From the IMG/VR virus record IMGVR_UViG_3300013126_000088, positions 1-38,823 of that record: 38,823 nucleotides of DNA. The stretch is one strand, 5' to 3'. Under the pieces are notes generated by a model that searched no databases, had not been told where the DNA came from, and worked only from the letters and a program-made list of their open reading frames with translations. The DNA is from a virus. A program made the position numbers and the translations under genes. Each line of letters opens with the position of its first letter. Position 1 is the stretch's first letter. Positions 1 through 38,823 of this stretch are shown here, piece after piece.

Positions 1-74
1 AATATAACAAAATAACATTTACTGATTGTTCAAAAACATTAATGATAAAACCTAACAGATGATAGCAGAAATAG

Positions 75-500
75 CTACTTACCATACTTCATTGAAAGTT
101 CCTCAAATTTTGCTCGTTCAGATTGTTCTTTTAATCTTTTATTTCTTGCATCTCGCAATTTAGGAAGTCTAACTTTTATGTTTTCTAACCATTCATTAAA
201 AGACGTTTTTACATTTTCAAAATATTCAGGTTTATCGCATTCTTGTTTTTTACCATAAAATACTTCGCTATTATCATCTATAATAATGTTTTGTTTTTGA
301 AAAGTAAGGTTACTGAATGAAAATAAACCACCGAAAGGGTAATCGTTAAACGAAGAAGCAGATTGTTTGTGCCAACTTTTACAAGCTGATAACAAATCCT
401 TCTCAGTTTCAATTTCACAACTATCGTCCCAAGTATCTTCGTTGTACATATAATGTCCTTTTTGAGAGTAATTAACTATAAATATTTCTTTTCTTTCCAT
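75..500 (-). CDS. Hypothetical protein, 141 aa
   Basis: I do not recognise this protein. It is soluble, with no membrane segment or signal peptide. The N-terminal half is rich in aromatic and acidic residues, and the last 40 residues are strongly charged (Lys/Arg/Glu), probably a helix or short coiled coil. It is the last gene on this strand inside the window, and the 74 bases below it show no further gene. The start follows an A-rich leader, as in its neighbours. It probably belongs to the run of small early or middle genes that begins near base 1030, but no promoter of a recognised class stands directly in front of it. Confidence 0.7.
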   Translation of the reverse strand: MERKEIFIVNYSQKGHYMYNEDTWDDSCEIETEKDLLSACKSWHKQSASSFNDYPFGGLFSFSNLTFQKQNIIIDDNSEVFYGKKQECDKPEYFENVKTSFNEWLENIKVRLPKLRDARNKRLKEQSERAKFEELSMKYGK

Positions 501-589
501 GTGTTTTTTAAGTTTTATAATATTTTTATCTTTATCCGTATTTTAACTGTTTCTATTTATAAATTAGGTACTAAATATACCTGCGACCA

Positions 590-781
590 TTATATGAAAT
601 TAACAGGAACACCCATCCAATCAGCAAACTTTTTGTCATCGTGAATTACCTCATTAAAAAACATTTCCTTTTCTTTTTCATGCTCTTTTAAGCATTCTAA
701 ATGGTAAACATCTCCATCTGGAGGAGTAACCTTATGTGGTTTACTTTCGTCAATCTGCTTATGACAGTGAAAACATTTCAT
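590..781 (-). CDS. Small zinc-knuckle protein, 63 aa
   Basis: A CFHC pair at residues 3-6 and a YHLEC segment near residues 26-30 give a C-x2-C...H-x2-C arrangement, as in half of a LIM-type or treble-clef zinc site; the rest is an acidic helix. A role as a nucleic-acid or protein adaptor is inference only. An AAGTGTATAA-type promoter motif lies just upstream (786-808), so the gene has its own start of transcription. Function unknown. Confidence 0.7.
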   Translation of the reverse strand: MKCFHCHKQIDESKPHKVTPPDGDVYHLECLKEHEKEKEMFFNEVIHDDKKFADWMGVPVNFI

Positions 782-785
782 ATAA

Positions 786-808
786 TTTTAATTAATAGTT
801 ATACACAA
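786..808 (-). promoter_or_regulatory. Middle-type promoter motif (TTGTGTATAA)
   Basis: The minus strand reads TTGTGTATAACTATTAATTA followed by AAA, five bases before the start of the zinc-knuckle gene. The GTGTATAA core and the following ATTAAAA recur at 9750, 13785 and 26398, always just upstream of a start codon, and the core alone recurs at 27848. An extended -10 box is the simplest reading; its assignment to a middle class is inferred from the genes it serves. Confidence 0.5.
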
Positions 809-817
809 GCGATAAAG

Positions 818-1033
818 CTAAGACCTTTTTTCATTATCTATAAATTGTAAATCTTTAACAGCCTTGTCTATGTCGTTTCCAACCCAATTTCCATTGGAAT
901 CAACTTTATCATAACAATCCCAACCTAAAATCCCTGTTATATCACAAAGAAGTTCAGCTCTTTCTTCTATTGAAAGTTTTGACTTTAAAATATCAGTACT
1001 TAAATTGTACCGAATGTCTGATAACATACTCAT
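818..1033 (-). CDS. Hypothetical protein, 71 aa
   Basis: A small acidic protein of unknown function, predicted mostly helical, with no signal peptide. The start ATG lies about 30 bases downstream of the expected start point of a Bacteroidota-type promoter (1071-1100), which supports an early, independently transcribed gene. I see no domain I can name. The gene downstream has its own promoter motif, so this may be a one-gene transcript. Confidence 0.7.
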   Translation of the reverse strand: MSMLSDIRYNLSTDILKSKLSIEERAELLCDITGILGWDCYDKVDSNGNWVGNDIDKAVKDLQFIDNEKRS

Positions 1034-1070
1034 AATTTTATATCTTTAATTATTACCAAAATTTCATATA

Positions 1071-1100
1071 CAAATATACAAAAAAAATCTTAACTACAAA
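1071..1100 (-). promoter_or_regulatory. Bacteroidota-type early promoter, copy A
   Basis: On the minus strand TTTG (1097-1100) is followed after 18 bp by TATATTTG (1071-1078), matching the Bacteroidota -33/-7 consensus TTTG and TAnnTTTG. The -33 box lies in the loop of the terminator hairpin at 1082-1119. Near-identical modules occur at 11798 and 27628. Confidence 0.8.
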
Positions 1101-1119
1101 AATATAATTAAGATTTTTT
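1082..1119 (-). terminator. Hairpin terminator after the methylase gene
   Basis: Arms 1082-1093 and 1108-1119 pair over 12 bases around the core AATCTTAA/TTAAGATT, with A/T tracts on both outer sides, so it could stop transcription from either strand. It lies just downstream of the methylase stop codon and overlaps the promoter of the next gene. Confidence 0.7.
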
Positions 1120-1131
1120 CATTTATTTTTA

Positions 1132-1147
1132 GTTAAATAAAGTTAAA
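1132..1147. repeat. Paired GTTAAA boxes, copy A
   Basis: Two GTTAAA boxes (plus strand) at 1132 and 1142 are exactly 10 bp apart. The same pair stands in front of the other early promoter modules at 11858/11868, 13386/13396, 27689/27699 and 32274/32284. The function is unknown; an upstream regulator site is possible. Confidence 0.65.
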
Positions 1148-1964
1148 AATTATAGTACGCAACCTCACTCATACAGGTGTCTTCTTTTGATGATGAGGGT
1201 GCAGTGTTATTCATCGAATCTCTTAAGATTAGTTTATTCATATTCAATTGATTTTCATCTATGTCGGTATATATGAATTTACCTTTATGATTTTTTAAAA
1301 AATTCATAAAATTATCATAAAAATCTTCGGATATTGTTTCATATGCAGCTTCTCTACGAATATATGGTGGATCTAAGAATAGAAATTGATCTTCTTGTTT
1401 GATATTTAATTCTTTCATTAAATTAAAAAAATCCAAATTATATAAAGTAACATTTTGTAGTTTTTTATGAAAGTAAGAATACTGCATATTACTTATTTGG
1501 TTATAACGATCACCCCACCCTTGGTTAAATCCATTAGGTCCAAAACGTGCCATTGAATTTATACAAGTGTTATATAACAGTTGCAACCAAAATCCTTCTA
1601 ATGGATCATTCTTTTGCCACACATTTTTATTAAAATGATCCCTAAAATCATAATAAGTTTCTTTATCTTTTAAAGAAGGCCAGTTTTTTTTAACGTATAA
1701 AAGAAAATCATTATATGTACTAAGAGGATTTTCTTTAATTGTTTTATGAATCTTAGTCACATTGGGATCAAGATCATTCAAAACATAGTCAGCAAAAGGT
1801 AATGTTAAGTTATAAAAAACAGAAGCAGAACCACAAAAGGGTTCGATGTAGGTAAGATTTTTAGAATCAATGGAAAAAAACATATTGTGATAAATTGAAT
1901 TAATTTCATCAACAAAACTTAGTTTTCTTCCACTGTATTTAAAAGGAGCAAGTTCTTTTTTCAT
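1143..1964 (-). CDS. dam: DNA adenine-N6 methyltransferase, Dam/D12 class
   Basis: Likely transfers a methyl group from S-adenosylmethionine to adenine in DNA. Visible motifs are a KYSGRK segment at residues 9-14 (AdoMet-binding region), EPFCGSASVF at 41-50 (motif I), NDLDP at 63-67, and the catalytic DPPY at 198-201. The length (273 aa) fits Dam and T4 Dam. Its start overlaps the stop of the tape-measure gene as TAATG, so translation is probably coupled and the gene is expressed with the tail genes. A late-expressed methylase would modify progeny DNA before packaging and so protect it from restriction; that role is inference. The target sequence cannot be read from the protein. Confidence 0.88.
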   Translation of the reverse strand: MKKELAPFKYSGRKLSFVDEINSIYHNMFFSIDSKNLTYIEPFCGSASVFYNLTLPFADYVLNDLDPNVTKIHKTIKENPLSTYNDFLLYVKKNWPSLKDKETYYDFRDHFNKNVWQKNDPLEGFWLQLLYNTCINSMARFGPNGFNQGWGDRYNQISNMQYSYFHKKLQNVTLYNLDFFNLMKELNIKQEDQFLFLDPPYIRREAAYETISEDFYDNFMNFLKNHKGKFIYTDIDENQLNMNKLILRDSMNNTAPSSSKEDTCMSEVAYYNF

Positions 1965-4483
1965 TAAAATGCAACATCAACCTGTTTTACTTTAATAGTA
2001 ACTGCTGTAAGAGCGGCTTGGAATGCATCCTGCATTTCATCAATAGTAAACATTGGTTGTTGTGTTTTTGTTGTTTGTACTTGAGAATTATTTTTTAAAG
2101 TAGGTATATTTTTCGATGTTGTATCAGCTACTGTATTAGTTATACCTGATGGAACAGCATTAGTTTTTGTACCTTTAATAGAATCAATGAATGCAGCAGT
2201 CATTTTTTCAAATGATTTTTCTATAGTTTCTTGTATAACCTTTCCAACAGCATCAGGTGATTTAGAGATAATAGAAATTGATTTCATCATAGAATCAGTT
2301 AATGTCAATTTCTTAATATCCATTGCATTAACATGATCTTTGAATAATCTCATAGAATTTTGTATTCTGTTAAAATTATTAGCTAACATAAAAAGGTTAT
2401 CGTTTCCTTTTATTGAAGTAGCAAATAAAATTGATTGTATTGTGTTAGATAAGTTTTTTGTTTGTCCAGGCCCCCATCCCAAATTTCTCCATTTTAATAA
2501 ACCATCTGATAATGTACCTATAGAAAGACCTGCTAAACCTAATGAAGTTGCATTACCTGCACTTGCAGCAGTACCTAACCAAGATTTTGCTGTTGATTTT
2601 ATTTTTGACCAAAGACCACCACCCTCTTCAGAACCACTCATTACCTTTAGTATTTCGCTCATTGTGTAAGAAAGACTAGCAGTATCTTTAGCTGTCCAAT
2701 TCACTGTTTTGAATTTTATAAGAGCTTCTGACATTAACCAAATAGCAGCAGAACCAACAAATATAGATCCTGCACCTAACATTGCTGATATATTGGCTAA
2801 CATTGATGTACTTACGCTAAGTATAGAAGGAGTATTTGATTTCTGCGAAAGTGAACCTAATACAGCCGTTATAACTGAACCTAATTCATTAGAATTTTGT
2901 GTTGTCCAATTAACTGTTTTGAATTTTTCCAACGCGCTTGTCATTAACCAAATAGCAGCAGAACCCAATAAAAGTGGGCCAATTGCAAACATTGAAGTTA
3001 TTGCTTGTAGACCTTGACCTACTGCTCCCCCAATATTTTGAGATAATGTTTTATCAGCAGAAGTACCACTAAGTGCGCCTAAAACAGATTTTATTGTATA
3101 TGATAAATTATCAGAATTTGACTCAGTCCAATTAAGAGTTTGAAATTTTTCTAAAGCAACGGACATTAACAATATAGCAGTACTTCCTAAGATCATTGCA
3201 AGAGATCCTGCTGCGATATAAGGAAATGCTAAACCAGCAAGACCCATTAATAATCCTGTTCCACCAACAAGTGCAAGTAATGTACCAACATCTGACATTT
3301 TAACATCTGCTTTTTGCCAAATATACATTGCACCACTAAGTAAAAGAATAGGTAAAGCGGCAAATGTCATTGCAGCTGCGCCTTTATTTATCTGATTTCC
3401 CATTAGTCCAATAAAACCAAATACTAAACCTACTCCACCAAGAACAAGTAATGACATAAATGATTTTGCTGGATCTACTAACACATTAAATGCAAATAAA
3501 CTCAAACCTAATAAAACAACACCTAAACCAGCCTTTATTAATGATTTTGTCCCTATTTCAATTTCTTTACTACCCATAATTTTCATTATGCCAGAAATAC
3601 CTAAAATTGCTAAATATGCAACGCCTAATCCTAAAAGAACTGGAACGGATAATAACGCAAAGAGTGCAAGCGATCCACCAAACATAAGTATACCTTTACC
3701 AATAGACATAAGTGTATCTATACCCTTTAATTCATCATCTTTAATACCAGATAAACCATTTAAAAGAATATTTACTGTTTTTTGAAATAATTTAGCACCC
3801 AAATTAGCAGGTTTAGCCAATAATACAAATAACGCAAGATTTTTACCAAAAGTTGCTATGTTTTCTGCGATAGTATTAATTGTTTCTAATGTAGATATTT
3901 GAGTTTTCTTTATCCCACTTAATCCTTTTAAAAGAGTGTTTATTGATTTTTGGAATAATACTGCTCCTCTATCTGCTAAAGGAGCATATAAATTATATAA
4001 CGCAAGATTTTTACCAAACATTGTGATTTTATCAGCAATATCTGCAACTCCTCCTAATATAGAAGAAACACCTTCAGCATTTGTTGCATCTATTTTACTA
4101 AATTCGATAAGACCGTTATTCAAAGATAACAAAAACTTTTCTATTTTAGTACCAGTATTATTATCTATCATTTTACCTGCCTCAACCAAAGTTAAAAATG
4201 ATGGTGCAAGGTCTTTTAATTTTGAAAAATCAGCACTTGGTTGAGATTCTTCGACTACTTTATCGTTTTTAAATGCACTTTTTGTTTTACCTTTTATTGC
4301 ATTATTAATAGAAGTTAAAAGAGAGGTTTGTTTTTTAAGTTCTGATTGATTAGACTGCATGACACTATCAACCGATGATAGCACCAAATAATTTTGTTCA
4401 TTTGATACCATCACCGATTCCGTCATTATTTCAAATTTTCTTAAAATCGAAACAAGTGCCGATGACAATTGGTCATTTCTCAT
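1964..4483 (-). CDS. Tail tape-measure-like protein, 839 aa
   Basis: A long, helical, strongly hydrophobic protein with internal repeats, typical of a tail tape measure that fills the tube and sets its length. Three related blocks with FGKNLAL-like cores begin near residues 154, 211 and 267. Four later units carry the pattern GSAAIWLM...ALEKFKTVNW near residues 432-452, 506-526, 576-596 and 655-670, about 70-79 residues apart. Residues 270-440 are almost continuous hydrophobic stretches. It lies directly after the gp26-like gene and its small partner, the usual place for a tape measure after tail-assembly chaperones. I see no lysozyme or peptidase motif. The T4 equivalent would be gp29, but there is no clear sequence resemblance, so the assignment rests on architecture and position. 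Confidence 0.72.
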   Translation of the reverse strand: MRNDQLSSALVSILRKFEIMTESVMVSNEQNYLVLSSVDSVMQSNQSELKKQTSLLTSINNAIKGKTKSAFKNDKVVEESQPSADFSKLKDLAPSFLTLVEAGKMIDNNTGTKIEKFLLSLNNGLIEFSKIDATNAEGVSSILGGVADIADKITMFGKNLALYNLYAPLADRGAVLFQKSINTLLKGLSGIKKTQISTLETINTIAENIATFGKNLALFVLLAKPANLGAKLFQKTVNILLNGLSGIKDDELKGIDTLMSIGKGILMFGGSLALFALLSVPVLLGLGVAYLAILGISGIMKIMGSKEIEIGTKSLIKAGLGVVLLGLSLFAFNVLVDPAKSFMSLLVLGGVGLVFGFIGLMGNQINKGAAAMTFAALPILLLSGAMYIWQKADVKMSDVGTLLALVGGTGLLMGLAGLAFPYIAAGSLAMILGSTAILLMSVALEKFQTLNWTESNSDNLSYTIKSVLGALSGTSADKTLSQNIGGAVGQGLQAITSMFAIGPLLLGSAAIWLMTSALEKFKTVNWTTQNSNELGSVITAVLGSLSQKSNTPSILSVSTSMLANISAMLGAGSIFVGSAAIWLMSEALIKFKTVNWTAKDTASLSYTMSEILKVMSGSEEGGGLWSKIKSTAKSWLGTAASAGNATSLGLAGLSIGTLSDGLLKWRNLGWGPGQTKNLSNTIQSILFATSIKGNDNLFMLANNFNRIQNSMRLFKDHVNAMDIKKLTLTDSMMKSISIISKSPDAVGKVIQETIEKSFEKMTAAFIDSIKGTKTNAVPSGITNTVADTTSKNIPTLKNNSQVQTTKTQQPMFTIDEMQDAFQAALTAVTIKVKQVDVAF

Positions 4484-4579
4484 TCATATAACTTTATTTT
4501 AAACTTTTAAAGAATCATTCTTTACTCATCAACCTCTTCTTTAAACTTTTTAATATTATGTTTTTGTTTTTATATGTAA

Positions 4580-4789
4580 TTACTTAAAATTTGGCATTTT
4601 AGGAAACTTGAAATTTCCTGTTTTTGGCATATACTTTGATGCATCTTTCATCAAATTATTTGAGTTATAATCGGTTGAACCACTTTTACCGTTTTCTGCA
4701 TCATTCTTTTCCTTTATAATTGTTTCTAAATCTTCTATCAAATATTCATATTCATAATACGGCATTTGTTCAATTTCCGATGGTTGCAT
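4580..4789 (-). CDS. Small gp51-like ORF, or C-terminus of the gp26-like protein in another frame
   Basis: As a free ORF it gives 69 aa with an acidic helix (MPYYEYEYLIEDL near residues 9-21) and a Lys/Pro/Phe-rich tail. The same frame stays open upstream of its ATG, well into the end of the gp26-like gene, and encodes a plausible hydrophobic stretch (RNYFKIRSYVFYHYH just before the Met). This suggests that it is normally translated as an extension of that gene after a +1 shift near 4875-4880. T4 has gene 51 in the equivalent place after gene 26. It lies directly before the tape measure. Whether it is also translated alone cannot be told. Confidence 0.6.
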   Translation of the reverse strand: MQPSEIEQMPYYEYEYLIEDLETIIKEKNDAENGKSGSTDYNSNNLMKDASKYMPKTGNFKFPKMPNFK

Positions 4790-4820
4790 ATGATAGTGAT
4801 AGAAGACATATGAACGAATC

Positions 4821-5768
4821 TTAAAGTAATTCCGAATCGATATTTGAAATAAGGAAAAGAGATCGGATCCCGTTGGGAAAGCTAATAGGAGTTGCCACCT
4901 CCGCTTGACAACTTTCGCATCTTAATGTTATATTTTCAGATACTTTAATTTTAACCATCTCGGAAATTGCATTCATTGTTTGAAATAATAAACTATCCCA
5001 TCCAATAAATTCTACTTCTAATTCCTTAATAGCTTTTTCATTAAGATTACGCCAATCACTTACCATATAAGGAAGAATTTTCAAAAATGATTCATCTATT
5101 TTTTTACCTTCTTGTTGTACCTTTTTAATATATGACGTAATTTGCATTGAAACACCAACTGATGGTGGTTCTACATAAATTGTACCATTTGACTTAGTAA
5201 CAACCGAAAACTGTTTTTCTTCGGGTGTGTAATACTTCATCATTTTTTCATCGGGCATTGTTGCTGTAATTAAATTAGATTTTAAATCAAAAGTATTTAC
5301 GGTATTACATTCTTTACATGTAGGTCTTAATTCAATTTTATTTTCTCCTTTAACGAATGTAAGTTCGCGAATTTGCATGATAACATAAAAACGGTCATCT
5401 TCTTTCAAATCTTTATAAGACATATTTCTGCTACCGATTCTATAAATCAAACATGCTTTAAGTATGTCATTTATAGCTGCATCAACTGACCAAGGATCTT
5501 GGTCATTAATAACAGAGAATTCACGAATTTCTTTAACTGATGCCGCGCGAATAAGAAATTTTGACCCGTCTTCATAAAATAATCCTTGTGTAGGAAAATA
5601 TTTATAATCTAACTCAATGTAACCTGGTGTGTAACTTAGTTCATTGTTACCACCATATCCTGTTGCCTTTCCTAATGATTGAATAGCTTCGGATGGTATA
5701 GCTTCGTTTGTTTGGTTTAGTGTTGCATCAAATGCAGCACCTGCTTCTTCATAATTTTGTTTTGCCAT
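4821..5768 (-). CDS. 26: gp26-like baseplate/tail assembly protein with zinc ribbon
   Basis: Resembles the T4 baseplate protein family that contains gp26. Features are a YFPTQGLFYEDGSKFLIRA segment near residues 56-74, a helical middle region, and two CxxC pairs (PTCKEC near 149-154 and CESC near 284-287) that could form one zinc ribbon. The 315 aa exceed T4 gp26 (about 208 aa). After the second CxxC the frame runs only about 25 residues to its stop, while another frame continues smoothly into the next small ORF. It starts 33 bases below a late-type promoter motif (5801-5817). With the next ORF and the tape measure it forms the tail-assembly block. Confidence 0.7.
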   Translation of the reverse strand: MAKQNYEEAGAAFDATLNQTNEAIPSEAIQSLGKATGYGGNNELSYTPGYIELDYKYFPTQGLFYEDGSKFLIRAASVKEIREFSVINDQDPWSVDAAINDILKACLIYRIGSRNMSYKDLKEDDRFYVIMQIRELTFVKGENKIELRPTCKECNTVNTFDLKSNLITATMPDEKMMKYYTPEEKQFSVVTKSNGTIYVEPPSVGVSMQITSYIKKVQQEGKKIDESFLKILPYMVSDWRNLNEKAIKELEVEFIGWDSLLFQTMNAISEMVKIKVSENITLRCESCQAEVATPISFPNGIRSLFLISNIDSELL

Positions 5769-5800
5769 TATATGTGTAATTAATAAATTATTAAGTATTA

Positions 5801-5817
5801 TTTTAGTTTATATATCT
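5801..5817 (-). promoter_or_regulatory. Late-type promoter motif before the gp26-like gene
   Basis: The minus strand reads AGATATATAAACTAAAA, nearly identical to motifs before the sheath, prohead protease and LamG genes. It resembles the T4 late promoter box TATAAATA. It sits immediately past the end of the topoisomerase gene, so the tail block has its own late start. Confidence 0.65.
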
Positions 5818-5818
5818 C

Positions 5819-7165
5819 TTACAATTTGGAAAGAGACTTCTTAAGAGTTTTTAAATCTTCTATATAAGTTTCTTTTGGATCTGACTTATGAATTCTTGTA
5901 TATTCTGTTTTATTATTTTCAATTTCTTTTAAACATTGCTCATATTTTTCTTTTGTTAATGAAACAATTGACATAGTTAAAAGATAATCATAAGAATCGT
6001 TTATTTTATCAAAAGAAAGTTTAACTAAATCATCAATAACATCAGATTTTGGTCTATTGTTTATTTTTAGTTTTTGTTTAATTATCAAATCTATAAATTT
6101 TGATTTATTAAATAATAATTTGAGTTCCTTCTTTAATTCATCTAACTCAAAATCCTTTCTTTTATAATAGTATGAAAGTCTAAATTTAATAAAATAATCA
6201 ATTAAGTCATTTAACGAGTCAAATTGAATTAATTTACCATGTTCATCAAGACATGTTAGATTTTCAGTTTCATTTTCATGTAATTTTAAAAGTTTTTCAA
6301 GTTGTCCTTTTTTAATTCTGTTTGCTAATTCAACTCTTGTAAATTTTATGTTATAATCAATTTTTTTACCATCACAATTATCATCGTAATATTGTATGTC
6401 TCCCTTTTCTTGTAATGCACTTAAAAGATTTTCATACTTTTCATATGTCATTGATGGTGGTAATTCAGTTACTCTTACATTTGTTGTATTAAGTACTTCA
6501 TATTTACCTTTAAATAAAAAAGAATTTTTATCAACATTAATAACTTCTCCGCTAAAATCAGATAGCCATGGTAGAGGATCCTTTGGTTTTTTACCTTCAA
6601 GTTTTGCTAAACAATTATCAATAAGTTCTTTAGGATTTCTATTCAATATATTAGTTGCAAATCCAACTGCTATACCACTTGTACCATTTAAAAGCACAGT
6701 AGGTACAATGGGTAAAAAGTAATGAGGTTCAATTTCTTCACCCTCTTCAAATTTAGGAGTAACTAAATCAAAGTCTTTATATAAAAGTTTAAAGTTTTGA
6801 TTAAGTTTAACTGAAATATAACGTGGTGCACCTGCTTCTGTAGATCTTAATGTTCCAAATTGTCCAATACCTTCTAAAAGAGGTAAAGAGTTTTTAAACT
6901 TTTGAGCCATCGAAATAACAGCAGCATTACATGATGCATCACCATGATGATATGCTGCACCTGATGCTACTTTTCCAGTAAATTGGAACACTTTAAGTGG
7001 TTTTTCAGATAAAGTTTTCCAAGTTTTATTAGCTATGTATATAACCTTTCTTTGTGTTGGTTTAAATCCATCAATAACTGAAGGTATTGCTCTATTTTCA
7101 ATAGTATACATACCATAAGCAGCATATTCATTATCAAAATAAGAAGTAATGTTTGTTTTTTGCAT
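5819..7165 (-). CDS. 52: Type II DNA topoisomerase, DNA-cleaving subunit (gp52-like)
   Basis: The GyrA/ParC-type subunit that cuts and rejoins DNA. The N-terminus carries the family pattern AIPSVIDGFKPTQRK (residues 26-40), KVASGAAYHHGDAS (65-78), and the catalytic tyrosine Y116 in APRYIS. The 448 aa match T4 gp52 (about 440 aa), which lacks the C-terminal DNA-wrapping domain of bacterial GyrA; the last part here is a charged coiled coil. It follows the ATPase subunit with a one-base gap, so the two are co-translated in one operon. Expected role: relieving supercoils and helping origin-dependent replication. Confidence 0.93.
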   Translation of the reverse strand: MQKTNITSYFDNEYAAYGMYTIENRAIPSVIDGFKPTQRKVIYIANKTWKTLSEKPLKVFQFTGKVASGAAYHHGDASCNAAVISMAQKFKNSLPLLEGIGQFGTLRSTEAGAPRYISVKLNQNFKLLYKDFDLVTPKFEEGEEIEPHYFLPIVPTVLLNGTSGIAVGFATNILNRNPKELIDNCLAKLEGKKPKDPLPWLSDFSGEVINVDKNSFLFKGKYEVLNTTNVRVTELPPSMTYEKYENLLSALQEKGDIQYYDDNCDGKKIDYNIKFTRVELANRIKKGQLEKLLKLHENETENLTCLDEHGKLIQFDSLNDLIDYFIKFRLSYYYKRKDFELDELKKELKLLFNKSKFIDLIIKQKLKINNRPKSDVIDDLVKLSFDKINDSYDYLLTMSIVSLTKEKYEQCLKEIENNKTEYTRIHKSDPKETYIEDLKTLKKSLSKL

Positions 7166-7166
7166 C

Positions 7167-9002
7167 TTAATTAATTAAACGTTGTTTTCTAAGAGATGAA
7201 TTATCACCAAACCAAGCTTCTGCTGAAGCTTCTGCTAAATCATCATATTCAATTTTAAGTAAATTTGGTTTTTGTATAATGTCTTTATAATCTGCATCTT
7301 CTAATGCAGCAAGTCCTTTTTTATATTCAATTGACCATCCCCGTAAAACAGTTTTTTTCTCCCATATTTCATAATCTTCTTGTGTATAAAAATTTAAAGA
7401 GTCTTTACCTTTTTTTGCAACAACTATAGGTGTTAATACCTGATATATTCTGCCTTCTTTAAAAAGTTCAGGCCAATAACGAAGGAAGAAATTTATAAGT
7501 AAAGAAGTGATTGCACCAGAACCGTCGGGGTCAGCATCAGTATATATGCGTATAGAACCGTAACGAAGACTTTCTGCTTTTTCACCTATTCGTAAACCCA
7601 TTGCTGCTATAATTGATTTAAGCTCAACGTTTTTAAGAACATCTGCAGGTTTCATTCCATTAACATTCATTACTTTACCTCTTAATGGAAATGCACCTAT
7701 CAAATTAGGATCTCTATGTGTTCTTACACTCGTCACAGCTGAATCGCCCTCGAATATACAAAGACTACATTTAGACCTATCATTTCTTTCTTTTGCATCT
7801 ATAAGCTTATTGATTTTAGTTGCACTTAAATCCTTGGAAGCTTTGCGTAATAATGCCCTTTCCTCAGCTTGTTCTTTTTTGTCTATCCAATCAAGTAGTG
7901 ATTTAATGATTTCTGAATCAAAAATTTGTTTAACTAATTTATCAGAAACTTCATGTGATGTACCAAATTCTTTAACTTCTGTTATAAGTTTTTCCTTTGT
8001 TTGCGAAGAAAACCCAGAATTATTAACAGCACAATTAATAAAAATGATCATATGATTTTTAATATCAGATGGTTTAATATCAACCTTGTGTTTCTTTTTA
8101 AGAATTGCTTTAAGTTTTTCCACTATCTGATTTAAAATGTAATTCACGTGTGTTCCGCCATCTTTCGTTTCAACGGTGTTAACAAAAGAAATTTGTTTGT
8201 GTCCTGATTGTGAATGTCCTACAGCAACCTCCCAGTTATCAGATCTTTCAAAAAACACACCATCTGTATATAATTCTGCATATTCTTTAAATGTTTTAAA
8301 TTTAAAACGTTCATCGTTAAAAGAAACTTTTAAATTTTGATTACAACCTGCAATATCAATAACACGTTTTTCTATAAGTTTTAAATGATCGTCATCAATG
8401 TCTTTCATACCAAACCTTTTAAAATCTACATCAAATGAAATTTCTGTAAAATTTTTATTGGATGGTGTAATTTTAACAGCAGATCTGTTTGACATATTAT
8501 CAGAAAAGGTCTGTGTAAATTGATTCTTCCCATCAGCTGTTATAACAGTAAAACGAGTTGAAAAAATATTAGTAAGAACGCTACCAATACCATTCGTACC
8601 TGCTAAAACCCTTTTTTCAGTATCATCAAAATTTGAACCTGCTCTTAATTGAGAAAAAATGATTTCTGGAATCCATTTGTTATGTTCAGTGTGTTTAATT
8701 ACTGGAATTCCACCATTATCTCGTATTGAAATTGTTTTTTTATCAACTCTTACTATTATTTGATTAAGGTTAATATTTCGTTTTGATTCATCCACTGAAT
8801 TAGAAATAATTTCATCAAATAATTTAAGAAACCCTGGTATGTATTCAATTAATTTAGGTTCAAACTTTGAGCCATTAAAAATATACTCAGTAGATTCATG
8901 TCTTTTATTTGAACCAATGTACATACCTGGACGTGTTAAAACATGTTCTACTTCTGATAGTACTTTGTATTTTTGTGAAATTTCGTTATGTTCTTTTTTC
9001 AT
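7167..9002 (-). CDS. 39: Type II DNA topoisomerase, ATPase subunit (gp39/60 unsplit)
   Basis: GHKL ATPase plus TOPRIM subunit. With the start at 9002 (611 aa) it begins like T4 gp39, with LSEVEHVLTRPGMYIG at residues 15-30. Visible motifs: FDEIISNSVDE at 62-72 (ATP/Mg site), RDNGGIP at 94-100, LAGTNGIG at 133-140, TOPRIM EGDSA at 418-422 and TDADPDGSG at 488-496. In T4 this protein is split into gp39 and gp60; here it is one chain. An in-frame ATG at 9032 lies inside the terminator hairpin (9007-9043) and is rejected. It is followed after one base by the gp52-like gene. Confidence 0.92.
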   Translation of the reverse strand: MKKEHNEISQKYKVLSEVEHVLTRPGMYIGSNKRHESTEYIFNGSKFEPKLIEYIPGFLKLFDEIISNSVDESKRNINLNQIIVRVDKKTISIRDNGGIPVIKHTEHNKWIPEIIFSQLRAGSNFDDTEKRVLAGTNGIGSVLTNIFSTRFTVITADGKNQFTQTFSDNMSNRSAVKITPSNKNFTEISFDVDFKRFGMKDIDDDHLKLIEKRVIDIAGCNQNLKVSFNDERFKFKTFKEYAELYTDGVFFERSDNWEVAVGHSQSGHKQISFVNTVETKDGGTHVNYILNQIVEKLKAILKKKHKVDIKPSDIKNHMIIFINCAVNNSGFSSQTKEKLITEVKEFGTSHEVSDKLVKQIFDSEIIKSLLDWIDKKEQAEERALLRKASKDLSATKINKLIDAKERNDRSKCSLCIFEGDSAVTSVRTHRDPNLIGAFPLRGKVMNVNGMKPADVLKNVELKSIIAAMGLRIGEKAESLRYGSIRIYTDADPDGSGAITSLLINFFLRYWPELFKEGRIYQVLTPIVVAKKGKDSLNFYTQEDYEIWEKKTVLRGWSIEYKKGLAALEDADYKDIIQKPNLLKIEYDDLAEASAEAWFGDNSSLRKQRLIN

Positions 9003-9006
9003 ATTT

Positions 9007-9043
9007 AAAAAATTGCGACAAATATTGTACACATTTGTCGCAA
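9007..9043 (-). terminator. Strong hairpin terminator before the topoisomerase operon
   Basis: Perfect 11-bp arms TTGCGACAAAT (9013-9023) and ATTTGTCGCAA (9033-9043) around a 9-base loop are followed on the minus strand by six Ts. It stops transcription of the P-loop gene ending at 9057. The symmetric arms could also bind a dimeric protein. Confidence 0.75.
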
Positions 9044-9056
9044 ATTTGTTTTTATT

Positions 9057-9521
9057 TTAAATAAGTTTATTTTTAAGTTGTTCTCCTAAATATTTTTCCG
9101 TCATTTTAATTTTTTTAAACCCAATTGAAGGTGTCATCCAAATAGAAGTTATCCAATCATGCCAATTATTAGTAAGAAGATCTATAAAATTATCATTATT
9201 TCCTCTTTCCTTATATCTTTTAATGAACATGTCTTTCATTTCATAAGAAGGATAGACAAGATAGAAAAATATACACTCATCTAAAAGAGCTTTTCTAACT
9301 TCTTCATGCGAAGAAATAAAAATATAATCATATCTTCCTATGTTACTTTTTATATGTTCAATATAATTTCTTGGAAAATGAGGATTTCTAACTTTTTGAC
9401 CATCTTCTTGTATACACCAACCGAAATTTGAAGAATCTAAGTCTAAACAAGTTTCTTTGTTTTGTTCATAATAATAACTCTTACCACAACCCGGAAACGC
9501 TGAAATTATGCTTGTTCTCAT
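9057..9521 (-). CDS. P-loop NTPase, kinase-like, 154 aa
   Basis: Walker A motif FPGCGKS at residues 9-15, followed by LDLDSS near 26-31, resembles small nucleotide or polynucleotide kinases. A YDYIFISSHEEVR strand-helix near residues 64-76 fits the Walker B/LID part of such folds. The substrate cannot be told. The start overlaps the end of the preceding small gene by four bases (ATGA), so translation is coupled. A strong terminator follows. Phage enzymes of this kind often phosphorylate nucleoside monophosphates, but that is an inference from the family. Confidence 0.72.
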   Translation of the reverse strand: MRTSIISAFPGCGKSYYYEQNKETCLDLDSSNFGWCIQEDGQKVRNPHFPRNYIEHIKSNIGRYDYIFISSHEEVRKALLDECIFFYLVYPSYEMKDMFIKRYKERGNNDNFIDLLTNNWHDWITSIWMTPSIGFKKIKMTEKYLGEQLKNKLI

Positions 9522-9739
9522 TTAAGAAGTTCTGCTATTGTTTTTTCGCGAATTGCAATTTTACTTGTAAGTTCTAAATATTCTTTATATTCTCGCTCAT
9601 TTGACATGTCACTTTGTAAATATTTATCCGATAGGTCGATCGATCTCATATCATCATAAAGATCATCAAGATCTTCTATTAAGTCCTTTACAAGTTCAAC
9701 ACGAGGACATTCAGTTTTCTTAAAAAATTCAAATATCAT
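9518..9739 (-). CDS. Hypothetical acidic helical protein, 73 aa
   Basis: No recognised domain. Almost entirely charged helix, with a dense acidic patch (DLIEDLDDLYDD near residues 19-30) and a likely coiled coil to the end. A middle-type promoter motif stands right in front of the start (9750-9769), and the stop overlaps the start of the P-loop gene, so the two form a small operon ended by the hairpin at 9007-9043. Confidence 0.68.
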   Translation of the reverse strand: MIFEFFKKTECPRVELVKDLIEDLDDLYDDMRSIDLSDKYLQSDMSNEREYKEYLELTSKIAIREKTIAELLK

Positions 9740-9749
9740 ATTAGTTCTA

Positions 9750-9769
9750 TTTTAATTATTATACACTTA
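9750..9769 (-). promoter_or_regulatory. Middle-type promoter motif
   Basis: The minus strand reads TAAGTGTATAATAATTAAAA, ending 11 bases before the start at 9739. It is almost identical to the motif at 13785-13809. Confidence 0.6.
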
Positions 9770-9785
9770 TTTTTCTTAATAGTTT

Positions 9786-10007
9786 TCACATGTAAATTGT
9801 TGGAGGTGGATTAAAATACGGATCTGAATTAGTTCCCTCTTTGATTATAACAGGTCTATTTTGTGTGAATATTGTTGTAATTGGTTTTAATGTCCAATCT
9901 GTCATATCTAATCGCATTTTAATAAAATGTGCCATAATATCAGACAAAAGACATCCTTCATATACACTTATGCATTTTGTGGAATGATTTAATGTGAATT
10001 TTTCCAT
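9786..10007 (-). CDS. Hypothetical protein, 73 aa
   Basis: Unrecognised small protein, mixed alpha/beta, with a proline-rich end (NPPPTIYM). It begins four bases after the phosphatase stop codon and so probably belongs to the same transcript. No signal peptide or metal motif is visible. Confidence 0.65.
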   Translation of the reverse strand: MEKFTLNHSTKCISVYEGCLLSDIMAHFIKMRLDMTDWTLKPITTIFTQNRPVIIKEGTNSDPYFNPPPTIYM

Positions 10008-10011
10008 AGTT

Positions 10012-10704
10012 TTAAATTGAAAGTATTAGAAATTTGTCATCAACATCATCTTTTTGTACATCAATGAAATATACAGATGCGTTGTATACTTTATTAACAT
10101 ATTGATATATGTCTTTTCTGTGAGTGTGACCTACAACTTGATTAACATTCTTTAACGGTTTTTTAAGTTCATTAAAGTCACACCATAGAGGGCCACCGGT
10201 ATTACATCTACCGCCTCTAAGATGTCCAACATCAAATAATGCATTGTATTGTATCCTATCAGAAGGTTCATTTAACTGCATTGCAATGTCTTTTGAAGTG
10301 TCACCTTTAAATACATTAATAAACCATGAGTGTTGTACTCCAGCATGGGTCCATAAATGATTTTTATATGAATATGCAAACTGAAACAATTCCTTGTTTT
10401 TATTAAATATTTCATACAAATCAAAATGAGCTTCTGGTCTATACCCACTGCAACGAAATTCGCCTATTTGCGATGGGTGATGATAGTATTGAACATCATG
10501 ATTACCAAGAAGTAATATTACATTATCAGGATTTTGTTTCTTAAATTCTATAATGTCTAAAAAGTTGTGTTGTATTTCTTCGTTTGTTTTATCAAAAGAG
10601 TCAAGATAATCTCCTAAAAAAATCCATTTTTCAACAATTTTAGTTTTTATCATATTTTTCCAGGAAGATCTTCCATGAACATCTCCTATAGATCCTATAA
10701 TCAT
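10012..10704 (-). CDS. Calcineurin-like metallophosphoesterase
   Basis: Carries the full metal-binding signature of the family: GDVHGR at residues 7-12, GDYLDS at 31-36, GNHD at 67-70, THAG at 119-122 and GHTH at 192-195. The 230 aa and the motif spacing fit the bacterial PrpE/PrpA or lambda-phosphatase-like class, which hydrolyses phosphoserine/threonine/tyrosine or dinucleoside polyphosphates. The substrate here is unknown. It sits in a run of small genes read from the early promoter at 11798-11827, which suggests that it acts on host signalling or nucleotides early in infection (inference). Confidence 0.88.
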   Translation of the reverse strand: MIIGSIGDVHGRSSWKNMIKTKIVEKWIFLGDYLDSFDKTNEEIQHNFLDIIEFKKQNPDNVILLLGNHDVQYYHHPSQIGEFRCSGYRPEAHFDLYEIFNKNKELFQFAYSYKNHLWTHAGVQHSWFINVFKGDTSKDIAMQLNEPSDRIQYNALFDVGHLRGGRCNTGGPLWCDFNELKKPLKNVNQVVGHTHRKDIYQYVNKVYNASVYFIDVQKDDVDDKFLILSI

Positions 10705-10735
10705 AATTTAGTTTTTATTATTAAGGGAAATTTTG

Positions 10736-11062
10736 TCATTGTTTTAATGTTGTTTTTATTTGTGTTATATGTTTACAATCAGATCTTCGTCTAAATGAAT
10801 GAGCAGGACAAGTACAGTTCCAAATACCGTTCATAACAGTAACCTCATAAATTGAACCTTTACTACCCTCAACTGTATATGACTTGACTGGTGACTTTAC
10901 TATATCTTGTGTTCCATAAGAAATTTTTTCATGCATTTCTAAAAGTTCAGGAATATCATAATATCGTTCAACTGGATGCCACACACCATCAACTATAATG
11001 TAATATTGTTCATCTTGTGTTGATTTAAAACAAATAAGAGGGTTAAATGACTTAAATTTCAT
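10736..11062 (-). CDS. SWIM-type zinc-finger protein, 108 aa
   Basis: The C-terminus has CTCPAHSF...CKH: Cys83, Cys85, Cys96 and His98 give the C-x-C-xn-C-x-H pattern of SWIM zinc fingers, which bind DNA or proteins. The N-terminal part is beta-rich and not recognised. SWIM domains are usually found in larger proteins such as helicase-associated factors, and a stand-alone 108-aa version is short. It lies in the early operon between the phosphatase and two unknown genes. Confidence 0.75.
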   Translation of the reverse strand: MKFKSFNPLICFKSTQDEQYYIIVDGVWHPVERYYDIPELLEMHEKISYGTQDIVKSPVKSYTVEGSKGSIYEVTVMNGIWNCTCPAHSFRRRSDCKHITQIKTTLKQ

Positions 11063-11119
11063 ATTTATTTGTATATTAAAATAAAAACCTGTAATTATTT
11101 GTAGTCGTTAGCAAACATG

Positions 11120-11335
11120 TTAATACTTTGCATATACTTTACAATATTTTTTATCCACCCAAAATCTTTTTATACCCTTTTCGTTACTCCATTCTTTATT
11201 TGATAAAAACAATCTATCGTAAGTTACTAAGTGTACAAAAAATATGCCTTTGGGGTTTGTACATATAACTTTATGCCAAATATGAAAATCATCGCTACCA
11301 AACTTAACTTTTTTCTTTACTTCAAATGTTTTCAT
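11120..11335 (-). CDS. Hypothetical basic protein, 71 aa
   Basis: Lys- and aromatic-rich, predicted beta strands, no known motif. It lies four bases after the stop codon of the gene at 11340 and is read with it from the early promoter. Early, basic and small would fit a DNA- or RNA-binding host-takeover protein, but nothing in the sequence proves it. Confidence 0.65.
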   Translation of the reverse strand: MKTFEVKKKVKFGSDDFHIWHKVICTNPKGIFFVHLVTYDRLFLSNKEWSNEKGIKRFWVDKKYCKVYAKY

Positions 11336-11339
11336 ATTT

Positions 11340-11762
11340 TTAACGATTTGCGCAAATTGGACCTAAACCTATTTCAATTGAATGAGAGTCTGTAAGAGGT
11401 TTACCGCAACACAAACACTTACCTTGGTGCATCAGTTGCATTCTTTCATCAAGATAATTGAATTCCGAATGTTCAACTTTATCAAGAACAAATGCAATAG
11501 CAACAGCTGAAGGCGAGTTAATAACTTCTTTTTTATTACGAATTTTGCCTTTATAATAAGTACCTAATCTTTTGAAATTTTGGTAACCTGTTTCAACTTT
11601 AATGTGAGTATACCAATTACCATTGTATTGAGAACGAATAATTTTGTAACTGTATTCTTTTCCAGTTTTAATAGATTTTAGCGTGAAATTGGCACCGCTG
11701 TTATTTTTTTCAGAGTTAATAGTAGCACCTAAAGCAACTGAGGAAATTACGTGGTTGTTCAT
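11340..11762 (-). CDS. Zinc-ribbon protein with a CLCCGKPL...GPIC C-terminus
   Basis: The last 30 residues (CLCCGKPLTDSHSIEIGLGP then IC) match a widespread phage and bacterial zinc-binding module of the DUF6011 type, with two Cys from CxxC and a later Cys. The N-terminal 90 residues are beta-rich and unrecognised. Start at 11762, with the start of transcription about 30 bases above it, from the promoter at 11798-11827. First gene of the early operon that runs down to the phosphatase. Confidence 0.75.
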   Translation of the reverse strand: MNNHVISSVALGATINSEKNNSGANFTLKSIKTGKEYSYKIIRSQYNGNWYTHIKVETGYQNFKRLGTYYKGKIRNKKEVINSPSAVAIAFVLDKVEHSEFNYLDERMQLMHQGKCLCCGKPLTDSHSIEIGLGPICANR

Positions 11763-11797
11763 GATTTTATGTTTTAATGATTACTAATTTTGATATA

Positions 11798-11827
11798 CAA
11801 ATATACAAAAAAATTCTTAACTACAAA
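11798..11827 (-). promoter_or_regulatory. Bacteroidota-type early promoter, copy B
   Basis: TTTG (11824-11827), 18 bp, TATATTTG (11798-11805) on the minus strand. The -33 box lies in the loop of the hairpin at 11809-11846. Confidence 0.8.
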
Positions 11828-11846
11828 AATATAATTAAGAATTTTT
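11809..11846 (-). terminator. Hairpin terminator, copy B
   Basis: Arms 11809-11820 and 11835-11846 pair over 12 bases (core ATTCTTAA/TTAAGAAT). Compared with copy A, both arms differ in step, so pairing is kept despite the base change, which supports selection for the hairpin. It terminates the gene ending at 11869. Confidence 0.7.
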
Positions 11847-11857
11847 CATTTATTTTA

Positions 11858-11873
11858 GTTAAATTTTGTTAAA
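11858..11873. repeat. Paired GTTAAA boxes, copy B
   Basis: Boxes at 11858 and 11868, 10 bp apart; the second contains the stop codon of the upstream gene. Confidence 0.65.
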
Positions 11874-12231
11874 TAAGTTTTCTTACCAAAATATCAGCAA
11901 TACCGCAATCTGCATATTCCTTTGTTCTAATCCATCTTGACTCTGTAGGACATGATGTTTTAACACCATAAGATTCGAAAGTAACAACTTCACCTTTTTC
12001 GGCAAGAATATTGTTATATACTTTTTTTACTGTATTGTTTATACCATTTGCTAATTTAAAATCTTGATATGATGTATGAATAATAACTAGTTTATCACCT
12101 CTTTGAAAATCATCTCTATTTTGAGTAACTTTAATATTATCCCAAACAAGTTTATCATCAATAAAAACTTCAACATTGCCTAACAATGGAACCTCTAAAT
12201 ATTCTTCTCCGTCTACTTTAATTACAAGCAT
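11869..12231 (-). CDS. Hypothetical protein, 120 aa
   Basis: Beta-rich protein of unknown function with a central DKLVIIHTSYQ strand and a basic C-terminus. No signal peptide. It lies 14 bases below the 35-aa ORF and ends at the terminator-promoter module, so it closes the transcript that starts near 13336. Confidence 0.65.
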   Translation of the reverse strand: MLVIKVDGEEYLEVPLLGNVEVFIDDKLVWDNIKVTQNRDDFQRGDKLVIIHTSYQDFKLANGINNTVKKVYNNILAEKGEVVTFESYGVKTSCPTESRWIRTKEYADCGIADILVRKLI

Positions 12232-12245
12232 AATGTTTTTCTATT

Positions 12246-12353
12246 TCACAGATTTGTTCTTTTGTTACAGATGCTGCATAATGCATTATCTTCATCAGTA
12301 TCTTTCCATGTACTTTCTTTTTTGTAACTTAATTCGCGTATTACATCTTTCAT
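12246..12353 (-). CDS. Very small CxxC protein, 35 aa
   Basis: The ORF runs from an ATG at 12353 to TGA at 12246 and encodes a charged peptide ending in ALCSICNKRTNL, with one CxxC pair. Its ATG overlaps the stop codon of the upstream gene as TAATG, a common coupling arrangement in this genome, and it fills an otherwise empty 120-base gap. A single CxxC could bind zinc as a dimer. Function unknown. Confidence 0.55.
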   Translation of the reverse strand: MKDVIRELSYKKESTWKDTDEDNALCSICNKRTNL

Positions 12354-13144
12354 TACATCAAAGAATTAAGTTTTTGATTAAGTTTTATGTTGTTTTTAAT
12401 CATTGCTTCTTTATGGTCTTTTGACCATTTAATATTTATAATTTTCCAGCGATTAATAGAATCTTCAACATATTCTTTTTGGTGTTTTTCCCATTTTTCT
12501 TTACCATATTCTTTTGCTGGAGCATCATCAGGTATTTCTTCCCATTTTTTAGTAAGTGTCCTGTATTTATCTTCTTTAATAAGTATTTCTAAAATTTGAT
12601 CATCCGTTAATGAAGAGTTTTTAGTAATTTTTTCATCGTCTAAAGCAATTGATTTTAAATTACTTTCTATTTCAGAATTAATCTTTTCAAACTTTGTCAT
12701 TTTCTTAATCTTTTCCGCATAAATTTTTGATATTGTATCAGATTTAGTGCGAGGCAAACTAGTTTTTGTGATATAACGATAATGTAACTTTTGAATATTG
12801 TAACCACCAGCATAAATAGCTTCTGTTGTAAAATAATACGAATCTTCTCCTCTATTTATTTTTGCATTTATTTCAATGTTTCCTTTTACTGAAGTATAAC
12901 AATTAAATGAAACAAGTACATCCGTAGGAAGAGTATAAATTTCAATTGACTTAACCAAATCATATGTAAGATTAAGTTTAATCATTTCTTTTTGGTAATT
13001 AGAAAACATTTTTCCGCCCTTTGCTATAGCAGCAGACTCTATTCGTTCAACCATTGAAGTAAGAGTTTGTTCGAGTGATTGTAGAATAGTATTAACTAAA
13101 TTGTCTTTATTTGACTCTAAAAGAAATTCATTATATTTAAGCAT
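12353..13144 (-). CDS. Putative capsid-targeted internal protein, 263 aa
   Basis: The N-terminus MLKYNEFLLES matches the leader shared by several proteins here (aromatic, two residues, Phe-Leu-x-Glu), with a predicted gp21-type cut after residue 10 (LLE, then Ser). The body is soluble and mostly helical, rich in Lys and Glu, with a beta-rich middle near residues 70-130; I recognise no enzyme motif. Packaging into the head and ejection with DNA is inferred from the leader. Unlike the other leader-bearing genes, it follows an early-type promoter rather than a late one, which weakens that reading somewhat. Confidence 0.65.
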   Translation of the reverse strand: MLKYNEFLLESNKDNLVNTILQSLEQTLTSMVERIESAAIAKGGKMFSNYQKEMIKLNLTYDLVKSIEIYTLPTDVLVSFNCYTSVKGNIEINAKINRGEDSYYFTTEAIYAGGYNIQKLHYRYITKTSLPRTKSDTISKIYAEKIKKMTKFEKINSEIESNLKSIALDDEKITKNSSLTDDQILEILIKEDKYRTLTKKWEEIPDDAPAKEYGKEKWEKHQKEYVEDSINRWKIINIKWSKDHKEAMIKNNIKLNQKLNSLM

Positions 13145-13155
13145 AAATAATGATT

Positions 13156-13311
13156 TTAATTGAAAGTAGGAAGACCTACTTGAATAATAATTGCGTCATA
13201 AATAAAATCACCTGTGTCAATTTGCACAATTTCATGAAGACGAAGTTTTTTAGGTGATTGATACATTATAAATTTTCCTGAAGTTTGAATACGTGCTAAA
13301 TAAGAGTTCAT
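13156..13311 (-). CDS. Hypothetical protein, 51 aa
   Basis: The longer in-frame start at 13338 lies inside the -7 box of the promoter, so the ATG at 13311 (MNSYLARIQ) is chosen; it would lie about 20 bases below the start of transcription. Small beta-rich protein with no recognised motif. First gene of an early transcript that continues into the leader-bearing gene below it. Confidence 0.62.
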   Translation of the reverse strand: MNSYLARIQTSGKFIMYQSPKKLRLHEIVQIDTGDFIYDAIIIQVGLPTFN

Positions 13312-13335
13312 GTTTTTATGTTTTAAATTGATATA

Positions 13336-13366
13336 CAAATATAATAAATTTTTCTTAAACTACAAA
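13336..13366 (-). promoter_or_regulatory. Bacteroidota-type early promoter, copy C
   Basis: TTTG (13363-13366), 19 bp, then TATATTTG (13336-13343) on the minus strand. The hairpin seen in copies A, B and D is largely lost here, but the paired GTTAAA boxes at 13386 and 13396 are kept. Confidence 0.7.
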
Positions 13367-13385
13367 ATATTTAATAGAATACTTA

Positions 13386-13401
13386 GTTAAATAAAGTTAA
13401 A
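13386..13401. repeat. Paired GTTAAA boxes, copy C
   Basis: Boxes at 13386 and 13396, 10 bp apart, upstream of promoter copy C. Confidence 0.65.
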
Positions 13402-13402
13402 T

Positions 13403-13780
13403 TTAACCAATAATTAAAAGTGTCTTTATTGTTAATTTTTGGTCATTTAAATAAGATAATCCGATATAAGCATTTCTAAGTTTAATCAAATATTCTGTGC
13501 CTATTTGAATTCTTAATGATTCATATTTATAAAGTGAATAAAATCCACCCTTAAATGAAATTAAATTTCTATTGAATTTATAACCTAAGCCAACATTCAT
13601 ATAACCTACTGAATTTACATGTAATGGAAATTTCACATCAGTAGATACATATAAGTTATTATCTTGTATAGAACCGATACAAAATTCTACGCCATCCTTA
13701 GATAAACCAATGCCTCCTATAGTTTGTGAAAAACATATAGAAGACATAGAGATTAATAATATTAAAATTAAGTGTTTCAT
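13403..13780 (-). CDS. Exported beta-rich protein, possible small outer-membrane protein, 125 aa
   Basis: Starting at 13780, the protein opens with MKHLILILLISMSSICFSQ, a clear Sec signal peptide, probably cut after FS. The rest shows alternating polar/hydrophobic strands (GYMNVGLGYKF, YIGLSYLNDQ) of the kind found in small flavobacterial outer-membrane barrels. A longer start at 13843 would run back into the tail-tube gene and hide the signal peptide, so it is rejected. A middle-type promoter motif (13785-13809) stands directly before it. A phage-encoded surface protein could block superinfection or alter the envelope; this is inference. Confidence 0.72.
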   Translation of the reverse strand: MKHLILILLISMSSICFSQTIGGIGLSKDGVEFCIGSIQDNNLYVSTDVKFPLHVNSVGYMNVGLGYKFNRNLISFKGGFYSLYKYESLRIQIGTEYLIKLRNAYIGLSYLNDQKLTIKTLLIIG

Positions 13781-13784
13781 TAAA

Positions 13785-13809
13785 TTTTTAATTATTATAC
13801 ACTTAAAAG
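13785..13809 (-). promoter_or_regulatory. Middle-type promoter motif
   Basis: The minus strand contains TTTAAGTGTATAATAATTAA, five bases before the signal-peptide start at 13780 once the A-run is included. It supports that start. It is the best match to the motif at 9750-9769. Confidence 0.6.
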
Positions 13810-13818
13810 TCATTTTGT

Positions 13819-14391
13819 TTATACAATGTTTTCTTCCCACCAATCAGAAGAGAATTTTACAGCAAATTCTTCTACTGCTTCAGATGATGAATAATCACCG
13901 GCAATTTCTGGCATTGGTCCTTTAGGTATAATACCATGAAATGTTCTTTGCCAAAATATATCGCCTTTTCTGTTATAATTTGTAACAATAATTGCAGCAT
14001 CTCCACTATAATCTTTCTTTAAACCTTGTTCACCCGTAAGAGGATTGTAAACCAATCTCCACCAATTACGAAGAGTTTTATAAATATACAATTCATTAGA
14101 TTCACTAAGGTTAAGAGAGAATGAAATTTCAATATCAGGTGTAGTTGTATCTTCAGGAGTTTTAGCATATGAACGCTTAGCAAATTTATACGATTGTTTA
14201 ATTGTATCGTCTGCTAAAATATCATGAACTAAACCACTGATTTTATTTACATGTTGAATTAAAAGTTCAGACCCTGCTCTTGCACCAACAGGTGGTATGA
14301 TTTTAACCTCAAATAAATTTTGGTAAACAGGCTCATAGTTTTTCATTGCAGCTTTAGCCGTTTTGTAATGAGGAAGTCCTTCTTGTGACAT
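13819..14391 (-). CDS. 19: Tail tube protein (gp19-like)
   Basis: The 190 aa fit the T4 gp19 tube family (163 aa in T4). Visible features are YEPVYQNLFEVKIIPP near residues 19-34, typical of tube proteins, a middle segment that ends in NWWRLVYNP near 108-116, and a C-terminal beta strand EFAVKFSSDWWEE. It stacks as hexameric rings to form the inner tail tube. It follows the sheath gene with a 28-base gap, as in T4 (18 then 19), and shares the late promoter at 17643. Confidence 0.85.
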   Translation of the reverse strand: MSQEGLPHYKTAKAAMKNYEPVYQNLFEVKIIPPVGARAGSELLIQHVNKISGLVHDILADDTIKQSYKFAKRSYAKTPEDTTTPDIEISFSLNLSESNELYIYKTLRNWWRLVYNPLTGEQGLKKDYSGDAAIIVTNYNRKGDIFWQRTFHGIIPKGPMPEIAGDYSSSEAVEEFAVKFSSDWWEENIV

Positions 14392-14419
14392 ATGATTAAT
14401 TTTTTATTTTAGTTCTTTT

Positions 14420-17400
14420 TTAAAACTGGCCCCTTGCAATGGCGCCAGTTTTTAATATAGTTGTTCTTTGTATTAATGTTCCCATTCCACGAGTAGGTTC
14501 AATATAAGTATCAATTATACCCATGTCATTATCAATTATTTCATCAGTGTTATTAGTGTTATCCATAACACTTACGATACTGTATGCACCGCCATCAGAT
14601 TCAATTTGGGCAGTTAAATTATCAACAAGCGTTTTAATTTCTAAACGAGCTTGTACTGTATTTTTTTCCCATCTGTAGTTTTTAAGTATTTCCTCAATAG
14701 AATCTTGTAAGTAAATAATTAATTCTGTTACATGTGCTTGTGATAAAGCTGATTTAATATTTTGTTGAGCAGTACCATTTGCATTAATTACTAATCCTAA
14801 ACCACGTTTGTTCAAGATTGCATTGTAGCCAAATGATTCTATAATATCTAAATCTTTTCTGTCAAAATTATATTCAACACCATACAAACCTTGTGCAGAA
14901 ACAACACCTCTACGAGGACCTGCGACAATGTCATAAGGTAAACCATTTACCCATTTTGCTGCATACAAATTAGAAATATATCCTGCAGGTGGAACTGATA
15001 CATTTGTACCGTTTTCTCTTATTATCAAGTTTGGTCCATAAAATGCACCGAAGCTAGATCCACTTTCAATCGTTGGCATACTAAATATATTTGAAGGATT
15101 TAGTGATATATTACCACCTTCTGCTATATATGATGCATCAAAATTTGAAGTAGAATTAAATTTGAATAATGGATTAATTGAATCTTTGAATTGTTTAACA
15201 GATGGCATATTAAGAATAGCGAAAGCATTTTCTCTTTCTTTTGCAAGTCTAGTTAAACGACTTTTTGATTCTCCTTCAATTGCACCTTCAAATGTATCAA
15301 TTATATAACGATAAGTTATAACTTCTTTATCTGTTAATGCATTAGCTAAATTAGTGTTCCAAATACAATCAAGAATTTCATTTTGACGAGCAAGGGTACC
15401 ATTTGGTATTTGCGCATCTCTTAATGAATAACCATCAAGTTTCGTGAAACGATAATGATCTACAAAATTTCTTATGTCTTTGTATCGTTCTACTGTTTTT
15501 TCAGCTGAAATGTATATAGGATTAGCGGCAGTAACTTTAATTTTTTTGTATGTTGCTGAAAGAGGATTTGTATCTTCAATAACAGACAAAATTTTAGTTA
15601 AACGACTTTTTCCTGTCAACGGATTAATTTTTACAATATCTTCGCCATCAGCAAAAGCTTGTACTAAATATTGACCTTTGATGATTTTACCTGTCCACCA
15701 ACCTACGCCTAATCCATTATCTTCTGTATTATCTAACCAAACAACATTTGTCAAGTTAATATAATCAGTTAGTGCTAAATCTGTTTCAATAGATTCATTT
15801 ACATTACCTACATAAGATATAATATCAAATGTATCATCAGTAAGTTTAATATTTGTTGTAGGTGTACTTATTTTAACATAGTTAACTTTAGAAGAAAGTA
15901 CTGCAGCAGCACCAACCATAAACACAGCATCGAAAGTACTTAAATCGTTTGTGTATGTTCTATCAACAACAAATACTTCATTAATATCGCCATCAACAAT
16001 TGCTTTATCTTCTTCTGTTACAATACCGTTTAAGTAATCTGCATATAAATCAGAATCTTGTCCTGCGTATATATCTTTATTATTTACTCTAACCCAGTCA
16101 TTTTTAACAATTACTTTAATACCACCAGCTGACATATAAAGATAACCTTGTGCGTCGGTTTTAGGACCTGTTATACCGCTATCTGCAGCTAATCTTAATG
16201 TAATTTTCAAAGTTAATTTTCCAAGATTTGCATCATATGTTTTTTGTACAACATGTGCAAAATTAACAGCAGTTGTAGTACCACCTATAAGATGAGCAGA
16301 ACATTGTATATAAGATTTACCCTCAGTTATTGCATTAACAAATGATTTAAAGTGTTCAACTGATGGAAATGCATTTGAAGTTGATAAAATTTCAATAGTG
16401 TCATATCTTCCTGCAGTGTAACCTGATGCACCTGTTATAGTTGAAGATGCAGACAAAGTAGCATTTATACCAGTTGCACCTGAAGGACCAACTACTAAAT
16501 TTGATTTGAATACAAAATAGTCAGATGATACTGTTGCTGGTTGAGCATATCCACTCTCGACCTCAGATGTACCCATTTTTGTAGTATATCCCAATGTATC
16601 GGTAATATTACCAAAATAAGATAAGAAATTAATTTGTGAAGGTGCCTCAGATTCTATTGTATGTCCAACTGTATCAACTAAACCGCCTGAAAATACATCA
16701 TCAACTGAGTCAATTAAATCACGATTAACAGAAATCATTAACCCTGTTTTACTAGTTTCAAGATTTACTAAATCTTCAATAAATATAGCATTTCCTGTTT
16801 TATCAGTAAAATCAGGTATAATTGAACCAGAATATACACCTAATACATTAACTGTACTTAGATTAAGAAATGTTGTAAGTGCATCTTTTGTATTTCCAAA
16901 TTTATCAACATAGTCTTTCTTTAAACCTGTTAAATCAAATAATTCACCGTATGTAGGGTCAATTGATAAAGCAGTATAATTTGACCAATTTCCATCAACC
17001 ACAATAACATCAACCATATAATCAGACATATAATCTGTTTCATTTATAAATGAAGGAATCTCTTCTTGACCATACCAATCTTTTGCTGAAATATCAAATC
17101 CAACCGTATCTGATTTTCTAACAATAACAGAAATAGGTTTTCTACCTATATTAGAAATTGCAATAAGTTCACGAGAAGGTACAGTTTCAGCATTAGAATT
17201 TACGTCTTTAAGAGCACTAGGATCAGCATACCAAAATTTATCAGTATTAAATAAACTTGTCACTGGTGTAGATTTAACAGTAGTGTTTGGTATTGATGCA
17301 TTTACAGAAATACCTGCATAAGAAGTATTATCAAGAGTATCATCGAACTTAAGAAGATTAAGTGCAATAATAGGACCAGAATCTAAAGCTGCAAGCGCAG

Positions 17401-17632
17401 TTCTATGAAAAAACGAACCATTTCTCTCTAATTTTTTATCAATATCGCCGAACACATCTAAGAAAAATTTCTTATCTTGTATATAAATAGGCGTATTGAA
17501 AGGTCCCTTTTTAGAAAAACCTGGAATCAATTTAGTAATAACAGAAGTAGTACCTATAACCTGAGAATTATCTTTAGTTATACGATATACACCTGAACTT
17601 TTAAATTGTTTTAACGATGGAGATATTGCCAT
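14420..17632 (-). CDS. 18: Contractile tail sheath protein (gp18-like), 1070 aa
   Basis: N-terminal KSSGVYR-like start (QFKSSGVYRITKDNSQVIGTT, residues 9-29) and a C-terminal domain with AAKWVNGLPYDIVAGPRRG, LNKRGLGLVINANGT and RWEKNTVQARLEIKTLVDN, which are the conserved sheath core forming the interlocking contractile tube. T4 gp18 has 659 aa; the extra roughly 400 residues lie mainly in the middle (about 150-700) and are rich in Thr, Ser, Gly and beta strands, so they probably form surface domains. It lies directly below a late-type promoter and between terminase and tube genes, as in T4. Confidence 0.9.
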   Translation of the reverse strand: MAISPSLKQFKSSGVYRITKDNSQVIGTTSVITKLIPGFSKKGPFNTPIYIQDKKFFLDVFGDIDKKLERNGSFFHRTALAALDSGPIIALNLLKFDDTLDNTSYAGISVNASIPNTTVKSTPVTSLFNTDKFWYADPSALKDVNSNAETVPSRELIAISNIGRKPISVIVRKSDTVGFDISAKDWYGQEEIPSFINETDYMSDYMVDVIVVDGNWSNYTALSIDPTYGELFDLTGLKKDYVDKFGNTKDALTTFLNLSTVNVLGVYSGSIIPDFTDKTGNAIFIEDLVNLETSKTGLMISVNRDLIDSVDDVFSGGLVDTVGHTIESEAPSQINFLSYFGNITDTLGYTTKMGTSEVESGYAQPATVSSDYFVFKSNLVVGPSGATGINATLSASSTITGASGYTAGRYDTIEILSTSNAFPSVEHFKSFVNAITEGKSYIQCSAHLIGGTTTAVNFAHVVQKTYDANLGKLTLKITLRLAADSGITGPKTDAQGYLYMSAGGIKVIVKNDWVRVNNKDIYAGQDSDLYADYLNGIVTEEDKAIVDGDINEVFVVDRTYTNDLSTFDAVFMVGAAAVLSSKVNYVKISTPTTNIKLTDDTFDIISYVGNVNESIETDLALTDYINLTNVVWLDNTEDNGLGVGWWTGKIIKGQYLVQAFADGEDIVKINPLTGKSRLTKILSVIEDTNPLSATYKKIKVTAANPIYISAEKTVERYKDIRNFVDHYRFTKLDGYSLRDAQIPNGTLARQNEILDCIWNTNLANALTDKEVITYRYIIDTFEGAIEGESKSRLTRLAKERENAFAILNMPSVKQFKDSINPLFKFNSTSNFDASYIAEGGNISLNPSNIFSMPTIESGSSFGAFYGPNLIIRENGTNVSVPPAGYISNLYAAKWVNGLPYDIVAGPRRGVVSAQGLYGVEYNFDRKDLDIIESFGYNAILNKRGLGLVINANGTAQQNIKSALSQAHVTELIIYLQDSIEEILKNYRWEKNTVQARLEIKTLVDNLTAQIESDGGAYSIVSVMDNTNNTDEIIDNDMGIIDTYIEPTRGMGTLIQRTTILKTGAIARGQF

Positions 17633-17642
17633 ATAAGTTTGT

Positions 17643-17660
17643 TTTTAGTTTATATATCTT
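17643..17660 (-). promoter_or_regulatory. Late-type promoter motif before the sheath gene
   Basis: The minus strand reads AAGATATATAAACTAAAA, ending 11 bases before the sheath ATG at 17632. Identical over 17 bases to the motif before the gp26-like gene. Confidence 0.7.
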
Positions 17661-17675
17661 TCTTTTTTTAATGAT

Positions 17676-19481
17676 TTAGAAAATGTCATAAATATCATCA
17701 TCATTCTTCTCGAATTTTTCTTGAATTTTATCAAGTTTCTTTTGTGTAAATTCATCTAAAAAATCATATAATTCTTCAGTAATTTCAATAAAATCAAGCG
17801 TATCTATAATGGCACTTGTTGTTATAGAAGACATCATAATATCATCATTACCTGACTGTGCAGAAAATGTGCCATTTGATTTTCTAGAAAACATTTTAGC
17901 TTCATTACATGTATGAGTCTCCGACAAAATCATTCTACCCTTAGATGTAATATCTTTAAATTTTTCAGCTAATAAAGGTTTATTTTCTGAATTATATCTT
18001 ACGCCATATTCTTTTATTTTTGAATTATGTCTATGTTTAAACTTAACAAATATTTCTTCGTCAAAGTCATTGTAATCAGGATAAAGAAGTAATAATTTAG
18101 ATATTAATTCGGCACCGTATGTATTATATTCTAATAATAAACGTAGATTTTCAGAATCGAAAATATCAACAGATAATGCATATAAAATTTTAGCAAATTC
18201 ACCTAACGGATGTTCATTTGATCTAAATATACCAATCTGTGTTAAACCGAAAAAATCTGATAATGAACTTAGATTTTTGATTTGATCTAAATAAATACTA
18301 TCTATTAAATCAATTCTAAATATATTTGCAATGGTATAATCTCTACCTACACCTTCTGATAAATCAAGTCCTATAACAAAGAATTTTGTAGGGTCGTGGA
18401 ACTCGGCCAAATCAAAATCTGGATGCCATTTTAATTGAGAGTAGTCTATATTTAAATCATCTAATTCTTCTATTTCCCTAAAAACAAAATCTTTTTTTCT
18501 AGCTTCCATTTGAATAATTTGTTCTCCATCAAGTAATAAAGAAGAAGATTTCAAGAATGTACAACCATATTGTTCATTAAATGCTTCCTCTGAACCTAAA
18601 TCCGCAACTTCTTTCTCCTTCCAAGCATTATCTCTTCCAGGAACATCCCACCAATCCACTCTAATAGGTGTATATGAATTAAGTCCATCTTCAGCCGCTT
18701 GGTATAGTTCTTGAAATAATTCATAACCATTCGTTGTAGATGTGATTATTATTTTTGAGATTTTAGAAGATGAAAGTGTAGGATATACATTATAATAAAA
18801 AGATCTCTTTATATTTTCTGGTACATGTGCAAACTCATCAAGAAATAATAAATGAATGGTAAAGCCAATTGCTGATGATTTAGTTGTATTTTGTGAAATT
18901 AACCTACACTTATTATCAAAAGTCATTGCAGTAACATCTTTTTTCATGATCCCTGGTTTTAGAAAAAAGGGTAATCCTTCAAGAATGTTTTTAATTTTAT
19001 CAACAATTTCTTTAGTTGTTTGTCCTTTATTTGCCATTAAAAGAACATTTTTTTCATAATGAAATATCAAAAACCAACATAAAAAAATTGAGGAAGAAAT
19101 AGTTTTTCCTGACTGTCTGCAACTTAAAAATATTGTGTGTCTAGATTGCTGATATGTTTTTAAAACATCTTCTTGATAATCTCTTAGTTTTATTTGTTGA
19201 TAACCATCATCTGTCATTACTTTACAGTAAGTATTTGCAAAATAAACTACATCTTTAGCACATCTCTTCAATTCATCATATTCCCATTCAGAATATTCAA
19301 ATACAATATTGCCTTTTCTATAATTAACATCACCTTCAAAAAACGGGTTATCTTTAATATCATAACCTTCTTCCATTGCGGTGACTGTTTTATCAACCCT
19401 TTCGGTTGTCCATACAGTTTTTGTATTATCCGATTTTTCTAATATCTCATCTGATTTTGCAAGTTGTTCTAATGTTGCCAT
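17676..19481 (-). CDS. 17: Terminase large subunit (gp17-like)
   Basis: ATP-driven DNA packaging motor with a nuclease domain. Walker A SCRQSGKT at residues 120-127, Walker B LLFLDE at 211-216, a coupling TSTTNG motif at 248-252 region, and an RNase H-like nuclease with GLDLSEG (Asp373) near 371-377 and a late NDDIMM acidic site. The 601 aa equal T4 gp17 (610 aa). It acts at the portal with the gp16-like protein encoded nearby; two enzyme genes lie between them, unlike T4, where 16 and 17 adjoin. Confidence 0.95.
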   Translation of the reverse strand: MATLEQLAKSDEILEKSDNTKTVWTTERVDKTVTAMEEGYDIKDNPFFEGDVNYRKGNIVFEYSEWEYDELKRCAKDVVYFANTYCKVMTDDGYQQIKLRDYQEDVLKTYQQSRHTIFLSCRQSGKTISSSIFLCWFLIFHYEKNVLLMANKGQTTKEIVDKIKNILEGLPFFLKPGIMKKDVTAMTFDNKCRLISQNTTKSSAIGFTIHLLFLDEFAHVPENIKRSFYYNVYPTLSSSKISKIIITSTTNGYELFQELYQAAEDGLNSYTPIRVDWWDVPGRDNAWKEKEVADLGSEEAFNEQYGCTFLKSSSLLLDGEQIIQMEARKKDFVFREIEELDDLNIDYSQLKWHPDFDLAEFHDPTKFFVIGLDLSEGVGRDYTIANIFRIDLIDSIYLDQIKNLSSLSDFFGLTQIGIFRSNEHPLGEFAKILYALSVDIFDSENLRLLLEYNTYGAELISKLLLLYPDYNDFDEEIFVKFKHRHNSKIKEYGVRYNSENKPLLAEKFKDITSKGRMILSETHTCNEAKMFSRKSNGTFSAQSGNDDIMMSSITTSAIIDTLDFIEITEELYDFLDEFTQKKLDKIQEKFEKNDDDIYDIF

Positions 19482-19484
19482 AAT

Positions 19485-20276
19485 TTAGTTTGGTATAGTA
19501 TTCAAGAGCGTATCTATATTTAACTCATAGTTAAGATAGAATTTTTTAACCGCTCTTTTCCACTGTTTCATATTTGTTTTTTTAAGTGCTAAGAAAAACT
19601 CATCACCCTTATCATCACCTACCTGTATTGCACCAACAAAAATTGCCAATGATTTCTGTAAATCTTTACCAGCATATTTCTTTTGGAATTGTGTAATCTT
19701 TGACTTAATTGTTGGATCAAATTCAACTTCGGCCGAAAGATATTCTAAACGACGATCTTCTTTTGATGATAATGGGTTATCTCTTATGATTCTACTTTTA
19801 CCTACTTGGTTTCTATCAAGCCATTTTAATGAATTATGCTGAACAGCATGTGTTATTTCATGATAAACAGTAGTCTTTAAAGTAGCAAATAAAGATTCAA
19901 TTTCCGATATTGAAAATTTTGTTGAACACAATTCTTTAAGTGTTCTTGGGTTAATTGTAAAATATCCTGGGATCCCGTTTGTTGAAGACTCTTCGTAAGA
20001 AGCATTAACTTTAGGACGTAATCCCCAAATTTTAGATTCACAATCAATGATTAATCTTATGTAACCAAATTCTAGTTTCCAATTGTCTCTTATTTTTTGA
20101 GGTAATCCTTCTAATGTTGTGTCTAACTCAACATCTTTGTTAAAAGGCTTAAAATCCTCTTCTATTTTTACATTGTACTTTTTGGACAATTCTTTGGCGA
20201 CAACAGGATCATACAAATTTATGTAAGATACATATTCAGATATTATATATAAAACCATTGATTTATACAAATCCAT
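19485..20276 (-). CDS. Putative zinc metallopeptidase with HExxH motif
   Basis: TTVYHEITHAVQH near residues 135-147 contains HEITH (139-143), the zinc-binding and catalytic motif of metallopeptidases; a possible third ligand is Glu183 in YLSAEVEF. Beyond that motif I recognise no family. The ATG at 20276 is out of frame with a leader-like ORF starting at 20344, whose ATG overlaps the upstream stop. Adding one base in the A-run near 20280 would join the two into one protein with a capsid-targeting leader. It is three bases upstream of the terminase gene. The target (host protein, peptidoglycan or virion) is unknown. Confidence 0.75.
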   Translation of the reverse strand: MDLYKSMVLYIISEYVSYINLYDPVVAKELSKKYNVKIEEDFKPFNKDVELDTTLEGLPQKIRDNWKLEFGYIRLIIDCESKIWGLRPKVNASYEESSTNGIPGYFTINPRTLKELCSTKFSISEIESLFATLKTTVYHEITHAVQHNSLKWLDRNQVGKSRIIRDNPLSSKEDRRLEYLSAEVEFDPTIKSKITQFQKKYAGKDLQKSLAIFVGAIQVGDDKGDEFFLALKKTNMKQWKRAVKKFYLNYELNIDTLLNTIPN

Positions 20277-20344
20277 TGGAATTTTATAAGTCCTTCTCCT
20301 ATTAACATATCACTGAATTCTTTATATGATTTAAGTAATTTCAT
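20243..20344 (-). CDS. Leader-like 33-aa ORF in front of the peptidase, in a different frame
   Basis: The ATG at 20344 overlaps the deacetylase stop codon as ATGA, a strong sign of a real start. It encodes MKLLKSYKEFSDMLIGEG, closely resembling the leaders of the internal-protein candidates (MKLLNFDSFINES, MKIIKSYEDFLNEA), with a possible cut after IGE. The frame then closes after 33 residues inside the peptidase gene. The likely meaning is the true N-terminus of the peptidase, separated by a -1 frameshift or by a one-base deletion in the run AAAA (about 20280-20287). Confidence 0.6.
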   Translation of the reverse strand: MKLLKSYKEFSDMLIGEGLIKFQWICINQWFYI

Positions 20345-21036
20345 ATTTTTAGACTTTCAAATTTGAATTTATTTTCTATTTCTTTCACAACTTCTTGTAC
20401 TATTTCCAGTGTATTATTACCTTCGCCGTTTATATGAAATATTAAAATTTCGCCACCCTTTAAATGATTTTTAACATAATCAATTGTTGCTTCTTTTGTG
20501 TCAAAGCTAACTGATGACGATTGTTTATCTGATACATATCCTGACCAAGACGCAAATTTTAAATCTAAAGTAGAAAGGATTTTGTGAGTATCTTCATTAG
20601 GTCTACCCCAAGGAACCCTGTACCATTTTATATCAATGTCTAAATTATCTTTAATGAAATATTTGCATTTAGCAACATCTTCATATTGTTCATCAAATGT
20701 CATATGAAATGGTCTTTTATGATTAAACCCATGACCTCCAATAGAACATAAAGGCGATTTTAAAAATAACAAATCTTTATCGGAATTAAGTTCATACCAT
20801 TTTACATTTAAAAAAATTGTATGTTTTATTTCGTGTTCATGTAGCCAATTTATGACATCATATGAAACAATTTTTGTTGGGCATGTATCAAAAGTCAAGT
20901 AAATACAATTATCATTTAAAGAAGTAATTTGCAAAGGGTCAAAAAATCTATCATTATGTCCCTTAATATCAATATACTCTTTATATGTTTTGAAATGCCC
21001 TAATATAGGCAGATTGTTTTGTTTATTATTCGTCAT
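20341..21036 (-). CDS. Polysaccharide deacetylase-like protein (NodB / CE4 fold)
   Basis: NodB-fold motifs in order: YLTFDTCPT at residues 46-54 (motif 1), GHGFNH at 101-106 with His102 and His106 (motif 2), RVPWGRP at 140-146 (motif 3), ASWSG at 162-166 and ILIFH at 197-201 (motif 5). CE4 enzymes remove acetyl groups from chitin oligomers, peptidoglycan or capsule. In motif 1 the usual second Asp (TFDDGP), a metal ligand, is Thr51, so activity may be altered. No signal peptide is visible, so the protein acts in the cytoplasm, in the virion, or is released at lysis. It overlaps the gp16-like gene by 11 bases. Confidence 0.8.
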   Translation of the reverse strand: MTNNKQNNLPILGHFKTYKEYIDIKGHNDRFFDPLQITSLNDNCIYLTFDTCPTKIVSYDVINWLHEHEIKHTIFLNVKWYELNSDKDLLFLKSPLCSIGGHGFNHKRPFHMTFDEQYEDVAKCKYFIKDNLDIDIKWYRVPWGRPNEDTHKILSTLDLKFASWSGYVSDKQSSSVSFDTKEATIDYVKNHLKGGEILIFHINGEGNNTLEIVQEVVKEIENKFKFESLKI

Positions 21037-21631
21037 CTTCGTCTACTTTATTTCCCAATTCTTCTTGTATATCTTTCATTAAATTACGAGTACCTCTAAC
21101 TTGTGTAGGACCTCCTGAAATTTCAAATTTTTTAGGGGTTTTGTCTCTTTCATCAGCATATATATCAATGTCTCGTTTAATTTTTTTAATAGATTCTTCT
21201 GTTGCTAAAACTTGTAATGTTTGATGTTTCATAATATCAAGCATTGTTTTTTGCATTCCAGCTAAAACCTCAAACATTCTAGGTGAAGTTTCACCGCTAT
21301 CTATAGTAGACATTAATGTTTGTATTGCTCTATCTGCAATTTTTACTTGGTTTATTAAGTTTCCTAATGTTACCGCTTCTAGGTTTGCCTTAGCTTGTAT
21401 GTATTCGTTTTTATTTATTACATCAGAAGATAAGTAAAATTTAAGCAAATTATTAACAACACCTCTTGCTTTGTTTGCACTTTTTGTTGTAACATCAACA
21501 TAATCAATAGGTGCAATTTTAGGTTTAAATGACGGTAATGTATTTTGACTTACTACATTATCATCATCTGATGTTGGGTTTAATAATGAATCTATAGATT
21601 CTTTAAGTTCTTGTTTTGTATCATCTTTCAT
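21026..21631 (-). CDS. 16: Terminase small subunit (gp16-like)
   Basis: The 201 aa contain a central helical region and the segment SGETSPRMFEVLAGMQKTML near residues 112-131, which resembles the T4 gp16 core with its ESPRAFEV-type pattern; the N- and C-termini are acidic and probably disordered. It would form rings that recognise DNA and stimulate the gp17 motor. It starts one base after the LamG-like gene ends. Annotation rests on this motif, size and position in the packaging block. Confidence 0.78.
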   Translation of the reverse strand: MKDDTKQELKESIDSLLNPTSDDDNVVSQNTLPSFKPKIAPIDYVDVTTKSANKARGVVNNLLKFYLSSDVINKNEYIQAKANLEAVTLGNLINQVKIADRAIQTLMSTIDSGETSPRMFEVLAGMQKTMLDIMKHQTLQVLATEESIKKIKRDIDIYADERDKTPKKFEISGGPTQVRGTRNLMKDIQEELGNKVDEDDE

Positions 21632-21632
21632 A

Positions 21633-23438
21633 TTATCTCATCATTTGTCTTGTGACATTTAAAGGTTTAACTGCATTATCTATTAAAAGTGCTAAATGTG
21701 AATCTTTAACCAGATATTGATTCGCTATTATTGAATGTTTTTCTTCTTCTATTGATTCCGACCAAACTCGTATATTAGTTAAATTAAGTGTTCCTGAAAT
21801 AAGTTTGTAATTAGGACCACTTATATTAATAGGTGTTAAATTTAATGTCTTTGTGTATAATTTTTTTAAGTTGGTAGTTTTTGTTGCAATTTCATTCATT
21901 TCATAAAGATGTAATGACAGTTGACCAAATTCATTCATCACATTAACAACAATAAAATACCATTTGTTTGATAGTACAGGTAAATTGTCAAACTCATACA
22001 AAGTTGAATTAAGATTCATTTGTATTTTTGAAATTGAACCCATATTATACTTTAATCTGAGCAAATGTCCAACTGAATTATCATAATCATATCCTGATAT
22101 TAGCGTGTCATATTCATTACGATCATTTAAAGTATGTTTTGGTTTAAACCACATTGTGAATGATCTATTTTCAGTAATATCTTGTTTTGCAATAAGCTTA
22201 TAATTTAAAGCAACTTCATTTTCACCTAATCTTGTCTTAAGATCATAATAATCTTGTGCAATTATGTTATGATAATTTTTTATATCTTCTTTAATTATTT
22301 GTAATTTAGAATTAATAGATAATCTAGTGTAATCTGAATTGCCAACAGTATTAGTTTGATTTTGTTGTGGTTTAGTAACCTTCATAAAATCATCTGATGT
22401 GTTAGAACCAAGTATCTCTTCTAAATTAACGTGCATATCATCAATATAATGATCTATTTCTGCGCTTCTTAATACATTTTGTTTATCTTGCCATTTAAAT
22501 AAAGAAACTTTATAATATGCCTCTATACCCATAAAATCTTTAAGCGAATATGCGGAATGTACTTCATATGTTCTATCCATAAGAGGAAAATACAAAAAGT
22601 CCTTTTCTTCAGGTAATGAATTTTGGCCAAACGCTGTTTGAAATTGTGATTTAACTATATGAATCTCGAATGAATCACCAAAATCCATATCATACGGAAC
22701 ATACTTTATTGAATTATCAGGTAACTCGTTATCAGGTATAAGTATTTTAATATCTTTTACATCTGACACATTAAATAAAGAGTACTCTTTAAGTATACTA
22801 TCAGCTGAATCTATATTTGGAGAAGTTTTAAAATATCTTACACAATGTCCAAACATATCAGAAACAGCACAGCACATATCAAAATACAGCTTTTTAGCAG
22901 AATCGGTTACATTATAAGGAGAAAATAAATTATCAACCGAATTAATTAAAATACCAGAATTTAAATTTGATGTATTAGAACAAATTGCTGATTTAGAACA
23001 TGATTCATCTTCTATTTCATATTCATTGTTTGGTAAAGCTTGTGTAAAATTTAATACAATATTATCAAGTGTTCTGGATCCAACCGTTGTCGAATTTCTT
23101 ACACACTTAAATTGAATATCAAACGAAATGCCTTCTTCTTTTACTATTTTTGTAAATATGTTAAATATATCAGAAACATAGCCGTTCGCGTTGATTATTT
23201 GAACCCATGACGACCACACAATATTTGGTTTACCCATTGTTTTACCTACCGTTAAAACATCATAAGTCCAACGTATAAAAATATCATGATAAATATCCGA
23301 GGTAGGATTATCTGAAAATTTAAAGTTAACACCGTTAAGGGATTTTATATTTCTAAAATCTTCACTAAAATCTACTCTAAGTGTATCTCCATTATTATAA
23401 GTTACATTATTTGCATTTATAATGTATGTAAAATTCAT
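21633..23438 (-). CDS. Virion structural protein with C-terminal LamG-like domain, 601 aa
   Basis: The N-terminal 380 residues are beta-rich and unrecognised, with several Cys near 145-155. Residues of about 390-590 resemble a concanavalin A/LamG fold: RSFTMWFKPK, HLLRLKYN, ISKIQMNLNS, NKWYFIVVNV and LNLTNIRVW form the usual strand pattern of carbohydrate-binding laminin-G domains. Position before gp16 and gp17 matches the T4 neck genes 13-15, so a neck or fibre-like decoration that binds sugars is plausible. A late-type promoter lies six bases before the start. Exact place in the virion is unknown. Confidence 0.7.
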   Translation of the reverse strand: MNFTYIINANNVTYNNGDTLRVDFSEDFRNIKSLNGVNFKFSDNPTSDIYHDIFIRWTYDVLTVGKTMGKPNIVWSSWVQIINANGYVSDIFNIFTKIVKEEGISFDIQFKCVRNSTTVGSRTLDNIVLNFTQALPNNEYEIEDESCSKSAICSNTSNLNSGILINSVDNLFSPYNVTDSAKKLYFDMCCAVSDMFGHCVRYFKTSPNIDSADSILKEYSLFNVSDVKDIKILIPDNELPDNSIKYVPYDMDFGDSFEIHIVKSQFQTAFGQNSLPEEKDFLYFPLMDRTYEVHSAYSLKDFMGIEAYYKVSLFKWQDKQNVLRSAEIDHYIDDMHVNLEEILGSNTSDDFMKVTKPQQNQTNTVGNSDYTRLSINSKLQIIKEDIKNYHNIIAQDYYDLKTRLGENEVALNYKLIAKQDITENRSFTMWFKPKHTLNDRNEYDTLISGYDYDNSVGHLLRLKYNMGSISKIQMNLNSTLYEFDNLPVLSNKWYFIVVNVMNEFGQLSLHLYEMNEIATKTTNLKKLYTKTLNLTPINISGPNYKLISGTLNLTNIRVWSESIEEEKHSIIANQYLVKDSHLALLIDNAVKPLNVTRQMMR

Positions 23439-23443
23439 CGCTA

Positions 23444-23462
23444 TTTTAATTTATATATCTTT
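23444..23462 (-). promoter_or_regulatory. Late-type promoter motif before the packaging/neck operon
   Basis: The minus strand reads AAAGATATATAAATTAAAA. It drives the LamG, gp16, deacetylase, peptidase and gp17 genes, which are nearly gapless. Confidence 0.68.
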
Positions 23463-23476
23463 GTGGTAATATACAC

Positions 23477-23502
23477 AAAAAAGAGCAACTTAAGTTGCTC
23501 TT
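23477..23502 (-). terminator. Strong hairpin terminator after the tRNA-like element
   Basis: A perfect 22-base palindrome (23481-23502; arm AAGAGCAACTT) is followed on the minus strand by a run of six Ts (23477-23482, partly inside the stem). It ends the gp44-RNase H-gp62 transcript just before the next late promoter. Confidence 0.85.
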
Positions 23503-23506
23503 GAAA

Positions 23507-23586
23507 TTATCTAGAAGGACTCGAACCTCCGTGTACCAACCATTTTAAGGGATTCGCTACCAACTGCTCATTACGGTCATAGAAAA
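23507..23586 (-). tRNA. tRNA-like element, possible tRNA-Leu(UAA), probably degenerate
   Basis: On the minus strand the T arm is clear: GGAGG TTCGAGT CCTTC (23514-23530). An AGTTGGTA D-loop is present, and a 7-base loop CTTAAAA, whose anticodon would be UAA, is closed by AATCC/TGGTT (four of five pairs). A possible acceptor helix TTTTCTA/TAGATAA pairs six of seven. Problems: about 8 extra bases lie between acceptor and D arm, the D stem has only two good pairs, no long variable arm as expected for Leu, and CCA is not encoded. It lies between the gp62-like stop and a strong terminator. It could be a decayed tRNA or a tRNA-like structure with another use. Confidence 0.45.
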
Positions 23587-23587
23587 T

Positions 23588-23998
23588 TTAGTAATTCATT
23601 TGTTTTTTTAATTTTGCAAAATATGCTTTCAATTCAGATTCATTCCATTTAACTATTCGTTTAAATTCATCTTCTTTTAGTTGATGCTTTTCCATATAGA
23701 TACGTTTAATATCTTCATCAGGTTCCCATACTTTTGCTTTCTCTGCTTCTGTTTTTTTAGTTTTTGTATAAAACCACCCAGGTGTTTTACCTATTCTGCG
23801 AGCAAATATTTGCCATAAATCAACAACAGCAACGGAATTAATCCCATTGAAATTTAATGACTGTGCTGTTGTAGGATGTTTTATAGAAAAAAATCTATTT
23901 ATCATAAAAGCATTCCTACGCTTATCAATTGTTTTATATGTGTCATATAACTTTGTGTTACTGAACATAGCGTTTGTCATATCAAATAAAGGTATCAT
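23588..23998 (-). CDS. 62: Probable sliding-clamp loader small subunit (gp62-like)
   Basis: The segment NAFMINRFFSIKHP near residues 28-41 recalls the MINRFLSM pattern near the N-terminus of gp62-like proteins from marine T4-like phages, and KTPGWFYTKTKK near residues 71-82 could match their middle. The 136 aa are shorter than T4 gp62 (187 aa). It is encoded in the same operon as gp44 but after RNase H and a small ORF, instead of directly after gp44. gp62 holds the four gp44 ATPases together when loading the clamp. The match is from memory of the family and is moderate. Confidence 0.58.
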   Translation of the reverse strand: MIPLFDMTNAMFSNTKLYDTYKTIDKRRNAFMINRFFSIKHPTTAQSLNFNGINSVAVVDLWQIFARRIGKTPGWFYTKTKKTEAEKAKVWEPDEDIKRIYMEKHQLKEDEFKRIVKWNESELKAYFAKLKKQMNY

Positions 23999-24006
23999 AG
24001 CTTTTT

Positions 24007-24171
24007 TTAATTTGTACCTTTAGATTCTATTAAAGTTTTCTTTTTTTCTGAAATTAAAAATCTTTCGTTTAACTGATTAGAACGTTTCATTTCTTTTGTT
24101 AAATTTTTGATGTTTTCATTAAGTTCCTTTAACGAATTTATTTTTAATAAATTTTCTTTTTCTGGTGTCAT
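24007..24171 (-). CDS. Small coiled-coil protein, 54 aa
   Basis: The ORF from ATG 24171 to TAA 24007 fills the gap between RNase H and the gp62-like gene with tight spacing (six and eight bases). It encodes a highly charged single helix (LLKINSLKELNENIKNLTKE) with Leu/Ile spacing of a coiled coil and a Lys-rich end. Function unknown; a small partner of the replication proteins is possible by location only. Confidence 0.62.
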   Translation of the reverse strand: MTPEKENLLKINSLKELNENIKNLTKEMKRSNQLNERFLISEKKKTLIESKGTN

Positions 24172-24177
24172 TGTGAT

Positions 24178-25434
24178 CTATTTTAATAGGTTATCCCAAA
24201 ATGAATCATTAAATCCTTCATTTGAATTTTCTTCAGCAGTAACTTCAACTGTTCTTGTATCTGTGTTCTTTTTAAAAGACTTAACAGCAATACCATCAAC
24301 TAATGGATTATATGAATCAAATTCATAACATGTTTCTTTTAATATATTATCTTTTTGCATTAAATTATGTAATGCAATGCCACCTAAAAAATGTTGTGAA
24401 TTTTCAATATGTTCCATTAAAGAATCATACACAACAGCAGGTAAACATTTTTTATGTAAAAACATTAAGTCACGATTCATTTTCCATTTCGTAATCAATT
24501 CAGAAATGTCTTTATCGTCAATCTTGATAATAATTTTAGCAAATGTACATATCATTTCAATATGTTCATCTTCAAAAAAATGCATTTCTTTAACAGACAT
24601 ATATTCTTTCTTGTAAAGCTTAAGAATTTCATCACAATGTTTATCTGTTACTTTGAATCTTTTAAGACCACCTTTAGTATCTTTCATTTTTACATAAAGA
24701 GGAGTAACATTATCGCCGTCATCACCTTTTAAAATTTTAGCAAAAACAAATTCATTAGGATTTATTTCATCAATTTTAATTTTATCTTTTGTTATAATTG
24801 TTTTAATATCATTTCTAATATCTATCATATCTTTAGGTGACATATTAAATATATCAACAACTTCATCAGACGAAACATTATTTAAAAGTTTTTCAAATCC
24901 AATAGGTGTATGAAGTTTTTTATCAAATTTATTATAATAAATTGTATTGGTTTCTCCATTTTTATAAACCAGTTGAAGTAAATCATTATCACCTGAAACA
25001 ATAATAGAATTTTTATCAATTGAATTTAAGTAACTTGACCACGCAAAAATAGAATCATCTCCTTCTGCACCATTTAATCGTGTTACAATAACGCCTGATG
25101 ATTGCAATCCTTTTACAAAATCATCATGTACATCAAATAACATTTTCCAATCAACATCTGTTGATTGTACGCGATTTCCTTTATATTCAACATCAGCTTC
25201 GTATCGTTTACGCCAAGAGTTATTATCAACTGTATATACAACTCTATCAATTATTGAAGAAAAACGTTTTATCTCAGCACTAAAATCAAGAGACATTTTC
25301 CAAAGAATGACTTGTTTATCTATTTCAGGTTCATCAATAAAATTAAGAGCTTTGCCCGTTTTAATTTTTTGACAAATATGAAATGACTTCATTAACCAAA
25401 AATTGCCATCAATTAGTAAAGTATATTTATTCAT
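24178..25434 (-). CDS. rnh: RNase H / 5'-3' exonuclease (T4 Rnh, FEN-1 family)
   Basis: Removes RNA primers from lagging-strand fragments. Family motifs: LLIDGNFWL at residues 6-14 (first catalytic Asp), LNGAEGDDSIFAW near 118-131 (acidic cluster), IIVSGDNDLLQL near 143-154, and KGDDGDNV near 233-240 (helix-hairpin region and metal site). The 418 aa exceed T4 RNase H (305 aa), mostly through the middle and C-terminal parts. It starts two bases after gp44, in a replication operon with the probable gp62. Confidence 0.88.
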   Translation of the reverse strand: MNKYTLLIDGNFWLMKSFHICQKIKTGKALNFIDEPEIDKQVILWKMSLDFSAEIKRFSSIIDRVVYTVDNNSWRKRYEADVEYKGNRVQSTDVDWKMLFDVHDDFVKGLQSSGVIVTRLNGAEGDDSIFAWSSYLNSIDKNSIIVSGDNDLLQLVYKNGETNTIYYNKFDKKLHTPIGFEKLLNNVSSDEVVDIFNMSPKDMIDIRNDIKTIITKDKIKIDEINPNEFVFAKILKGDDGDNVTPLYVKMKDTKGGLKRFKVTDKHCDEILKLYKKEYMSVKEMHFFEDEHIEMICTFAKIIIKIDDKDISELITKWKMNRDLMFLHKKCLPAVVYDSLMEHIENSQHFLGGIALHNLMQKDNILKETCYEFDSYNPLVDGIAVKSFKKNTDTRTVEVTAEENSNEGFNDSFWDNLLK

Positions 25435-25436
25435 TT

Positions 25437-26390
25437 TTATTTTTTAATGATCATTTGTAATTTAAACACAAGAGAAAGTAAAGTGATCACTGGATCTATC
25501 ACAAATCGTAATTCATATGAATGTTTATTTACTTCATAACAAATTTCACCAATTTTGTGATATATTAGCGGTTTTTCCAATTTAATAAATTCAAGAAAAT
25601 CTTGTCCTAATGCAGCAATTGCATCATCTACACGATTAGAATAATTTGACACAATATATTGGTAATTCTCAACTTCTGTTTTATTTGCAAAAATAAATTC
25701 AAACAAATCTTTATGTACCCCGTGAAATTTAGTTACATCACTGAATGTTATTTTTTGTTTGCCTTCAGCATAAAAACCTTGAAGCGTATTAACAATGGAA
25801 CGCATATCAGGGAACTTTCGTTTAACAAGTTCAAGTAATGCTTCCTTTTCAATTCCAATACCTTCCGTTTTTAAAATTTGATAAACTCTTAAAATATACT
25901 GTTTCTCTATTTCAAGAGATTCATCAGGATTAAAGTCAAATGAAATACATTCAAAACGACTTTGTATATTATCAGGTACTTTGTTAATATAATTACATGT
26001 TGCAATAAAACGAGCTGTTTTTGCAAATCGTTCTATTTCTCCGCGGAGACCTTTGAAAAATTGGTCAGACGAAACACCATCAATCTCATCAAATATAACA
26101 TATTTCAATTGTTTTTCGCCATCTAATACCGATAAAGAAGAGCAAAATTCAACAATTTTAGTTCTTAAAACTTCTATTGAACTTTCAGTCGAACAGTTAA
26201 TATATAAATGTGGATTATCTTTAACTAAAATTTTAGCAGCAGAAGTTTTTCCGCTACCACAGTTGCCATATAATAGTATATTTTGATACAACCCATTTGA
26301 AAGTTTATCAGATATACGTTTAGGTAAAATAAGTTCTGTTAAAGTAGATGGACGGTAACGTTCCGTCCATAAAGCAGCTTTTGGATTCAT
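25437..26390 (-). CDS. 44: Sliding-clamp loader ATPase subunit (gp44-like)
   Basis: AAA+ ATPase that opens and loads the polymerase clamp. It begins WTERYRPSTLTELILP (residues 8-23), with Walker A GNCGSGKT at 42-49, Walker B VIFDEID at 98-104, sensor 1 TCN at 131-133 and the arginine-finger motif QSRF at 143-146. The 317 aa equal T4 gp44 (319 aa). A middle-type promoter motif lies just upstream (26398-26421). The gp62-like partner and RNase H follow. Confidence 0.95.
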   Translation of the reverse strand: MNPKAALWTERYRPSTLTELILPKRISDKLSNGLYQNILLYGNCGSGKTSAAKILVKDNPHLYINCSTESSIEVLRTKIVEFCSSLSVLDGEKQLKYVIFDEIDGVSSDQFFKGLRGEIERFAKTARFIATCNYINKVPDNIQSRFECISFDFNPDESLEIEKQYILRVYQILKTEGIGIEKEALLELVKRKFPDMRSIVNTLQGFYAEGKQKITFSDVTKFHGVHKDLFEFIFANKTEVENYQYIVSNYSNRVDDAIAALGQDFLEFIKLEKPLIYHKIGEICYEVNKHSYELRFVIDPVITLLSLVFKLQMIIKK

Positions 26391-26397
26391 TTATTTG

Positions 26398-26421
26398 TTT
26401 TTAATGTTTATACACTTAAAA
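26398..26421 (-). promoter_or_regulatory. Middle-type promoter motif before gp44
   Basis: The minus strand contains TTTTTAAGTGTATAAACATT followed by AAAA, 8 bases before the gp44 start. It places the replication operon under the same control as the exported protein and the P-loop operon. Confidence 0.58.
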
Positions 26422-26432
26422 AGATGAAAAGT

Positions 26433-26798
26433 TTACAGGTCATACTTATTATCTTCTAAAAGAAATTTGTATGATGAACCTATTATCATGTTTCCGTTTG
26501 CTGTGAAACACACAACATGTCTATCTATAAGAGGTTTATCTTCATTATAAAAACGGGCATCCATTTCATATAGAATGTATACATCTTCTTGTAATTCACG
26601 CGATAATTCAAATAACATTTTTTTATCTTTAGTGATGTCAATATCACCAAACCAAATTTTTTCATTTTTTGTACAAATGTTTGCGTTAAAAACGACTAAA
26701 TTTTTCGGGTTTTTTAAACAATACGTGCTTTTTGAAAAGCTTATCATTCTCCCACAAAAACCTAATACACTTATTGCGATTTCATTTTTAGTTTTCAT
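26433..26798 (-). CDS. Hypothetical protein, 121 aa
   Basis: Unrecognised. Mixed alpha/beta with several beta strands (NLVVFNANIC, HVVCFTANGN) repeated in pattern, so two similar halves are possible. No signal peptide or metal motif. It lies 19 bases after the ExoX-C-like gene and is read with it from the early promoter at 27628-27657. Confidence 0.65.
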   Translation of the reverse strand: MKTKNEIAISVLGFCGRMISFSKSTYCLKNPKNLVVFNANICTKNEKIWFGDIDITKDKKMLFELSRELQEDVYILYEMDARFYNEDKPLIDRHVVCFTANGNMIIGSSYKFLLEDNKYDL

Positions 26799-26817
26799 AT
26801 TTATTATTTTTTTTAAT

Positions 26818-27603
26818 TTATTTCACATCTTTTAAGATTTTAAAATCTTTTACTTTTAATGTTTGTGTTCTTGATAATGATACATAATCATATTCAACCT
26901 CGCTAAATACACCCGTAATTTCAACGTTTTTATTCTTTAATCTTTTCGAATGTCCTTTTTTATCAACAGGGAGATAATAATCATAACCGTTGTATGTATG
27001 ACGTGTGGCAAACGGAAAGTATACATGTAGAAAATAATTACTATCAACTTCAAGTCTAGTATAATAACCATCAGGAGTATTCTGTAAATTTTTTACAAAT
27101 AAAAATTCTATAGTGTCTTCTCCTTGTGAAAATGAAATTGAATTTTCCAAATTTTCAAAAGAAATTTGCCTTTCTTTAATAAATAAAGACATATTCGCCA
27201 TAATAACACGTAAACCAGGATAATCTGTTGACTCTAAAAGCCATTTATAATATTGTTTATCATTTACAAATATTTCACCTAATGTTTTGCCGTTATATTT
27301 GCCAAAAAATATTTTTGTGTCTTTATCATTATCAATAATAGTAGGTTTTTTATAGATAAATGGCGTATACCAAGATCTCTTACCTTGTAAATTAACATCA
27401 AAATCTTTATTAGGATCAAAATTTAAAATACCTGATTTACCTACAGCTTTATCAAAATCTAATGAAAGATTTTGACGATATGAGTTAAAGGTTCTAACCG
27501 AAGAAATATAAGGTTTTCCATCATAAGGCGATATTGAATAATTATGTTCTTCCGAAATATCCCAAAGAGTATAATACTTATTAGTAAATCCAATTCTTAA
27601 CAT
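26818..27603 (-). CDS. Protein with ExoX C-terminal-like GKYNGKTLGEI motif, 261 aa
   Basis: The segment FFGKYNGKTLGEIFVNDKQY followed by YKWLLES (near residues 99-125) matches the small module found at the C-terminus of exonuclease X-like proteins and in many phage proteins (pattern FGKYKGKTxxEI...YLxWLL). The rest is beta-rich and unknown; no exonuclease catalytic motif is visible. An in-frame ATG at 27630 lies inside the promoter -7 box, so the start at 27603 (MLRIGFTNK) is chosen. First gene of an early transcript. Confidence 0.7.
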   Translation of the reverse strand: MLRIGFTNKYYTLWDISEEHNYSISPYDGKPYISSVRTFNSYRQNLSLDFDKAVGKSGILNFDPNKDFDVNLQGKRSWYTPFIYKKPTIIDNDKDTKIFFGKYNGKTLGEIFVNDKQYYKWLLESTDYPGLRVIMANMSLFIKERQISFENLENSISFSQGEDTIEFLFVKNLQNTPDGYYTRLEVDSNYFLHVYFPFATRHTYNGYDYYLPVDKKGHSKRLKNKNVEITGVFSEVEYDYVSLSRTQTLKVKDFKILKDVK

Positions 27604-27627
27604 GATAGTGTATTTTAATATGATATA

Positions 27628-27657
27628 CAAATATACAAAAAAAATCTTAACTACAAA
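27628..27657 (-). promoter_or_regulatory. Bacteroidota-type early promoter, copy D
   Basis: TTTG (27654-27657), 18 bp, TATATTTG (27628-27635) on the minus strand. The -33 box starts the 8-base loop of a perfect 11-bp hairpin. Confidence 0.82.
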
Positions 27658-27676
27658 AATATAGTTAAGATTTTTT
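27641..27676 (-). terminator. Hairpin terminator, copy D
   Basis: Perfect arms AATCTTAACTA (27643-27653) and TAGTTAAGATT (27662-27672), flanked by A and T runs on both sides. It would end the noncoding transcript starting near 27846. Confidence 0.78.
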
Positions 27677-27688
27677 CATTTATTTTTA

Positions 27689-27704
27689 GTTAAACTTTGT
27701 TAAA
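27689..27704. repeat. Paired GTTAAA boxes, copy D
   Basis: Boxes at 27689 and 27699, 10 bp apart, between the direct repeats and the hairpin of copy D. Confidence 0.65.
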
Positions 27705-27710
27705 CAAATA

Positions 27711-27818
27711 TCTCTCTTAAGGGATTCTTAATTACAATCAATATTTAATTTAAACTTCTCTCTTAAGGGATTCTTTAAACAAATTAAATATTTGAGTAAA
27801 TCTTTTTCTCTCTTTAGT
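27711..27818. repeat. Direct repeats TCTCTCTTAAGGGATTCTT
   Basis: Two exact 19-base copies at 27711-27729 and 27757-27775 (46 bases start to start) and a partial third, TCTCTCTTTA, at 27807-27816 (50 bases further). Each holds CTTAAG. Operator sites, an iteron-like array or paired RNA elements are all possible. Confidence 0.8.
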
Positions 27819-27847
27819 ACTAAACCTCAATTTTAATTTGAATACTC

Positions 27848-27862
27848 AAAATATTATACACT
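27848..27862 (-). promoter_or_regulatory. Middle-type promoter motif without a following gene
   Basis: The minus strand reads AGTGTATAATATTTT with TATAAT at 27853-27858. It matches the AGTGTATAAT core of the other four sites but lacks the following ATTAAAA. Confidence 0.45.
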
Positions 27863-27894
27863 AAATGGTATAAAATAGTTTATGAATTTAATGA

Positions 27895-28476
27895 TTATTT
27901 TTCAAATTTTTGTAAATATTTTTCACCTTTTCCTTTTTGTGTTGAATACCAATTGTTTACATTTGCATTTAATTCTTTACCATCTAGAAAATATGACTTA
28001 TATATAACGTTTCTTCCGTCATTTTTGCCAACTTCAGCAACAACTATTTCAAGCGCAAATTCTTTCTTACCTATATAAGAACCACCCATTTCAAATGAAG
28101 AATCTCCAATTTTCTTTTGTTCACTTCTCTTCCCATAAATTGTTACTATATCACCTACATGAACTTCTTTATCAGGTGTAAGTGATTCATTAACAGATTC
28201 ATCTAACTTCATGTAAGTTTTTGATTTTAAAAGTGAATTAACATACTCTATTAAATTTTTATATATGTCTGCTACTTTACCGACGTTTTGAGTTCTTCTT
28301 ATAGTTAATACCTTTAGTATTTTTTCAGTAAATTCTTTATTATTTGTTGGTTTTTCATGTTTTTTTACAAATTCTATAACCGAATCAAGATATGATGAAT
28401 CTTTTGGCACTATCAGCATTTCATTTAAGAATTCATCAAATTTAAGGAACTGTTTTTTGTTTTCGTTTATTGTCAT
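27895..28476 (-). CDS. Putative capsid-targeted internal protein, 193 aa
   Basis: The leader motif FDEFLNE lies at residues 13-19, slightly further in than in its relatives, with a predicted cut after Glu19. A second possible site, VNES, occurs near residue 96. The N-terminal half is helical; the C-terminal half (from about 103) looks like a small beta barrel of the SH3/KOW kind (HVGDIVTIYGKR...YIGKKEFALEIVVAEVG). Last gene of the late operon that starts at 31107. No enzyme motif is visible. Confidence 0.68.
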   Translation of the reverse strand: MTINENKKQFLKFDEFLNEMLIVPKDSSYLDSVIEFVKKHEKPTNNKEFTEKILKVLTIRRTQNVGKVADIYKNLIEYVNSLLKSKTYMKLDESVNESLTPDKEVHVGDIVTIYGKRSEQKKIGDSSFEMGGSYIGKKEFALEIVVAEVGKNDGRNVIYKSYFLDGKELNANVNNWYSTQKGKGEKYLQKFEK

Positions 28477-28533
28477 TATCTTGTGTTTTTTAATTTAATC
28501 ATGTATTTTTCAACATTTTTATACCTTTCATAT

Positions 28534-28764
28534 TTAGAAAACTTTTACATTGGTGAAATTTACGCCATGTGTTTCTGATTCATTTTTCCAAGCTTTATCC
28601 AAAGAAGATAGTGCCGTTTGTATATGCTTAATAGTATCATCATCCATGTATTTTTTATTATCTTTTAAAAAATAATAGAATTCGATAAAAGCAGATGAAA
28701 AATTATTAATTGTCATAGAATTTTTACCTTCGCTTATAAAAGTTTCAAAGTTTTGTAATTTCAT
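28534..28764 (-). CDS. Putative capsid-targeted internal protein, 76 aa
   Basis: Begins MKLQNFETFISEGKNS: leader with aromatic-x2-F-I-S-E and predicted cut after Glu12, then Gly as in T4 sites. The mature part would be about 64 residues, helical and charged, similar in size to T4 internal proteins. It follows the ATP-grasp fusion gene by 16 bases in the same operon. Confidence 0.7.
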   Translation of the reverse strand: MKLQNFETFISEGKNSMTINNFSSAFIEFYYFLKDNKKYMDDDTIKHIQTALSSLDKAWKNESETHGVNFTNVKVF

Positions 28765-28780
28765 AATATTTTATTTTATT

Positions 28781-30265
28781 TTATTTTTGGATAAACTTTA
28801 TACCTAAATGATTATCTCCTTTAGTATCTTTTGCTGAATATTCGCCATCAAATTCCGTAAGCATAAATGTTTTATTAGGTGCAACAGATACACCAAGTCT
28901 CTCCATAAATTGTCTATTTGCTAAAAATTTTGTACTTTTATCTTTTCTATCAGCTAAAGAAACTCTAACATTTTCATATTTTTTACCCATGAAAATAATG
29001 TCTATTTCGATAATAGGTCTTTCGTGTACATCATTACCAACTTCAGCATTTGATGTGCCTTTTATTTTATGCGTAAATTCATTTTTACCTAAAGACCATG
29101 TAACTGTTTTACCATCCTCCGAAATTTTCATTTTATCATAAGTCAATGAAGATGAAAGAGCACCATTACCAGTATCAAATTTTGCAACTATATCACCAAT
29201 ACCTTCAATAGTTATAACTTCACGATAACCAATAGTTCTTTTTGAACGAGTCCAGTTTTCTTTATCTAAAACAAAGTCAATCACATCTTTAACTACATCT
29301 ATACCTGTTGCTTTTTTAAGACCTTGTGTACCAGGTGAAGAATTAACTTCAAGTACATAATTTTTCTTACTTTTCTTGTCTACTATTATATCAACACCGC
29401 ACCAATTGCAACCTACTGCTCGTGCTGCTCTTATTGCTAAATTCTTTTGTTCTTCTGTAATCTCTACTTTATCAACTGTTCCACCGAGAGAGTAATTAGT
29501 TCTAAAATCTTTCTTAATTTTATTTCTGCGCATTTGCCCTAAGATAACAGCATCATCTTCTGTTGGTTTAGGTGAGTTAAACTTTTTTGATAACACATGA
29601 ATTCTTAAATCATGGTCTGACTCAATTTTTTCTTGTACCAAAGTTTCAATTGAAGGATCTACTTTCCATAAAGTTTGTAAAACTGATTTAAGTGACGCTA
29701 AAGAATCTATTATTGAAACACCTATACCATGAGAACCACTAAGCATTTTCAATATAAGAGGAAATTCACCTCCTATAAATTCAACTGCTTTGTCTATTGA
29801 ATCTTCACCGTCAATAATTGCTGTTCTAGGAGTTTCAATACCTTTCTTTACAAATAATGAATATGTTGTGAATTTATTTTCGCATGCTAATATTGAATCA
29901 AGCGTATTAACAACAAAGAAATTTGCATCTTCTAATTTACTAACTAAATCTCTAGTATACGTATTTTTTACAACACCACGGCGAGTTAATATCACAGTTT
30001 TCTCAGAATCGATTTTTACCTTTGTTTTATGCTTATCTTCTAAAATGAATCCTGTTTTATCTTTTTGTTCTGATAATGTACATGCATTAATATCAACTAC
30101 AGCAAAACTAATGCCTCTTGACTCACATTCTTTTTTAAGTGCTGGTACCGTGTATGATTCATCACTAATGTTTGATAATAATACAATATTTAGCTTTGAT
30201 GATTTTTTAATTTTATCATCTTTTGCTTCATTTAAGAAGTCTTCATAACTTTTTATAATTTTCAT
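28781..30265 (-). CDS. RimK-like ATP-grasp ligase fused to a RimB/retropepsin-like domain, with capsid leader
   Basis: Three parts. (1) Leader MKIIKSYEDFLNEA with a predicted prohead-protease cut after Glu13. (2) Residues about 24-335 form a RimK-type enzyme: N-terminal domain to 125, then ATP-grasp with the ILKMLSGSHGIGV nucleotide loop at 171-183, and metal site LEVNSSPG at 305-312. Such enzymes join amino acids (glutamate in RimK) to a carboxyl group of a protein or peptide. (3) Residues about 345-470 match the aspartic, retropepsin-like family often named ATP-dependent zinc protease/RimB: FDTGNGALSSSL with Asp364, RPIIEIDI at 416-423 and LANRQFMERLGV at 448-459. Late operon, so made at head assembly. 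Target unknown; ribosomal S6 is the classical RimK substrate. Confidence 0.85.
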   Translation of the reverse strand: MKIIKSYEDFLNEAKDDKIKKSSKLNIVLLSNISDESYTVPALKKECESRGISFAVVDINACTLSEQKDKTGFILEDKHKTKVKIDSEKTVILTRRGVVKNTYTRDLVSKLEDANFFVVNTLDSILACENKFTTYSLFVKKGIETPRTAIIDGEDSIDKAVEFIGGEFPLILKMLSGSHGIGVSIIDSLASLKSVLQTLWKVDPSIETLVQEKIESDHDLRIHVLSKKFNSPKPTEDDAVILGQMRRNKIKKDFRTNYSLGGTVDKVEITEEQKNLAIRAARAVGCNWCGVDIIVDKKSKKNYVLEVNSSPGTQGLKKATGIDVVKDVIDFVLDKENWTRSKRTIGYREVITIEGIGDIVAKFDTGNGALSSSLTYDKMKISEDGKTVTWSLGKNEFTHKIKGTSNAEVGNDVHERPIIEIDIIFMGKKYENVRVSLADRKDKSTKFLANRQFMERLGVSVAPNKTFMLTEFDGEYSAKDTKGDNHLGIKFIQK

Positions 30266-30280
30266 TAAATTATTCTTATT

Positions 30281-30556
30281 TTAGTACAGTTCCAATTCTG
30301 ATGAATCAATCTTATGATCATCTATTAACATTTCAACAAATTCCGCTAATCTGTTGGTTTTATCAAATTCAAATACGTTTGTGCTTGTTTGTTTTCCAAA
30401 TTTTTTAAAAGAAGTATCTTTAAATATTTCTCCAACAGTTTTTGCATATTTTAAACTAACTTCAACTGTTGTGTAGTCAAAATCATAAATATTATTTATA
30501 AATTTTATAGTATTTGCGGATTCGTTTATGAACGAATCAAAGTTTAATAGTTTCAT
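30281..30556 (-). CDS. Putative capsid-targeted internal protein, 91 aa
   Basis: Begins MKLLNFDSFINESANT: leader and predicted cut after Glu12 before Ser, exactly the T4-type consensus. The mature part is about 79 residues, helical with an acidic C-terminus (MLIDDHKIDSSELELY). Its ATG overlaps the stop of the zinc-ribbon gene (ATGA), so it is co-translated in the late operon and immediately precedes the ligase fusion. Confidence 0.7.
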   Translation of the reverse strand: MKLLNFDSFINESANTIKFINNIYDFDYTTVEVSLKYAKTVGEIFKDTSFKKFGKQTSTNVFEFDKTNRLAEFVEMLIDDHKIDSSELELY

Positions 30557-31107
30557 GTTTTTAAATTATCTTTTAGGTAAGAGATTATAATATATTCTCT
30601 TCGTTTTATTTTATTTTTAAGCATTTCAGAAAACTTATAAGAAGAATCTATTACTGCTGTTTTTATTGTTGACTTATTTAAATATATTTTAGCACATCTT
30701 TCACAGCAAAAGTTTTCGGGTGAAAAGTTTTCTTCATGTGCAATAATATCTGTTTTGCAATATGCACATTTCCATTTGTGTAATTTTTTAGCTTCTTTTA
30801 ACTCAGACTTTTTGCCTAAAACTGTTTCATTATCTATGTTTTCAATATATATACGATTATGTCTTTTAGGATTTACATCTAATCTTGATTCTATTCTAAA
30901 AATAGCTTCTACAAAATCTAGATAATCATCGTCTTCCATATATCTTTTAAAAATAATATTATTTTCTAAAACCTTTAAATGTAATGGCTTTATAAAAAAC
31001 CTATGTATTCTATGCTTACCCATTGGTGAATTTTTAGACGTGGGCGTAACATTTATATCATCAATTTGATATGAAAGTTTTGGTTTTACTAGGTGTCGTT
31101 TTTTCAT
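30553..31107 (-). CDS. Basic zinc-ribbon protein, 184 aa
   Basis: A CAYC pair (near residues 114-117) and a CCERC group (near 134-138) could hold one zinc ion in a treble-clef or ribbon fold. The rest is very basic, with many Lys and Arg at both ends, which suits nucleic-acid binding. No capsid leader. First gene of the late operon that encodes four leader-bearing proteins, directly below a late-type motif (31116-31132). Its role in that operon is unknown. Confidence 0.7.
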   Translation of the reverse strand: MKKRHLVKPKLSYQIDDINVTPTSKNSPMGKHRIHRFFIKPLHLKVLENNIIFKRYMEDDDYLDFVEAIFRIESRLDVNPKRHNRIYIENIDNETVLGKKSELKEAKKLHKWKCAYCKTDIIAHEENFSPENFCCERCAKIYLNKSTIKTAVIDSSYKFSEMLKNKIKRREYIIISYLKDNLKT

Positions 31108-31115
31108 ACAGTGAC

Positions 31116-31132
31116 TTTAAATATATATCTTT
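31116..31132 (-). promoter_or_regulatory. Late-type promoter motif before the internal-protein operon
   Basis: The minus strand reads AAAGATATATATTTAAA, nine bases before the start at 31107. It is a variant of the motif before the capsid and tail genes and ties this operon to late transcription. The rest of the 31133-31242 stretch shows no ORF. Confidence 0.6.
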
Positions 31133-31242
31133 ATGAATATGTGAGTATATGCTAAAATAAATTATGCATTTTAAAGCTTATTAAAGTGTTTATTATTGTA
31201 GATGTTAATACTATAAAAAATTGACAAATACTTGAATATACG

Positions 31243-31272
31243 AAAAAAAGGCAGTCTATTAGACTGCCTTTT
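31243..31272 (-). terminator. Strong hairpin terminator
   Basis: Arms GGCAGTCTA (31250-31258) and TAGACTGCC (31260-31268) extended by A/T pairs, followed on the minus strand by seven Ts (31243-31249). It ends the transcript of the genes at 31295-32037. A single GTTAAC box and a weaker one 10 bp away (31274, 31284) stand just before it. Confidence 0.88.
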
Positions 31273-31294
31273 AGTTAACATAATTTAACAAAAA

Positions 31295-31507
31295 TTATTT
31301 TTTTGCTTTATAATTATCAAGTATCATACAAATAGCTTCGGTATAAACTTGTTCCGTTGAAACCGGCATAGCTGTATACCAATTTTCTCCAAGAAAATGA
31401 TTTATTAAAACTGATAAACCGTCTTCTGCTGATATTGGTGGAAAGCAAACACCGTAATCAGTTGGATCTTTTTTATACAAATTTTTTAAAAGTTCTTCGC
31501 TTGTCAT
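31295..31507 (-). CDS. Hypothetical protein, 70 aa
   Basis: Small acidic soluble protein, predicted helical, with a Lys-rich end; not recognised. It is three bases after the membrane-protein gene and just before a strong terminator. Confidence 0.66.
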   Translation of the reverse strand: MTSEELLKNLYKKDPTDYGVCFPPISAEDGLSVLINHFLGENWYTAMPVSTEQVYTEAICMILDNYKAKK

Positions 31508-31510
31508 ATT

Positions 31511-31693
31511 TTATGAGTTAAGTTGTTCATCTTCAATGTTTTCTTTTTTATCACTATTTAAAGAGTCAAATACTTTAGGAGAAACGAGCAATGCGAAAAG
31601 TGGTAAAAGAGAACTTGCTGAATAAATTGCAAATCCAATCAATGCATAAAATGCAATTGATATTAATGGCGATGATTGTGTTGATTTGTTCAT
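31511..31693 (-). CDS. Small membrane protein, 60 aa
   Basis: Residues of about 9-38 are hydrophobic (ISIAFYALIGFAIYSASSLL then PLFALLV), enough for one long or two short membrane segments; the C-terminus is acidic and polar. Size and layout would fit a holin or other envelope effector, but such small proteins are not diagnostic and no endolysin lies beside it. Confidence 0.62.
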   Translation of the reverse strand: MNKSTQSSPLISIAFYALIGFAIYSASSLLPLFALLVSPKVFDSLNSDKKENIEDEQLNS

Positions 31694-31746
31694 ATGATTT
31701 ATTTTTATGATTTATTTTTTTGCATAATGATATACAAACAGCATAA

Positions 31747-32037
31747 TTAAACGTGTTGTAAATTATTTATTAGTTTCTTTTTCACTCTATCATTTAATGT
31801 TCTTTCACGTTCATTTAACCATAAATCAGTCATGATTTTAAGTAAATTATCATAATTTTTAATTAATGATAATTGTGGTAAATTACGTTCTTGTATTTCA
31901 AAAATAACTACCCAATTAGTTTTCTTCATCCAAAGAAACTTATATTTAAACGAACACTCTAAACAAATAATTTTTCGTTCAATTTCACCATATTCACCAA
32001 AACTTCCTATTCGGTATTTAATTCTTAACCTGTTCAT
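31747..32037 (-). CDS. Hypothetical basic protein, 96 aa
   Basis: Basic, with many Arg/Lys and Trp, and one CLEC pair near residues 24-27. No known domain. It begins next to the stop codon of the start-less ORF upstream (32039), suggesting read-through from the weak early promoter at 32223. Confidence 0.62.
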   Translation of the reverse strand: MNRLRIKYRIGSFGEYGEIERKIICLECSFKYKFLWMKKTNWVVIFEIQERNLPQLSLIKNYDNLLKIMTDLWLNERERTLNDRVKKKLINNLQHV

Positions 32038-32038
32038 A

Positions 32039-32200
32039 TTATTTATTATTTTTTTCGTAGAATGCTTTCATGAAAAGATAAATTTCATAAGTTTGTTCAT
32101 CATTTAATTTAATATTTCCAACCCCACCAATTTCATATGAATAGGCAGAAGCTTCTAATTGTCCATTATCAAAGTACAAACAATCAGAGGCATCAGCTAT
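32039..32200 (-). CDS. Small ORF without an ATG start, about 53 aa
   Basis: An open frame downstream of promoter copy E encodes IADASDCLYFDNGQLEASAY then a helical end (EIYLFMKAFYEKNNK). It has the look of real coding sequence, but there is no ATG or GTG in frame between the promoter and residue 40 or so; TTG (LYFDNGQ) or ATT/ATA would be needed. It may use a rare start or be the remnant of a longer gene. If it is not a gene, 32038-32363 is a 326-base intergenic stretch holding only promoter copy E and the capsid-gene terminator. Confidence 0.4.
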   Translation of the reverse strand: MADASDCLYFDNGQLEASAYSYEIGGVGNIKLNDEQTYEIYLFMKAFYEKNNK

Positions 32201-32222
32201 ACTAATTGATTATTATTTAATA

Positions 32223-32289
32223 CAAATATACAAATAATATTTGAAATATAAAAATAAATTATATGTTTCTTTAGTTAAACTTTGTTAAA
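32223..32289 (-). promoter_or_regulatory. Bacteroidota-type early promoter module, copy E (weak -33)
   Basis: TATATTTG at 32223-32230 (minus strand) is perfect, but the -33 position has no TTTG. The paired GTTAAA boxes at 32274 and 32284 are kept, 10 bp apart. The hairpin is lost; the nearby capsid-gene terminator may replace it. Confidence 0.55.
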
Positions 32290-32311
32290 TATTTTCATTT
32301 AGTTTAAGCAT

Positions 32312-32343
32312 AAAAAAACCAATCAATTAATTGATTGGTTTTT
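32312..32343 (-). terminator. Strong terminator after the major capsid gene
   Basis: A perfect 24-base palindrome (32317-32340; arm AACCAATCAATT) with A and T tracts on the two sides, 20 bases after the capsid stop codon. It can act in both directions. Confidence 0.9.
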
Positions 32344-32363
32344 CTAATTTTATAAAGTACAGA

Positions 32364-33989
32364 TTATACTAATTGTCCGAAAGCAGCATTAATATAAACA
32401 CCTGTAGTAAAGTACATAGTTTCTGGTTTGAAACCTGCTTCAACGATTGCGAAACGGGACTTAACAGCCACTTTTGGTGCCATAGTACCCTCAGCGATAG
32501 TTTGAACAGATTCTGCCATCAAATAAGGCATAAATACAAGACCTGGTGAATTACCGTCACCTTTACGACCTACACAAATACGAGTATCGTTCCAAGCCAT
32601 GTTAGGATCATTGTATACTGCAAGACCATTCAAAGTACCAACTGGATAAAGTGATCCACCCATTTGATTCAATGTGTTAGCCATAGGAGCAGCAATAAAT
32701 CCAGCAACATCTTGCAATGCAGAACATACTTGACCGTTTGTTACAACGAAAGTAGCAGGACCACGACGACCACGGATAGAAATCAAGTTAGCAATTGCAA
32801 GCAATTTAGACATGATTTTACGTTGACGCGTATGCAAGTTTTCAGAAGCAGCGTTAACAACTTCAGTAGCACCCATAGTAGCACCCTTCAATGTAGCAGA
32901 ACCTAAGTATGCACCCATAGCAGTAGCGGTATTAGCGGTAGCAGAACCAGATACTGTAACAGCAGTAGCACCTAAGTTAACAAAGAAGTTAGTTCCTTGT
33001 GTACGGATTACTTGTTCGTGATTTTTTTCTCCCAATACAAACATTCTTCCCAGGATGTTTTTATTGATGTCTTGAGTTAATTCGTTAATAAGTACAGATT
33101 CTACCTGAGAAACTGCATCAATACCGAACTGTTTCAAGTCTTGAATTTGTTCACGAGTAACAGCAGCAGCAACTTGGAATGTTTTAGCTTCAACTGATTT
33201 GTTGAATAAAGTTAAGTTCATGATGTTATCCTGGGTGTTTTCACCTTGTTCACGAGAATAAGGATCATTTACACCTGTAGTAAAGTCACCATTAGCAAAA
33301 CCTTGTCCAGAGAATCCTGTGATATGATCTTCAAGAGCTTTAACTAATTCAATAGTTAAACCAGCAGTAGCACCAGTAACACCACCAATACCAGTAACAC
33401 CAATAGCTGTTGTAGCAACAGTTAAAAGAGTACCTGTAGAAAGAGTACCTCCAACATGGAAGATTGGATAACCATCAAGACGAGAAGCACCAATATAAGA
33501 AAGAGTTACACCGTTAATAGCGCTAGAAGTTGCACCAACAACAAATGCAGGAACTGCAGTTGAACCGTAGTTAACTTTTACCATTAATGGAATATTTGCA
33601 CCTGTACCAGCTGTTTTACCACCACCGTATACGAAGTCCATATAAGTTAATACACCCATTGGACCAGGCATTGGAATTACAGGAAGTAAATCCAAACCGA
33701 TTGTTTGTGCAGCTACTTGCATAGCCAAAGGTAACAAAGAGTGAGCTTTATCACCAGAACCAGTTTCTTGAGTACCAAAAGCAGACTGAGTTCCTGGGTC
33801 ACCCGGGAAACGAGTTGCTCCCATACCATTTACAGCTCCTAATTGTGCATAAGAATTAGATTCATAAAGTTCGTGATAATGACAATATTTAGACATCCAA
33901 TTCACTTTATTACTATCAGTAATACCAGTGTTTGATTCGATGATTTGTCCCCATTTACCAACGATTTCAGATTCGTTAATTAAATACAT
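32364..33989 (-). CDS. 23: Major capsid protein (gp23-like)
   Basis: Position after gp20 and gp21 and the size (541 aa; T4 gp23 521 aa) identify the main head protein. Typical segments include LGAVNGMGATRFPGDP near residues 50-65, YSREQGENTQ near 250, MNLTLFNKSVEAKTFQVAAAVTREQIQDLKQFGID in the middle, and RGRRGPATFVVTN near 407-419, in the HK97-fold region. T4 gp23 loses its first 65 residues to gp21; here (L/I)xE sites lie after Glu6, Glu18 and Glu43 (LYE, then Ser), the last being the likeliest. The gene is visibly less AT-rich than its neighbours, as expected of a highly expressed gene. Late promoter at 34063 and a strong terminator. Confidence 0.93.
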   Translation of the reverse strand: MYLINESEIVGKWGQIIESNTGITDSNKVNWMSKYCHYHELYESNSYAQLGAVNGMGATRFPGDPGTQSAFGTQETGSGDKAHSLLPLAMQVAAQTIGLDLLPVIPMPGPMGVLTYMDFVYGGGKTAGTGANIPLMVKVNYGSTAVPAFVVGATSSAINGVTLSYIGASRLDGYPIFHVGGTLSTGTLLTVATTAIGVTGIGGVTGATAGLTIELVKALEDHITGFSGQGFANGDFTTGVNDPYSREQGENTQDNIMNLTLFNKSVEAKTFQVAAAVTREQIQDLKQFGIDAVSQVESVLINELTQDINKNILGRMFVLGEKNHEQVIRTQGTNFFVNLGATAVTVSGSATANTATAMGAYLGSATLKGATMGATEVVNAASENLHTRQRKIMSKLLAIANLISIRGRRGPATFVVTNGQVCSALQDVAGFIAAPMANTLNQMGGSLYPVGTLNGLAVYNDPNMAWNDTRICVGRKGDGNSPGLVFMPYLMAESVQTIAEGTMAPKVAVKSRFAIVEAGFKPETMYFTTGVYINAAFGQLV

Positions 33990-34021
33990 AGAGTTTTAAT
34001 TTGTTTTTATTTTTTAGTTTT

Positions 34022-34044
34022 GTTGCTTTTTTTCTGTTAGCAAC
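34022..34044 (-). other. Hairpin in the capsid mRNA leader
   Basis: Arms GTTGCT (34022-34027) and AGCAAC (34039-34044) are near the 5' end of the predicted capsid transcript, which begins about 15-40 bases above. A leader hairpin could protect the mRNA or affect translation; this is inference. Confidence 0.4.
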
Positions 34045-34062
34045 TAATTTTTAGTTTTAAAA

Positions 34063-34080
34063 TTATAATTTATATATCAT
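34063..34080 (-). promoter_or_regulatory. Late-type promoter motif before the major capsid gene
   Basis: The minus strand reads ATGATATATAAATTATAA. The leader to the ATG at 33989 is about 70 bases, longer than at the other late genes. Confidence 0.62.
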
Positions 34081-34097
34081 TGCTTTTTTTCTCATTT

Positions 34098-34375
34098 TTA
34101 AGAAATATTATCCCAATTAAAATGATCCATTATATTATTGATTGTCGATTCTTTATTACCTTTATCATCAGTGTAGTTAAAATCTTTAGGATACTTTGCA
34201 AAATTTTTACCATCTCTAAATTTAAAATCCATAGGTTTTAATTTAACATAGTTTTTGTTATTTCAATTACTTTATATGTATCATTTTCCTCTGATCTTAT
34301 TAAGGTATTTACTTTTACAGGTATAAATGGAATCGATTCATTTAAAAATTCTTCAAAAGATTGAATATTTTTCAT
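34098..34375 (-). pseudogene. Leader-bearing internal protein gene broken by a frameshift
   Basis: The ATG at 34375 opens MKNIQSFEEFLNESIPF, the full leader with predicted cut after Glu13. The frame closes at 34238 after 45 residues (ITKTMLN). One more A in the run of five at 34252-34256 would give ITKNYVKLKPMDFKFRDGKN and so on to a stop at 34098, a single 92-residue protein. Either the run was under-called, the gene is mutated, or ribosomes shift -1 here. It sits between the major capsid gene and another leader-bearing gene, in the head operon. Confidence 0.65.
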
Positions 34376-34376
34376 A

Positions 34377-35339
34377 TTAAGCAATTAATTCAGTTAACCT
34401 TGTAGTGTATGAACTTAAAGTATCTTTATAAAAATCAGATCCATTAGCAACTTTTCTGTAATATTCTATATAGTCAATGTAAGCACAAGATATTTTATTA
34501 TAATCATTTGCTAATTTTTCTAATTTTTTGATATTGTCAGTATTAATTGTGAATGAACCAAATTTGTCGTCTTTTTTAGAAGGATCGATCATTGTATCAA
34601 ATAAACCTAAGCCGTTAGCGGAAGTTTTATTTATTTCATCTGTAATAGTCTTTAACTTAGCTTCTGTTTTAATAGTTAATTCTCTTGTACCTTTTTCGGT
34701 TTTTGCGTTTGTTGCATACTCTCTGTAACGTTTCATGTTTTGCAAAAGAATGTTTTGCAGTGGTTGCAATGCAAGCGCATTTTTTTTCTGTTCTTTTCGA
34801 ACTTTCATTATTTCTACTGATGAATATTTAAGTAAAATACTATATTTTATTGCAATAGCAGAAAGTTTTAATTCATCATATACTGTTTTAACACTACCTA
34901 AATCTCCACCCGCTGGTTTGTCATATTTAACCGTTGCAGGCACAGCATCTGTAAAGTTTCGTGCATTTGTTAAAAATTTATCACCTTTTGTTATAAACAT
35001 ACGTTTTCCTGGTAAATACTGAGATTTATCTTGTTTAAATCCACCCCATCTACTATATGTAGGAGATTTGTATCTTAAAAGTTGTTTTTCATCATTAAAC
35101 CAAAACACTACATAATCATTATTTTTAACTTGTTTTTTAAAGACTGGATCTAAAGAAGTACCAGCAATAACTTCATCATCAGGTATTTCATTCCATAAAA
35201 TGCCATCTGGTAATTTTGTGTAATAGTTTTTTTCTGAAAATTGAGTAACAAATAATGCTAAAGTATTACTTTGAAATGCTTCATTTAATTGAATATAATT
35301 TTCATTTAAGAATTCTGAAAATGTAAGTAAATTATTCAT
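34377..35339 (-). CDS. Putative capsid-targeted internal protein, 320 aa
   Basis: Begins MNNLLTFSEFLNENYIQLNE: a leader with FSEFLNE and a second possible cut at QLNE before Ala at residue 19-20. The body is soluble; residues of about 145-250 are long charged helices, the N-terminal part is mixed alpha/beta with many aromatics. No enzyme motif I can name. It lies between the protease-scaffold gene and the major capsid gene, where T4-like phages place core proteins such as gp67, gp68 and gp22, so a structural role in the core is a real alternative to an ejected effector. Confidence 0.72.
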   Translation of the reverse strand: MNNLLTFSEFLNENYIQLNEAFQSNTLALFVTQFSEKNYYTKLPDGILWNEIPDDEVIAGTSLDPVFKKQVKNNDYVVFWFNDEKQLLRYKSPTYSRWGGFKQDKSQYLPGKRMFITKGDKFLTNARNFTDAVPATVKYDKPAGGDLGSVKTVYDELKLSAIAIKYSILLKYSSVEIMKVRKEQKKNALALQPLQNILLQNMKRYREYATNAKTEKGTRELTIKTEAKLKTITDEINKTSANGLGLFDTMIDPSKKDDKFGSFTINTDNIKKLEKLANDYNKISCAYIDYIEYYRKVANGSDFYKDTLSSYTTRLTELIA

Positions 35340-35384
35340 ATTTTATATTTTTTTAATTTGTGAATTATTTATTTTTGTAATTTT

Positions 35385-37208
35385 TTAACGATTAAAACGA
35401 CGTTTCATTTCAGCAGCTACTCGTTGCACATATTCGTTATTTTCGTATTTAGAACTTTCAATTGTTTCATTAAGTACATGAACTGATTCATTTACGGTAT
35501 CAACTTTAACTTCACGTAAATCGCGAGTTTCCCAGAAATTTAGTATCTTATATTCAGTATCTAATGAACGAATAGAAGCTTGTGCTTTAATTGATTGTTT
35601 TTGATTTTCATTCAATGAATTCCAAGAAGGTACAAATTTAGCAGGCATATTAACCAACCAATTTAATGTAACATTTTCATTTACTTTTTCTTTTAATGTG
35701 TCAAGTAATAATTGGTCTGCTTGTGCAGGAGAATAAATTTTTGCACTTTCAAATACTTTTGATACTTCAGCTTTTTTATCATCACCTAACTCATTGTAAA
35801 TTGATAGAGATGATTCAGATAACATTTTAGTAAAATCTTTGCTTTCATTTACTTTAGCTTTTTCTTTTGCATCTGCAATAAGAGCATCAAGTCTGCTTGT
35901 GATTGATTTTTTGTAATCAGCTGATTCTTTAACTATAACATCTTCATTATTATTCGATTTTCCTTCTAGTAAAATTCCTTCATTAATTCTTTCAACAACC
36001 ATTTGTTGATATGACATTGAATTTTCAAGGTTTTCTTTAAGATATTCACCGTAGGCTTTTACTGCTTGAACACCTTCAATAATATAATCACTATGAGAAA
36101 TTGAGTTATCAAGATGTTCCGCTATGTAATTTTGATAATCAAATAATTTATTTGCACCTTCAATAATATGATTATTATGAGAGATAATATTATCAATATT
36201 TTCATTCATATAATTTTGATATGCAAAACGTTGATTAAGACTTTCAGTTAAACCTTCAGTATAAGAAATTGACTGGTCTGTTTTTTCAGCTACAAGTTTT
36301 ACATAATCTATAACTTTATCAACCGACTCAGCAACCTTTTCTGAATAGTTTATACCATTTTGTGTATTTTCTTTTATGTATTCTACATAACTTTTAACAT
36401 TATTTAAACCATCTATAATATAGTCATTATGAGAAGTTAAACTTGTTATGGTTTCCGATAATACACTAATTTGATTTTTTAAATCTGTTATTTCTTCCGC
36501 GGATTCATTTTTAGTTGAATTTTCTAAAGTAGTTTTGAATTTCTCGAATTCTTCTTTCATATATTTAGAATATTCATTAAAACTTTCTTCCGTGATAAAT
36601 TTTTGATTATTCATTTCGTTTGTTTTATTTTGTATTTCTTTTGTTTCTGTAATAAGTTCATTAGATTCAGGAAGCTCATATATTGCAATTGTATCTGAAC
36701 CTGCAAATCCATAAGATTCGTTAACTCTTTCTAATTGTGCATTAGAAAATCCTGGTTTTGCGACTAAATCATAAGTAAACATTTTTTTGATTTTTACGCG
36801 ATTATTATTGTCAACTGAACCTGCTGCACGAGATGAAATATGAAGAGGAATACCTGCATCAACTAATGCCATTGCTTCTTTTCCTGCTGATGTATTAAGA
36901 AGACGTATTCTACCACGAATAGTATCTGTTGCATTATCATATTCAAGAGATTCAATAACATGTGATACATTTTTAAGAGAAATGTCAAAAGATGCTGGAT
37001 GATCTAATTCGCCAAGAAGTTTATTGTTTTTGAGTTCTTCTTGTAATGCTTTTAAATGTGGCATCACCTCAGACTTGTCATATATCCTATTATTGTTATT
37101 CTTAACACCAATTTCAGTAAATACACCTTCAAGTATATATTTACCATCTTCTTTAATTGTTGATAGATTAACAGCAGAACGTTCTAATATTAATAAGTTT
37201 TTACTCAT
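35385..37208 (-). CDS. 21: Prohead protease fused to scaffold (gp21 plus gp22-like)
   Basis: The first 170 residues are the gp21 serine protease: YILEGVFTEIGVKNNNNRIY at 24-43, LLGELDHPASFD with His70, RIRLLNTSAGKEAMAL near 100-114, HISSRAAGS with the Ser125/126 pair, and YDLVAKPGFSNA near 146-157. From about residue 195 a long coiled coil follows, as in the gp22 scaffold, with five tandem 28-residue repeats at 259-398. T4 makes protease and scaffold from separate genes; here they form one 607-aa chain. Several (L/I/V)xE sites (for example RVNE before Ser at 164) could let the protease free itself and digest the core. Late promoter directly upstream. Confidence 0.9.
   Translation of the reverse strand: MSKNLLILERSAVNLSTIKEDGKYILEGVFTEIGVKNNNNRIYDKSEVMPHLKALQEELKNNKLLGELDHPASFDISLKNVSHVIESLEYDNATDTIRGRIRLLNTSAGKEAMALVDAGIPLHISSRAAGSVDNNNRVKIKKMFTYDLVAKPGFSNAQLERVNESYGFAGSDTIAIYELPESNELITETKEIQNKTNEMNNQKFITEESFNEYSKYMKEEFEKFKTTLENSTKNESAEEITDLKNQISVLSETITSLTSHNDYIIDGLNNVKSYVEYIKENTQNGINYSEKVAESVDKVIDYVKLVAEKTDQSISYTEGLTESLNQRFAYQNYMNENIDNIISHNNHIIEGANKLFDYQNYIAEHLDNSISHSDYIIEGVQAVKAYGEYLKENLENSMSYQQMVVERINEGILLEGKSNNNEDVIVKESADYKKSITSRLDALIADAKEKAKVNESKDFTKMLSESSLSIYNELGDDKKAEVSKVFESAKIYSPAQADQLLLDTLKEKVNENVTLNWLVNMPAKFVPSWNSLNENQKQSIKAQASIRSLDTEYKILNFWETRDLREVKVDTVNESVHVLNETIESSKYENNEYVQRVAAEMKRRFNR
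35973..36434 (-). repeat. Tandem 84-bp coding repeats in the scaffold part
   Basis: Residues 259-286, 287-314, 315-342, 343-370 and 371-398 align without gaps as 28-residue units (four heptads), plus a partial sixth to about 412. Conserved features are S-(H/Y) at the start, (I/V)-(I/T/A)-(D/E)-(G/S) at 7-9, an aromatic at 16, and an ending such as ENxxNSI. This is a coiled-coil ruler-like array. Confidence 0.85.
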
Positions 37209-37217
37209 TTATCGGTA

Positions 37218-37236
37218 TTTTAGTTTATATATCTTT
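37218..37236 (-). promoter_or_regulatory. Late-type promoter motif before the protease-scaffold gene
   Basis: The minus strand reads AAAGATATATAAACTAAAA, nine bases before the ATG at 37208. Together with 17643 it defines the motif. Confidence 0.7.
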
Positions 37237-37260
37237 ACTTTTTTTATGAATGATAATTTA

Positions 37261-38823
37261 TCAAGCAGTCATATCAGCATTTCGTTTAGAAATCTCAGTA
37301 GTTTTTTCGTTTTCCTTATCTTTCATCAACTTATTCTGTTTTAAATCATCTTCTGACATTCCTAAATAACGTCTTACTAAAAATTCAGATGAGAAAAATT
37401 TTATTTCGTTACCTTCTGCGTCCATCTCAACTAAACCATCTTTCATAGAAGTAATAAAATCAAGTTTCTTTTGTAATACTTCAATTTCTTTCATATCCTC
37501 AAAGATATTCAATTTATTATATGAAATACCAACTTGAGATTTAAATGAATCATCTTCTTTCAACTCAGGAAAATCTAAACACATTTGAATCCATAAAGGT
37601 TTTATTAATATTTCTTGGAATATTGAACGTAAACGTGTAACAAAACGACTGAATTTAATTTCATCGCGAGTTGTACCTTCTGCATTTAATTCCCATGATG
37701 GCGGACTTTCCATGTCAAAACGACTTAATGGTATTTTTGATACTTTAATAAGTTTTTCTCTAAAGTATTTTAACGCTTCAGTATCAGATAAATCAGGTCC
37801 ATCACTACCTATATTTTCTACTTGAGGAGTACCACTATCTGACTCAGGTAACCAATATTCTTTATTAAATGGCATCATTGATTTACCGTTAACTTTAAGT
37901 TCACCGCTGTTTGTGTCAAAATCAATTTGTTCACGATAATTTTGCATCAATGTACCAAGAGATTGTTTTGCTCTTGTTTTTGATTTACCACCTACAGGTA
38001 TAATGAATTTTGTTTTATAAGAAGAATTTACAGTTGCCCATATAATTCTACTATGTTCCATGATACGTAATAGATTAAATGATCTTATCAATCGTTCAAC
38101 ATATGAAACTCTAGCGTTCGTGTTAGCATTTGCGTAAGAAATGTAAATAACCTGAGAATCATAAAGTACACGTTCTTTATTAGGTTGAGCTTTAAACTGT
38201 TTCCAAATTTTCTTCCCTTCTTTATCTATTCCTGGCTCTAATGTGATTGGATCAAGTTCTTTAAACCCTATAACCTTTGTTTGTTCTTTGTTGTAAATTA
38301 TTTCAAATGCAATATAACCATCTATCATCCATTTCCTAAAAAATGACCAAGCGGAAACGTCGTTATTAAATCCAAAATATTGGTATAACTTTTTGAAATT
38401 ATTATGTAATGATATGCGAATATTCTCAAGTGTTTCAGGTAGTAATGTGAGGTCGTCTAAAATAGTAGGTTCTGCAAAATAATTCTTATTGTCATACACT
38501 ATACATTCATCACAAATAGTATCAAGAATTTCTTCAATTTCATCTTGTTTTGCAAATTCTCTAAGTTCATCTCGTTTCTTTGGGTATGATTTATCAAAAA
38601 TAGAAATAGATTTTCTAAGGTTAATATCTGACATAGCAAGATTGGCGAATAACGCATATTCATCATAATCGCCTCCCATTATACCCATAGGATCTTGTTT
38701 CCACCCAAACTTATCCTCGTTTACACCAATTGCACGAGAATTTCTTAAAACCATATCATCATATTTTAAACCAAATGATGATAAGTTTTTAAGAAAATCG
38801 CTTATAATATTTTTTGTTTTTAT
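37261..38823 (-). CDS. 20: Portal protein (gp20-like), 5' end outside the window
   Basis: The dodecameric ring at the head vertex through which DNA enters and leaves. Visible family segments: EEILDTICDECIVYD near the N-terminus, FFRKWMIDGYIAFEIIYNK, KELDPITLEPG, the LGTLMQNYREQIDFDTNSG region, MMPFNKEYWLPESDSGTPQVENI, and SRFVTRLRSIFQEILIKPLWIQMC near the C-terminus. The first ATG in the window (38754) is not the likely start: the frame stays open for 23 more codons to the window edge (IKTKNIISDFLKNLSSFGLK), like the N-terminal helix of gp20. The gene is therefore reported as partial, with the start probably within a few codons outside. Confidence 0.93.
   Translation of the reverse strand: MKTKNIISDFLKNLSSFGLKYDDMVLRNSRAIGVNEDKFGWKQDPMGIMGGDYDEYALFANLAMSDINLRKSISIFDKSYPKKRDELREFAKQDEIEEILDTICDECIVYDNKNYFAEPTILDDLTLLPETLENIRISLHNNFKKLYQYFGFNNDVSAWSFFRKWMIDGYIAFEIIYNKEQTKVIGFKELDPITLEPGIDKEGKKIWKQFKAQPNKERVLYDSQVIYISYANANTNARVSYVERLIRSFNLLRIMEHSRIIWATVNSSYKTKFIIPVGGKSKTRAKQSLGTLMQNYREQIDFDTNSGELKVNGKSMMPFNKEYWLPESDSGTPQVENIGSDGPDLSDTEALKYFREKLIKVSKIPLSRFDMESPPSWELNAEGTTRDEIKFSRFVTRLRSIFQEILIKPLWIQMCLDFPELKEDDSFKSQVGISYNKLNIFEDMKEIEVLQKKLDFITSMKDGLVEMDAEGNEIKFFSSEFLVRRYLGMSEDDLKQNKLMKDKENEKTTEISKRNADMTA

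What the first reader, a model, noticed from the sequence alone, without database searches (positions are those of the whole stretch)
28781..30265. RimK-type ligase and RimB/retropepsin-like protease fused in one chain with a capsid leader
One protein carries an ATP-grasp ligase domain (ATP loop at 171-183, EVNSSPG at 306-312) and a C-terminal retropepsin-like domain with the DTG triad at 364-366. In bacteria RimK adds glutamates to ribosomal protein S6, and RimB-like proteins are encoded beside it. Joining the two opposing activities, and adding a leader for head packaging, would make an enzyme ready to act on host proteins (for example the ribosome) at the moment of DNA entry, before any phage gene is expressed.
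Basis: partly seen in the sequence, partly recalled or inferred. Interest (0 to 1): 0.87.

Follow-up and report, generated by a model that had tools for sequence, protein, structure and literature searches.

The report
Packaged phage glutamate ligase-protease fusion
A large tailed phage encodes one protein that joins an enzyme resembling the bacterial one that adds glutamates to a ribosomal protein with a protease resembling the one that removes them, behind a short tag of the kind phages use to pack proteins into the head, so it is probably carried in the virus particle and delivered into the host cell at infection.

Summary
ORF 28781-30265(-), 494 aa, has a 13-residue leader, a RimK-type ATP-grasp ligase (residues 25-339; top fold match RimK 7qys, Z 30.7) and a retropepsin-like RimB/RloA domain (about 342-470; RloA2 9g59, Z 15.8, then retroviral proteases). 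All 46 aligned relatives keep the catalytic residues of both domains. It is not unique: about 80 fetched viral contigs (more were cut off) encode the same fusion, as do Pelagibacter phage Mosig and Yersinia phage YerA41. The leader (FLNE|A) matches T4 internal-protein leaders (FIAE|A), sits on six window genes and about 40 otherwise unrelated genes of a 294-kb relative, and the window encodes a gp21-family prohead protease. Published proteomics found the YerA41 homologue in virions; it carries the different leader shared by other YerA41 virion proteins. Bacterial RimB-RimK hybrids were published in 2025, in the opposite order. New here are the phage-wide K-then-B fusion and its link to head packaging. 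The ribosome target is unproven: RimK's polyglutamate track is only partly kept, and the score falls far below the S6-ligase cut-off. I judge it a virion-delivered glutamate writer/eraser of a host protein; S6 is one candidate.

The parts
28781..30265 (-). RimK-RimB fusion protein, 494 aa
30227..30265 (-). N-terminal capsid-targeting-type leader, residues 1-13 (MKIIKSYEDFLNE), predicted cleavage after E13 before A14; low-confidence helix in the model
   Evidence: cleavage inferred
29891..30193 (-). RimK pre-ATP-grasp domain, residues 25-125, with invariant R95 (= RimK R64)
   Evidence: (Rimk_N, E 5e-5)
29273..29881 (-). RimK-type ATP-grasp domain, residues 129-331; invariant K173, R221, R255, N257, D292, E306, N308
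29330..29350 (-). EVNSSPG motif of the ATP-grasp active site, residues 306-312
28856..29242 (-). RimB/RloA retropepsin-like domain, residues about 342-470
29165..29176 (-). Catalytic DTG plus phage-specific N (DTGN), residues 364-367, invariant in 46 relatives
30281..30556 (-). Small gene just upstream with the same leader (MKLLNFDSFINES), 91 aa, unknown function
28534..28764 (-). Small gene just downstream with the same leader (MKLQNFETFISEG), 76 aa, unknown function
27895..28476 (-). Gene with the same leader (KFDEFLNEM, after about 12 extra residues), 193 aa
34238..34375 (-). Small gene with the same leader (MKNIQSFEEFLNES), 45 aa
34377..35339 (-). 320-aa gene with the same leader (MNNLLTFSEFLNEN...LNEA); position between prohead protease and major capsid protein suggests a prohead core protein (inference)
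35385..37208 (-). Prohead core serine protease (Peptidase_S77, T4 gp21 family), the likely cleaver of the leaders
   Evidence: E 1.7e-12; phrog_207, head maturation protease
32364..33989 (-). Major capsid protein
25437..26390 (-). Sliding-clamp loader large subunit (gp44-like), conserved neighbour downstream of the fusion

Best explanation
A bifunctional, head-packaged enzyme. The leader directs it into the prohead core, where the phage's gp21-type protease cuts after FLNE; it stays with the DNA and is ejected into the host. There the ATP-grasp domain ligates glutamate (or a similar amino acid) to an exposed carboxylate of a host protein, and the retropepsin-like domain, active as a dimer, trims acidic tails, so one molecule sets the length of the tail. 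Ribosomal protein S6 is the leading single candidate for the target, but an unidentified host protein is about as likely. Shown: both domains with intact catalytic residues, the leader shared with other genes, the prohead protease in the same genome, and (from published proteomics) virion presence of the YerA41 homologue. Inferred: cleavage, ejection, enzymatic activities and target.
For: RimK fold, Z 30.7 over 289 residues, and the residues matching RimK K141, R64, R189, R211, N213, D248, E260, N262 unchanged in 18 compared phage proteins, including the glutamate contacts R64, R189, N262 named in PMC10092738. Retropepsin fold, DTG invariant; the RloA substrate-ladder residues K46, R114, R137 (PMC12239564) correspond by spacing in 9g58 to invariant K362, R416, R440. 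Leader: 6 of 47 window genes, 0 internal; 44 of 453 genes of the 294-kb relative against 2.4 expected, 40 of them aligned and sharing nothing else; 43 of 50 distinct homologue N-termini against 5 in shuffles; same form as T4 IPII and IPIII, whose leader packages proteins (PMC3012670). T4-like and giant-phage prohead proteases cut after Glu (PMC5694885). YerA41 homologue found in virions and carrying a leader (KFEA) shared with five other YerA41 proteins, all annotated structural.
Against: No experiment on this protein. The clade L027-L034 has lost the leader (FVFQG) although one phage of that clade, G002, keeps it on other genes. Mosig has no other gene with the strict leader. The YerA41 particle list also holds ribonucleotide reductase and other cytosolic enzymes, so carry-over is possible, and its supplementary table could not be read. 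RimK residues R8, S68, H215 and R216, which line the polyglutamate and ATP sites, are not kept. The bacterial RimBK hybrid showed protease but no S6 glutamylation activity (PMC11957791).
Confidence: 0.55

Rival explanations
1. Packaged, but the substrate is a phage protein or a small molecule: for example it modifies internal or head proteins during assembly, or makes a glutamyl compound, and the retropepsin domain processes that product.
For: RimK relatives act on coenzymes and carrier proteins (MptN, CofF, LysX match at 133, 94 and 105 bits; ArgX-LysW fold at Z 30.3). The acceptor track differs from RimK.
Against: The RimB/RloA-type domain, whose known relatives cut polyglutamate (PMC11957791, PMC12239564), is fused in every one of the 46 aligned relatives and fits a poly-Glu product. 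None of the 47 window proteins has a run of four or more Glu, although one (21026-21631) ends DEDDE.
Confidence: 0.25
2. An ordinary middle-phase intracellular enzyme; the leader is incidental or only a minor fraction is packaged.
For: Middle-phase transcription in YerA41; neighbours are clamp loader, regA and DNA polymerase genes in Mosig and the clamp loader in the window clade; leader lost in one clade.
Against: Leader kept in nearly all other members across 32-67% identity and replaced in YerA41 by that phage's own virion leader; virion detection. The leader-bearing K-only relative of Melnitz also lies beside regA and polB, so that locus is compatible with packaging.
Confidence: 0.13
3. 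The retropepsin-like domain is a maturation or self-processing protease of the head and the ligase domain merely regulates it.
For: Retroviral-type fold in a protein that probably enters the prohead.
Against: A dedicated gp21-family prohead protease is encoded; the ligase active site is as strictly conserved as the protease site; Melnitz keeps the ligase and leader without the protease.
Confidence: 0.05

Closest known systems
RimBK hybrid of Desulfotalea psychrophila DP2392 and relatives in Flavobacteriales and Rhodobacterales (PMC11957791)
   Same: RimB and RimK domains in one chain; RimB part is an active retropepsin-like protease on polyglutamylated RpsF
   Different: Order RimB then RimK, bacterial, no head leader reported; the phage protein is RimK then RimB, with a head-type leader and DTGN instead of DTGA
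Separate RimK and RimB of Pseudomonas; rimK followed by rimB in Vibrio replicons (L151, L152)
   Same: Same two domains; in the two Vibrio replicons the adjacent genes lie in the same order as the phage fusion, with a gap of 48-63 bases
   Different: Two proteins, genes of bacterial replicons, no leader
RloA/RloA2 retropepsin-like peptidases of Pseudomonas (9g58, 9g59; PMC12239564)
   Same: Closest solved fold of the C-terminal domain; DTG and the Lys/Arg substrate ladder
   Different: Secreted, separate, with signal peptide
T4 internal proteins IPII and IPIII; T4 IPI and Alt as injected effectors (IPI: PMC3012670; Alt from general knowledge)
   Same: Leader MKTYQEFIAEA, read from NC_000866, has the same form as MKIIKSYEDFLNEA; cargo enters the host with DNA
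   Different: Cargo is unrelated; no T4 internal protein is known to me as a ligase or retropepsin
Yersinia phage YerA41 gp066 and Pelagibacter phage Mosig QOI68969
   Same: Full-length homologues (34% identity, 91-95% coverage); YerA41 protein found in virions
   Different: Annotated only as structural protein or putative glutathione synthetase; the protease domain is not named in those annotations

Membership tests
RimK-type alpha-L-glutamate ligase family (TIGR00768) | Score above the curated cut-off | tested here: met
   166.3 bits against 143.4
RimK-type alpha-L-glutamate ligase family (TIGR00768) | ATP-grasp fold and catalytic plus glutamate-contact residues | tested here: met
   Z 30.7 to 7qys; R64, R189, R211, N213, D248, E260, N262 equivalents unchanged
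S6--L-glutamate ligase proper (NF007764, equivalog) | Score above the curated cut-off | tested here: not met
   103.2 bits against 331
S6--L-glutamate ligase proper (NF007764, equivalog) | Complete polyglutamate track (S7, R8, S14, R64, S68, R189, N262) | tested here: not met
   R8 and S68 not kept, S7 kept or replaced by Thr or others, S14 always Thr; R64, R189, N262 kept
S6--L-glutamate ligase proper (NF007764, equivalog) | Adds Glu to ribosomal protein S6 | not testable with these tools
   needs enzyme assay
RimB/RloA retropepsin-like peptidases (PF05618, clan AA) | Pfam score above gathering cut-off for this sequence | tested here: not met
   19 bits against 27; 38 of 46 relatives match at E up to 0.01, best 2e-8
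RimB/RloA retropepsin-like peptidases (PF05618, clan AA) | Homology and fold by profile and structure | tested here: met
   Profile E 1.8e-8 to 9g59; Z 15.8, 127 residues, 2.8 A
RimB/RloA retropepsin-like peptidases (PF05618, clan AA) | Catalytic DTG | tested here: met
   Invariant D364 T365 G366 in 46 sequences
RimB/RloA retropepsin-like peptidases (PF05618, clan AA) | Dimer with shared active site | not testable with these tools
   only monomer prediction available
Bacterial RimBK hybrids | RimB domain N-terminal to RimK | tested here: not met
   RimK is N-terminal; RimB was residues 1-163 in DP2392
T4-type internal proteins with capsid targeting sequence | N-terminal 10-20 residue leader ending in Glu at a cleavage motif, shared by unrelated genes | tested here: met
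   motif rule from PMC5694885
T4-type internal proteins with capsid targeting sequence | gp21-family prohead protease in the same genome | tested here: met
   Peptidase_S77 at 35385-37208, E 1.7e-12
T4-type internal proteins with capsid targeting sequence | Found inside mature virions | not testable with these tools
   for this phage; for the YerA41 homologue reported by LC-MS/MS (PMC7354516)

The most novel reading that the evidence does not exclude
A virion-delivered writer and eraser of polyglutamate tails on host ribosomal protein S6, which retunes host translation at DNA entry; in hosts with rimK but no rimB it would bring an eraser the cell lacks. This would be a phage counterpart, for ribosomes, of T4 Alt for RNA polymerase.
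Probability: 0.22. Interest if true: 0.87.

Novelty: new variant of a known kind. Interest (0 to 1): 0.62.

Why it matters
It would show that phages carry ready-made control of a rare ribosome or protein modification into the cell. The family appears in about 80 fetched viral contigs, from jumbo phages to marine myophages, and in cultured isolates (Mosig, YerA41), so the role of glutamylation in phage takeover can be tested directly. The fused form also offers a single-chain system for studying how RimB regulates RimK.

Tried and rejected
T4-type late promoters (TATAAATA): 8 matches, no more than chance, so nothing can be said on timing in this phage. Cellular K-then-B fusions: the genome scan gave only L090 and L091 as relatives reaching the protease domain; both are on short contigs of uncultured bins and L090 bears a leader-like N terminus, so I take them as misbinned phage. 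The scan used two peptide patterns taken from phage proteins and could miss cellular ones. Two plasmid hits spanning both domains turned out to be adjacent separate rimK and rimB genes. A leader like FVFQG on other genes of G002: not found. A poly-Glu substrate encoded in the window: none with four or more Glu in a row. S6 tails of likely hosts were not examined because the host is unknown and no genome handle of a fitting group was at hand. Foldseek on the whole chain shows only RimK-like folds, so the C-terminal domain was folded and searched alone. Four paper searches for RimK-type or S6-modifying proteins together with phages found no description of a packaged phage RimK-RimB fusion; most subscription papers are not held.

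Full report
What is there. The window is a 38,823-base virus record, a fragment, 29% G+C, from a large T4-like phage. Its major capsid protein is closest to a 462-kb uncultured phage and then to Prevotella Lak phages, Sphingomonas phage PAU and Tenacibaculum phage PTm1, so a Bacteroidota host is plausible but not shown. ORF 28781-30265 (minus strand) encodes 494 residues.

Domains. Residues 25-339 are a RimK-type ligase: Pfam RimK E 1.8e-36, RimK-family model above its cut-off, profile E 1.7e-51 to Pseudomonas RimK. The AlphaFold2 model (pLDDT 83) aligns to 7qys with Z 30.7, 2.5 A over 289 residues. Residues from about 342 to 470 are a retropepsin-like domain of the RimB/RloA kind. The single sequence misses the Pfam cut-off, but a profile of 12 relatives matches 9g59, 9g58 and 2pma, and the domain folded alone (pLDDT 88.5) matches RloA2 at Z 15.8, Legionella Lpg0085 at 15.6 and RloA at 15.0, then foamy-virus, HIV and Ddi1 proteases at about 8.

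Are the active sites alive? In 46 aligned relatives K173, R221, R255, N257, D292, E306, N308 and D364-T365-G366-N367 never change. Aligned with Vibrio RimK and RimB, the residues that contact glutamate in the RimK structure (R64, R189, N262; PMC10092738) are kept, S14 is always Thr, and R8, S68, H215 and R216 are not kept. So the chemistry looks like RimK, while the acceptor track has changed. On the protease side, PMC12239564 names K46, R114 and R137 of RloA as contacting poly-Glu in a model; the spacing 68 and 23 fits K, R and R of 9g58, which correspond to invariant K362, R416 and R440. This mapping is mine, by spacing. The RimB motif DTGA is DTGN here.

How widespread. Those that could be read in full extend over both domains; one, L035, is cut by its contig end. 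In named phages the full length occurs in Mosig, YerA41 and GN1. Genome bins gave two, both probably phage. Vibrio replicons hold adjacent rimK and rimB in the same order, so the phage form could have arisen by fusion of such a pair (inference). Melnitz phages have a K-only relative with a leader next to a translational regulator and polB; S-RIM8 has a K-only relative with no leader.

The leader. The window protein starts MKIIKSYEDFLNE|A. T4 IPII and IPIII start MKTYQEFIAE|A, the leader used to pack proteins into T4 heads (PMC3012670); T4-like and giant-phage prohead proteases cut after Glu, and T4 leaders are 10-20 residues (PMC5694885). The strict motif is found at 6 of 47 window N-termini and in none of 10,574 internal residues. 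All six genes lie between 27.9 and 35.4 kb, around the capsid gene and next to a Peptidase_S77 prohead protease. In the 294-kb relative G001, 44 of 453 genes carry it against 2.4 expected; 40 of these, aligned, share only the leader, with E14 invariant and mean identity 9%, and one matches a PHROG named internal head protein. Of 50 distinct homologue N-termini, 43 have [LIVM]xE[AEDQ] in the right place, against 5 in shuffles. YerA41 is a strong case: its homologue lacks this leader but has ARRLLNKFE|AAD; the motif h..KFE[AGS] occurs at six YerA41 N-termini against 0.18 expected, and all six, the homologue included, are annotated structural protein. With 63 of 201 gene products found in particles, five of five for the others would be about 0.003 by chance (my arithmetic, assuming that the structural-protein annotation reflects the mass spectrometry). 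Exceptions: the clade L027-L034 lost the leader; in Mosig the fusion is the only gene with the strict motif.

Virion evidence. PMC7354516 Table 3 marks g112 'Ribosomal protein modification protein' as identified by LC-MS/MS in purified YerA41 particles, middle-phase transcription. g109 and g110 are the ribonucleotide reductase genes, which equal YerA41_063 and _064; two genes on is _066, the homologue. The equation is by order and description. The list also holds ribonucleotide reductase, so carry-over cannot be excluded, and the supplementary table could not be opened.

How it most likely works. Packaged through the leader, cut by the prohead protease, ejected with the DNA, then adding Glu to and trimming Glu from a host protein. 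Steps shown: domains, residues, leader, protease gene, virion presence in a homologue. Steps inferred: cutting, ejection, activity, target. S6 is the natural candidate because RimK and RimB act there (PMC11957791), and Enterobacterales often have rimK without rimB, so YerA41 could bring an eraser its host lacks. Against S6: the equivalog score, the changed track, and the lack of observed S6 glutamylation by the bacterial RimBK hybrid.

Comparison and novelty. RimB-RimK hybrids are published with RimB first (PMC11957791). I found no paper on a phage fusion, on the K-then-B order or on packaging, within a library that lacks most subscription papers. I therefore call it a new variant of a known kind.

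Noticed in passing
G001 (IMG/VR contig behind L004/L012, 294 kb), loci L121, L125, L128, L130-L134: About 40 otherwise unrelated genes share the leader MKNxPTFxEFxNE|x in several clusters; a very large set of candidate injected proteins, nearly all of unknown function.
   Followed up: partly
L125:9748-10218 (-) and L130:4415-4987 (-): Two leader-bearing proteins begin with YHGG/YYHGS stretches suggestive of ADP-ribosyltransferases; one leader protein of the set matches ART-PolyVal (E 0.0011), as T4 Alt would lead one to expect.
   Followed up: no
YerA41 (L117-L119): A second, different leader (LNxKFE[AGS]) on six proteins annotated structural; looks like a lineage-specific head-packaging signal.
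   Followed up: partly
L005:7455-8429: A second RimK-like ATP-grasp gene directly downstream of the fusion in this contig.
   Followed up: partly
L027-L034: One clade of the fusion has FVFQG in place of the LxE leader, while phage G002 keeps the LxE leader on about four other genes.
   Followed up: partly
window 12353-13144: A further possible leader, MLKYNEFLLESNKD, which fits the loose but not the strict motif.
   Followed up: no
window 30553-31693: Small genes between the capsid gene and the fusion; 30553-31107 has Cys pairs like a zinc ribbon (CAYC...CCERC) and no family match.
   Followed up: no
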